This document shows, piece by piece, positions 1-64,000 of a stretch of 64,000 nucleotides of DNA. A program made the position numbers and the translations under genes. Every line of letters begins with the position of its first letter. Position 1 is the stretch's first letter. A model generated the notes under the pieces. It was not told where the DNA came from, did no database searches, and worked only from the letters and a program-made list of their open reading frames with translations. This DNA comes from Hyaloraphidium curvatum (Eukaryota > Monoblepharomycota > Hyaloraphidiomycetes > Hyaloraphidiales > Hyaloraphidiaceae), in the NCBI GenBank assembly GCA_025558095.1, contig JAIVFI010000002.1, positions 434,001 to 498,000 of the forward strand, written 5' to 3'.

Positions 1-1564
1 GATTATGCCTCCCAGAACGTTTCCCTTATCAAGGCCCCAATTCTCGACGATCTTGGCCAGGTGGGGCTTCAATCCCCTCTTGATGCTGCCGTTCGTGTCC
101 GGGACGCCATCCATGCAAAGAGTCAAGAATTCTTCCTCAGAGACGGCTGCAGAGAGGTCCACATTGCGTCCGGCCGTAGTGGCAGCCCAGATCTGGGGCA
201 AGAATTGGCGGGTCAGAGTGCAGTCGCACAAGGAGGCGCCCCCATCCGCGCGACCTACCCGACCCAAAAGCGCGTTCCTCGATGCCAGTCCTTCCGCCTG
301 CACTTCAGCGCCATTTTCCTGAGCGGGAGCCGCGTGTTCGGCCTCCGGCGTGGGGTCCAACCGGTCGGGAACTGCGCCGCCCCGTGAAATGAGCCCCGCC
401 GCCGCCGCCGCGTCCTCGCCCCTTACCGTGCTCGCTTTCGCCCTTGCAGTGCCCTGCGTCATGCTCAGCGCGGTTTCTGCACATTCTTGCTGTTCTAGAC
501 GCGATTGTGTGTCGTTTTCGTTTTCTCTTGCTCGGCGAATCCGATCAGCCTCTTCCTCGCTCAACCTCACGCAGTGCCGAAACGTCGGCCCCAAATCCAT
601 CGCCGCAATTTCGGCAATCGCCCTTTCTATCGATCTGACCAGCTCCTGGACCGTGGACGGGCAGTCCTTGCGGACCCTGCTCTTGATAATCCAGAACACG
701 TGTCCAGCAGGGTCAAACTCGGGCGATCGCGGCCTCAAATAGACAATATCCAGGCCGTTCCTGCGAGCTACTTCCTGGACTGCTTGGTAGGCCTTGCCAG
801 TTTTCTTTTCGACGCAAGATCGGGACCCGTCGGGCCTCCGGACGGTCTGCCAGGGGGAGCCGTGGAAGCCCGCGTTGTCGGCGATGACCTTGACGGGACC
901 AGTGCTATCGCCCGCCTTGACGGAAGGCGCAGAATCGCTCGGTGGTCATGTTGCCCTCGTAGATCACATAGGATACTATGTTGCCGCCAAAGTTGCCCTC
1001 CCTCGGCGTCATGGAGACGCACAGGCAGAGGAACAGTTTCTTCCCGCGACCGGAAGGCAGCTCGATGACCGCACGCTCTCCCTCGGAAGCATAGCCGTAG
1101 GAAAGGGGCTCGTTGATGTGGAACGACGACTCGTCGAGGGCGAGCAGGTTGCCCGACGCGGCTGCAGCCTGAATGGCCTCGTTGAAGTCGAGATGGCGCT
1201 GCGGCTGCTCCAGTCGCTCCACGTTCCTGATAGTTAGCCGCTTCCGAGTAATCTTTCGCGCCCGAAGCAGCCGCGAGACGTGCTGCTGACAGATGGAGAC
1301 GCCGAACTCCTCCTTCACAGCCCTTGCCAGCTCCTTCTGCGTCACGACGACCCTGCTCGTCGCCATCTTGACGATGAAGTCGACGACTCCAGCTGTCACT
1401 TTACGGGGTTGTGCCGAGCGTTCCCCCGACCGAGGAGCGTAGCCGTCCCGAAGGTAGTTGCGGACCATTCTCGGCGAGACCTCAACGACGGCGCCAATTT
1501 CGGCGACGCTCATCTGAGTGCGCTGCCGCAAGCGCTGGGCAACGAGGTGCTTTGCGATTGACAT
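1..1564 (-). pseudogene. Tc1/mariner-IS630-like DDE transposase, frameshifted and running off the left edge
   Basis: DNA transposase on the minus strand, starting at an ATG at 1564 (MSIAKHLVAQRLRQ). An N-terminal helix-turn-helix region (SVAEIGAVVEVSPRMVRNYL) and a second HTH (QKELARAVKEEFGVSICQQH) are followed by the first catalytic Asp in LLALDESSFHINEP. Near 920-924 the frame breaks: the reading before it ends in a stop at 905, while the neighbouring frame continues with VKVIADNAGFHGSPW, which holds the second Asp, and then SPEFDPAGHVFWIIKSR. A single extra base explains the break. Where Tc1/mariner enzymes usually carry the third acidic residue (NPIEN/H), this copy reads DPAGH, so the acid appears lost. 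The second frame then stays open, acidic and low-complexity, to position 1. The longer reading upstream of 1564 (to 2107) does not look like protein. Frameshift plus missing acid suggest a dead copy; the frameshift alone could be a sequencing error. Confidence 0.75.
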
Positions 1565-1864
1565 TGTCCCGCAGGTTTGGTTGAACGTGCGCGGCGCGAC
1601 CTTGCGGAAATACAGGGAGAGGCACTTGTGGAACTGCACCACGCAGTTGACACGCAGTTGAACCCGCGCCCGATGGCGAGCATTCTCGCGGAACGCGTTG
1701 AAGAAATCCAGCGCGGGTCGAATGGCGCTCAAAGTAGCTTTAACTTGCTCGTTCGCGAGCTTATGCGGATCGCGGACCGCTTCCCAGGGGGCCTGAGCGA
1801 CTCTGTCATTCGTGGCGAACTGGAGCAGGTGCAACCTATGGCAGCCACGAAGTTGTGCTCCTGA

Positions 1865-4096
1865 TGCATTGAAGTCGGCAGGTCGTATCCAGAGGACCAA
1901 GACGGACCCACGGTCAGCGCCGGCGGACTGTTGCGTATCCGCAATCTCACGGACTTTGCAGAGAGCGAACAGGCGGTCGGGGCATCGACTTCCGGAGCTG
2001 CTTACGCGGAATACGAGGCAAAGCTGCGAATTGTACCTGGCACAGAATTGCCCGTGCTGGTGCTCGAAGACAGGAGCAAGGCCTCGGTTTTCGAAGCTTA
2101 CTTGCACCAGCGCTTCATGCCACTGGCATCACAGCCGTGGCGGAATCTGGTGTTTGGGGTAAGTTGCTGCCCTTCTTGGTGGTGCGTCTCACCGACATCC
2201 TCGCAGGGCACCACAAAAGTGCGTCTTCGGACTACGGGGCAGAAGAGGGCCAGGCTTTTCCCGAGCGAGGATCTATTGTTCCTGCTGAACGATCCCAGCG
2301 AGCTTGATGATGCCGTGGAGTACGTGTCGGCCAGCGCCTGGCCCAGCGGGGGCCGGACGCCTGCCGTAAAGGCGCAAGTCACGCACATTCACATTCCGGA
2401 GACGTTATCGTCACCCGATGGCCCGCTTGAACGCGTTAGAGTCGACCTCTTGAACATTGACGACTCGGGCCCCATGCGCCTCGACTTGTGGGGACCGTCG
2501 GTCCGTTATTCGGACCTGCTGAAGCATGGGCAGCAGTACATCGTCGTGAATCCACTCCTGGAGCTGTCCTCAACGCCTCCGACGTTGGAGTACGCCAGCG
2601 CTACCATCATTTTTCAGATCCCGACCGCGCACCGGAGTCTGGTCTCGCTGCGGAGTCTGGTCTCGCTGATTCCAGGTCGCGCGGCGAAAGACTCTGATTC
2701 CAGGTTGGTTGCTGTGTACAGCTGGAAAGGGAACCTGCGTTTGCCCGGAGGAGCTGAAGGCAATGATCGTCGCTTGTTTGCATTTAGCACCAACGTGTGC
2801 CGGCTTCAGACCCTCGCCGCGAGCACTTCGAGTCGCGTATCGAAGACGCTTGCCGGCTTGCGAGACATGTCTCAACATCCGGAGAGGCTCATGATCTCCG
2901 ATCTCGAAGAAAACATGCGTGGTGTGACTCTTTTGGGAAGGGTCTCGCTCGTGCGTGGGCACGTGAGTGGGGTGGCTCCATTTGGTCGGCGAGGTGCTTG
3001 ATTGTTTCGCAGCTCTCAATGCGGGGGGCGGACAGCGATGATCCAAAGGCCTCAAACGCCTGCATTCGGGTCGTGGACGAGACTGGATGTGAGTTCCTGG
3101 GCATCCTTCAACCCTTCAGCGTCTCGACATTCAGGCCCGCAGCACGGGTCGACGTGACGCTATGGGAAGGGCTAGCTGCGTGCGATTTCGAGCCTGGGCA
3201 CGTTCTGCTCCTCGAGAACTTGTGGTCAAAGCTGAGCGCATCGCGACGTCTCGTGTTGTCGGCGGCTCCAAGACACCAAGCATCATTGAAGAACAGTGGG
3301 TAAAACTGCGCCACGAAAGTGTAAGCCAGCCGCTGATTGCAGACTGTGCAGTCTCCACATCACGATCGCTGCTCTGTTCGCCATGGCTTGTGCGCATGGT
3401 CACTTTGGCCTCAGCACAAGACGCCGAGCTCCTCAACATCACGGCTCGCGCAACGATTGTGGGCTGGAAGGCAGTTGGAGACGCGTTCACGCACCCGATC
3501 CGTAGTTTCTTTGCCCAGTCATGTGCACTTCTCACGGCCTGACACTGCCATTCGCAGACGTCAAGTGCCGACGTCCGCTCAACGAACGAAACGGACCGGG
3601 GTTCTTCTGCAAGCACTGCGATGTCGATGCGGTGGAAGTGGACAACGTGCTTTCCGTCGCCTGGATCCTCGACGATGGGACCCGCCAAATCACCGCCATT
3701 GGACGGCAAAGTGTATCTCATGTCAGTGCAGGAGCCGGCGATCTTCTTTGCGCTCGTGACTCACGCACTCCATCACCCGGCAACTGAATGCTGACCCAGG
3801 AGATCTTGGGAATTTCGCCCAACGAGCTCTATTATCTTGCGGACGCCGAACGGCGCCGGGCGCTTCGTAAAGCTACAGGGACCGAATGGCTTTGCTCCCT
3901 GAGCTACAGTTACGGCGCGGATCGAGAGGTGGAGTTCATCATCGCGGTTCGAGATGGAAGCTCATCGGCAGATCAAGCCCCAGATTTACCTGGACAGCGT
4001 CGTACCTGCTCGAGACCCCGCCCTGTGGTTAATCGATCAGTGTCCGGCCACGCAATCAAGGACCGAAGCTCGCACGTGAACCGACGAAGGTCCTGA
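1865..4096 (+). CDS. MEIOB/RPA1-like single-stranded-DNA-binding protein with OB folds (approximate gene model)
   Basis: Multi-exon gene whose pieces follow the order of MEIOB, the meiotic RPA1 paralogue that binds ssDNA during recombination. OB fold 1 lies around 2420-2620 (DDSGPMRLDLWGPSV, then QQYIVVNPLLELSS). OB fold 2 begins at ISDLEENMRGVTLLGRV and continues across an intron to IRVVDETGCEFLGIL. A CxxC-containing third OB lies around 3560-3710 (GPGFFCKHCD, VLSVAWILDDGTRQIT), followed by ILGISPNELYYLADAERRRA and REVEFIIAV. Clear introns are 2159-2206 (48 nt) and 2963-3012 (50 nt); others near 3300-3355, 3475-3560 and 3710-3800 are probable but not phased. No ATG is in frame at the 5' end, so an upstream exon is likely missing, possibly the open stretch 1577-1864. 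An alternative frame near the end (stop about 4078) also looks coding. Generic RPA1 paralogy cannot be excluded. Confidence 0.55.
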
Positions 4097-4154
4097 AGCT
4101 CGTTTCTCAAGAAAGCACGGACTTGGGCGCGCGTGCCTTCCCCTTATTTTGACT

Positions 4155-4663
4155 TCATTGCTCCCGCCATTGTGTTCCGCATTTCGGATTGGCGCATTTG
4201 TAGAATGTTGTCATGGGTTCGTCCGCGGATCGCGTCTGCACTTGGAAAAAGAAGGCACGCCGGTGCTCGCAGCGCGGACACAAAGCTGCCGAAGGTGATC
4301 AATAGAAAGCCGACCAGATCCAGATAAGCCGAACCATCGGTCTGGTCGACATTCTCCCAGGCTTTCTCCCCGCCGAGCACGTCGTCCAGCTCCTTGCGCT
4401 TAAACGTCGTCTTTGACGCGTGCTGCGATCGGAACCTCCTGTCGGTCCGCGTCGTCACAATAACTGTGGGCGGCACCCACGGTCTTCATGATCTCGAAGA
4501 CATAGGGGCATGTCTGGCAAAAGAACTCCTGCTGTCCGCTGGTGGAACCCGTCCGGAGGAGCAGCAGGTTGGAGCAATGAGGGCAGTACCACCTGCTCCG
4601 GTCAAATGGCAATCGAATCGATGAATGTCTCCGAAGGATCGCGAGTCCGGTGGACACACACAT
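4155..4663 (-). CDS. RPC11: RNA polymerase III subunit C11 (RPC10/POLR3K family)
   Basis: Small zinc-ribbon subunit of nuclear RNA polymerase III, needed for RNA cleavage, termination and reinitiation. The N-terminal ribbon is YCPHCSNLLLL then FFCQTCPYVFEI; the linker is KRKELDDVLGGEKAWENVDQTD. After an intron of about 46 nt comes the C-terminal TFIIS-like ribbon CPRCEHRRAFFFQVQTRSAD, EPMTTFYKCANPKCGTQWRE, which keeps the QTRSADEP loop with the Asp-Glu pair used for cleavage, and a stop at 4155. The junction between YVFEIM and the KRKELDD block (about 4440-4510) cannot be phased with a clean GT..AG pair; an intron with a base error or an unusual splice site is likely. The start at 4663 adds about 24 residues before the first zinc cysteine, more than usual, so a later start or an extra 5' exon is possible. 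Confidence 0.85.
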
Positions 4664-4811
4664 CTGTTTCCTGCGAAAGGTTGAGCCGGCTTCGGTGTGA
4701 AAGGGAACGACGGTGGTAGTATTCGGCGGCCGCGGCCAGGTGCCCACGAAACTGACCGCACTCTCCGTCCCACCGCGCGCCGGCCACTCCTCGTCCGCGG
4801 CTGCTACAACC

Positions 4812-6757
<1,946 letters not shown>

Positions 6758-6851
6758 TGATACCATGTTGTACAGAGCCCTCGCACAGGATTACAGAAGG
6801 ATTATCTGAACGCGGAAGGGGACGGCGGTCCGAAGGGAATCAACCCTTTAC

Positions 6852-8228
6852 ATGCTCCGTTCTCGTACGGCTGCGTTCTTGCCATTCCTTGCCGCCGTTG
6901 CTTTCCTGTTGGCTCGCGAGGGAATTTCAACAACGAACTTTCCTCCACCGCCTCCTGGCAATGTTACTCGGCAAAGAGTGCTGCCAGGCACGATTGGCCC
7001 AGGTGGACCGGGTCGGGCTTGGCTGCTCCTCAACAACGCGCTCCTTTTCAATGGTCAAGTCCTCGTTCATTCAACCTCCCTTCCCATGGGTGCCCAAGCT
7101 TGGTCTTTGTGTTCAAATTTGACGCGCCGCGCCGGAGAATGCGAGGTTGAAGTCCAAGCAGTAGAACGGCTGCCCAACAACGGTTCGTTCACTCAGTACT
7201 TTCACGGCACTACGCTCGTTGCCGGCATTTTCAACTACCCGCATTACGGTCACACTCTCGGGAATGGTGTCTTCAACATCTTTGGCACGATAGTAGAGAC
7301 AGCGGCTTCACAGTCGTTTCACCGGATCGAACGGATTGCGCTCGATGCATGCAACGGAGCATATCGCCAAGCCCATTTGGCTCGCCATACTAGACGTGAC
7401 GGCACTGTGGATGTCCCCCAGCTGGGACCTTTGTTCAGTCTCCTCTCAAACGAAACACTAAGCTGGCGCTACTTGGTAAAGCAATCCAACATGAGCTCGA
7501 TGTTCTTTGAGCGCCTTGTTCTTGGTATTTCGCGTACCCTTGATCACTACAACGTAACTAACCCAAACTTGCTTCGAAGTTTCTCCGAAGTCGCTCGTTC
7601 GGGTCTTGCGCCAGGCAGCGGGGGCACAGCTTCGATATCAGGACCACGGATCCTTGTTGTACATCGAAATCACTCGCGAAGAATCTTGAACGAAGCGGAG
7701 CTACTTTCCAACCTCTCTGACTGGGCTCATGCCCTTCAGCCTCCTGGTGCCGTCAAGTCTACCCTTTTGGAGGGACTCTCAATGGCCCAGACGGTCACGC
7801 TCATGAGACACACGGATGTCCTTATTGGATTGGATGGGACCGGTCTCTTGAATGCAGTGTTTATGAAGTACCCATGTGGCGCCATGATTCGGTTGCAGAA
7901 CTTTGGTGGGGAAACGGTTCTTCCTTCGAAAGGCGAGAACTTTGATAAGGTTGCAAAAGCTGCAGCAGGACTGGCGTTGTTTTGGGAATGCAAAAGCCGC
8001 AGTTGTGCCGGACTCAAAGCTGCCCAGAGCAGAGAAGATGAGATTGCCCTCGAGGCTGCGGATACAAAGAACGAAAGTGCTGTGCAGGACCTCTCCTACC
8101 GGGACAAGTTTCGCTTCGTTGCTGGGCAAGACTTACGCGTTGATTGTGCGGAAGTGCTTCAGCTAGTGCAGCTTGCGTATAGGCGTCTCATTGAGCGTGG
8201 GTGTTTCAGTAGACTTCCTAATACCTAA
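6852..8228 (+). CDS. GT61/DUF563-like type II membrane glycosyltransferase
   Basis: Intronless 458-residue protein. An N-terminal hydrophobic segment (about residues 6-22, AAFLPFLAAVAFLLAREG) would act as signal anchor, placing the rest in the ER or Golgi lumen. The body has the DUF563/GT61 pattern: FNYPHYGHTLGNGVFNIF near residue 130, and later a VLIGLDGTGLLNAVFMKYP stretch matching the family's G-x-H/D-G-x-G-L-x-N nucleotide-sugar-binding region. Many N-x-S/T sites are present. GT61 enzymes transfer xylose, GlcNAc or arabinose; the substrate here is unknown. The start is 99 nt after the tubulin stop on the same strand, and a tubulin 3' fragment follows, so the gene sits between two tubulin segments. 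Lower GC than the tubulin flanks. Confidence 0.7.
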   Translation: MLRSRTAAFLPFLAAVAFLLAREGISTTNFPPPPPGNVTRQRVLPGTIGPGGPGRAWLLLNNALLFNGQVLVHSTSLPMGAQAWSLCSNLTRRAGECEVEVQAVERLPNNGSFTQYFHGTTLVAGIFNYPHYGHTLGNGVFNIFGTIVETAASQSFHRIERIALDACNGAYRQAHLARHTRRDGTVDVPQLGPLFSLLSNETLSWRYLVKQSNMSSMFFERLVLGISRTLDHYNVTNPNLLRSFSEVARSGLAPGSGGTASISGPRILVVHRNHSRRILNEAELLSNLSDWAHALQPPGAVKSTLLEGLSMAQTVTLMRHTDVLIGLDGTGLLNAVFMKYPCGAMIRLQNFGGETVLPSKGENFDKVAKAAAGLALFWECKSRSCAGLKAAQSREDEIALEAADTKNESAVQDLSYRDKFRFVAGQDLRVDCAEVLQLVQLAYRRLIERGCFSRLPNT

Positions 8229-8765
<537 letters not shown>

Positions 8766-8816
8766 GAAATGGCCTACAGAACTACCGAAGACCCGATAAA
8801 ATGGCACAAAACTCCA

Positions 8817-9614
8817 TTACCGCCTGATTGTCGACGCAGGGCGGCCAGCAAGCACAACATCATTGCCGAAGACCTGCCAGGCTACATCGTGTAAGCCATC
8901 TCCCCCTGGCGCGCCATGGGCAGAAAACTGTGGGCGAACACCGTGCCTGCCGACAAGGCGCGGCGCAATCGTCACAACCAGCGAATCCACGAGGGCTGGC
9001 CCCCGACCGACCGCGAGCTCGTCCAGAAGCGCGGCGATCACCGATGCCCCCCCCTCGATCATGACGCTGCGCAGCTCCTCTGCGAGTGCGAGCATAGCCA
9101 TCGCAGCGCGCAAATCTACGCGGCGACTGCCTTCCGCTTCGCTTGGCACGACGATCACCCTGCAACCCGCGGCTTCGAGGTCTCGCCGCCTGCTCTCGTC
9201 GTGCCGTTCGCCTGCCACGAGCACAGGAGGTCCGGAGGGATGCTCCATGAGCTTACAATCCACGGGAAACCGCAGCAGGGTGCTGTCCACAACGACCGGA
9301 CGGGGCTGCCGCACCGCAACGGCAGAACCGTCCCTCCGCGCTGGAGGGAGGTGCCGCACCGTGAGGCTCGGATTGTCGGCCACCACAGTCCCGACGCCGA
9401 CCAGTATCGCATCGTGGTGATTCCGAAGCACGTGGGTCATGATCATCGACTCTGGTCCCGACAGCGCTATCGGTCCGCGTCCGTCCGAGGATTCCGCGCC
9501 GATGCACCCGTCGAGGGACTGGGCAAAAGTCAGCGTCACGTGTGGTCGGACCTGATCCGAGGCTCTGGGAAGATAAGGAGCGAGGAAAATCTCTGCTGCT
9601 TCGAAGGTGTCCAT
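8817..9614 (-). CDS. RIB7: Riboflavin pathway reductase (2,5-diamino-6-ribosylamino-4(3H)-pyrimidinone 5'-phosphate reductase)
   Basis: Complete single-exon 265-residue enzyme of the fungal riboflavin pathway, reducing the ribosyl side chain of the GTP cyclohydrolase II product with NADPH. Family motifs in order: RPHVTLTFAQSLDGCIG near residue 24, GVGTVVADNPSLTVR near residue 72, and MIEGGASVIAALLDEL near residue 187 in the C-terminal part of the RibD reductase-type (DHFR-like) fold. Length matches stand-alone RIB7 rather than the bacterial two-domain RibD. The ATG at 9614 gives a normal N-terminus. Its stop lies about 60 nt from the tubulin fragment, so the two transcripts would converge. 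Confidence 0.92.
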   Translation of the reverse strand: MDTFEAAEIFLAPYLPRASDQVRPHVTLTFAQSLDGCIGAESSDGRGPIALSGPESMIMTHVLRNHHDAILVGVGTVVADNPSLTVRHLPPARRDGSAVAVRQPRPVVVDSTLLRFPVDCKLMEHPSGPPVLVAGERHDESRRRDLEAAGCRVIVVPSEAEGSRRVDLRAAMAMLALAEELRSVMIEGGASVIAALLDELAVGRGPALVDSLVVTIAPRLVGRHGVRPQFSAHGAPGGDGLHDVAWQVFGNDVVLAGRPASTIRR

Positions 9615-9984
9615 AGCTGGCGGCCGGGCTGCGCATCCCGGGCAGCCAGTGCAAACAACACTTCAAATCTCCCCGAAGCGCTGCACAAGGTGAGTTGCGG
9701 AGGGGAAATCAACAAAGCAGAGAGTGTTTTGGCATCGTATGGTCATTCTCGGGCCTCAATCAGTCCTGCATGCGGACTTGGGACGAGGAGGAGACGGCCC
9801 CGCCCGGATGGCCCGAGCGGCGCGGCGCGGCCTGACTTGGAGGCTCCAAGCCTGTTTGATGCCCTTGATTGCACAAAACAGCGCTCTGCTAGTAGCCAAC
9901 GCACCGCAGGCGCAGTACGCCGGCCTTTTCCCCCGGTCTGCAGCTTATCAACAAACACTGACACGACGCTCCCCCAGCCACATC
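9615..9984. other. Divergent intergenic region between RIB7 and the GPI-type gene
   Basis: RIB7 starts leftwards and the surface-protein gene rightwards, so both promoters should lie here. No defined element recognised. Confidence 0.5.
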
Positions 9985-11496
9985 ATGCGCGGCCTCGCAG
10001 CAGCAGCCTTCCTCATCGCCCTCGCGACCCCAAGCTGCTTGGCGCAGGGCTTCAGGGAGAGCGCGCAGATCCCCCTGAACGACACCTCGACGGGCTGCGC
10101 CTGGTGTGTCATCGGCGTGAACCTCGTCGGCGGGAGTGAGCCGAGAGAGATACCCGCCGCTTCGTACTTTTACGAGAGAGCGACGCTCACTGCGTAAGTT
10201 TGTTGGCACAGTTCCACGGGCACCGCTGATCGTATCTCATAGTTCGTCGAACGTCACCACGAACTTGACAATCCTCTTCACGCAAAAGCAAGAGATCCAG
10301 AACGGCTCTGCCGGGTCGTCTGGGTCCGAGTTGATGGGCAGGATCCTGGCCGAGACCGACGGGCGGCTCGTCAACTGGGTGAACGCAGTCAACAACGGCT
10401 GGGCGTACAGCGGCCTCCGGATTTCCTCCTCCAACGCATCTGCAGACCTGGCGATTACACTCAAGCTCAACGCACTCCAGTTGCAGGGTGCCCGGAACAA
10501 CTCCGTCTTCCAAGGCGTGCCGGGCCGTTCGCTTGTCTTGTTCCGATTCGACCGCACCCTGAGGAATGTTGTTGGTCAACCGATCAGGAACGCGCTGAAC
10601 CTGAACAACGTCGAGAACCGTGGTCTCTGGGAGTACACCTACAGTCTATCCGAGGGCGAGTACATCTTCGTCGCGGTGAGTTGTGGGCCGTCGTCCGCAC
10701 GTGAGAAAGCTCTGAACATGCTCGCGTAGTACCCCAACACCTCCCGAATCCCTCAGGAGCTCACGAAAGATGTCTTTGTTCCTGGCGATTCCATCTATCG
10801 GACCTTCGGGTTCTGGCTGAAGAACCAGGTCCCGGCATCCACATTTGAAAAACTCTCTGTTGGACTCGCATCCGGCGAGCCTACCCAAATGGTCGTCGAT
10901 ACTGCCGTGGCCCAGACGGTGCCCAACAGTACCTACACCCTGCTGCCTAACGCAGCCTGGCAGATCCTCACGAATCCGGTGGTTGGACCCACCCAATTGT
11001 CGTCGAAGATAATGTACGCATACGACCAAGCAGACACCGCGGTGATTCCGGTAAGTGCGAAGTAGGTCGACGCCCGGCATTCATGCTGACCAGGGTGCAA
11101 TCCGATTAGGTGCAGCGCATGAACTTTGCTTTCTTCAACGGCACGGATTACGAGCCCCTGCCTTCCTACTACGATGGCAACGTGAGAGCTCGCCGTCTTC
11201 TCGGCGATCATTGCTGACACGGAGCACAGACACTCTTCACCAACGCCACCTTCGTTGGCAACGGCTGGACATCCCTCGCGATCACGAACCAGATCGGTTC
11301 CAACTTCTCCATCCCGGCCCCGACTACGAGCGCGACGGCATCCGCAACAAGCACCATGACCAGGACGGCATCGAAGACCATGCGCCCCGACGCCATTCCG
11401 GATGCGACAACGCAGGGAAGCGGTGCAAGCCGCCTGGCCTTCTCCCTTCTCCAGCTCGTGGCCCTGATGCTGACGGTTGCAATCATGCAGCTCTAG
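9985..11496 (+). CDS. Secreted, probably GPI-anchored surface protein (unknown function)
   Basis: Five exons: 9985-10193, 10243-10675, 10730-11050, 11110-11181 and 11230-11496, totalling 1302 nt or 433 residues. The N-terminus MRGLAAAAFLIALATPSCLA is a classical signal peptide. The central part has several N-x-S/T sites and no domain I recognise. The C-terminus has a Thr/Ser-rich stalk (SIPAPTTSATASATSTMTRT), then small residues GSGAS and a terminal hydrophobic segment LAFSLLQLVALMLTVAIMQL, the arrangement of a GPI-attachment signal. Convergent with another protein of the same architecture 530 nt away. Likely a cell-wall or plasma-membrane protein. Confidence 0.8.
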
Positions 11497-12027
11497 TATT
11501 TGCGAGAATTGAGTGTATGATAATCCCATCACCAAGTGTGCCGGCAAACGGAGGGAGAGGCGTGATGATTTTCCCGTCAATCTCCCCGTCCCCACCATCC
11601 CCGCTGCTACTGCGGAGGGGAGAGGAAAGCCTCCACGCTTTCTATTTAGCGGACATTGCGAATTTCGCGGATGTGTCGGCCGACGGACAGGACGACGCGG
11701 GGTGCAGCAGCGGGAATACTGGCTCGGCTCACATGGAAGCTGTCGCCGCGATGTCCGTGACCCTGCTACGTCGCCACGCGCGCATCTGAAGTGAGTTTGA
11801 AACGAAGCTGAATCGGATGGAGAACGCGCTCGTAGTAGCGCGTACGGCAACGCGACCTGCGGGCCGGCGCGTGCTCCAGCAGATGATGACTACAGATTAG
11901 GGACATCTGAGCTCTTTGAGGAAATCTGACCAGTGGAATGATAGTCCTGATGCTGCGAAGGCGGCGCGCGCGGGACAGCGGCTACTGGGGACCTGATTCA
12001 TTGATTCATTTTCGTTCCCGCACCAGA
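11497..12027. other. Convergent 3' intergenic region, no gene recognised
   Basis: Lies between the stop codons of two convergent GPI-type genes. Short readings here look random; no RNA gene seen. Confidence 0.5.
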
Positions 12028-13204
12028 TCATCCAAGCAGCAATCCGATCAGGGCCGCTACAAGCATTGCTGCAGTCGAGTTCAGGCGGACAGCACTGTTG
12101 TCTGTGGTGGTTGCGGTTCGCGTGGTCGTCGCCGTGGGAACGCTCGTTGCAGAGGTGCCACTGGACGACGTCGACGAAGCTGAGCTCGGGACGGTCGTCG
12201 ACGTTCCCGATCCCGGCGCCACAGTTCCACCGAAGCCGCCCGTTGTCGGAGCGCCGGTAGCTTGACTGCCCCCCGATGCTGTTGTCGAGCTCAGACTCGA
12301 GGTCGACGATACAGTCGCCGATGCGGCCGGCATCGTGGTGTTCCGGAAAAGCGCGAGCACAAATTGGCTCACGTCCGATGGTAGATCGGCGAACGGAACG
12401 AAAGCCAGGATTGCCTGCATAGACATCAATCAGATGGCAAGTCTCAAGCCACAGCATGTCACATACGTTTGCTTCCGAATCGTAAAGGGTGTAGTCCGCC
12501 CCGCTTACGAACGTGAGAGGAATCGAGGGCCCAGAGAACCTGTCCATGGAGCTGTTAGCATTGAAAGTTGGCGCTGTCTGACTGGATGCGCACCCCCAGA
12601 TCAAATCCGATGCATCCTGGAACTCGCTGCCATCGTAGCGGAGGAATAACCAACCATCCATGGGTTTGGGGAGCAAGAGATCGATCTGCCAGTAGTTCGA
12701 TCCCACGGCACTGTCGATCCCGACTTGGCCGGGATCGCGCTCGTAAAGGACCGCCTCATCCGAACGGCGGAAGTGAGCTCCGACTGTCCCCGTCGTCTCC
12801 GGCGTTCCGGTGCTGCCGGTCGCGGACGCAAAGGTTTGTGATTGACTCGTCCCGGGAGTTGGATGTATCGTCACAGTAGAGGTGGGAGCGGGCGCGAGCA
12901 CCTCCTTGTAAACCTTCATTGCACTCTCTGTGCCGGTCGCGAAGCCGACCCAGAGTTTGTAAACGCCCTCGGAATCCCGCAAACGCCAGATACGGAGGTA
13001 GTCCGGCTCGTTGTTGATGTTGATCTGAACGGTCGCGATAGTCAGGCGGCGCGTGAACCCGGGTTCGAGTTGTCCCACCCATGACCCGTACTCGGCTTCC
13101 CCGTCCGGGACGTAGACGGTGCCAGCAACAGGCGCGTAGGTTCCATGAGTGGCTCTAGCTGCCACAAGAAGCCCTAGAAGAATGGCAACTGTCCACCTTC
13201 GCAT
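12028..13204 (-). CDS. Second secreted, probably GPI-anchored surface protein (unknown function)
   Basis: Two exons, 13204-12467 and 12414-12028, separated by a 52-nt intron (GTATGT..GCAG); 374 residues. MRRWTVAILLGLLVAARATH is a signal peptide. The N-terminal domain (YAPVAGTVYVPDGEAEYGSW onward) and the region containing NYWQIDLLLPKPMDGWLFLR match no family I know. The last 100 residues are Ser/Thr/Gly/Pro-rich (SSLSSTTASGGSQATGAPTT), ending in NSTAAMLVAALIGLLLG, a GPI-type tail. An in-frame ATG lies further upstream at 13426, but starting at 13204 places the signal peptide at the N-terminus. Shares architecture, not obvious sequence, with the convergent gene at 9985-11496. Confidence 0.8.
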
Positions 13205-13422
13205 TTTGCGTGCTCTGATGCTGGCGCGGAAACCGGAAGGGGGACCAGGGTGCCAAGGCCTGTGAACGACGGTTCCGGCACCCCCGAAGGCCCGGAGGCA
13301 CGCACCGAGACCAGGCAATTTGGTCTTGCTGAATCTCTGTTGTACTGAGCTTTGGCCAGACACTGCTGGGTCAGTCGGAATTGCGGAAGGAGCATAAACA
13401 CCCCGCCACCAATCACAAAACA

Positions 13423-16122
13423 TCACAAAATGGCGTGTGCCTGATACAGCAATGACCTAACCCTGTAGTAATCCTTGCTAAGCAGTCCTTCCAGAACCAG
13501 CTTCCCCGTGCTCGACTGGCAATCACCGATTCATATTGACATACGCGCCACGGAATCAGCACAAACCCACCTTGCGCACAGATACCGTGCCGCTATTGCA
13601 GACGAGGATGCCCCCCTCTTGAAAGTCCGCCGTGATTCCCGCGCTTTGTAAAATGCGGCGGAACTCCGAGAGTTTCAGATCGCCGACGATGACGGCGGCC
13701 TGTTGGGAGGTGTTGGAGTTTTCCTGCGCTGGCAGGTCCAGGACGGGATCGCCGCCATCTGACGGCAGATGGATCACCCCATCCACGAACGCTAGCTGGT
13801 ATTCTTCGACCTTCGACATCTTGAGCGAGCTGACCAGAGTGTCGGTCAAGCGCAGCTGAGGTGAGTGCATCAGCGAGCACAGTTGGTTGCGACTGTCCGC
13901 CCGAACGGGCAAGGAGCTAACCTGATAGATGTTCTTCGCCATCGACACGTTCACAGTCTCATTGACGGCCGGAGCGAGGACGTCCCGCGTAAAGTTGACG
14001 GCGGAGAGGCAAAACTGCTTCATCGCATCCGTTGCCTCATCCGTCCCGCGCACAAGGATCTTTGCTAGAAGTTAGAACCCGTGCGCAACACTTCCATGCT
14101 TCGAACGCACCAGCTTCTTGGGCTGGACTTGGGGCAGAATGTTCTTGATAGATCTCCCGTCTGTCTCCCCTTCAAAGTCGACGTACTGAACCTTGCAGCG
14201 GACGTGGATTTCGAGCTCTTCGACCAAATACTTGCTGGGAATCTCCGGAACAACTGGCGCAGCTGGCTTTTCAACTTCCATGGCATCCTGGCAACAAGAA
14301 ATGAGCGTCCCGGATTCGGATCCGTCGGGCCGCAAGGACCAACAGCAGCAGCGATGGCGACAGGAGCAGCTCTCTGTTGCCCTTCTGTACTCGCGTCCCG
14401 GGAAAGGAAATCCTCAGGATTAATGACTTCGCCGTAGTCATCGAACCTCCGCTTCAGCTCCAGTGCGGGAAACATTCTGGAGGCTTGCTGGCCTTTGAAA
14501 AGTGCCGACTGGTTTCCCGTGTCCCGCACATACACGTCGAACTTGTAGAGCAGTGGATTCCGAACGTCCTCCGTTTCGGCGACAAAGTCCTCCTCGGATT
14601 CGTCATCGTCCACGACGTCCATCAGCGAGTCGTCCCTGATTTTCGCTGCCAGGGCTTCCGCGGCCTCCTTCTCCCTCTGCATCTGAATGTCCCGGAGATG
14701 TGCAAGCAGCTCCTCGCCTTCGAGCGGAATTTTGCGCTTCACGCGCAGAGGCAGCTTGAAGTCCATCTGCAGCAAGCCGTTGACGGAGACGTCCTCCGCG
14801 CTGTCCACCTTCGTCATCCATTCGTCGTAGAGCTGTCTGCACAAGCTTCCCGGCGGGCCTTTGCTCGTTAGCAACACAATCTTGTCCGGATCTTGGCACC
14901 ACTTCAGAAATAGGTCCTGGGAGAATCCGAAGTCGAGGGACGGCAGTGAGGCCGTGACAACTTTCGATTGCTGGATTTTCTGCAGCTCCACATGGTTCGA
15001 TAGAAGCTGAACGTTCCTGGGAGCAAAGCGCGTGTTGGTCGCACGAATGTCCGCGTCTTTGCCGTGAATCGTACCTGAAGTCCAGCGGGTTTTCGCGGCT
15101 TGTGCTGAACGTCCGGTTCACATCGTCCCCCATCCATTCTATCATGCTCTTGGCATACTGTATTGCGCGGTACGAGTTGTGGCTCAGAAAACAAATCGGG
15201 TAGACATAGCGCCGCTCGTTCCAAGTCCTGTCCAGGAAATAGCAGAGCTCCAAGACTCTCGAGGAAGCATCGCAGGGTATCAAGACGGACTGGTCGCGCT
15301 TCAGCGCCGCCACGATCGTTTCTGCAAAGGCCATGCGTAAGATGCTTCACTGCCAACCTTGTTCACGGGATCCCACCGAGGATGTTGTTTTCTCGCTCTC
15401 TCCTGGTCACCTGCATGTTGTAGAAGTTGTCCGAGTCCGTTATCATGAGCGACGGCTTCAACAGCGCCTCAAGGATCCCGTTCGGGGTGTTGAGGTCGGA
15501 AGCGTTCAGAAGGCGCTCCTTGCTGTGGTTGTAGTTCACAGCGTAAACGATCTCGTCCGTGTCCTTTTTGATCTTCCAAACCGTTCCCCCGATGGTGTGG
15601 CCGGCGCTGTACGCCGTCACAGTGATCCCCTGGCAGTTCTTCCCCTGGAGGCTGTAGGGCTGCGAGTACCGGAGCTGTACGACCGGGTCGAACGCCTTCT
15701 TGACGTCCTCGACGGTAAACAGCTCAAACGCCTCCACCGCGGTCCGCGACAGCACCGCATCCTGGACCGCCAGCATTCCCATGCTGTGCACCGGAACAGT
15801 CGCATAGACGGGGCAGTCCAGCCCGAGCTTCGCGGCTGCATAAGGCAGGGCCCCGAGGTGCGCGAGGTCCGCATGGCTCAGCAGGACGGCATCGACTTGC
15901 TTCGCAATCCTAAAGGAATGGCGCGGCGTCATTTTGATGCCCTCGGAACAGCTAGCCCTGAGAAGAGCTCTACCTCTTGAGGTGCTTGAGATCGTCGGGG
16001 TCGAACGTGTCGGACCATCCGCAATCGAGCAGCACTTTGGCCTCGTCGATTTCAAGCAAGTAGCACGGAGGTTGCTCGTTTCGTGCGCCCGATAGGGCAG
16101 TAAATTTGACGAAGCTAGTCAT
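13423..16122 (-). CDS. CFT2: Cleavage and polyadenylation specificity factor subunit 2 (CPSF100/Cft2)
   Basis: Subunit of the nuclear pre-mRNA 3'-end cleavage complex, partner of the CPSF73 endonuclease. Eight exons: 16122-15974, 15909-15377, 15321-15075, 15016-14344, 14287-14111, 14059-13922, 13855-13571 and 13515-13423; 2295 nt, 764 residues, close to the animal protein. Metallo-beta-lactamase fold: LLEIDEAKVLLDCGWSDTFD near residue 25, LLSHADLAHLGALPYAA near residue 60, then VTAYSAGHTIGGTVWKI. The zinc motif is not the HxHxDH of active nucleases (here SHADLAHLG), as expected for this inactive paralogue. The beta-CASP region begins VLIPCDASSRVLELCYFLDR. The C-terminus keeps FVDGVIHL, LSEFRRILQSAGI and a final YYRVRSLLYQAHAIL in its own small exon. 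Confidence 0.96.
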
Positions 16123-16199
16123 GTCACGGGAGGCATTCTGAGTGTGGTGCTGTCCGGCGGCGAACGCGAGACACGGCGAGCTAGTCAACTAGCTACCCG

Positions 16200-16213
16200 C
16201 CCCCCCCCCCCCC
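16200..16213 (+). repeat. Poly-C tract upstream of CFT2
   Basis: Run of 14 C just upstream of the CFT2 start (on its non-template side a poly-G), followed by CT/GC-rich sequence. The 16123-16408 gap otherwise holds no gene. Confidence 0.8.
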
Positions 16214-16408
16214 TCCTCCGGCGGCCGCGCGCGCTAGACGCACTTAAACGGACGCGTCCTCGATGAAAACGACGCGTGCTCGCGTCGTCGTGCGGACGGC
16301 TCGCGTTACATTTCTTTCTGGCTATTGACAGCGACCAGGGGCGTTCAATACCACGGATTCGAGAGCTGAGGTGCCATGATCCTGCAGACTATGGCCAGCC
16401 GTGTATTC

Positions 16409-19400
16409 TCAGTTTGCGATAGGATCCGGCGAACCCGCCGGGTTAGCTACCGGCGGTTTCGGTCCCGCGATCATCTTGCGCACTGCGGGCGACCTCTTGG
16501 CGTAACTGTGATCATAACGGCCCTGTGTCCGCACCTCCAGGGCCGGAGCGTTCGCACGGCCCGGAAGGGTCGGATACCGAACCATCCGTCCTCGCGGCGA
16601 TTTGGTCCATTTCGCCTTGTTCAGCATGATCAGCGGATCCCCGGCGTTGCTGACTGCTTGGAGCTCTTCCAAACGTTGCAGGGCCTCAATGAGTTGTTGG
16701 GCTGGTTCGTCGATCTCGATGCTGAGGGCGCCACCGCTCCCCGAAAACGATGTGGGTGGCCCCAAGTTCCGCGCAGCGAGGTGCTCATCTGTGAGATGCC
16801 CGGCCCACTCATCCGTCTCCAGCAGCTTTACAATGGCCTCCTTCTCCGGACGAGCAAGCTCCGCCGCCTGCGATCGAGTCATTTGCCATCCCGACGAAGC
16901 ACGAGCCACCTCCCGAGAAGCACGAATCGGCGGTAGGCCGACGGAACTCAGAACAGCATCGAGAGCCGACGTCTCCACATTCCAGGGATCGGTGAGGGAA
17001 GCCGAATCGTTGCGACGAGGTCCTGGTCGGTCCACTTCCATTGCCACAGGAGAGTGCCTCTCCGCACGCGCCGCTGGTTCCATGCCGATCTGTTCGCTTA
17101 AGCCACCAGTAGCGTTCGAATGTGTAGAATCGGGTTGGGACCGCTGTTGTATCGCGCTTTGCTGGCCAACCGCGGCGGCGCCTTCCAGTTCGAGTGCCGC
17201 GTCAAGGGCACGAGAGGAAGGTATAGTGCCCACGGTTTTCGGCGCAGACACGGATGTCGCCCAAGCGCCGGTCGGGGCGACGTCGCGCTTGTTTCGTGAC
17301 GAGGGATGTGGATTGGTTTCCGGTAAGGCAGCCCGAGCGCCAGCTCTTCTCTGAGCCGGCAACGGCAATCCATCCAGAGGGACCTCCGCAAAGCGTCCCT
17401 CAGGACTTCGGAGCTTCTCCGAAGGGCTGGTAGTGCCCAGCTTCGGAGCGGAAACGAGTGCTGCACCTGACCGGTCCCGTGGTGGCTTTAAAGGCGGCGG
17501 AGGGTCCGCCAGTCGTGCTTTGCTGAGCATGGCCTGCTCGGTGATCGCCTCCGCCATGATAACCCCTCCTTCGAGAACAGTGCGCCGCTTTTTCGCCTGC
17601 GAAGCGTCCGGCACGTCGTTGCCGGTCCGTGTTTCTGTGGGGCCAGCTCGCCCGACGTCTCTGCGGGCAAGAACAGCCGCTTCCGAAGGGCGGACCGGCT
17701 GTTGATCGTCGGCGGGACGGAGCCTCTTCGTGCCGACCTCTCGCGAGCGGTTATCAAGCCTGCGCTCGCGCAAATCTTTCACCTCGGCGGCAGCGTGGCC
17801 AGGCAAAGCCTGCCCAGTTGAGGCCTTGTCGGGTCGTGCAGCTGGCGAAATGTCGAGCTGTGGCACCGCACCAAGAGCAGACAGCTCGGCTCCAGATGCT
17901 CTCCTCTCACCCCCGAAGCGATGGGGGCTCACAGGGGTGATCTCCGTAGTGGAAGGGATAGCGATAGGTCCCGGCAAAAAGGATGCGTCTTGGTTCGGCG
18001 CTCCATCAGATCGGCGCAGTCCTCCAGCGCTGACGGCAGGGCGATCATCGTGCAATCCCGCCCTGGAAGAGCGCATTGGGCTGGGACTGCGGTTGCGTGC
18101 CGATTCAAATGTCGCATCGCGTCCCCAGCCTGGATCCGGATGCGGCCAATAATGGTTCGGATAGCCAAAGCCGGGGCCAGCGAAACGATCTTCTGGCGGA
18201 GCTTCTGACGGCCCTGGCGGGTGCCACCGAGCATGGCCATGGTCGAGACCGTACCGGTCCGAGTGCGCCGAGTAAGCGTCCAAGGGTTCCTGCCCATACG
18301 GACCACGCAAGCTGCCGGACGACGGCCGCGCCCAGTATTCGGCGAACTCTCGAGGATCGTTGCCATGACCCTGCTCATCCACGAATCATCGTCACACACG
18401 CGCGAAATGCAATGCCGCCGCTCACTTGAAAACGTTCGTCCATGCGACCATCTTCTGGGAACGTGCCGTGCGACGAGTCCGAAACCGGTGGCGCGAAGTA
18501 GCCAGGAGGGGGATAAGTGCGCTGGCCGGGCACATAATCGCCCGGGTACTCGAAGGGTCTGTCGCGAGGTCTGCCATATTCTGCCGGAGAGTAAGGCTCG
18601 TAAGCATTCTGGTGCTGGCGCTGGTAGAAATCGGAGTCCCCAAAACGACGATCCGTGGGGCTATGTGCTTCCCGACGAAAATCAGCGTAAAGCCGTGTCG
18701 CAGCTGGCTCCGGACCTGGTCCGGGCTGACTCCACGGCGCGTACGCATCCGGTCGACGTTCCAGTGGGGAGCGAATGGCGGCAGTACGACCAAAGCTGGC
18801 CCCCTGGGCAGCCCGATCGCCTACTTTTCGGGGACTCTCGCCGACATGCCTGCCAGCATCGCCTTCAGGTCCGCCGGCCTGGGCGAACGAGGACTTGGGC
18901 AGAGCATGGGGTTCCGTGAAGGCGGGCGCTGACGGCCCGCCGCCGGCCTCGGGCGTAGAGTTGGCCTCCTGTTTGCCGTTCCTCTTCTTGCTTTCGAACT
19001 CGTGCCAGCTTCGGCCCTGCGTGTTGATGGGTATGTGGGGCCGTTCACACGGCAGTGGATCCGACGAGAACCACGGATGCTTGATCGCCTCTCGCGCCGA
19101 AGGCCGGGCGGACGGGTCAATTTCCAGCAGCTTGTCCACCAGGTCCGCCGCGAGCTCCGGCAGCTTCCACGCTCGACAGCTCGCGAGGAGGGTCCGGGGC
19201 CGGACGACCTTGGGCTTCAGGTACGAGTACCACTCCATGTGCACAATCCCGGGCCAATTGCTCTCGTTGGGGGTGCCGCAGATCTGCCAGATGGAGTTGA
19301 GCTGCGAGATTTCGTCCGAGCCTGTGAACACGGCCTTGTAGGTGAAGAACTCGAGCATGACACAGCTGCCGGGAGGGGATCCTGTCAGCCCCTCGCGGCG

Positions 19401-20400
19401 GTACGGCCCCGCGCGAGTCGGACGGACCCAACGCTCCAGATGTCGATTTCCGGCCCGTACTTTGTGCTCCCGAGGCACAGCTCCGGGGCCCTGTACCAGA
19501 GAGTGACCACGCGGTTCGTCATGCAGTCGGCTTTGGTTTCGGATCGCCGGCCAGTCGCATGGCGCGCGAGCCCAAAGTCGGCGAGCTTCAGCTGCAGCTT
19601 TTCGTTCAGCAGGACGTTGGCCGCCTTGATGTCGCGGTGGAGGATCCCCTTGCTGTGGAGGAAGTCCAGGCCGCGGAGCATCTGGCGCACGAGGCACTTG
19701 ATCTGCACCTCCTCGAAGGCGTGCTGCTTCGAGTGCAGCAGGCCGGCGAGATCGTGATCCATGTACTCGAACACCAGCGCGTACTCCACCTTCCGGCCTG
19801 GGGAGCGCGGGTTGGCATGGTCCGGGACGGCAGCCGGCCGAGCACTGGCACCTTCCGCGGTGTTGATCCGGTAGGACACGGCCTCCTGCACCTGCAGGAT
19901 GTTCTCGTGCGCCAGCGACGTGAGGAACTTGATCTCGCGGATCGCGGTGAACGGGAACTGCGGGCCGCGGGCGGTCAGCAACAGTCCGGCCGCCAGCAGA
20001 CGCCGCGGTCGGCGGTGCGGGGCCCCACCCCGTCCCTCTCGTTCTCCATGCGCAGCCGCTTGACGGCCACGAAGCCGCCTGTGCGCTGGTTGCGGGCCTT
20101 GAACACCTTTGCGTACGTGCCCTCGCCGACCTGGCCGATCGTCTCGTACACGTCCGCGTCCAGCCGCAGCCGCTTGACGCGCGGCTCGTCCACGGCGTCG
20201 GGCTCCGCGGCGCGCTCCCGGGGGTCCGGCGCGGCGTGCGGGTCGCGCCAGGCGGGCGGCGGCGGCAGCGCGGGCGGCAGCGGCGGCGGCGGCGGCGGGC
20301 GCTCCCAGAAGTCCGGCGGCGTCGGGGCGTCCCGCCAGCGGTCGTCGCCCCACCGCGGCGCGCGCGGCCCGCGCTCGCGCCCGTCGTAGTCGTACGCCAT
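16409..20400 (-). CDS. CTK1: CTK1/CDK12-like RNA polymerase II CTD kinase with very long C-terminal tail
   Basis: Cyclin-dependent kinase expected to phosphorylate Ser2 of the Pol II CTD. Exons 20400-20029, 19957-19428, 19365-18426 and 18370-16409; about 1267 residues. A further in-frame 54-nt intron (GTGCCA..CCCCAG, near 19800-19850) is possible. A Pro-rich N-terminus precedes the kinase: glycine loop GEGTYAKVFKA, Lys in AVKRL, cyclin-binding helix FPFTAIREIKFL, catalytic HRDIKAANVLL, LADFGLARH and T-loop MTNRVVTLWYRAPEL with the activating Thr region. FPxTxIREIK plus the preceding GFP-type context fit CTK1/CDK12 better than CDK9. After the kinase (ends about SAREAIKHPWF) follow over 800 residues rich in Pro, Ser, Arg and Tyr, low complexity, without a known domain. 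Cyclin partner not in the window; cyclin H at 23.9 kb serves TFIIH kinase instead. Confidence 0.88.
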
Positions 20401-21070
20401 CGGGCGCCCGTACTACTGCTCAGCGGGGCTATTAACTAGAAGTCGCGATATCTCGATCCATGTACGGGGCCTCTCAGACCGTGAGTGCCAGGCAGTGCCA
20501 GGAGCCTTATGGCCGTTTGGGCAAAGCTTGCCCACCCCAATTTCCGCGAACGAAACGCTTGCCTAACTGCAACCGCACTCACCCCGTAACCGTTGGAGCG
20601 AGAACCAGCTAACCGGCGCGAAAGTTTCATATTTGCCGCTTTCTTTCTGCCGCCGTGGGGTGTGTGGGACGAAACACAGTGGTTTGCTGCTGGGTCTCGT
20701 TGACCGGGTGCCCCTCAGCGACGGCCAGGAAGACTGCTCAAGGCGCTGCTCAGCAGGCCTGGGTACGGCGAATGCAGTCTGCACATTGTTTTGGGATATG
20801 TACGCGGACCAGTGAGGCGCTGTAATCCGAGAACCGCGGGTTGAGCCCAGCACGGTGCTTTGGGCCTCCCGCCCTCGGCAGTTTTGCAAGCAGACAACGG
20901 AACAGATACATAGAGCGCATCAAATATGAAACATTTCCGGGTATTTCCTATTGGTTCCTGCTTTTGCCGTGGCCTGGGGGATGGGAGATTCGGCGCCCAG
21001 TTTTGTGTGCGGGGTGGGGCCGGGTGGGCAAGCTTTGGAGAAACGGCAATAATACTGTAGCAGGAGTGGG
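20401..21070. other. Divergent intergenic region (CTK1-like / URA5)
   Basis: 670 nt between two divergent starts. No coding sequence, tRNA or repeat recognised; promoters of both genes presumably lie here. Confidence 0.5.
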
Positions 21071-21745
21071 ATGACCGAGCTCAAACCGTACCAGGCGGCG
21101 TTCCTGGAGCTCTGCCTGCGCCAGGACGTGCTGCGCTTCGGCAGCTTCACGCTCAAGTCGGGCCGCGCGTCGCCGTACTTCTTCAACGCGGGCCTGTTCA
21201 ACACCGGCGGCCTGCTCGCGCAGATCGGCCAGCACTACGCCGCGTGCCTCGCAGACTGCGGCCTCGACGCCGCCGCCGACGTGCTCTTCGGCCCGGCCTA
21301 CAAGGGCATCCCGCTGGTCGCCGCGACCGCGATCGCCCTCGCCGAGAAGCACGGCCGCGACGTGCCCTTCTGCTTCAACAGGAAGGAGGCAAAGGACCAC
21401 GGCGAGGGCGGGACAATCGTCGGCACGCCGCTCGCGCCCGGCATGCGCGTCGTCGTCGTGGACGACGTCATCACGGCCGGCACCGCCATCCGCGAGTCGG
21501 TCGCCGTCATCAGGGCCCACGGCGCCGAGCTCGCCGGCGTGCTCCTCGCCCTGGACAGGCAGGAAAAGGGCCTCGGGGATCTGTCGGCGATCCAGCAGCT
21601 CCAGCAGGACTACGGCGTGCCGGTGGCCAGCATCGTCCGGCTGGACGACATTGTCCGCTTCCTCGAGGGGAAGCAGGACAGGGCCGCGGCCCTGAGCGAC
21701 ATCCGCCAGTATCGAGACAAGTTCGGGGCCACGTATTCGTTGTGA
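21071..21745 (+). CDS. URA5: Orotate phosphoribosyltransferase
   Basis: Cytosolic enzyme joining orotate and PRPP to give OMP in pyrimidine synthesis. Single exon, 224 residues, the usual length for the fungal stand-alone enzyme (animals and plants fuse it to OMP decarboxylase). Motifs: [20 protein letters not shown] near residue 25, [11 protein letters not shown] near residue 75, [15 protein letters not shown] near residue 100, and the PRPP-binding [14 protein letters not shown] near residues 121-134. High GC. Start chosen at the only ATG giving [15 protein letters not shown], which aligns with the family N-terminus. MDM34 follows 240 nt downstream on the same strand. Confidence 0.97.
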
Positions 21746-21984
21746 CGGCGCTGCGCATCGACCCGATACACCAGCTCTCCGTTCAGCAGATCGTAGGCTA
21801 GGAGCGCTGGTGCTGCGGTGCTCGGCGCGGAGCAATAGTTGTTTGTAGCTGCTCTTTGTAGCTGCGAATGATGCCAAGTGGCATCGTGGCATCACTGGTA
21901 CCACAGGATCGAGTGAACCGAAGTGAAAGTTCAACGTCACGGACGGCACACCCGCGCCATCGTCCTTCCGGTCGCCCCGTGCCG

Positions 21985-23820
21985 ATGGCGTTCCGGTTCA
22001 ACTGGCCCGGTCTTTTCTCGCCGGACTTCATAGAGCACGCCACGGCGCGGCTCGAGGCCGCGCTCAACGGCGGCGGCAAGCCGGCCCAAATCGTCGGCAC
22101 CATCTCCGTCAAGGAGCTGCACCTGGGGACGCAGGCGCCCGAGCTGGAGATGCTCGAGATCGGGGAGCTCGCCGAGGACAAGTTCCGGGGCATGTTCAAG
22201 CTCACCTACGGGGGCGACGCCTACCTGGTGCTGCAGATGAGCGTGCAGGCGAACCCGCTGCCCGACGTGAAGCACCACCGCTCCGTGCCCTTCCGCTCCG
22301 CCATGGTGGCCGCCAACAAGCCGCTGGTTGTGCCGATGCAGCTCAGCATCTCCAACTTGAAGCTCCGAGGGGTCGCGGCGCTAGTGGTGGACAGGGCAAA
22401 GGGGGCCACGCTGACGTTCAAGAACGATCCGCTGGACCGGGTCGACGTGTCGAGCACGTTCGACAACGTCGCAAACATACGGCGCTTCCTCCAGAACGAG
22501 ATTGAGCGCCAGCTGCGCAAACTGTTTACCGAGGACCTCCCGGCTCTGATACACAGCCTGTCGCTTCACCGGTTGTCGCCGCAGTCGGCTTCGTCGACGG
22601 AAACGCACCACGGAAGGCCCGTAGACGGGCATGCGGACGTGACTTTCGGGGCGGACGGCATCCCCATCGTGACCGCGGGCTCCTACTCCGCAGGATGCGG
22701 TCGCGGAGACAGCCGCTCCGTCGGGTCGGCGGACAGCGGATACCACTCGGAAGGGCCTGTTTCGCTCGAAGCCTACCGTGACGTTTTCGGCGTGTGGCCC
22801 GGATCGCCAGAAGTGGCCGCGCGTCAACCGGTGCACGCCGGCAGATCGTCAAAATGGGTCGGGAACGAGGCCTGGGAAGCGGAGCTGCGCGGTGGCGCGT
22901 CGTCATTGTCGCCCTATGCCTTACCCGGTGTTGACGGAGACTGGGCGCACCAGGAAGTGCTCCTAACGAAGGATCTCGCCGACATGTGGCGGGCGGGGAA
23001 GATGGGCATCTACTCGAGGAGGGTCAGCGTTTACGGGCTCATATCCGTGCCGACGACGCTCTCGTCCACAGTGGGACGGATGGTGCCGGAAGGCGGCGGA
23101 CATCCAAATCCCGGTGCCCTGGGACTCCGTGTCGCGCTGGGGCCTGAGAACACGAAGCAAGACAGACTGGCGGTGTGGCGCCGCCAGTTGCATTTGGCGG
23201 ACGACGACAGGGCGCACGGTCGGAGATCTCCACCCGCTTCGCTTGCCCCGCAGGCTTTTCGCAAATCACTCGAGATGACCCATGGCGGTGTATCGCCTTT
23301 GGGAGAGCGAACGTCGGCCGTTGACTGTCTCGCGGGCACCGTCTATGGAGTTTCATCGCCAGGGACCACCATTGCACATCATTCCGACGGTCATTCTTCT
23401 CTTCCCACTGTTATGGAGGCAAGGTCAGTTCCGGCTCAGCAGCTAAACTTGCTGTTCACAGCAAACCGAACCCTTTCTTTGTACGTACGCCCTTCGCCGT
23501 CCTGCGTGGCTTTCCGGACGCACCCGCGACAAGGCAGTGGGTCGTTTTTTGTGCCCGGTTCCGCCCATGGGCCAGCCCAAGGCGTCAAGGCGCAGCGGCG
23601 GATCCATCGTTTTCGAATGCCAGCAAAACCTGTGCAGGGTATCGGACTTGTGCCAACTGGCTCGCCGCGCTCGGTTTCTTCGAGCAGCTTTGCTGACATC
23701 GAGTCTGTCAAATCTGCTGGATCAGCGCAATCGCGCGCTTCTTCAAAGCCGACAAGCGTTCGAAGCGCCCCACTATCATCCTCCGGACATTGGAGGAAGT
23801 TGGAAAAGGCTCCGGTGTAG
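21985..23820 (+). CDS. MDM34: Mdm34, mitochondrial outer-membrane subunit of ERMES
   Basis: Subunit of the ER-mitochondria encounter structure, which tethers the ER to mitochondria and moves phospholipids through SMP domains. The first 190 residues are the SMP domain: MAFRFNWPGLFSPDF, VKELHLGTQAPELEMLEIGE, KFRGMFKLTYGGDAYLVLQM, QANPL, then LRGVAALVVDRAKGATLTFK and NDPLDRVDVSSTFDNVANI. The remaining 420 residues are Ser/Pro-rich, variable and likely disordered, as in other Mdm34 proteins. Single exon, 611 residues. A longer reading begins at 21868, but the ATG at 21985 matches the conserved family start. Another ERMES subunit, Mmm1, lies 2.8 kb downstream on the opposite strand. Confidence 0.93.
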   Translation: MAFRFNWPGLFSPDFIEHATARLEAALNGGGKPAQIVGTISVKELHLGTQAPELEMLEIGELAEDKFRGMFKLTYGGDAYLVLQMSVQANPLPDVKHHRSVPFRSAMVAANKPLVVPMQLSISNLKLRGVAALVVDRAKGATLTFKNDPLDRVDVSSTFDNVANIRRFLQNEIERQLRKLFTEDLPALIHSLSLHRLSPQSASSTETHHGRPVDGHADVTFGADGIPIVTAGSYSAGCGRGDSRSVGSADSGYHSEGPVSLEAYRDVFGVWPGSPEVAARQPVHAGRSSKWVGNEAWEAELRGGASSLSPYALPGVDGDWAHQEVLLTKDLADMWRAGKMGIYSRRVSVYGLISVPTTLSSTVGRMVPEGGGHPNPGALGLRVALGPENTKQDRLAVWRRQLHLADDDRAHGRRSPPASLAPQAFRKSLEMTHGGVSPLGERTSAVDCLAGTVYGVSSPGTTIAHHSDGHSSLPTVMEARSVPAQQLNLLFTANRTLSLYVRPSPSCVAFRTHPRQGSGSFFVPGSAHGPAQGVKAQRRIHRFRMPAKPVQGIGLVPTGSPRSVSSSSFADIESVKSAGSAQSRASSKPTSVRSAPLSSSGHWRKLEKAPV

Positions 23821-23903
23821 TCCTGGCACGATGATACTTTACAAGCTTCCAATTGTTGAGTGCGGCAATACCCAGTGCTGCGGGTCCCGCCAAGTCGTCC
23901 ACG

Positions 23904-25073
23904 ATGATCACGCCGTTCTCGCCCGCGGAGCTCCAGTCGCTCCGTGCACAGAACTATGCGAAGCACGCGGCCCTCGTTTCGGCCAACCTGGTCGAAGAGC
24001 AGGTGCCTCGACGCCCATCGAACGCGCGGGACGCGTCTGACAAGGGCCGATGCCAGAAACTCGGGGGAATGGACGACACGCTTCCCATCGAGCTCATCAC
24101 GTTGGAAGAGCAGATGCAAATGCTCGCGCATTATTCGGTGCTACTGAGGAAGTTCTGCTCGGGCAAGGAGATTCGCTTTCCGGACGGCGTCAAGGTCCGT
24201 CTCTTGCTCGCGCAGTCACGAGGCAGCGAATCTCATGCGACCCAGGCCGCAGCGATGATCTACTTCTGGCGATTCTATCTCTACGAGTCTGTGATGAACT
24301 ACCATCCCCGAGACGTACTGTGCGTCGTTTCCAGGGTCCTTTGTGTTCACAGCTAGATGATCGCTTCGCCAGACTGACCAGTGCGCTCCTGGCTTCCAAG
24401 ACGGAGAGCTTCGCGATGGAGCTCAAGGACATACTGCAGATCGCGAATCCGCCGGACAGGAGTGTCATTACCAACCTGGAGTTTGTCCTGTGCCAAGTTC
24501 TGCAGTTCGAGCTTCAGGTCCGGCATCCATATCTGCCGATGCATGGCATCTTCCTGGACTTTCAGCAGTTTCTGCTTTCTGCGGATGGACCGCGGTCTAC
24601 CTACGCGACCGGAGAATCGGACCCCGCACGGCTGGGAGACAGATCTGGTCCCGTCGGGCCCCGCAGGGCTCACGACGCCGTTCTGCAAGAAGCCTACGCC
24701 ACCGCGAGAAATGTTGCGGAGCAGTGCCTCTCGACCGACATCCTCCTGTTGTACCTTCCGAGCCAAATTGCTTGGGCGTGCTGGATGGTGGCGTGCAAAC
24801 GCCATGCGCTCGGCGAGGACTGGGAGGCGTGCGTTCGCCCTATTGCCTCATTGCGCTCGTTGCTAAAATCTTTCTTGATTTAGCTTTTTGGAGAGCCGTT
24901 TTCGGGATCAGGCGGACCCGGGCCAGGTCGAGCTTCTTCGTTCGAAAATGCATGAGATCGACGGCCGGATTGCCTCTCTGACCCTGGAGCTCTCGCCGGA
25001 ACGCAACGCCGTACTGCGCGACAAGCTGTCGCGCTGCTCCAATCCCGCACACCGCCCAGACAGCAAGCTGTAG
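23904..25073 (+). CDS. CCL1: Cyclin H (TFIIH / CDK-activating kinase cyclin)
   Basis: Regulatory cyclin for the TFIIH kinase that phosphorylates Pol II CTD Ser5 and activates CDKs. Exons 23904-24194, 24246-24319, 24373-24828 and 24884-25073; 336 residues, near the animal length of 323. Box 1: AAMIYFWRFYLYESVMNYHP, RDV, then after splicing LLTSALLASKTESFAMELKD. Next come LCQVLQFELQVRHPYLPMHG and box 2 with CLSTDILLLYLPSQIAWACW. The last exon codes the C-terminal helix RSKMHEIDGRIASLTLELSP. Introns are 51, 53 and 55 nt. The start follows the upstream MDM34 stop by 83 nt on the same strand. Confidence 0.93.
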
Positions 25074-25354
25074 GTGTCTTGGCGTTGCAGGGCAGTTGGT
25101 TGCTTCTCACCCGTCTCGATCGCTCAAGCTCGCAGCGCCGGCGCCAGGAAAATGCGAAGCGCTCAGAGGCGAAGCAGGCGGCGAAGCGGGCCGTGCAGGT
25201 TCGGAAGCACGAGGAGCTTGCCAGGGTGTTTTCGTGAATAAGTGAACGGACCCCGTTGGCGCTCTAGGGTTGGCACCCTTGATTTTTAGTTGGCGTCCGG
25301 TCCGGTCCGATTTGAAAGTCCCTTGACCAGAAGCAGTCTCATCAATCATCAATC
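25074..25354. other. Spacer between cyclin H and RPL10A
   Basis: 281 nt, presumably cyclin H 3' UTR and ribosomal protein promoter. No gene seen. Confidence 0.5.
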
Positions 25355-26332
25355 ATGTCGGTTCGTACCGGCCGCCGCGCTTGCTCTCGCTGGCCAGTCA
25401 CTCATCTTGCGCTTTTTTGTGCTTGTTTGGCTGCCCGCATCGCCGGCTTCCGTGATGCGTGGCTCCTCCTCGGCCGCTCAACCGGCCACACTCTGGCTGC
25501 ACTCGGCGCCTGCGCTCGACGCGACTTGCGGTTCCATTTGACGGCATTTCTGGTTTCGCTTTGGCTCGGGTCTTCAGAAAATCAGCGTCTCCGCGGTCCG
25601 GGAGTCGGTGAGGGAGGTTCAGAAGTTCTCCAAGGAGGAGAAGGTCCGCAAGTTCCAGGAGACCGTCGAGCTGCAAATTGGGCTCAAGGCGAGTCTGGGC
25701 GGCACCGACGTCCCGCCTAGCTGGAGCTTGGATCCCGCAGAACTACGACCCTCAGAGGGACAAGCGTTTCTCCGGCACCGTCAGGCTTCCCACGGTCCCT
25801 CGCCCCAAGCTGACGGTCTGCATCCTCGGCGATGCCAAGCACTGCGATGAGGCCAAGGAGCTCGGACTGGACCACATGACGGTGGACGACCTGAAGAAGC
25901 TCAACAAGAACAAGAAGCTCATCAAGAAGCTCGGTGCGTGTCGGACGACTTGGCGTTGTTTTCACCCGTCTAACAGCGCTCCACGTCCTCTTAGCCAAGA
26001 AGTATGATGCTTTCCTGGCTTCGGAAGCCCTCATCAAGCAGATTCCCCGCCTTCTCGGCCCCGGTCTTTCCAAGGCCGGCAAGTTCCCCACCCCAATCAC
26101 GCACGCGGATGACATCAACGCCAAGGTCGACGAATTGCGCGCCACGATCAAGTTCCAGCTCAAGAAGGTCCTCTGCCTTGGTGTCGCGGTCGGCCACGTG
26201 GGCATGACTGAGGACCAGCTGCTCTCCAACATCATGATGTCCATCAACTTCCTTGTGTCCCTTCTGAAGAAGAACTGGCAGAACGTGAAGTCGCTGTTCA
26301 TCAAGTCAACCATGGGCAAACCCGTCCGGTAA
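25355..26332 (+). CDS. RPL10A: 60S ribosomal protein uL1 (L10a/L1)
   Basis: Large-subunit protein of the L1 stalk. Exons 25355-25360 (just ATG TCG), 25578-25688, 25741-25933 and 25995-26332; 215 residues versus about 217 in the family. Sequence after splicing reads [20 protein letters not shown], then [54 protein letters not shown] and ends TMGKPVR. Intron 1 is 217 nt, the longest clear one here, typical of ribosomal protein genes with an intron right after the start. Intron 2 (25689-25740) begins GCGAGT, a GC-AG intron. Family identity is certain. Confidence 0.97.
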
Positions 26333-26577
26333 GCTCGGCGCAACCGGCTGGAGGAAGGATTGGCAGCTCACCGCCTCGGATGCAGCATTTACTAAGCCAT
26401 CGCGCTCGCTTGCTTTTGCAAGCAGCGAGCTTCTTCCCTCCACCGACTCTCGGCGCCGACTGAATACCCAGCAGCATGCGGATGAGGATCATGTTGTCAT
26501 GGGGAGCCGAATGACATGAGTGACTGCCGGTCTTCCCTCCCTTTGCTCCGGTCCGCAATGCCTTTGGTTGCATCTTC

Positions 26578-27807
26578 TCAACCAACCCCAAGACCACGGT
26601 CCTGGCTCACGTCCAAGGCTTCCAGTCGGTGCAACCCTCGGCCCCGTTCCGTTAAAGAGAGTCTTCGTTCGCTCGACGCGCTGGACTTCCTACGCACTGT
26701 GCCGGGCACTGGCTGTTCGCCAGCTGCGTTCTCAGCCGGTGCGAAAAACTCGGGCACGCCCCATTTGAAGCAACTTGGTTCCACCAATTTCTCCTCAAAC
26801 ATGCTGCGGAACCGTGATATAAGCAGATCCGTGAGCTTCGGCAAGTCCTTGATCTTTGTCCGGTGACCCAGAAGAGAACGAACGTCAAACTCCGTGTCGT
26901 AATCCTCTAGCACGGAAAACGACAGAAAGGAGCCCTCTCCGGCATCGAAGCCATTGTTGACGAGCTCGACTGCGAGCGTTCCGCTGAATCTGACGACGGA
27001 GAGGGCAAGCGAGACCGGGAGTGTGGCAAAACCTGGCCTCGGCCAGTTGACGATCAAGTGAGTGTCGATGCCAACGGTGATGTGGTCGCGCAGCTCGAGC
27101 GATAGTTCGGCACGCTGCAATCGTAGAGGGCATCAGGCTTGGTAACCTTTATGAGCTCCGGCAGCTTGCTCTGCTTACGACGTTGGCGCTGTTGTGGGAC
27201 GGCCGGATCCGCGCGCTCTTAATGACAGGGAAGTCCTCGCCCAGAGAGAGCTCGGTGATTAGGATGGGCCCCTGCCGACAGACAATTGTCAGCGGCGTCT
27301 GCAGGTTGGTCCAAAGCAATGAGCACCAGCCAAGAAGGTCTCGTGACCCCGTTGAGCCCCTTGTCAACCCAGCCGACGATGGAGTCCAGGAAGTGCGCAT
27401 TGCGGCGGTACTTTTCGATTCCCTGGGCGATGAGCACATTGAGCCAGTCGCACGACTCCTCGACGTGGTTTTCGACATCGGCGTATATCTTGTTTAGAAT
27501 CAGCGTGTTGGTGAGATACCTGCTCGCCTCCTCGGTCCCCAGGTGGGGAGTCTGATCCCGCGGCAGGCAGAACGTTTCAGCCTCCGGCGGGCTCCATTGT
27601 ACGCGAGCGATCGCTGCTCGCCTTGCGTTTCGTGGCCGCCTTGTCCCTTATCCTCCGCTTCATTTCCGCGTCCGCCTCCTCGGCGTTCCGCAGGAAGACC
27701 ATCCTCACGAGAAACCACAGCAACAGAAAGACCACCAGCTGTCCCGAAATGAAGCCTTTGATAAATCCATCCGACGAAAACACTTCTCCAGCCCCGGACG
27801 CCGCCAT
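26578..27807 (-). CDS. MMM1: Mmm1, ER-membrane subunit of ERMES
   Basis: ER anchor and SMP lipid-transfer subunit of ERMES. The first exon (from 27807) encodes a short lumenal end and the transmembrane segment GFISGQLVVFLLLWFLVRMV. The SMP domain follows: ESCDWLNVLIAQGIEKYRR, GPILITELSLGEDFPVIKSA, then LSLELRDHITVGIDTHLIVN, PVSLALSVVRFSGTLAVELV and LLGHRTKIKDLPKLTDLLIS. Resolved introns: 27299-27347 (GTCACG..GCAG) and 27115-27178 (GTAAGC..GCAG). The junction between the transmembrane exon (about 27620) and the block beginning near 27570 is unresolved: a GC-AG intron after the KRK codons or a one-base indel would fit. Same complex as MDM34 at 22-23.8 kb. Confidence 0.9.
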
Positions 27808-29478
27808 GCGCGCGTCCCCTTCCCGACGCTGATGATCGATCGTTTCTATGCAAATTGGGCGCGCGCCTTATCCGCTGCCAGTTAGAAATCGGAACAACAA
27901 CAAAACCACAGACCCCCCGGCGTCGCCACTTTCAAAGGCCCTAGTGCGGGCGGTTCGGAAACACCGGGCCCAGGAAACCCGCATGGCCGCTCTCCAGATG
28001 TAGCGACGCGGCAACCGTTACCGTCGTGGCAGTCCCCAACGCGGAAACCAGCAAGACAGCTCCACCGGCGCCACTGCACAAGCAAACCAACTTTCCCTAC
28101 CTCCGGCGCTACATCGCAGACGACTTCTATATTCAGTGTTGCCTTTTGAACACCTTTTTGAAGAATGGTCCCATCACCAAGCTACAGGTCAAATACAACT
28201 CCAGATCCCGCCTTGCCTCTGCTTCCAGCCGCGCCTGCTCCTGTTTCAACGCTCCCAAGTCCGTCTCCATTTGCCGCCAAATCTGCCCAATCCTTTCCAC
28301 TTCCCTCTAGAGTTCATGGATTGATGAGCTCGCTTCGACATTCGGTCGCCGTCGTGCTGCATCCGTCCCTAACGTCCGTGCGCAGTTTGAAGCTCCATTG
28401 TCATGCACAGAGGGGGTTTGTGGTCCGGAGACGTTCCGAGATGGCAAAGGCGGGATTTGAAGCGCGTTCGCGAGGAAGAAGTGCGAACGCAGACCGCGGT
28501 CCAGAACAGCACAGCACGTCACCCTCGACGACCTCACCCTCAGCTCGTAATGCCGCACCGATATACGGTGGAGAACCGCGCGGCCGTCAGTAGTCTCTTA
28601 CGCGATTCCTGGTTCCACCCCTGGGATGGCAGTACGGGCTCGCGCGTGGACCGTGGCCCGAAAAACTGGAAACGAACTGCCGAGCGAACTCCCCTCCCCG
28701 ACCTGCAAACGCATCCCGCTTAAACGGCACCTAGGCGGCGCCAGGAGCATCTCGGAAGGCGATGCCGACGGCGCGGCTCCGTTTTGCGCCCGATCGTCGT
28801 CGCTACGACGACCGAAGTGCCGCGGTTGTGTCGAACCGCTGCGCTCCCGTTTCGCGACGTGGCATTCCACAGAAAGGTGGCCGAGCTCCCAGAATTCCAC
28901 GTCGGAAAACGACTCAAAGGGGATCTCGGCCGCTCAGAACCCGATTCTGGGGAACCCGCACCGCATCGGTTTGGCGCTAGACCATGTCGCCCGCCGGAGC
29001 ACTGGAAGCGACGGAGGTCAGGTGGTAGCGGCTCTCCTCCTCTGGAGCTTCAATGGATAAAATGCTTCGCTCGCCGGTGTCTGGAGCCGCGTTGGCATCC
29101 GCCGGCGCGCGGACGGTGCGGCGCCCGAATCCCTCGGAGCTAGTGGCCGATTCGAAATAAGTGCAAAGGCGGCGCGAGTTCCTTCCGGTCTAATCGTTCG
29201 GCCCTATGGAGTGGAGCAAGGAGCTTTCGCGGGTCCCGGGAGTCCGATCCCGCTTTGGCTGGTCCGAGCGCGCCGGAGCCGGGACCCCCCGGTCAATCGA
29301 CTCGGGCTGGTGAAACCCCCGGCAACCGGGCGGAGCTCCCAGCGGCAGAGGGCCGGGAACTGTATGGAATCGGGCTTTTTCGACGCGCGGCCTTGGGTTT
29401 AGGCGGGCCGTGTGGGCGCCGCACATTCCATCACCGACCCGCACGCCCGCCCGCCCCACCCGTGCCCCGCCCGCCACG
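27808..29478. other. Long stretch without a confidently recognised gene
   Basis: A plus-strand open stretch around 28026-28310 includes PPLHKQ-like and FPYLRRYIADDFYIQCCLLN residues that look protein-like, but it has no in-frame ATG and matches no family I know. Stretches at 28403-28723 and 28784-29143 are Arg/Pro-rich and probably random in this GC-rich DNA. The 5' end of the membrane-protein/Fanzor unit, or the left end of a mobile element, may lie within 28.6-29.4 kb; I see no clear inverted repeat. Confidence 0.35.
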
Positions 29479-30900
29479 ATGGGCGTCGGCAAGGGAAGAT
29501 GGCAGGGTGTTTCTCTGCCGCCGCGGCCCCCCCCGCCGCCGCCGCCGCCGAAGCCCAGGAGGGGCAAGCGGTGGACCATCCCCGAGAAGGGCGAGAAGCC
29601 GAGCCTGCTGTGCGCCGCCGTGCTCGCCCTCCTCGGCACCATCAACGCCGCCTCCGCTCTCGCGCTTGCCGTGCACGGCACCTCCAGCCTCCCCACCCCC
29701 ACCCCGGTTGTCCTTGCCGACCCTGCCCACCACGTCATTGCGCCCCCCCAAGTGACGCTGCTCCATGCCGCCTGCATGATGGCGGCCGTCGCCGCCCTGT
29801 TCGCACTGGACGCTGCGATGGACTTGCTGGCTGAGGTGCTCGGGGTGAGCGAGGAGGTCGGCTGGATGGGTGCCGTTGCCCGTTGGGTGGGGTCGGCGGC
29901 GTCCCGGGTGCGGGAGTGGGCGAGGAAGAATATGGGCTGCCGGGCACGCAAGAACGGCGGATTTCCGGTCGCTCAAATCGTCACACGCACCCTAGCCGCT
30001 TCGGCCGCCGTCATCGCCATCTTGGCCGCGATGAGGCGTGCACTCGGCGGATCCGTGACCTGGTCCAACCTGACCGACGCGGCCATGCTCCTCCCTATCG
30101 GCTTCTTCACCGTGACGATGCTCCAGTGGATCCAGGCCGATTCGGCGCCCCGCAAGAGCAAACAGCTTCGCCTTCTGCGCAGGTGCAGGACCGCCAAGAT
30201 CCTCAAGCCCTCCGCCGCGCCGCCCGGATTCGTCAACGTCGCCAGCGCGACCGGACTCGTATTCGTCGCGGCGTTTGCGTACATTCTGTCCTCTCCGTGG
30301 TTGCATTCGTTCCCGTTCGACGCCGGCGTCTCCATCCTCGTCGCGGCAGTCTTTGCCTTCGCCGACAGCCAGAGATGGCACAAGTCGGACACAACTGGCC
30401 GCTGGATCTCGGACGTCAGGATGACCGTCGGCGACTGGGTGAATGTGTTGTCAGATCCGTGCCTCGTAACCTTTCGCAGCGTGCGCGCCCACGTGAGCGA
30501 GGCACTGGAGCGGGAGCGCAAGCTACGCGGCCTCTCGCTCGCCGCACCGAACCGCCATGCCCGCCGGCGCACGACGCGCACGGCGCGCGGCCTCTCTCGC
30601 CCAAGGCTGCTGCCTCGGGCGCCGCGATGCCGCCTGCTCTTGGCCGTCGCTCTGGGAGTGGTCCGCGTGCTCTTCGGCGCGCGGTCGCTGGTCGGTAGCA
30701 TCACCGCGCTGGCAGCGCACGTGCTCGAGACCCTGTGGAGCTGGGCGGCCGAGGAAGGACAGAAGGCCGGCCCGCCGACGGTCCCTGGTGCCTGGATGGA
30801 CACGGACGAGGGGCCAAGGCAGCGCCTTACCACTCTGCTCACCGGTAGGCACATGCACTCGGGTCGTTGGCAGAGCGTTCTGATCGACGTCGTCCACTGA
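29479..30900 (+). CDS. Multi-pass membrane protein of unknown function, upstream of the Fanzor gene
   Basis: Single open stretch of 473 residues from the ATG at 29479 (the same frame is open further upstream without an ATG). The N-terminus has a Pro run and a basic patch, followed by about six to seven hydrophobic segments: near residues 43-65 (SLLCAAVLALLGTINAASAL), 92-115, 165-185 (TLAASAAVIAILAAM), 195-217 (AMLLPIGFFTVTMLQWI), 250-300 and 385-420. Basic Arg-rich loops sit between. No family recognised. It is 117 nt ahead of the Fanzor ORF on the same strand and shares its frame and GC-rich codon use. It could be a host gene, mobile-element cargo, or a 5' part of the same transcription unit. 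Confidence 0.6.
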   Translation: MGVGKGRWQGVSLPPRPPPPPPPPKPRRGKRWTIPEKGEKPSLLCAAVLALLGTINAASALALAVHGTSSLPTPTPVVLADPAHHVIAPPQVTLLHAACMMAAVAALFALDAAMDLLAEVLGVSEEVGWMGAVARWVGSAASRVREWARKNMGCRARKNGGFPVAQIVTRTLAASAAVIAILAAMRRALGGSVTWSNLTDAAMLLPIGFFTVTMLQWIQADSAPRKSKQLRLLRRCRTAKILKPSAAPPGFVNVASATGLVFVAAFAYILSSPWLHSFPFDAGVSILVAAVFAFADSQRWHKSDTTGRWISDVRMTVGDWVNVLSDPCLVTFRSVRAHVSEALERERKLRGLSLAAPNRHARRRTTRTARGLSRPRLLPRAPRCRLLLAVALGVVRVLFGARSLVGSITALAAHVLETLWSWAAEEGQKAGPPTVPGAWMDTDEGPRQRLTTLLTGRHMHSGRWQSVLIDVVH

Positions 30901-31017
30901 AGCCAAGGAGATCAACTGGTTCGTCCAGTCCGCCGCGCAACAAGGCTCCGACCACGATCAACTTGCACGCACCTTTACCTCCCCCGCCTTCGCGGTTCAG
31001 GACAGACGCCTTTCTCA

Positions 31018-34000
31018 ATGGCTCACGGGTTCGTCTATTCCGCTTCGGGCCACGCGCATTCTGATCAAATGCCCACAGTGGACGAGATCCTCGCCGCGAA
31101 GCTGTGCCGCGCGTGGTTCCGCGCCCCGTGGGACCCTGACGCGCAAGCCTGGATGTCTGTTCCTGCGGCGGCCCAGAGCCGCTCGACCCGGCGGCGGCGG
31201 CGCAGGCGGTTCAGGCTCCTCCTCGGTCCCGTACTCGCACTCGCGACCAAGACAGCTTGGCTCGCCAACGAGGCTTTGCTGAGCATAGGTGCGCAGGCTG
31301 CGGAGCTCAACGGCGGGGAACCTGCACTGGGAGCCGACGACCTCCCGCCGGTGCGTTGCAAGACCCGCCAGGTGATCGAGGCCGAAATTGCATTCCTGAG
31401 CGCTCCCAGGTAGGCCGCGGTGGTGATGGCCCTTCCGAGCGTCGGTCCTCATTCGGACCATTTCGAAAGGCAAGTGCCCGGCTCCGAGGGCACGGCCAAG
31501 GGCAAGGGTAGGGCCAAGGCACCTCCTGCAGGAGCGGACGGAGACGGGTTGGAGCCGCCGCCGAGCAAGGTCGGCAAGGTGTGCGCGAGGTGCGGGGGGG
31601 CCGACCATGAACGGTCCAGCAACAGGCTGTGTCCGTATCACAAGCCAACCATCAAGGCGACGGCGAAGAAGGACGTCGAGCAGGTGACGGGCAAGACGGT
31701 TCCGTCGACCATCAAGCTCCCCCTTAAGGGCCTCTGCACCTCGTCACCCGCGTCTTTCGCATCTGTTCACGACACGCTCGCGCTGGCCTACACGCCCGTG
31801 GCAATCGCCGCCGCGCTGCTGCTCAACGAGGGCGTGGCGGCCTGGGTCACGGATAACCGCGTGCTGCCCCAGCTCAACCAGTCGCTGTTGCGCAGGGTCT
31901 TTTTCCTTTGCGCCTCCGGGGAGCTACGCATTCAGGCGAGCGATTCCTTACAGGGACAGGAAGAGTTCTTGCGGTCCTTAGAGCGCATCTGGCTGGGAGA
32001 CGGAACCACGCCGGGCCTTCGGGCGAGCTACCCTGCGCGCTTCGCAGCATTTCGGGCTCCAGGGGCTCAGCGGATTGCGTCGCCGGACCGCATGATCGAC
32101 CAGTACTTCAGCTCCGAGTTCGACAACATCTACAACGCGACGTTCAAGGACTATCAAGTCAACATCGAGGTGCACCTGGAAAGCGCGGCGAACCGCAACT
32201 TCAAGAAGCTCGCCGAGCTCCGGTTCGACAAGCTTCCCTGGTGGAACGCGGTGGTGGACGGCGACCCGGAGAAGGAGCTCCCTGCCGAGCGCAAGTCGGC
32301 GATTTTTTCAAGCCTCCTTTCCGCCAGCAAGAGCCGCCGCCGCCCGCTTAAAATCTTCAGCCGCACCGCCGCGGCCGGGGATCATTACCTGACGGAGCAG
32401 GACGTGGAGCTGGCTGTTGCCGCTGGCCAGTCGCTGACATATGGCTGGAAGACGCCGTCGATGCAGCATCACCGAAGCGCTGTGCTGGGGCCACACTTTC
32501 TGGAGGCGCTGCTGCGTGATGTCCGCGCCGGGCGCGACCTCCACGTTTCCATGCGAGGGGAATTTGCGTCGTGGTTCGAGGAGGAGTTCGAGACGATTAT
32601 GGAGACCGTGGTGCTCAACAAGGTGGCGAGGGCGCAGCTGGCCAAAGACCTCGTGGCCCGCATCACGAGCACCGGTGCGCACAAGTTCAGCGCGCGGCAC
32701 ATAGCGTTGGGGGAAGGTCCGGCCGCCATCCCCTGGGATACATTGCAGGCCGCTGCGAACACCGGAAACGACCTTCTCCTGCACCGTCGGTCGGGCAAGG
32801 CGGTCGTGCAGAACACGCTGCAGCACGGCACGATTGTCCTGCTCGTTACGTTCCTCCAGGAGGCATGGGCACGGCAAAACGATATCGAAAGGAACGGGAT
32901 GCAAGGCGGCGTGAAGGACTGGAACACGCGGCTACGGTTTCTGCACAGGTCGAACTGCCTGATCGGTGCTCTCTATGACATTACCGTGCCTGCCGGGCCC
33001 TTTGATCCGCAGTGGCAGCCGCCCTTGCCGCCCACCTCGGCCCTCCTGCCCTACTTCAACTACCAGACCAAGCACGTCAAGGTCGCTACATTCGATGCGC
33101 TGCTGGAGGTTGTGAAACGCCACAAGCGCATGTTTCCCGTCGAGCACGCAGCCGTCATGGACGATCACTTTCCTTTCGGGGAAGAGTTTGACGAGACCAA
33201 CGAGTACCACCGGCGGCGTCTGTGGGCTGCGGTCTACGATACGGACAGCCTGCTGCAACGCGAGGTCCGAGGCGGCTTCAGGGACAACTACGTTGGGGAC
33301 AAGACGCGCGCCTTCGCCTTCGCCGTGTCCTCCAATGGTGTCGAGGCTTCGGTGCTCTTCAACAAGGCGGTGCCGAACGACGACTTCGAGCCGGAAGGCG
33401 AGGCTCGCGAGGCCGGTGGTGCGGATGACGAGGCCAGGATCGTCCGCGAGGCCGCCGCCGCTGCCTTCCACGCGGGCCTACGCAGGGGCATGGAGCGGGC
33501 GGTGCAGTTCGAGGACCAGGCGAGGCGCGGCGAGATCAAGCTGCACGTCCAGGGTCTGGACCCCGGACCGGGCGGCTTCACGCTGGCTCGGCGCACGGAG
33601 GATGGCGAGGCTCGGAGCAAGGTCTTCTTCTACTCGTTCAAGCAGTATCACTACGAGTCTGGCGTGACAAAGCGCAAACGGCAGCAGGAAGCCCTGACAA
33701 AGACGATGCACGTGACCACGGCCGCCGGGCCAGTCTCGATCCAGAACATCATCAACGCCATCCCCGCGAGCACGATCACCGCCGTCGACGACAGCCACCG
33801 CCGCAACATGTACATCCTCACGCATCTCGATACGCTGGTCCGCTTCTACAGCGAGTTCCGGGACGAGCGTTTCCAGAACTACCGCGGCAAACAGATCGCC
33901 CTGGAACGCATGGCGCAGGAGCTGCTCGCGATGGAGCATGAGAGCAAGACCGGTTCGCCGAAAACCGTGGAGACCAAGGCGGCGCGGCGGAACCGGAAAG

Positions 34001-34596
34001 GCTGGCGCCGGTGGTTCAGGAGCAAAAGGAGGAAGCGCGCCGGCGGGAATCGTTTGCCGGAGCGCTACGTGATCGTTTGGGGTAACGCCAAAGTCGGCAG
34101 CATGTCCTGGATCAAGAAGCAGATGCGCGGCCCGTTCAAGAAGCTCATCGCGCTGCTGGAGGCACGGTCTGACGTCGTCATAGTCATGGAGGACGAGTAC
34201 GGCACGAGCAAGTGCTGCCACTCGTGCGACCAGTGGAGCCTGGACACGCGCAAGTGCCGGCAGATGCCCAAGGAGCTGGAGCCGACGTACCGGCCCCCGG
34301 TGGTGGCGGAAGGGGGGCAGGGGGAGGAGCGCAAGTGGCACGTACCGATGGTCATCCCGACCAAAAAACCCTGGTATGTGCGCTGGTGAGTGTGCTGGCT
34401 TCTGATCCTTTTCTCGCTCTAACATCGGCAAAGGTGCTTCAACCCCGCCTGCCCCGTCGACCACATCCACCGCGACGTGAACGCGGCGCTGAACATGCTC
34501 CGCCTTTACGAGTGGCGCCTCTGGCAGTGGCGCACGGCGCCGGGGATCGACGTGGAACAGACGGGGCGGCCCCCGGGCCTGAGGCGCTTGTCGTAG
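31018..34596 (+). CDS. Fanzor: eukaryotic TnpB-like RNA-guided nuclease homologue
   Basis: Homologue of transposon TnpB, the Cas12 ancestor. Model: exons 31018-31409, 31470-34385 and 34434-34596, 1156 residues; starting at the ATG at 31426 instead gives 1040. An N-terminal zinc-knuckle-like motif (CARCGGADHERSSNRLCPYH, 31582-31641) is followed by a long domain I cannot name. The C-terminus is diagnostic: a possible RuvC-I Asp in ITAVDDSHRRNMYIL (codon 33787 or 33790); YVIVWGNAKVGSM; a strand ending VIVMEDEYGTSKCCHSCD with the acidic RuvC-II position (34189-34197) beside the first Zn pair (codons 34216, 34225); then, after the second intron, CFNPACPVDHIHRDVNAALN with the second Zn pair (34435, 34450) and the RuvC-III Asp (34474). 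The weakest point is RuvC-I, which lacks the usual DxG. A basic linker (RRNRKGWRRWFRSKRRKR) could bind RNA or serve nuclear import. Activity and mobility are unproven. Confidence 0.85.
34386..34433 (+). other. 48-nt intron splitting the Fanzor zinc ribbon
   Basis: GTGAGT donor at 34386 and AAG acceptor at 34431-34433. Unspliced, the ORF hits TGA at 34387-34389 right after VRW. Spliced, TG plus G gives Trp and the frame runs on into CFNPAC, HRDVNAALN and a TAG at 34594-34596. Size and splice sites match the other introns in this window. Confidence 0.9.
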
Positions 34597-34810
34597 AACT
34601 GCACCCATCATCTGGGTAACCTTCAACTCTTCAGAACTCCCATCGACCGACGGCGGCTCGCGAGGGCTGGCATACCCTAGGACCGAGCTCGGTGAACGAT
34701 GGGATCTCATTGGCCGCTTACAGTCGGGATTCTCGAGGATCTCAGCATTCCGATTTGTAGTTGGAAGCGGACTAAGGACGTCATCGATGGCCCCGTCGGC
34801 ACGACGATCT

Positions 34811-36794
34811 CTATTCGGTCGATGCCGCGAGTACTACAGTTTTGCTTTGCTGAAGCTGCACGATCTCGTACGATCAGCAAAAGGAAAGGCGGGGGATTCG
34901 AGGAGGACACGCACACTTTCGGCCAATCGTACTCGAGCTCATGGCGCTGGAATCCCGAATCGATCAGGAGCCGGTCGGCGGCCGCCGGACCCCTGCTGCC
35001 GTACGGGTATGGCTCGGGCTGGATCCGCTCCCGATCGATCTGGTGCAGGAGCGGGGTGAAGATCTTCCAGGACTCCTCCAGTTCATCGTTGCGAACAAAG
35101 TTGTTCTGATCGCCTTTGAGCACGTCGAGGATCAAGGATTCGTAGGCGTCGGGGATGTAAGCGTTCGAAAAGCGCTGCGAGTAGGAGAGGTCGAGCTCGG
35201 CGATGGTAGGCTCGTTGCTGTAGCCAGGCGTCTTCGTCATGGTCTTGATGTAAACCGCTGAGGTAACGTAGCATGAGAGGTCGGTCCGGCCCGTCGCGGG
35301 TGAGAGTTAGCATGTGCAAACCTTCGTTGGGCTGGATCCGAATCACAAGCTCGTTGCGGGCAATCTTCGAGAACAATGGGTTCCCTGGCACGTCCCGGAA
35401 CTGGATGCGGATGTCTACTTTCTGGTCGTCGAGCGCTTTGCCGCACTTGACGATGAAAGGCACGCCTGGCAAGGCAGCGGCCTCAGTAGGAGCCCCGAAA
35501 TGCACCGGCTTTCTCGTTCCCACCATCCCACCGCTCGTTGCTGACGTAGAATCTCGCCGCTGCAAAAGTAGGCACGATCGAGTCTTTCGGCACCGTCTTG
35601 TCGTCCTTGTACCCCGGCTTCTTGCCATCGAGCGACGCGGTGTACTGCCCGAGCACGCAGTCCTCGAGCGCGAGCGGGCGGATGTACTTCAACACCCGGA
35701 CCTGGTGCGGAACACCATCGGCCGCAAGCGAGAGCGTGCGGTTAACGCATGTGACCGCCACCAACATGAGCCGTACGTACCTTTTCGTTCCTGACATCTT
35801 GGGCGTCCAGCGACATTGGCCGTTCCATAGCAATGAGGCTGAGAACCTGGAGCAGGTGGTTCTGCATGACGTCTCTGATGATTCCGAACTGCGGTCGCGC
35901 GGGCCAGTCAGCCGTTGAATGCGTCGCTCCGCGATGTTGCGCACCTCGTCAAAGTAGCCGCCTCGTCCTGCACATAGCGTCAGCGAGCGCCAACGTGCTC
36001 GAGCCCGGCCCATCCTCAGCTCACCTTCGGTACCGATCATTTCCTTGAAAGTGATTTGCACGTGCGCAATGTGGGAGCGGTCCCAGATGCCGCCCAGAAA
36101 CTGATTCGCGAACCGCAGTACCAGCAGCGACTTGACCATCTCCTTGCCGAGGTAGTGGTCGATGCTGCCGGCGGACGGAAGAAGTTGGCGCAGGCAAGGA
36201 GGAGCGGCGACGACTGGCGTCGTACCGGTAAACTTCGTCCTCTGCCCAATGTTTGGAAATGGCGCGGTCAAGCTCGTTTGACGACGGCAGGTCCGACCCG
36301 AACGGTTTCTCGATGATGAGGCGGTTGTGGCCCCGCTTCGAGTAGCACAGCGACCGGAGGTTCGCAGACGCGGCGGCGAACACGTTAGGCGGCAGTGCGA
36401 GGTAAAAGATCCTGTTTGCGACCGGGCGGTCGCCCTCGAGCTCCGTACAGAACGCGTCGAGCTTGCGGAAAGGCTGCGGGAGGTTGAGCATGGTCGTCGG
36501 GGGCGAGTCTGGGCATCGCACCTCTTCGACGTCGTATTGGCCATCGAGGTAGCGCAGCAACAAACGGAAGCGCGCCAGGTGCGTCTCGTCGCCCGGGGCG
36601 CGCAGCTTGATGTTCTGCGTGACACGCGCCCGGAAGTCGTCGAGCGGCAGCTTCGTGCGCGCGTAGCCGACGAGCGCGCACGAGGGCGGCAGAAGGCCGT
36701 TCTTGAACAGGTTGAACAGCGCCGGGAAAGTCTTTTTGAACGCGAGGTCTCCGCTCGCGCCGAGCACAACGACTGTCGTGTGCTCGTCGGCCAT
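34811..36794 (-). CDS. ZWF1: Glucose-6-phosphate 1-dehydrogenase
   Basis: First enzyme of the oxidative pentose phosphate pathway, making NADPH in the cytosol. Eight exons: 36794-36226, 36164-36025, 35967-35945, 35888-35781, 35701-35524, 35465-35322, 35257-34917 and 34855-34811; 1548 nt, 515 residues, family-typical. [20 protein letters not shown] holds the NADP fingerprint GASGDLA, and [11 protein letters not shown] the catalytic signature with Asp-His and Lys. Further blocks are [70 protein letters not shown] and [15 protein letters not shown]. Exon 3 is a 23-nt microexon. A longer in-frame reading begins at 36974, but 36794 matches the family N-terminus. Its 3' end converges on the Fanzor gene, 214 nt between stops. 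Confidence 0.96.
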
Positions 36795-36868
36795 TGATGT
36801 GGGTGACGTGGGGGACAGATGGCGGGTGATCATTTCATGTTTACACTCCATCCAAACCAATTCCCTCT

Positions 36869-39800
36869 CTAGATACGAAGGACAAGCTCCAAAATCCGCT
36901 GCAACGGCTGCGTCACCACCTCGTAGACCAGGCGCGGCACCTTCTCCTTCGTGACTCCGAGGTACTCCAGCCATTCTGCCGGGGTAGCATCGCCCATCAC
37001 CCGCAGCTGGGGCTCGAACTTGACCGGCCCGGTGGCCACGAAGCGCAGGATCGCCAGGTCATCCGGCGCCTCCTCGACGGCGGCGGTCCGGGGTGGTCCA
37101 CTCGTTGGCTCCTCCGCAGTCTCGGCCGACGCATATGCAACGTTGTGCCCTTGGCCTGCATCCAGATGGGCGTTGCCTGCGCGGAGGGCTTTCAGGTAAA
37201 GGTTGCCTAGCTCCATCAGATACTTGTAGAGGGAGAAATTCAAGGCCACGTCGACCGGTCCGGAGAAGTCCGCGTCGAATGAGTACTCGACTGTCCCGAT
37301 TGCCCGAAGAGCAGCAGATCGAAGCATCATGGCGAATGCTGGCAATACGAGGATGGGGATCGACCTGAACGATTCCGTGTGCCGAAACCAGGCGCTGTTT
37401 GACCACGACCTTTCCTCAGACGTGCCGACGGGCCTTGCCGCCGCCTTGGCAACACGGAGGGTCGCTAGCGACACGGCCGTGCTGTGGCGGCGCGTGCCGG
37501 GCTCCGAGTCGCGATGCTGTGCCTGCAAATCCAGCACAAGCTTCGAAAGCGAGGAAATTGCGCAGTCCAGATCCCGGAAATTGTAACCGAAAAGAACGAC
37601 GAACCCATTCCGGACGACGGCACAGACACGTCCTGCAGAGTCGCCAAGAATGTCTGGGGGGCGTGCATCTTTCGGTCGTTCACTCAAGCTCCGATGTGCA
37701 GCTTCTGCCCCGGAGAAGCCAAAGGATGTCTCGCTCGGCACGCTTCCCAAGCCCGCCGACATCGCTTTGGAACGGACGTAGGCCCGCTTTTCTCCCACCA
37801 GACCAGTGACTTTGCGGAGCACGTGGGTAATGGTGGGAAACGATCTCCTGGAAGCCATGGCTCTGAGTGATCCCAGAACACCGGCAAAGTCGGCTGCCAG
37901 TGGCGCACGAAAACCTCCCCCTCGAGCTTCACGGAGCATTGAGGCGCTCAAAAAAGACAAGTCCAAGATGATGATCCGTTCAAACTGGTACTCCAAGCTG
38001 CACTCCGCCCCGAGCATCTGGAAAAGCACTAGCAGGTCGCCCCCGAAGGAGTCAGGGATTCGAGCCGAGAGAAGCATGTTCGAACAGAAGTTCACGGCCT
38101 TGGCCTCCATATGTCCCGAAAGACGGCCTTCTGACCTCATCGCAATCGAGGTTGCCGAAAAAAGCCCGGTATGTCGCAGCTCCTGCGGAGTTTCTGACCG
38201 AACATAGTCGAGCACAGCATCGTTCACCGACCACGACATGTTGCCAATCGAATGACCAAGCTCCGCAGCCAATTGGACAGAGCGGATCCTTACGATCACT
38301 GAAACAGACATGGAAGCTTGCGGCGGCGAAGCATTGGAGTTCCGCTCCGGATCCGTTGCGTCAACGTTCAATGCATTGAGCGACGCGGACGCAATTCTCG
38401 GTTCGGAGATCAGCTTCTGACGTCCGCGACTGCTTCCCGCAGTAAGAGAGGCGAGAGAACCTAGCACACGAGATTGCCGCCGCGCATGACCAGGATGTAG
38501 GCTCAAATCATGCGCAACGCGTCCTCTGTCACCATGTCCCGGTGGGCTCCAGCATCTCTGCAAGAACATCACGTCTTGCAGATGCCTGAAGTTCAGTCTT
38601 CCCGTGATGACGGGTATACCAATCAAAACAGAACTTTGCACCATCCCGTTTGATGGCGTGAGAGCTAGATTGAAAGTAGACGGCCCCACCGTGCCGTTAA
38701 ACGAATCCTCCGAGGCGTATCCGTGACGCACGCGGCATGCGACAGGCCCCAACTTCAATGTTGCAGACGTCGATAACCGGGAAATTCCGTCGCGCGTGAG
38801 GAACAGAAGAGCGTCCGAACGGTCTATCTCCATTGTGCCTGTAACTCTGGATAGCGGTTGGCATGTTAAATCCACGCGGGTGGTGTCCAGACGGAGGAAG
38901 ACCGATATCGTATCGTGCTCCTCGCCCACGCGAACGATGGCTTCGAGACTCTTGGGCAGCTCGCTAAATGAACTACGGGGGTCAAGGTGCTCCCTCCGTA
39001 CTGTAATCTCCCGGGCGTTAGCTGAAAGAGAATCTGGCGCTGTCCAAGCTGTGGATGCGGCTGTGGCAATCTCCGCCACAAAGGGAACAATTGAAGGGAA
39101 AAGAGTGTTCTCGCTCCTTGCAACGACAAACTCCACGTGCATGCGCCGACGAAGATCCTCGCGCTCCTTGAAGGGTGTTCTGCGCTTGAGGGCGTTCTCT
39201 GAGCGCACCGTGAGAGAGAAGGACGGCACCGAGAGCATGTGCGTTCCAGGCTCGCTGCTTGAAGTGTCAGTATGTGGAGGTGTCGACGGCGTTGCGCTCC
39301 ACTAGCCTTTGCAAACTCGAGGCATTCGAGGGTGGGTGCTTCGCGCCAGACAAACGTTTCGGATGGATGCGCACAGATCCGCCGCGCTCAAAGAGAAAGG
39401 CCGCGCGCACATTCAGCAGCAACGGCGGTTGGTTGACTTCCATGGAATCGGCCGTGCCCTTCTCTTCCTTTGCGGAGTCTGGGCGGCTTCGGGGGAGAAC
39501 CTGAAGCATCCGGAGCCTGCTGGACCGCCAAACCGCGGCCATGGCGCTGACATGACGAGCCAGGGTCGAATCGAGATCTGCATCAAATCCTCCGACGGAA
39601 CCATTCGCGACTAACAACTGTCCGGACGAGTCCCGCCTCACGTCCACGTTGCCTCTTATCTCGGGAATGCGGAGACGATTCCGGTTGAGCGACCCACTAT
39701 GTGCCGACGGATGGAAATGCTTCTCGTTGGTGACATCGAAACCGGCAACGAACTGGAGGCAGAGACTCCGTATCACTGCTTGGTTGATGTCCAAGTTCGC

Positions 39801-42800
39801 GCTTGTGAAGGTGACACTATCGATCGACGCAAGGAACGCACCGACACTGGCGTGTTTCGAGGGTTTCACGCCGGTGTCGCGGCTGTTGCCCGAGCTCAGC
39901 TGGCCCTCAATTGGAACGGCGGCCGCAACCCTGGCCATGTCCAAGACAACCACCTTGTTGCGGAACAGAGAGCCGGATGGCTTCGATGTCTTCGTCAGGT
40001 CTACGTCCATTGAGCGCAAAAAGAGCGTCGTGCTCTCGCGGAGCTTCTCAATATCCAAAGCTCGCTGCATCCTTCGCCGATCGAGTTCCATTGAGTAGAA
40101 GAGCCCGAAATCAAGAACGGTGCTGACCGCTGAAGGTTGCATAACGACCTGCAGCTTTTTGACGCACGCACGGAACGGTTCCAGATCCCGGCCTGAACCG
40201 ACCATGGCGGAGTCCAAGTTACTCAGCCACAAATCCGATGCGATGGTGGCCAGTTTCGTGCTCTTCAATTCGCTTTTCAGCGCCTCGTCGCTTGCTGACC
40301 CGCCGTTTTCCGGAAGGTATTGTAGCACATCCAGAACTAAACCGTCGGCAAAAGCCTTCCAGTATAAAGGCAAATGCGAGTCCGCAGTTGATAGTGTGCC
40401 GAGCTTGGCGAGCTCTCCGCGTTGATTCGTCACAAAGCCCCCCAATACTCCGGAGCCAATCAAAACTGCCGCAGAAGGGGAGGAGGCTTTCACAAGCGGT
40501 CGCTCCAACGCGACCTTCAAGGCAAAGTCTGGACGGTGCGTGGCTGCGCCTTTTGTCTTCATTGCGAGCTCAGCCTGAGGTCGCCTTCGAGCAACAATGA
40601 AAGCCTCAACAAGGTCGTTGATTTCATTGCCCACAACCGACTGAGCCGTCAGCAAATCGTCGATGATATCAGCACTCAATGCGGAGTATAGGGATTCGAC
40701 CGCAAAATAGGCATTCACGAATCCTGCTGGCGACCCAGACGTCTGCGGCTCAGCAAAGGAACTGTAGCCTCCGATCGACGGAAGGGAAAAGCCGGGTTTC
40801 CTGGCGCCTCCAACGGAGGACTGCGTGCTGGGCCCAACCATAGAGGTGTCCGCCACAGAGGTCCTGGTCTCAAAGCGACATCCCTGCCGCGAAATCCGGA
40901 AGGCAAAACGCCAGGGACTAGGCCCGATGTCCGCAAAAGATAGGACGTCCGCGACGTCGTACAGCACCCGTAGTTTCGACAAGACGTCAAGGTTCATTTT
41001 CAACGAACGAAGTGAAGCCTGGATTCGAAAATGCGATGTTGGAGGCTGCGCTTTCTTTTCGACCAAAAAACGATCGGAACCTTTGGCTCGACTGTTGTCC
41101 AGCTCCTTGAAGACGTCCTGGATCAAAAAACCGTAGCGCGGCAGCTTCTCGTCCCGCCAGTTCTCCACGAATGCATGAATGCCGAGCAGGCTCTCCGGCA
41201 TATCGACCACCACGGATTGCAACGCAACTACAACTGCCAGAGGATCTATGCTCGTATCCAGGGTCGGGCCGGGCGTTGCGTTCACCATGAGCTTAGTCAG
41301 AAGCGCGGCAATCAATTGCCGAGACGAATCCGTTGGTTCCGCCCGGTAGGATCGTTCCACGAGGGAGCAGCGCACCTGATCGACCCGACCGAACACGGTT
41401 TGCCCGACCATCGGCTTCCGCGTCGAGAAGGTGGTTGATCGTGAGTGAAGACTGGGAGATTCGCGCACCAAACACGCGCTCCAGGATGTTATCCGTATCT
41501 GGGCAATCGCGTTCTGGGCAGAAGCCGTGACAACGAACGTGCCAACGTTCACAGTTCCATGCAAAGATGCAAAAGACATCGGATCCGAGTCGAGCTTGGG
41601 CGAATCATGGCTTCCATCTGCAGAAGCGTCCCCTTGTAGCAGAATCTGGCTCCGCCGTCGCCGCTCTACTTGGCGAAGTGATCCACCAACGGACAACGTG
41701 TGCATTGTGTGCTTTAAGAAAACTAGCACGTTCGGATTCAAGGAGACGCCAATCATGCCCACAGACCCGTGAATGACGATGTCTGGAGCGACAGGGGCCA
41801 AATCCGCCAAGGAGGAATCCGAAACGGATGCCCTTCCGTCCAAGCAAACAGGTCCCAGGACGACCGCATTGTCGTCGTTCTGAAAATCAAAAGCCGTAGC
41901 TCCGAACTTACCAATCTGCAACCCCATGAACGTTGGCCGCGATCGGATCACCTCGAAAAGCCATTGTCCAGGTGCACGTGAAGGCTTGGCGCCCATCAAA
42001 CTGTCAGGTCGGAGAATGGCCAGTGCGTCACCCCTCAACAAAACCCGAAATGCATCATCAGAGAGCTTCGAAACCTCCACGAACTTCGAATCGAGAAATT
42101 TCGGAGATAATGAATGGAACTGGAATCGCAGTCCGTGGAAGATGCGCCAAGTATCGTTGCCGCGTTCACCCCGGTGAGGAAAAGGCCATAAAGGCGCCGG
42201 ATAAGAGAAGAACGTGGCTTCAACGGTTCTGCCATCGTCGCCGCCGGCGCCGAGTGCTGCCAGCAGCTGGATCCTGGAATGCGTCTGGCGTGCACGGTGT
42301 TCGGAAAGCATGGACGACAACTCTTCCGTGAAGGCCATCCACGGTCGACTCGCACCGTAAAGGATCTCGAGGGTCTGATTTACCGCGCCAACTCCAATCC
42401 CCGAGATGCGTGAATGGAGATGGTTCGCTGCACCAGCCCCGTCTTCTCGCAGGGATGCAGAAACTGCAAAGCTCTCCGTGAAAGCGTCGAGAAGGACGGG
42501 AGCACCGTCATCATCGTCCGCATGATGTTTAGGCTCTCGGAGATGCTGTTTTGCTGCAGGCAATCCCGGCAGACGGGCATCACGCGCAAAGTCCGCAAGA
42601 CGAAGGCTGAGACAAAGAGAGCCCAAAAGGAAATCGATCTCGATCCCGACACGGGGAAAGGGACGAGGCTGATCTTCCATGGCGCGGCGGATCAATCGGA
42701 GGCGGAGAGAACTAAGCACAAGAACCGCGTGAGACGGCACTGTCCGTTCCCCCCCAGGACTATGCTCAACGAAGGAGTCGAAATCATCAGGTAGGAACAG

Positions 42801-45800
42801 CTTCTGCGCGAAGTGAAGCCTCGCCGCCGGCAACGAGACCACAAAGTCGGTTGTGTGCATGCTTCCAAAACCCAAGCTTGGGGTAGGGAGCCCATATTCA
42901 AGCTCATCCATTTGAAGCTCTGGATCGTTTGAGCTCTGGGGCAGTAATCGTTACCACGGTGGCTTCAGGGTTCAACGTCATCTAACCTCTCGATCGATAG
43001 AGTCCAAGATGTCCTGCACAAGCTCGAGGCAAGCAGGAATGACGAGCACTTCGTTCGCCTGGCCAAAGCGTAAATGAACCGTTTTCTTGCCCTCCCCCCG
43101 TTCCGGAGTTTCAACAGTGAACGCGCTAGCGTCACCACCACCTTCCCTCCACTCATTTGGCCGCCCAGTATACGCCTGTGCACCGATTGCACCATCCCTA
43201 GCAGCCCCCTGCAAAATGCGTTAGCTCTGATTGCCAGAAGCATCGAGTTACCAACCAGAAAGCGAAGGCTCCAAGAAGCCCTGGGAACGCTTCGAGCCAA
43301 TCCGAGCTGGAAGCGACGACCAAAAGTTCTTAAAGGGACGGGCTTCGATGTAGATGCATTGGCAATGGCGAGTTGAATGCCCTCGAGCTCCGCATTGGGC
43401 ATCGCACGCAGAGGCCTGGATGCGCGGTGCAGAGAAGTCAAGGGACGTAAGCTTAACGCCGAGCACGCTACTTACGATTCTGTGTCCGCCGTTGCAAGTG
43501 GTTCCGAATAAGTGTAAAAGTTTGCGCTGTCGGATTTTGCAGCGAACTCGATCGCAGAGGGCCATACCAAGGGCTCTGAGAAGGATGTGTCTTCCGCTGT
43601 GCTCCGACCCGTAAGACCAGCAGCCACCGCGAAAACGTTCATAGACCCACCGAGTCGCAAATTGAACGGTGGCAAGTAGAAACGCGAGGGCAGGTCCCGG
43701 CGCTCTTGGGCTTGGTTTCAGTGCCCTGCCCTTCCGACCCTAAGCCCACGTGACTTACCTTCTACATTCTCCCGGTAGAAAGGACGCACTCTGCTTGTCT
43801 TTACATCCTGCGCTTTGAGAAAACTGCGCTGGCGGTCCCAGAAGGCTTCCCAGTCGGGCCGATGAACATTATGCCGCAAAGAGAAGCCGCTTTCGATCCT
43901 TGCGACTTCGATCCAGGGGGCGAGCTTGTGCCAGTCCTGACGTGACGTACGGCTTCGAATCAATTGGAACAACAAATGCAGACCGGCGGTGCTCACGCTA
44001 GTCTCAACCCCTCCATGCATATCACTGTCCGAAAAGGTTTTCAGGCTGAGCAACAGCACCGGAATGCCCATAGTGATCGATCGTGTGCCCCGTGAGCTAG
44101 CAAGGTCGTGCGTGTGGAATCCGATTCCCCGAACCAGCTCCAACGATGAAATACTGCTCCAACCCCATACACACGCCTCAATCCTTTCCACCACAAACTC
44201 CAAAGAAGTGACGTCGAGAAGCTCAGGGTACGGCGTGCAGAGGTTGTCCAGGTCCAAAAACGTCTTGCGGAATGCCTTCAGCGCCGAGACCATTCGCAAG
44301 GAGCACGCAATGGAGGACATGGTGACTACGGAAGCGCAACAGATGCGCCAATCGATGGCGTAGACCGTCGCATTTGGCTGCGGTCCAAAAGAACGATGTC
44401 CCCGGACAATTAGGCCTGAAGGACGTAGCGAACGTGGTGAGCGCGGCGAACAGCGCGTGCATGAAAACCCACTTTCCAAGAACCAATGATCATGAACCGG
44501 AATCTTTACAGCGTTCAACGCCTGCTGAGAGGGCTTAGCTTCGTGGACGGTGACGTGTTTGCAAAGAAGAGTGAGATCTGCAGCAGCGGCACGTTTGGAA
44601 CGATAAGGCCCGCGCGGAGCTAAGAGACGACGAAATCCCACCTTGGTAATGCTCAAAGTTGCGGTTATCGAGCAGAAAACATGGTGCCGCGAGGGTAGCT
44701 CCATGCTCCCCCGAGTATAGGGCACTTGGCAACAACACGGTAGGCCGATCCAATGCGACCGAAATACGCACGTCCGTCGTGTTGCTGGCCATGGATGCGT
44801 CCTGCAAAGCCTTGACCTTGCGCCGCAAGGTGGGGTTTGCGGAGACTATGCGATAATCTTCCGCCAAAAAGAAGGTCGTATTTGGTCCCACGTAGTTCTC
44901 CTTCAACCAGATGAGATACCGCATGAGAAAGCCGAACGAAGTGAGGTTGAGCCCGACAGCCTGCGTGTTGCGCCGCGAATGAGCCGCACATGTCTGCCCA
45001 GGCCAGAAGATTCCTACCGCAATTCGCAGTGAGATACTGTCCCAGGTGCTGGCGTTGGCCTCTCGGCATAGAAGCCACATGATTTGCATTTCCATGCGCT
45101 GTGCGTGTGCAACCCGGCAACGAGAGTCCGGAATGTACGAACCCAGCGTGCTCCACTTGGGGAAGCTGATGCCTAATGTCAGGTCTGCCGACTGAACTCC
45201 GGCATAAATGAGCATGTTAAAGCAGCTGGGCGGCTTGAAGCGCACCTCAACAGTGATAGGGTATGCTTGTAGGACAGGGGCCAGCCGCCCGAAAGGCAAA
45301 CTGAAACTCCATCTCAGTTGGGGCCCGCTGAGGCAAAGGTAGACTAAGCGGACTATCAGCGTCGGATTGCTCAGTGCAGCGACACAATTCCAATTCAACC
45401 CAACCATTATCTGCCAAGGAGTTTGGGTGGTCGATCACGTTGCTTTCATTGGCACAAAGGAAAAGCTCGAACGGCTCGAATGTGAAGCTGAGCTTGTAGA
45501 CAACGGGAATGAACAAATCTGGGTCCGATCCTGGATTGCTGGACCAATCTTTGGCCACATCCACTAGCAAGGCAACGTGATCACGGAGGAGCCACGCTTG
45601 GCAAGAGCGCAACGAAACAGCAATGCTCCACTCCCGCTCTTGGTTCCAAACCAACGGTCCTGGCATGGTTACCGCAATCTAGCGAGCAAAGCAGGGCCCG
45701 TGAGGCATGGTAAACACAAAAGCGATGAGGTGAAAACCTACCTGAGCTTCGGCGCCGCTCAGCCAAACAGCATAATTCACGCTGGATGTGAAGTTCGGAT

Positions 45801-47609
45801 TCAAGATGTGGGCTCGGACGCTCGAAACGTATCCAAGATCTCCGTTTGTGAGCGGAAGAGTCCATTGGACGCTCGAGCCATCGGTGCATCTTAAGTCAAG
45901 CCAACCGAAGGGTCTCTCTGCACGTCGAGAAGATGCCCCAAGATCCATCTCGCCGAGCGTATCGCCAGGGAACTTCCAGTCCTGCAATAGACGATGAACC
46001 TGAAACGACAAAGCACCGGATAACCGTGGGCGGCTCACCTTGCTGTGCTGTTGAGTCGGGATTCGCCACAACGTATCGCCGAGAAAGGTGAGCCGCGCCA
46101 CGAAATCTTCGAACCTGCGCAGATGGGGAGCCTGTAGCTCTGTCTTCTGCTGGTTACGGAACGTGGGCGGGAAAAAAAAGCGCTGCAAAGAAGTTCTGGA
46201 GCGCCGGTGAGAATGCGGTGACCTGCAAGCGGAAGAGGATACCTTTGCCGATCGGCCCATGGTCCATAGTGGACTTCGTTGTTGGTGGCGACGAGTGCAA
46301 CATTCCAATCGGCACGCTCCACCCCCCGCTCAATGGGATTAGTCACATCAAGCAAGTCCATGGTGTGATCCACAAGAAGCTTCCTCGTGGAGAACACGTC
46401 AGACACGCGCGCATATTCCCCCCTCAGATTGTGCTCGCCACTGCCTCCGACTGCTTCCTGATATCGAGAAAGACCACCCCATTCCGAATCGGCTTCCGCA
46501 GAACCACCGCCAGAAGGTCCACCCGGGAAATGTACTCCAACCAGAAAGCCGAGAGCACGGTCTCGGAAGGACAAAACACTGCCGAGTTTCGTGAACTGCG
46601 GGAGCGACCTGATCGGCCCATGTCCAACTCACTGGTGCTCGACTGTCCCGTTATCCGGCTTGGCTACTCCGCGACGTCCGTTCGCATCTACGTTCGGCCG
46701 AAAGGAAAGCTTGGCACGTTCGAACTGCACCTCATGGCGCGTCCGAAAGGTCCCAGGGAATTGGTCGACCTGAGTGACGAATCGTTGATACGGCATGCAT
46801 CCCGGAAGCGCGTGCGAAACAGACCTCCTGAACCCGATACACTCCTTGTGCGCTCTCGAACTGAAATGTCAAGATCGAGGGAAGGCTTGGATTGCCCACG
46901 ATGACCGCACCCGTTCGGAGCGCCGCGTCCAGAGGCAGGTACCACGGACGATGAAAGCTCTGCCGCTTCTCATCCGAGCGATGCGGAGAGCCTCCCTCAC
47001 CTCCCGAACCAGGACTTGACGTCCTCTGGGCGGAATTGTCTTCTTCCGCAACCAGCAGCTCATCAATGAACCAGTAGACCGACGTCCGGTTGTAAATGAA
47101 CCACTCGATGCCCTCGACGTAAACCCCCAGCCGGCACGGGGTATTTCCGATGCCGAGACCTTCTTCCTCGTTGCCCCGAGACTTTGAAATCCAGTATCGC
47201 AGGACGAGGTAACCTCGGAATGCAGCCCAAGTTTGATCCCTGGTGACGATCCTCAGATTCCGGAAAAAGATTCGGCCGCTCAACGGAGCAAATATGAACG
47301 ATTCTGACGCAAACGTGGTGAGAACAAGGAGCTGAAAGGGTCGCGAGACGGCCCACCGCATTCCACCGAAACGCGGAACCTCTTCCACGTGTAGATTGAA
47401 ACCAGCCGGAACACGATTTGCGCGGCCAAGCGATGCGCGTAGAAGAGGACGAAGAGAGTCACGCTCACGACCACCATGCAGAAGACGAAGAAGGACCAAA
47501 ACGCGACTTCCGGGTCTTGGATTGGGGCGTGGCCGCGGTCCGGAGTTTCGCGGAGGACCGCCGTGAATTGCGGCGCTTCGTCCGACCGAGCACGTCTGCC
47601 TACCGCCAT
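36869..47609 (-). CDS. CSF1: Csf1/BLTP1, giant bridge-like lipid-transfer protein
   Basis: Very large protein, over 3,000 residues, of the bridge-like lipid transfer family (yeast Csf1, animal BLTP1/Tweek), thought to form a long hydrophobic groove carrying phospholipids from the ER to other membranes. From ATG 47609 the N-terminus has one transmembrane segment (AFWSFFVFCMVVVSVTLFVL), then after an intron the family-diagnostic FAPLSGRIFFRNLRIVTRDQ and FRGYLVLRYWISKSRG, with YVEGIEWFIYNRTSVYWFID. The rest is long beta-rich sequence in blocks separated by short introns. The two largest open blocks are 42911-39267 and 39238-36869, the latter ending RLVYEVVTQPLQRILELVLR. Several junctions (near 39.25, 43.0, 43.7, 44.6, 45.5 and 46.0-46.7 kb) were not resolved base by base. 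Confidence 0.85.
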
Positions 47610-47838
47610 AATAGCTTGTCACGGAGGACATGGCCTCCGTCCTGCGTCCCCCGGTCGCGACCGGGGGTAGTGCACTTCAAGGTCTCATTGGGTGATTGGG
47701 CGACCTGAACGCGCTTAATGGACGATCCCGTGCCCTTCCCCTATTTCCAGAGCCTTCCACTACACTCTGTGCGACTCTGTGGCTCGATACTCTTCACGAT
47801 ACCTTCACGTATTCCGAGGGTCGGGCTGAAGCGCACTC

Positions 47839-48508
47839 CTACGAACGTCCCCGGAAGCCCCCTCCGCCCCGGCCACCGCCCCGCCCAGTGCCCCTCCCGC
47901 CTCGCGGACTCCCACGGCCTCTTTCAGTGCCGAAGCCTCCGCGTCCACGACCGCGACCGCGTCCCCGGTCGCCGAAACCTCCGCGCCCGCCGCGCCCTCC
48001 CCGCTTCTGCACCATGCCCTGCAATCCGGTCGGTTTGTCCGCTGCCAGGAAACGCGCGTTCACACGGCGAAAAGATTGGCAAGCGCGGCAACTCACGCTT
48101 GGGACCCGTTGTAGGCTTCGGGAGAAAACGTTCCAATGGCAACAGCTTGTCCGGCGCAATGTACACCCTGTCCTCCGCTTTGAAGGAAGTCGCGACAAAG
48201 CCGTCCGACAGTTTCACCGTGAAGAACACTTCGTTCAGGGGTCCTAGGATCTCGTCCACTTTGCCGATCTGCGACTTGTTTTCCAGGTAGATGGGTGCGT
48301 TGAAGTAGGGGACCTTGGAGTTGGTGGACTTGCAGACCATCTCGCCCTCGCACGCGTGCATGTACCGTCCCATTTCCAGCACCGAATCCGGCGGGCCGGC
48401 GTTGAAGCTCTGGAACCCGCCGCGCCCGCCGCGGCCCGAGCCACGGCCCCGGTCGCTGCCGCCACGGAATCCGCCGCGCCCGCGCCCTCCGCCGCCTCGC
48501 GAGCTCAT
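47839..48508 (-). CDS. GAR1: Gar1, H/ACA snoRNP protein
   Basis: Core protein of H/ACA snoRNPs, which pseudouridylate rRNA in the nucleolus. Exons 48508-48097 and 48041-47839 with a 55-nt intron; 204 residues, close to the yeast length of 205. Two Gly-Arg-rich ends ([21 protein letters not shown]-terminus [20 protein letters not shown]) flank the conserved core: [60 protein letters not shown]. The ATG at 48508 begins the N-terminal GAR directly. Divergent from REV7 with 130 nt between starts. Confidence 0.95.
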
Positions 48509-48638
48509 GATGCGCTGACCGGAGGCCCGAAATGAGGCCTGGGCGAGCGATGCGTCGGCAGGGAAAGGGAATGGAGTAAACAACTTCAGGAGCGTCCGCC
48601 GTGCGTCCGCACTGCACAAAAGACTGGACCTTTAGCAA
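48509..48638. promoter_or_regulatory. Short divergent promoter between GAR1 and REV7
   Basis: Only 130 nt separate the two divergent start codons, so one short region must hold 5' UTRs and promoter elements of both. No specific motif can be named. Confidence 0.5.
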
Positions 48639-49366
48639 ATGGCGGAGCACGACACGCTCCTGGAATTCTTGGAGGTCCTCATTCACCAGATTCTCTATAC
48701 TCGCGGCGTTTATCCTTCAAGCATGTTCGAGAGGCGACGGAAATGGAATGTGCCCGTCTGGCAGAGCAGGCATCCGGAGCTCAATTCCTATGTTCGGGAG
48801 ACACTACTTGCCTGCGCGGGCGACCTCGAGAAGGGGAGGATCGCCAGGACCCACATCCGTTTAATCGATCGCGACGGAAGCGTGCTGGAGACCTTCAGCC
48901 TCAGCATTCCGAGCGGAGCGCCGACTTTTGGGACCGATCAACTGTACGTGAAGACCGGACGTCAGGGGGCTTTGTCGCTGACGTTCTTCGCAGTGCCGCG
49001 GACGACTTGGAGATGGATTTCGCTACGGCCTGCCAGAAGATAGCCCTTTTGGCACCGAGGGCCCCGAACGTCATGCGCGGAGACCGAAGAGGTCCTGCAG
49101 CCACGGCGCGCTTGTCGGCTGTCACCGACGACCAGGGTTTGGAAGCAGACCGAAGGCATGTTTCTTGGGCGTTCGAGGTGGATATTCGCGACCGGCCGAA
49201 GGGGGAGGCGTTCGACGACTTACTTGGTGCGGAGCGAGTGTATGTGCCGATACCATCGAGGCCCATGGTTCGGACGAGTCGCACCACAGTGTTCGCGGGA
49301 CGGATCGCACCCAAGCGTGGGGTGGCGGCTGCGGAGCTGATGTGGACGATCCATAGTCACGACTGA
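48639..49366 (+). CDS. REV7: Rev7/Mad2B HORMA-domain protein
   Basis: HORMA adaptor of DNA polymerase zeta in translesion synthesis. Exons 48639-48943 and 48994-49366 with a 50-nt intron; 225 residues, like animal MAD2L2 (211). The start MAEHDTLLEFLEVLIHQILY and RGVYPSSMFERRRKWNVPVW are the HORMA N-terminus (family: ILYVREVYPxxxFxxRKKYNVPV). Then VRETLLACAGDLEKG and, after splicing, a variable central part and safety-belt-like C-terminus. Other HORMA proteins (Mad2, Hop1) are less likely because of the YP-xx-F-xx-R-x-K-x-N-V-P signature. Confidence 0.9.
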
Positions 49367-50059
49367 CGTACTGCAAGGCACTAGTCTTCGATCTCATGAA
49401 TAAAACATCAGCGAAAGAAGGCATACGGAGTCCAGAGGTCTGGAAGTCTTCCCAGACGGCATTGCTACTTTTGCCAAGTTTGGTCGCGCAACATCAAATG
49501 TTCCGCGACCCCTGCAAGTGAGGTTAGCGGAACAGGAAGGCAGCCAGGTTGGTTAGCACTGCAGCGAGAGCTTGTGTTGCTGGACTGCATGGATAGGATA
49601 TCCAGCGCCGTAACTGAGGTTGCCGGGTTGCTGCACATCAGAACCGTTGGCAGTGCCAGTCCAACGTCCACTCCGTCGTTCAGTGACTGGATGAGTAATC
49701 GTCGAAACTCGGATTGCTGCTGGTGGATCTTGCGTAGACTTTGCGAGTTTCCGCTTCACCTCTCAGCCAGAAAGCTACCAGACCTGCACTGCTCAGGGCG
49801 GGCCGGAGAGCGGCGCGGATGATGGAGGGCACGGAGGGAGCCGGCCTCACTGCAGGTCCAACTTGGCCCTCATGTCACAATCCAGTCGTGTGCCGTGCGA
49901 TATGCTGCACCCATGGGGCCGCAAATCCCACAACCATCGCAGTGATTTGTTCCGGGTGTATGTGCGGGGGCTGGGGAAGGAGCACTGCCAATAGGACTCT
50001 TGTGACATACTGTTTCGCATACTGTCCCTCATGCACAACTGTGACTGTGGCTACCGGAT
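49367..50059. other. Intergenic region, no gene recognised
   Basis: Between the REV7 3' end and the 3' end of the next minus-strand gene. Short readings only; no RNA gene recognised. Confidence 0.5.
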
Positions 50060-51463
50060 TTAGTTCAATATTGTCGCTTTTTGTCCCCTCCATTGTGTTG
50101 GTGTACCTATTAGTGACTCACACCCGACGCCAGATTGCACATTTCTGGGGCTTCTTCCATCCCGACTAATGGCGAGATTCAATAGAGCGGAGCTACCAAA
50201 GGTGGTGATCACGTCACAGTTTCCAAGAACTCGCATTTCTCGGAGGGCAACTACGGCTCGGTTCATTCCCTCTGAAACATTGGCATCCACGCCTGCTTGG
50301 AATCCCAGTGCCCGAAATCTTCTTGCCGCATACTCCAAAGGGTGCATCTCAAGGATCTGTGCCATGCGACTCACAAACTTTTGCCCAATGTCAACAGCAC
50401 CATGAAGCCCAATATCGGCCACTAGAACAACCGAGGATGTACTCCATTGCTTTGCCAAGCTCCCTGTGCGTGACACAATCGCCTTCCAACAATCTGTGGA
50501 GTACAGGGTGGCTTCTTCAGCGGAGAGCCTAAGGTTGTCCATTCCCTTGTAGCGATAAGTACCACCAGGGATGTCGATTGGCACAGCCCTCAGAAACCTG
50601 ACGTGAGCCCCAAACACCGGTCGTGGGAGGGAGTCTGTGTACGCATCAGCTACCGCAGCAGAAGAGCTTGACAGTTTGAAACAAGGGCCCCTCCGAGAAG
50701 GGAGCCTGAAGGAAGGGTCAACCACGCGTGAGGAATCCGAACTGGATAATCCCCGCCATTCAAAAAGAATCACAATATCATATTGATCGGAATGGGCGAG
50801 GGTCCTGATCGCGTTCGGAAACCCCCTAGATCCAACGCATCCCATGTGGTGCCTGAATATAACATCTTTCCAGTCACTGTGAAAGGAGGTTGAATCGAAG
50901 GAACAATTCCTCAGTGGACCACTGGCAGTTCGGGGGTCGGGGTCGTGCTCAATCCTGAGCAGGAGTGTGCGGGCTGCTCCTGCAGCTGCGGCCAAGGCGC
51001 CGAACGGAATCACACTGACGTTGGTCATGCATGAAACAAAGGTTTCCCGGTCAAAAACTTGAAACAATGGTGTCGCTTCACCAGTCAGCAGCCCTGGTAA
51101 AGGGTGGCCGTTGAGCGCGCTCCAGGCATGTCTTGCATCGTGGCCAATCCACGGCTCAACAAGATCGCACGAAAGCGGGCGCAAAAAGGCTGCCAACGTT
51201 GTGAATTGCGCAGTCGCCGCACCGGTTTGCTCCCATGATTTGTGAATGGCAACCAGTAGGCGTCGTTGTTTCTCCGGGGTCCCATCGTTGGGGTTCCGAT
51301 GTTCGGTTGTCGCGAAGACGCCTTTGTCCGTCGCCAGAGACCTGGCACCGGGTAATGGCGTCCGTCGATTTACCACCAGCAAAATCAGTAGAAGAGCAAA
51401 AGCCGAGACATACAGCCCCGTTATCAAAGCGGCGGCCGCATTGCGTGTCCAACGGACAATCAT
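50060..51463 (-). CDS. Type II membrane protein, possible O-fucosyltransferase-like glycosyltransferase
   Basis: Single-exon 467-residue protein. MIVRWTRNAAAALITGLYVS and the following hydrophobic stretch (to about residue 31) form a signal anchor, so the body would be lumenal in the Golgi or ER. Near the C-terminus, VVLVADIGLHGAVDIGQKFV, then NRAVVALREMRVLGNCDVI and TTFGSSALLNLAISRDG resemble the donor-site end of O-fucosyltransferase-type enzymes (acidic residue in CDxxI, then a GS-containing helix). This is a weak, pattern-level match; no full domain is identified. It lies head-to-head with the GT61-like gene at 51979, 515 nt apart. Distinctly lower GC than GAR1/REV7. Confidence 0.5.
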   Translation of the reverse strand: MIVRWTRNAAAALITGLYVSAFALLLILLVVNRRTPLPGARSLATDKGVFATTEHRNPNDGTPEKQRRLLVAIHKSWEQTGAATAQFTTLAAFLRPLSCDLVEPWIGHDARHAWSALNGHPLPGLLTGEATPLFQVFDRETFVSCMTNVSVIPFGALAAAAGAARTLLLRIEHDPDPRTASGPLRNCSFDSTSFHSDWKDVIFRHHMGCVGSRGFPNAIRTLAHSDQYDIVILFEWRGLSSSDSSRVVDPSFRLPSRRGPCFKLSSSSAAVADAYTDSLPRPVFGAHVRFLRAVPIDIPGGTYRYKGMDNLRLSAEEATLYSTDCWKAIVSRTGSLAKQWSTSSVVLVADIGLHGAVDIGQKFVSRMAQILEMHPLEYAARRFRALGFQAGVDANVSEGMNRAVVALREMRVLGNCDVITTFGSSALLNLAISRDGRSPRNVQSGVGCESLIGTPTQWRGQKATILN

Positions 51464-51978
51464 GTAACTGGTCGCGGGACCCCGCGTGATCAGTCAAGGC
51501 GCCAACGCAACTCTCTTTTCTCTCATTCCTTCTGCACTCCGTAGTTACAAGCAAGAACCTGAACCTTAAAACCGTCAGTCCAGAGATAGCACATATAAAG
51601 CTAAAAGAGTAACGTTATGGGTGGCCAGTATCAGTTGCCTTGCGTACTCTTTTCATTCTCGACCAACAGTGCCGACGGAACGAAGCCAGGGAACGGACGA
51701 CGACGGATGTATTTCGGAATGGTACGAAAGGCGAATATGTACAGGGGAAAGACGTAGCTAGAGGATAAAATCAGCGGAGTGCATGTTCGCGAAAAGAACG
51801 TTCAAATCAGTGCCTGCGCCGGCGCTTGGTTGTTGCAGGGACATGACGGATGGACTCTCTTTGTCTTGGCAAAGGGCAAAAGCATATTACTGGTGACTAT
51901 ATGGTTCGAGCCCAAATCCACTGGTGGAGGAGGGAGTAGACCAGTTTGCCTCCCAAAGACAAAAATCAAATTGGTGAA
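51464..51978. other. Divergent intergenic region between two glycosyltransferase-like genes
   Basis: AT-richer than its surroundings. An ATG at 51901 opens only a 12-codon reading before a stop (a possible upstream ORF). No other feature seen. Confidence 0.5.
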
Positions 51979-53190
51979 ATGTGGTGCCAAGAGAGATTCC
52001 AAGAGCTCCAAGTCTCCACGCTCTACAGCGTCCTCATTGCCGCCGGCCTGCTTGGATGTGTCCTGTACGCCGCTGTTGCCTCTCCAACAGCCTCCGAGCC
52101 CGGTTTTGTTTCACTCCCCCGGAAGGCCGCTTGTTTTGCGGAAGGCAATGCGAACTATTCTCGCTGCGAGTTCCGAGAAATCTGCTACAATGCGAGGACG
52201 AACTTCTTCGTCGACGGCAATCTGCAAATGCCTATCGAGTACCCTACATCCGGTTTTCTATACGTGACGCCGAGGGAACACGTGTACGACGTGCCTTGCA
52301 GCAGATTCTCTGTCTCTCGATCCCATCCCACAAGCGAAACGATCTCGCACATTAGTAGCGCCATCCTCATATGCCCTCTCACGTCGAGCCATTATGGCCA
52401 TATTTTGATGGAGACTGTACTGCCAGCGTACAAATTGCTCGAGAAATTCAACTATAACACCGAGAACTTGACCATGGTATACAACAGTCATTGGCAACCC
52501 ATTACCGACTTGACCAGACAGTTATTGGATCTGCTTGGGCCTCGTCGCCATATTTCCATGATTGAACTTGACAAGCAACCAAATCACACTTTCTGCTTTC
52601 AAAATCTGCTTGTAGGTGCTGGCCGTAATGGATTGTTCGGCCCAGAAATTACTCCTGGGGACTTTTTGCGATTTCGCGACCATGTTGTGTTCCATGTGCT
52701 AGGGATGCAGAGCCCCCCATTCAACCGGTTCGCAATAGGAATAGTGGGGCGGCGAACCAATCGACATATGGTTAATGCCGTGGAGGTGGAGCAGGAGGTG
52801 GCCACGGCATTTCAGCATCGGGCGATCACGACAATTTACTTTGAGGACCATAGCCCACGAGAACAAGCTCTCCTTGTGAGCCGTCTTTTCGGATTAATCG
52901 GAGCCTCTGGTACCGGTATGCACAATGCTATTTGGCTTCCTGATGGCAGTTTCTACTTCGATATTGTGAACAGCCACATACATTACGCGAATGGTTACGT
53001 GTGCGCGGCGGAACTGACCCGCAAATGTAGCACTGTAAAGGGCTTTGTGGTAGCCAGTAACAGTTCACACGACCGCGGTGCGGATTACGCTGTTGACATT
53101 GGTGATTTGCGCCGCGCATTGAACGTGACCGCTGCTTGGTACAAGGATCAATGTGCGAGACATCACTTTCCACACTGCCCCCCTCCATGA
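51979..53190 (+). CDS. GT61/DUF563-like glycosyltransferase
   Basis: Intronless 403-residue type II membrane protein. MWCQERFQELQ precedes the signal anchor STLYSVLIAAGLLGCVLYAA (about residues 13-35). The lumenal body has the GT61 pattern: SSHYGHILMETVLPAYKLLE near residue 135 (H-x-x-x-E-x-x-P), then SRLFGLIGASGTGMHNAIWL near residue 300, matching the H/S-G-x-G-x-x-N donor-site motif. N-x-S/T sites are frequent. A reading extended to 51946 lacks an ATG, hence the start at 51979. Same family type as the gene at 6852-8228, but the two are not close copies. Substrate unknown. Confidence 0.75.
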   Translation: MWCQERFQELQVSTLYSVLIAAGLLGCVLYAAVASPTASEPGFVSLPRKAACFAEGNANYSRCEFREICYNARTNFFVDGNLQMPIEYPTSGFLYVTPREHVYDVPCSRFSVSRSHPTSETISHISSAILICPLTSSHYGHILMETVLPAYKLLEKFNYNTENLTMVYNSHWQPITDLTRQLLDLLGPRRHISMIELDKQPNHTFCFQNLLVGAGRNGLFGPEITPGDFLRFRDHVVFHVLGMQSPPFNRFAIGIVGRRTNRHMVNAVEVEQEVATAFQHRAITTIYFEDHSPREQALLVSRLFGLIGASGTGMHNAIWLPDGSFYFDIVNSHIHYANGYVCAAELTRKCSTVKGFVVASNSSHDRGADYAVDIGDLRRALNVTAAWYKDQCARHHFPHCPPP

Positions 53191-53831
53191 AGTGGTAGAG
53201 TCTTTCGTGTCTGAAAGTGCAGCTCCGCCTTACGGAGTCGTAAGCTCGTAAGCCGCCAAGCAAATTTGAACGGGACCCTTTGCAATGGCATTCAGATTGA
53301 TCAATTCTGCTTGGCTTCCTCACGCCGCAGCGTCTATGAAAATAGGCATGATCTGCTCGCTGGAGGTGAATCGTGAGGAGATCATCTCTCTTCGAAAAGG
53401 ACGCCTTTTCACCCGTCATTTCCAAGCAACGCCGCTGACCACCTTTCCTTCATCTCGGCGGAGACACGAGGGCCAGAAGATCTTTCAGCAGGTGGTGGGT
53501 CCTGACTTGGCCTGGCGCCGGGTGCTCGTCTTCACCGGCTACAAGGCGCGCGACCCCCACGACGAGGCCGTTGCTCAGCTGGCCGCCGCCGACAGGGTGC
53601 CCGGCGTGCAGGTGCTCGGCGGCTACCGAGACGCGTACACGAGCCTGCGCGCCGTGAAGCCGCTCCGGAGCATGTCTGGCTCGGCCTGTAGAGAAGATCA
53701 ACATATCAGGCCATTACAAGTTACGACTCGTCTGTTGTTGAAGGTGTACATTGTAGAGCCGACAACGGGAGTCCGCCGTCGGGGTTGGTGAGACATCGGC
53801 GAGCCTTGCCGTTCGTCGTCCACGAATGAGT
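53191..53831. other. Intergenic region with an orphan coding-like fragment (about 53460-53680, +)
   Basis: Inside AT-richer sequence sits a GC-rich patch reading WRRVLVFTGYKARDPHDEAV, AQLAAADRVPGVQVLGGYRD, then YTSLRAVKPLRS, clearly coding-like in base composition and amino-acid pattern. It has no start, no convincing exon partners and no family I recognise. Likely a gene relic or a translocated exon. Confidence 0.4.
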
Positions 53832-54773
53832 TTACCTTCCCAACCCTTCGCGATCCGTGCCCAGGTCCTCGACTTCCGCCACTGCCTTCAGGAAATCGTC
53901 CCAGGGTACGTTTGGACAGTGATCAAGCCAGAATCCGATCCTTGCCCCTTCCGGGGATACAAGACTATACTCAGCACCGCCATACCCACCCCATATGTTA
54001 AGTTCTTTATGAAAGATGCGAAAGCCGCACATCTCAAAAGCCTCGAATAACTTTTGCAACCTCGAGAATGTGCTTTGTCCGTGAACCTCTATCAAGATCT
54101 GTGTAACGGGCAATGCAGTTGTATGGGAAGGAGACCTGGCGCATTTTCGAAAAAAATCCAGGAAACCTGACTGATGCTCACAGCCTTCACAATCGATCTT
54201 GAGCACATCAAGGCGCGGCCGCGACGTATGATTCAAAGACGAAATGATGCTCTCCACGCTTTGGTTGCCCCAAAAAAGTGGGTGAAATGAAACTCCCAGC
54301 GGTTCTGCCCGTTGGCGTGACGTTTCAAGATCTGTGGTAGGATCAAATGTGTGGATCTCGCAGTCCTGACCATGCTTCCGCACAGATGCTTCGAATGTGA
54401 AGTCGTAGTTGGAACCGACACTATAGACAAGGCAAGGCTCCCCGGGCCTCGCAAGCGCCCGGAAGCAAGTCCACTTTCCGCCATCCCCGATGGGCCGGCC
54501 TATACGTCGTTCGATCCCGCAGGTCCAATCAGGTTCCCATGGATCATACAGCTCTTTGTCAGAGAGTTTCCTTGTGCTGTACTGTTCGACTGCATCACGA
54601 CGAAGCAGACGTTGCTCAGCAGACTCGGCTTCCCTGGCCACGAGGATCCTCGCGCATCCGAGCCCAGCGGAAGGGCCAGACTTCACGAAGTACCCCTTCC
54701 GAGCAGCGGGAGAGAGAAGTGCGACAACCAATAGACCGAAGAGTAAGGAGTAAAGCAGGGTCTTGTTCATCAT
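53832..54773 (-). CDS. Membrane-anchored METTL24/FkbM-like methyltransferase-domain protein
   Basis: Single-exon 313-residue protein. The N-terminal anchor TLLYSLLFGLLVVALLSP (residues 5-22) is followed by a domain resembling METTL24-type proteins: DPWEPDWTCGIERRIG, GDGGKWTCFRAL, then CLVYSVGSNYDFTFEASV and CEIHTFDPTTDLE, a Rossmann-like SAM-binding start (VYSVGSN). LDVLKIDCEGCEHQSGFLDF is the Methyltransf_21/FkbM-type strand with K-x-D-x-E-G-x-E. The substrate is unknown; secretory-pathway location would fit a sugar or lipid modification and agrees with the neighbouring glycosyltransferase-like genes. Confidence 0.75.
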   Translation of the reverse strand: MMNKTLLYSLLFGLLVVALLSPAARKGYFVKSGPSAGLGCARILVAREAESAEQRLLRRDAVEQYSTRKLSDKELYDPWEPDWTCGIERRIGRPIGDGGKWTCFRALARPGEPCLVYSVGSNYDFTFEASVRKHGQDCEIHTFDPTTDLETSRQRAEPLGVSFHPLFWGNQSVESIISSLNHTSRPRLDVLKIDCEGCEHQSGFLDFFRKCARSPSHTTALPVTQILIEVHGQSTFSRLQKLFEAFEMCGFRIFHKELNIWGGYGGAEYSLVSPEGARIGFWLDHCPNVPWDDFLKAVAEVEDLGTDREGLGR

Positions 54774-55356
54774 CGATCTGGCTCGGCCGGCCTTGCAGTG
54801 GTAGTGTTGTCACCGGCTCGGACGTGACGAACGTGATGAACGGCCGGCGCGCGTGCAATGAGAGAGGCGCGCGGCCGCGACATCATCCATTTCCTCTCCC
54901 TCCTCCACACCAGACCAGCCCTGTCCAACAAAAGTTATTGGAGCCGCGACATTTTGATACGATAAAGTACTGGCACCTGATTACCTTCAAGCCGCTCCGC
55001 CACCGCAGATAGCTTCACATCTGCAAAAGGTTATGTCTAGCTACTGGAACACCTCGGTGGAATCTTGTTCCTGGGCAAGAAGTGCTGAAGTTGCAACGAA
55101 CGCAAGCTCATGGACGTCACCGGGGACAGTCCTTCCGAGAGCAAGGGCGCCTGAGTCAGTGATCAATCTGTACACTGCGCGCGCGAGTACGACGACGAGA
55201 AAACGGAAGCAGGCTCGGATCGATTCCTGCTGGACCCAGAAGCCGGCCGCGCTCGGAATTCGTAACTCCAGATCGGCGGGCCCCTTGGGGGTCAGGGATC
55301 GGGCGTGCGCGACGGCCAAGGAAGATATTTGCAGGGCCTGAACATTGAGATCCCCT
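54774..55356. other. Intergenic region, no gene recognised
   Basis: Between the METTL24-like start and the MRI1 stop. A minus-strand reading 55041-55376 overlaps the MRI1 end and lacks recognisable content. Confidence 0.5.
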
Positions 55357-57205
55357 TTACAGCGCTGCCCTACCAAGAAAAGCCTTCAAATCAAACACCT
55401 CCGCGCCGGGCACCTTGGCCACGGCCCCCCGTTCGGTTATGATGGCGGTGATGAGGCCCGCCGGCGTGACGTCAAAGGCCGGGTTCCACACGCCGATCCC
55501 TTCGGCCGCGATCCTGACGGTGCAGGTCGTGACCCCGGCCTTGACGTCGTCATCAGCGCCGTCGGCCCTCGAGGGCTGCGAGTGCTGCCCGTTCACAAGG
55601 CCCTCGAACCCTTCCAGGGCATGCGAAACAACGTGCCCGATCCTGTCAATGAAGGATTCGATGATTGGCGAGGCCGGATTTCCGTTGCGCTCTCCATCAG
55701 CCCCATCTGTCTCCAATCGATCGGGCCGTGGTTCACACTCCGTGCTCAGATCTTCCCCTTCGTCCGTTTGGGGTTCGTTGTCGCGCCTCTGGATGATGCT
55801 GCCCGACCTGACGAGATCCGCACCGGAATGCTCGCTGCCCTTTGGGCTGCCACTCCTGCTACCCCCGGTGTGAATATCCTCCACCAGAGGTGGCGGCGGC
55901 TCCTTCATTCCCGCCTCGTCGTCCACGGTTTTGCCGCGAATCAACGTGACCTCCACGCCGGGCCGTTGTTCCACGACGATGCCGGAGCCCGAAGCTGTTT
56001 CCAAATCGACACTGGTAGTCGGCGCTGCCACCAGGAACGGGACCCCGTGGTACTTGGCGCTGATGGCCAGCTGATAGGTCCCGATTTTGTTTGCCGTGTC
56101 GCCGTTTGCCGCGACGCGATCGGCGCCCACGATGATTGCCGAGAGCGAGCGGGTCGCCAGAAGCCACGAAACCATGGAGTCCGTGATGAGGGTCGCCGGA
56201 ATTCCCTCGTGGACGAGTTCGTAGGCCGTGAGCCGACCTCCCTGATTGTAGGGCCTTGCGAGGAGCCACTCAGAGGCGCTTGACCACCAACCGCGAGCCA
56301 AATCTTACCTCGTCTCTGTGCAATAGCAGTGGGCCAACTTCCCCGAGGCATGAAGGTCCCGAATGACGCCCAACGCGGTCCCCTGGAAGCAAGTTAGACG
56401 CCGTCGATCAACCTCGGCAGAATCTGGGAGACGCTCACCCAGCCTGCGGTGGCCAAGCTCCCGGTGTTGCAGTGAGTCAGTACGGCGGCGTTTGCGAGCT
56501 GCCTTTTCCCTTCCACACCCTTGGCAGCGGCCTCTGCCGACCCGTCAAGGATGTAGTCTGCCCCGCAACGTCCGATTGCGCGATTATCCGCGATGTCCTG
56601 GGCGAGCATAGACTCGGCTTGCGCCAGGTACAGCTTCAGCAAGGCATCTCCCGCCGGCGTGATCCCGCCTGGGCAGGCATCACCCGCGGAAGCTGGCTTG
56701 AGGTCCCGGGACGCTGACACAACGGCGTTCCAAAGCTTCCCTGCGGCATCCGAAAGGTTCACCGCCGTCGGCCGCGAGGTCTTGAGGTACTCCAGCCGCG
56801 AAGAGATGTAGTCGAGGATCTGAGGCGCGTCCACGCTTTCCGCCGCCTCGCCGTCAGCATCTCCCTCAGCAGATTGGTAGAAGCGCTGCCAGATCTCCAC
56901 GGCCAACGAAAGTGCGCCGACAATCGCGATAGCGGGAGCACCTGTCGGACGTATTCCTGCCGTTAGTCAAGAGCCACAATTCCCGCCTACGCGGAGAAGG
57001 AAAGGCTGCGGGCAATCAAGTGCATTGCCGAATGATGCTCACCGCGGACCTTCATCGTCCGGATGGCGGCGTGGCCCTCCTCGCAGTCCGCCACATCCTC
57101 GTAAACCTCCTCCCATGGCAATAGAAGCTGGTTCAGGATCTGCAGTCGGCCCCTCTGGTACTTTATTGCTTCCAAAGTCGAAGAAGGGCGCGTCTCCGCG
57201 GCCAT
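55357..57205 (-). CDS. MRI1: Methylthioribose-1-phosphate isomerase with a large internal insertion
   Basis: Methionine-salvage enzyme converting methylthioribose-1-phosphate to methylthioribulose-1-phosphate; eIF2B-alpha-like fold. Exon 1 from 57205: [39 protein letters not shown]. After an intron ending near 56943: [20 protein letters not shown]. The catalytic Cys is in [15 protein letters not shown] and the catalytic Asp in [20 protein letters not shown]. Two introns around 56290-56410 join TGSLATAG to [20 protein letters not shown] and then to [17 protein letters not shown]. Between EVTLIRGK and [20 protein letters not shown] about 137 acidic, low-complexity residues (55519-55929) interrupt a normally continuous segment. 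All catalytic residues are kept. Confidence 0.92.
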
Positions 57206-57304
57206 CGTCGCGCAACAGTCTATTGATTTGGGTCGCGTGTTCTAAAGCTGCCTTAAAAAAAGGCGAAATGGACAAACTTGCCCAAACGCCGGGCCGTCGC
57301 GTGA

Positions 57305-60232
57305 TCACCAGACGTCTTCCTGGTAGTGCCCTTTCGCCTTCAGCTCCTTGAACCACTCGCGGCCCGCCTCCTCACTCGCTCGACCACCATGCTCAACCGC
57401 AAGCATGATGATGGCATGTTCCACGTCCTTGGCCATGTGCTTCGCCTCGCTGGCGCGATCCGTCAAGGTCAAGCAACGGCCCGATTCCGCCAAAAATCGC
57501 AACACCCACCCGCACACGTATAGGTTCCCTGAAAGATCGTTCAGGATCTTCCACACTCGCTCGCCGTGCTCCTTTATCCGGTGCTGCACGTAAACTTTTG
57601 CCTTTGTTTCCCGAGAAAAGGCGGTCACGAGCTGCCAGTCAAATGCCCGGGGCTTCCCGGGGACCGGTCCACCCGCCGCCGCCTCTGCCGCCCGCCAACC
57701 GTCGACCTTGCGCGTGATGTCCTCCCATTCGTCCCGGTACAAAAAATCCTCGTCCGAACGTCGGCATCCGAAGAAAAGGAGCGTCGGTCCCACCTCGAGA
57801 CCTGCAGGGCGCGGAACGGGTGAGCCTTTGAGTCGGACGTCGACGGCGCACCTGCTTACCGTGCTCCGCATCGTAGACCCTGTCGCGCACAAAACCCCGG
57901 AACGGTGCCACGCCCGTCCCCGGGCCGACCATAACTACAGGCACCCTGGGATCCTTTGGCAGCTTGAAGGCCGAATGGCGGATGTACATGGGAAGGTGGA
58001 ACTTTGGGATCGCGTAATGCGTGCCCTGTTCCGCCTCCGAGACGACGCCGATACCCGGATCGCCGTAGCGGTCGTTCAGGTCCTCCTGGAGCCGCTGCAA
58101 CCAACCCGTCGCCAGCCCCGTCTTGATGATGACCTTTTTGGACGCGGTGCCGCCGTCCTTTGCCCGGATTTTCTGGTGGATGGCGTAGCGAGTGACCACG
58201 GCCGTGATGCCGACGCTCTGGGGCTCCATTTTCGACGACGTTGAGATGGAGTAGTATCTGATGCCGATCCTCCCGAGTATCTCGGCCAGCAGGACGCCCG
58301 GAGGCAGCTCCACCGACGAGAACTCCTCGAGCATCTCCCGCGCCGACTTTTGGCCGCTCTCGATCCAGTCGTTGTACTGGTCACGCTCGGTAGCGAGCTG
58401 CCACAGCCGCTGCTTCTCCTCGTCGTCCTTGGCGTATTTTGCAATAATCTGGCGGTGCAGAAGGATTGGGTATTACAAGCCACGAAGATCAGGCGCGGAA
58501 TCAAGGCTATGGCGTCCAAAAGACTCGCACCTCCAGGTGGTACTGCTTCAGGGGGTCCCGAAGGTCGCAGTAGAACGCGAGGGCGGTGCGCCAGGTGCAG
58601 GGCGTCGGGAAGGGCGGCTTGCTGTTGGGATCCGCCCCCTTGAGGTCGATGGATGCGTCGAGGTCCGAGTCGGAGAGCCCGAGCCTCGTGGCGACCTTGG
58701 CAACCTCCTCGGGATCGTTCTCGGGCCACACGCCGACGTGGTCTCCGGTCTCGTACTTGATCCCCGTGCCTTTGGGAATGTCGAGCTCGATATGCAGGCA
58801 CTGCCGCTCCAGCTTGAGCTCCAGCGCGCCGGAACCCGGTTGGGCGGCCGCCAGCATGGCGCCCTTGGCGTGGCCGTTGGGGTGCCCGTTCTGCGGCGCC
58901 GAGCCCCCTGTCCATGCGCGGACGTAGCGTTTCGCGGGGCGGATCTCGGAAAAGTCGAGGTGCTTTTGCTCGGCCTCTGCGAACCTGCGGCCAGGTTGAG
59001 CGGGAGAAGCATCTCGATTACCGTGCCCTCACGTGTAAGAGTCCAGGCAGTCCTTGAACAGCGTGTGTGCCTCCGTAACGGGCGAGTAGTACGGGTGCTT
59101 GGCGTCGAACGTGACCACCTTGCCGTCCTCGGTCCACTTGGCGACCAGCCGGCCGAATCGGCCGCCCGTCCCGCCTAGCGGCATCTCGGAGGCCAGCATC
59201 CACCGGCGCGGCACGAACGAGTTGGTGAGCTCGCCGCTGAACTTGCTGGTCTGAGCCGGCACGACGGCAAACAGCGGCACGTGCGGCTTGTCCAGGGAGG
59301 GGCCGCCCGCGGCCGCGGGATCCAGGCCAAAGTACTCGCCGATCTTGGACATGACGTCGGGCTTCCACTTCAAAAAGTCCTCCTCCAGGCTAAGCAAGAA
59401 GCGTAGCAGATAGTTCAGCTTCGTGGGGTTGCCGAAAACGAGCCGGCTCGGCGACCCACCTCCCGTCGTCGTCGCCCTCGCCCCGCTCGCCGATCCGAGT
59501 CGCACCGCCCCAGCGGAGGAACCGCTTGTCGACCAGGCGGGCCATGCCGTTAAAGTGCTCGTAGGTCTTGTTGCCCAGGCCGAACATGACGTAGGTCACG
59601 TTGGACAGCGGCTGCCCCGACGAGTCCTCGTCGTCGTCGGGCTCGTCCAGGCGGGCCAGCACGTCGGCCACCTGCACCTTGCCGCCCATGATCCACTCGA
59701 AGAACTCGACCGCATTGTCCGTCGGCTCGCCCTCGCCGTACGTGGCCAGGAACATGCCGACCAGCCAGCGCTTGTCTGCCGGCCAGCGCTCGAGCTCGGC
59801 CATGTCGTACTCCTCGGGGTCGCACACGACTGCCGGGATGGACAGGTTCGCCGAGACCTCCTTGGCCATGCGGTTGGACAGGTCCTCTGCCGTGCCGGTC
59901 TGCGAGCCGTAGAAGAAGACGACCTGGTCGTCGTGGCCCTGGGCGGGGGAGCGGGCGTCAGCGGATCGGGGGTTCCGGGGCCGGCGGCCGCCCACCCTCT
60001 CCTCGAGCATCTGCAGCAGCGACTTCTTCTTCGACTTTGCGGCGGCCAGCGGCGCCTTTGCGTCCGCCTTTGCGGGCGCCGATGCGACGGCGACGGCCGC
60101 GGGGGCCGCCTTGCGCGAGCGCGAGTAGAAGTACATTGCCGTGAGCGCGGCGACGACGAGAAGGATGGCGATGTCCGAAGTATCGAGCAGCCGCGCGGGC
60201 GGCGCCGGCTCCTCATCGCGCTGCGCGGCCAT
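57305..60232 (-). CDS. NCP1: NADPH-cytochrome P450 reductase
   Basis: ER-anchored diflavin enzyme passing electrons from NADPH through FAD and FMN to P450s. From ATG 60232: membrane anchor SDIAILLVVAALTAMYFYSR (about residues 19-38), FMN domain VVFFYGSQTGTAEDLSNRMA, FLATYGEGEPTDNA and FGLGNKTYEHFN. After splicing come LEEDFLKWKPDVMSKIGEYF and the connecting domain, FAD-site RYYSISTSS, NADPH-site MVGPGTGVAPFRGFVRD, VGPTLLFFGCRRSDEDFLYR and the C-terminus KGHYQEDVW with the terminal Trp that stacks on FAD. At least five short introns restore frame: near 59385-59450, 58975-59035, 58450-58530, 57800-57870 and 57460-57530. MRI1 lies immediately downstream on the same strand, about 100 nt away. Confidence 0.95.
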
Positions 60233-60293
60233 CGCTGGACAGCGAGTGAGTGCAGCGGACGAGCGGTGACGGGTGAACGAGCGACCTACGTAG

Positions 60294-62068
<1,775 letters not shown>

Positions 62069-63256
62069 ATGACGAGAAAGAACATCAAGATTCGCGTCCC
62101 GGCTTCCACGTCCAACATCGGGCCCGGCTTTGACTCTCTCGGCCTCACGCTGTCCCTGTACCTGACCGTGGACGCATCGATCCCGCTGGATCCCCCGCCG
62201 GCCGCAAACGAGCCCGTGCGCGTGACCTACGATGGCGACAGCGCCGCAACGGTGCCGCTCGAGCCCGAACGGAACCTCGTCACAAAGACGGCGCTTTTCG
62301 TGGCACACACCTACAGCACGACCCTGCCTCCGGGCATGCTCGTCGAGATCCACAACCCGATCCCCCTGGGCAGGGGCCTCGGCTCGTCGGGAGCGGCCGT
62401 GGTTGCCGGGACGCTGCTGGCGAACGCGGCGTGCGACCTCGACCTACCCCCCGAACGGCTCCTCGACTTTTGCCTGCTCGAAGAGGGACATCCGGACAAT
62501 GTCACGGCATCGCTCATGGGAGGTTTCGTGGCAGGATACCTCCGCAAGGACCTGGAAGAGATCCTGAAGCAGGACCTGGACACGAAGGTCGCGAACGAGT
62601 ACGAAGCCGAGCTCGCCGCCGCCAACGGCTCCTCCGTTCTCCGCCCGCCGTCTCCGCGGCCGTCGACGCCGTCTTCCCAGACGCCAGCAAAGTCTTCCTC
62701 TACTTCCCCGCTTGCAAATGGCAGTGTTGCGCACATCAAGGCCGAGCTCCGTGTCCCGGTCTGCATCGGATCGTACCTTCCCTTGCCGGTGAACCCCGCC
62801 ATTCGCGCCGTAACTGTCGTGCCCGACTTTGAGGTGCAGACCAAGCTCGCGCGCTCGGTGTTGCCTCCGCACTACACCCGACCCGACGTGGTGTTCAACC
62901 TGCAGCGCCTCGCCATCCTCACGCACGCACTCGGCCGCGACCACCTGGACCCGGTGCTCATCTCAGAATGCATGCAGGACAAGGTCCACCAGATGTACCG
63001 CCAGCATCTCGTTCCGGGGCTGCCGCAGATCCTGCAGCTGACCCCGCAGAACTGCCCGGGCCTCCTGGGCATCTGTGTCTCTGGTGCCGGACCGACGGTG
63101 CTCGCGCTGGCGGACCGCAACTTTGAGGAGATAGGTGCCTTGGTCAAGGGCATTTGGGACAAGGAAACGACCGGGGACGGCCATCCGATTGAATCGAAGG
63201 TCTGGATTCTCGACATAGTAAAGGATGCAGCGGTGTGCGAGACCGCCATCGCATAG
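62069..63256 (+). CDS. THR1: Homoserine kinase
   Basis: GHMP-family kinase phosphorylating homoserine in threonine synthesis. Single exon, 395 residues from ATG 62069 (MTRKNIKIRVPASTSNIGPG). Motifs: VPASTSNIGPGFDSLGLTLS near residue 10, ATP-binding PLGRGLGSSGAAVVAG near residue 100, EEGHPDNVTASLMGGF near residue 140, and the C-terminal GICVSGAGPTVLAL near residue 340. Somewhat longer than the yeast enzyme because of a Ser/Pro/Thr-rich insert (LRPPSPRPSTPSSQTPAKSS) near residue 195, before the segment ELRVPVCIGSYLPLPVNPAI. Plants and fungi have this enzyme; animals do not. Confidence 0.95.
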   Translation: MTRKNIKIRVPASTSNIGPGFDSLGLTLSLYLTVDASIPLDPPPAANEPVRVTYDGDSAATVPLEPERNLVTKTALFVAHTYSTTLPPGMLVEIHNPIPLGRGLGSSGAAVVAGTLLANAACDLDLPPERLLDFCLLEEGHPDNVTASLMGGFVAGYLRKDLEEILKQDLDTKVANEYEAELAAANGSSVLRPPSPRPSTPSSQTPAKSSSTSPLANGSVAHIKAELRVPVCIGSYLPLPVNPAIRAVTVVPDFEVQTKLARSVLPPHYTRPDVVFNLQRLAILTHALGRDHLDPVLISECMQDKVHQMYRQHLVPGLPQILQLTPQNCPGLLGICVSGAGPTVLALADRNFEEIGALVKGIWDKETTGDGHPIESKVWILDIVKDAAVCETAIA

Positions 63257-63372
63257 ATTGCCGTGGGAACAGAAACATGTACAACCGCCAGAATAGGAAT
63301 CACTTCCGTTCGAAGGTGCGGCCCCTGCCAAGACCAATGTAAATGCCACTCAGTTCCGAGCATTGTAAGGAC

Positions 63373-64000
63373 TCACGAAGCGGTTTTGAGTTGCCGTTCC
63401 TTTGCTTCCGGTTTGGCACGGTTGAGCACCTTCAACATCTCCGCAACTCGAGTCCTCATACGCGAGTGCATGTAAGCTTTCGAGCACTTGATGTGGTAGT
63501 GGAGGTAGTTGCGGAAGAGCTGGATCTTGGAGATGCAGTCCGCCGCACTCGCAGGCGGTGTAAAGTGGCGGGGAAACAGGACTGCGGTAGGACAGAGGAG
63601 ATGAACCTTCTCTAGAGGAAGGAGGGAGGTAGTTCGTGGCACTCACCGAAAGTAACGTATCCGATGTTCTCGGAATCCTTAAGCCCTGGCTGCCCGCGGA
63701 GCTCCAACGGCGGTTCTCGGGAGCTGTAAAGCACCTGCGGTGAGTTCTGCGTTTGCGGCTGTCTCCTTGCGTCGACAAATTCCTGGCTCGACGCGTCAGC
63801 GCGTCTTAACGGAGGCGGGATTGCGACACACACCTGGAGAAAGACTTTGCCAAAGATCCTGTCCTCCTCCTCCTTGAACTCGGTGGAAAAGACGACCGTG
63901 ACGCGATCCGCCATCCCCTTGATATAGATCGCCTCACTCTCCCTGTACCGCACCACCATCATCGGAGAATCCGATCCCTCCTTCTGCGCCTCGAAGGCTT
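63373..64000 (-). CDS. ARPC2: Arp2/3 complex subunit 2 (p34-Arc), 5' end outside the window
   Basis: Structural subunit of the Arp2/3 actin-branching complex. Three exons seen: beyond the edge to 63834, 63782-63647 and 63581-63373, joined across introns of 51 nt (GTGTGT..CCAG) and 65 nt (GTGAGT..GCAG). Spliced sequence: [115 protein letters not shown]. This is the C-terminal half of the roughly 300-residue protein, complete to its stop at 63373. The start codon lies beyond position 64000. Confidence 0.95.

Follow-up and report, generated by a model that had tools for sequence, protein, structure and literature searches.

A putative Fanzor, highly diverged yet apparently intact, in a TA-flanked DNA transposon of Hyaloraphidium curvatum

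A plus-strand gene in the 64,000-nucleotide stretch of Hyaloraphidium curvatum DNA analysed here, which we call the window (bases 434001-498000 of contig C2, in an assembly of 31.9 Mb in 55 contigs), carries motifs that recall the C-terminal part of TnpB and Fanzor proteins, and it raises the question of whether the gene encodes a Fanzor with its catalytic residues in place, and what kind of element carries it. We consider it quite probable that the gene is a Fanzor, most likely a Fanzor1, residing in a TA-targeting DNA transposon that bears terminal inverted repeats (TIRs) and no recognisable transposase. The features on which this reading is built are collected in Table 1.

Table 1. Features of the element in the window (window positions), and paired transposase and TnpB-zinc-ribbon matches elsewhere in the genome (contig positions)
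Feature	Position	Strand	Remark
Left TA target-site duplication	27869..27870		TA at 6 of 6 resolved left ends
Whole element, 6902 bp	27871..34772	+	homology to the C12, C18 and C20 copies ends there
Left TIR	27871..27894	+	TCCGCTGCCAGTTAGAAATCGGAA; leading G absent in the window copy
Conserved DNA block, ~630 bp	28701..29330		common to families with Fanzors only ~35% identical
Open frame, 496 codons	29410..30900	+	hydrophobic stretches, without known domain
Fanzor exon 1	31069..31409	+	ATG 31018 in the window copy only
Intron 1 (GT...AG)	31410..31469	+	in-frame stop at 31411 spliced out; 1-nt indel within it in C18 and C20
Fanzor exon 2	31470..34386	+	
N-terminal zinc-knuckle-like CxxCGGxDHxRSxxxLCPxH	31582..31641	+	retained in family 2
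Putative RuvC-I Asp (D828, 1156-aa numbering)	33559..33561	+	GLDPGPGG, DPG motif
Putative RuvC-II Glu (E1040, 1156-aa numbering)	34195..34197	+	displaced Fanzor position, E-x6-CxxC
Zinc ribbon, first pair (CHSC)	34216..34227	+	
Intron 2 (GTGAGT...AAAG)	34387..34434	+	within the zinc-ribbon loop; 1-nt indel in C18
Fanzor exon 3	34435..34596	+	CFNPAC, RDVNAALN, C-terminal GRPPGLRR
Putative RuvC-III Asp (D1117, 1156-aa numbering)	34474..34476	+	HRDVNAALN
Right-end hairpin including the TIR	34712..34772	+	candidate guide-RNA 3' scaffold; z -2.03
Right TIR	34748..34772	-	
Right TA target-site duplication	34773..34774		
Host sequence directly beyond the right end	34775..34794	+	would be the guide, if the right-end RNA is typical (PMC10432273, PMC10711439)
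DDE_3 + TnpB-zinc-ribbon pairs (1)	C3:625520-632972, C5:5540-12992, C6:418739-426191, C6:603866-611318, C7:376497-383949		
DDE_3 + TnpB-zinc-ribbon pairs (2)	C7:469872-477153, C11:285476-292928, C15:545749-553200, C28:412683-420135, C35:360604-368056		

Gene structure and catalytic residues

The gene is best read as three exons (31018/31069-31409, 31470-34386 and 34435-34596), whose spliced product would have 1156 residues if translated from the ATG at 31018 and 1139 if translated from the ATG at 31069. We prefer the latter start, since it is kept in all four copies of the element, while the former is present exclusively in the window copy and reads TTG in the other three; the 1040-1156 residues given in the earlier note are thus better replaced by 1139. 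Both introns are supported because their length varies by 1 nt among sister copies while the splice sites stay intact, and a second, more distant family of the same genome has an intron at nearly the same place as intron 2, slightly upstream of whose start a GTATGT offers an alternative donor.

All the motifs listed in the earlier note were found where it had placed them and in the order it had given: the N-terminal zinc-knuckle-like motif (CARCGGADHERSSNRLCPYH, 31582-31641), which has no Pfam match, followed by MEDEYGTSK-CCHSC (34186-34227), CFNPAC (34435-34452) and HRDVNAALN (34468-34494). The published Fanzor pattern, D-X(125,275)-[TS]-[TS]-X-X-[C4 zinc finger]-X(5,50)-RD (PMC3627910), is present in the predicted protein with a longer zinc loop than usual, of about 53 residues as compared with 12-18, and in the form D-X(125,275)-[TS][TS]-xx-CxxC...C...C-X(5,50)-RD it was matched by the protein itself and by none of 20,000 shuffled versions of it. 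A DPG at RuvC-I is a further Fanzor feature, and a Glu six residues ahead of the first CxxC distinguishes them from ordinary TnpB (PMC10711439). The window protein has the former as GLDPGPGG at 33559 (ADPG in family 2) and the latter as E-YGTSKC-CHSC, with exactly six residues between Glu 34195 and CxxC, which bears out the displaced RuvC glutamate already suspected from the sequence.

The second family (contigs C7, C15 and C21) encodes Fanzors about 35% identical to those of the window family, or family 1, and keeps the D, the E, TSK, RD-NAA and the N-terminal zinc-knuckle-like motif in the form CxxCG-DH-RS-LCP-HK, though the first of the zinc cysteines is missing from its C-terminal ribbon. 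The D-E-D set is invariant across both families. By this comparison, the first catalytic Asp moves to 33559, given that neither of the two residues proposed for it in VDDSHRR (33787 or 33790) is conserved, the second being Ala in the C18 copy and family 2 differing there. As to the Glu, which had been left between 34189 and 34195, it is the latter that is conserved and the former that is not, and the final Asp at 34474 was correctly assigned, being conserved in family 2.

Kinship with Fanzor and TnpB proteins

The window protein gave no significant direct match to Pfam, NCBIfam or PDB sequences; the Pfam TnpB zinc-ribbon model remained below threshold (E 0.25), and a PHROGs transposase family, which appears to be TnpB-type judging by the position of the match, hit the RuvC-III motif in the C-terminal 205 residues (E 0.0042). 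Profile-profile comparison of families 1 and 2 with a clade that has members on contigs C14 and C31, among others, yielded an E value of 2.3e-9 with the DPG motifs aligned, and a score of 80.9 compared with 20.7 for the reversed control and at most 24.7 in 60 shuffled profiles. This clade is made up of more typical Fanzors than the window protein: its C14 member matched the Guillardia theta Fanzor1 weakly (E 0.0086) and the Pfam TNB domain at E 9e-4, short of the curated cut-off. On the other side, the profile of the clade found no Fanzor in the PDB. The chain of homology from the window protein through this bridging clade to the characterised Fanzors appears consistent, with modest links at the characterised end. 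Scans and searches of viral contigs, prokaryote genomes and phage found no relatives.

AlphaFold2 models of the whole protein and of its C-terminal half, made from shallow alignments of 14-15 relatives and with intron 2 read through, reached a mean pLDDT of 37 and 38, and Foldseek returned no significant fold match for these low-confidence models; its lists ranked the Guillardia Fanzor seventh and included several MOC1 resolvases, which are RuvC-like, all non-significant and not counted as evidence. Such models, together with the missing direct domain or PDB match, are what might be expected of an unrelated transposon protein, such as a zinc-finger transposase, whose likeness to TnpB/Fanzor is accidental, but this is barely credible in view of a signature that none of the shuffles reproduced, a profile score against the Fanzor clade that greatly exceeds those of the shuffled and reversed controls, and the joint presence of DPG and E-x6-CxxC. 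The earlier proposal of a Fanzor homologue with an intact D-E-D set is supported, because of the conservation in family 2, the profile comparison with typical Fanzors, and the DPG and displaced Glu. The gene is apparently a highly diverged yet intact Fanzor, and we infer that its product may act as a nuclease.

In the C14/C31 clade, the Fanzors carry long N-terminal regions in which Cys/His clusters recur; these look like zinc knuckles and go unrecognised by Pfam. Contig C37 (excerpt 3390-6509) holds what may be an additional Fanzor-like gene, marked by IDFGWKN and, at the N-terminal end, CVDCSRRGHPSKASFYCEQH, for which a C-terminal exon was looked for and not found.

The transposable element, its copies and its mobilisation

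The earlier note made no mention of a transposon around the gene. Family 1 consists of four copies, those of the window and of contigs C12, C18 and C20, with 94-97% DNA identity. Each element begins and ends in imperfect inverted repeats, and wherever the ends are resolved, TA stands on either side; over families 1 and 2, the left flank reads TTA in five of the six copies whose left end is resolved. The window element thus has the TIRs and TA target-site duplication of Tc1/mariner elements, which likewise place its gene, as is the case for Fanzor1, in a eukaryotic transposon other than IS607. The 3' end belongs to the stretches that differ least from copy to copy, and a pattern search for short TIR-only derivatives turned up only the ends of the four elements. 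A minus-strand glucose-6-phosphate dehydrogenase gene (34707-36974) appears to end near the right end of the element, and a minus-strand frame at 36869-39238 matches the Csf1 C-terminal region (Pfam E 1.5e-7).

The spliced Fanzor frame is open in three of the four copies, that of C20 being frameshifted, and dN/dS is 0.24-0.34 in most copy pairs and 0.55 in the closest one, the latter value appearing as weak evidence of selection. The copies are also mosaic: up to ~31070 it is C20 that is near-identical to the window, and beyond that point it is C12. This block-wise difference suggests recombination or gene conversion. Could the gene then be a Fanzor descendant that has kept its residues while its nuclease is no longer used, surviving only since the copies are young? 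The C20 frameshift, the dN/dS of the closest pair, a mosaic pattern that fits gene conversion, and the zinc cysteine lost in family 2 would suit such a history, which we regard as unlikely, although deserving attention, against three intact copies, the lower dN/dS of most pairs, and a catalytic set that does not change across two families sharing about 35% of their residues. An intact Fanzor remains the preferred reading.

The conserved block in the 5' part of the element was found in ten places (four family-1 elements, three family-2 elements, C37, C3 and C5) at 74-100% identity to the window, with no Fanzor match at the block-bearing places of C3 and C5. The block was rejected as a gene, all six of its frames scoring alike in tblastx, and as a structured RNA, having neither covariation support nor an Rfam match. 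The open frame that follows, at 29410-30900, is broken in two copies and has a dN/dS of 0.5-0.8, so it is probably not a constrained gene; as a transposase it was rejected, having no domain besides being broken in those copies.

Within 27871-34772, no transposase was recognised and no DDE match was obtained of the kind that an autonomous Tc1/mariner element has as its own. TIRs combined with TA duplications are characteristic of Tc1/mariner-type DDE transposases, and the DDE_3 transposase domain has ~39 matches across the genome, ~10 of which are followed on the same strand, some 7.4 kb downstream (nearly all 7.38 kb), by a TnpB zinc-ribbon match (Table 1). Four of these paired copies have right ends that are 99.6-99.9% identical and then followed by TA, and for this reason the paired elements were probably active recently. 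In another family (C5), the conserved 5' block is preceded by an 822-codon DDE_3/HTH_33 transposase frame. Since DDE_3 transposases are numerous, ~10 of them are paired with TnpB-zinc-ribbon proteins, and the C5 family shares the block, the window element is likely mobilised in trans by a genomic Tc1/mariner-type transposase. The other way of supplying a transposase would be the window protein itself, considering that no other enzyme is recognisable in the element and that the Fanzor is its only clearly constrained gene; this is very improbable, given that such ends point to the DDE transposases in which the genome is rich. Moreover, TnpB and Fanzor proteins are known to be guided nucleases rather than transposases (PMC10432273).

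A candidate guide RNA, and comparison with known systems

In known Fanzors, the guide RNA arises from the right end of the element, and the guide is the flanking DNA (PMC10432273, PMC10711439). The corresponding stretch of family 1, its last 62 nt, forms a hairpin with a z-score of -2.03, compared with +1.09 for the left-end control. So does that of family 2, over 84 nt (z -2.85, compared with +0.09 at the left end), and the signal is weaker in the transposase-bearing family (z -1.1 to -1.5). These z-scores are modest, and as a guide-RNA scaffold the hairpin is only suggestive, because the folded stretches were picked after the fold was seen. For the Fanzor reading, we propose that the window protein would fold as a TnpB/Fanzor RuvC nuclease, that a guide RNA would be read from the right end, with this hairpin as scaffold and the flanking host DNA as guide, that the complex would cut uninserted alleles of the site beside a TA-ending TAM, in keeping with the TTA left flanks, and that repair of the cut allele would copy the element back, with transposition itself probably carried out in trans by one of the genomic Tc1/mariner-type transposases. 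Decidedly doubtful, in our opinion, is a wider proposal, namely a large and still active group of mariner-type Fanzor transposons with an added N-terminal zinc-knuckle region, in which the block at 28701-29330 would act in guide-RNA production or regulation, and transposase-less families would use the transposase of sister families and keep their own nuclease.

Why eukaryotic transposons retain Fanzors is an unsettled question in the field, and here several Fanzor families share one compact genome, some of them accompanied by a transposase in near-identical copies and others not, which would allow transposition and guided cutting to be compared side by side. The window protein also extends the sequence range of Fanzors past the reach of current domain models.

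TIR elements with TA duplications that carry Fanzor1 genes, some alongside a transposase and some not, have been on record since 2013 (PMC3627910), and Fanzor activity was demonstrated in 2023 (PMC10432273). The window Fanzor is, in our reading, a new and strongly diverged example of this known kind, on which its size, the zinc-knuckle-like motif at its N-terminus and its extended zinc-ribbon loop are variations. With Fanzor1 proteins such as SpuFz1 of Spizellomyces punctatus and GtFz1 of Guillardia theta, it shares the C-terminal D-E-D RuvC signature, the DPG, the displaced Glu and the zinc ribbon, besides being encoded by a eukaryotic transposon, and SPu-1 likewise has TIRs and putative TA duplications (PMC3627910). 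It differs from them in the N-terminal motif, the ~53-residue loop and a divergence too great for Pfam, in its 1139 residues compared with 633 in SPu-1-1p, and in having Asp at the third catalytic position, where GtFz1 has Asn (PMC11423790). Closest in layout are Fanzor1-only Mariner elements such as PUl-4 (Bao and Jurka 2013, PMC3627910), with a Fanzor, TIRs and TA duplications and without a transposase; in contrast to these, the TIRs of the window element matched no autonomous element, and it has a noncoding block conserved in other families. The bacterial TnpB of IS200/IS605 and IS607 shares the C-terminal catalytic layout and has D-hydrophobic-G where the window protein has DPG, and the latter is further set apart by its displaced Glu, its introns and its eukaryotic transposon.
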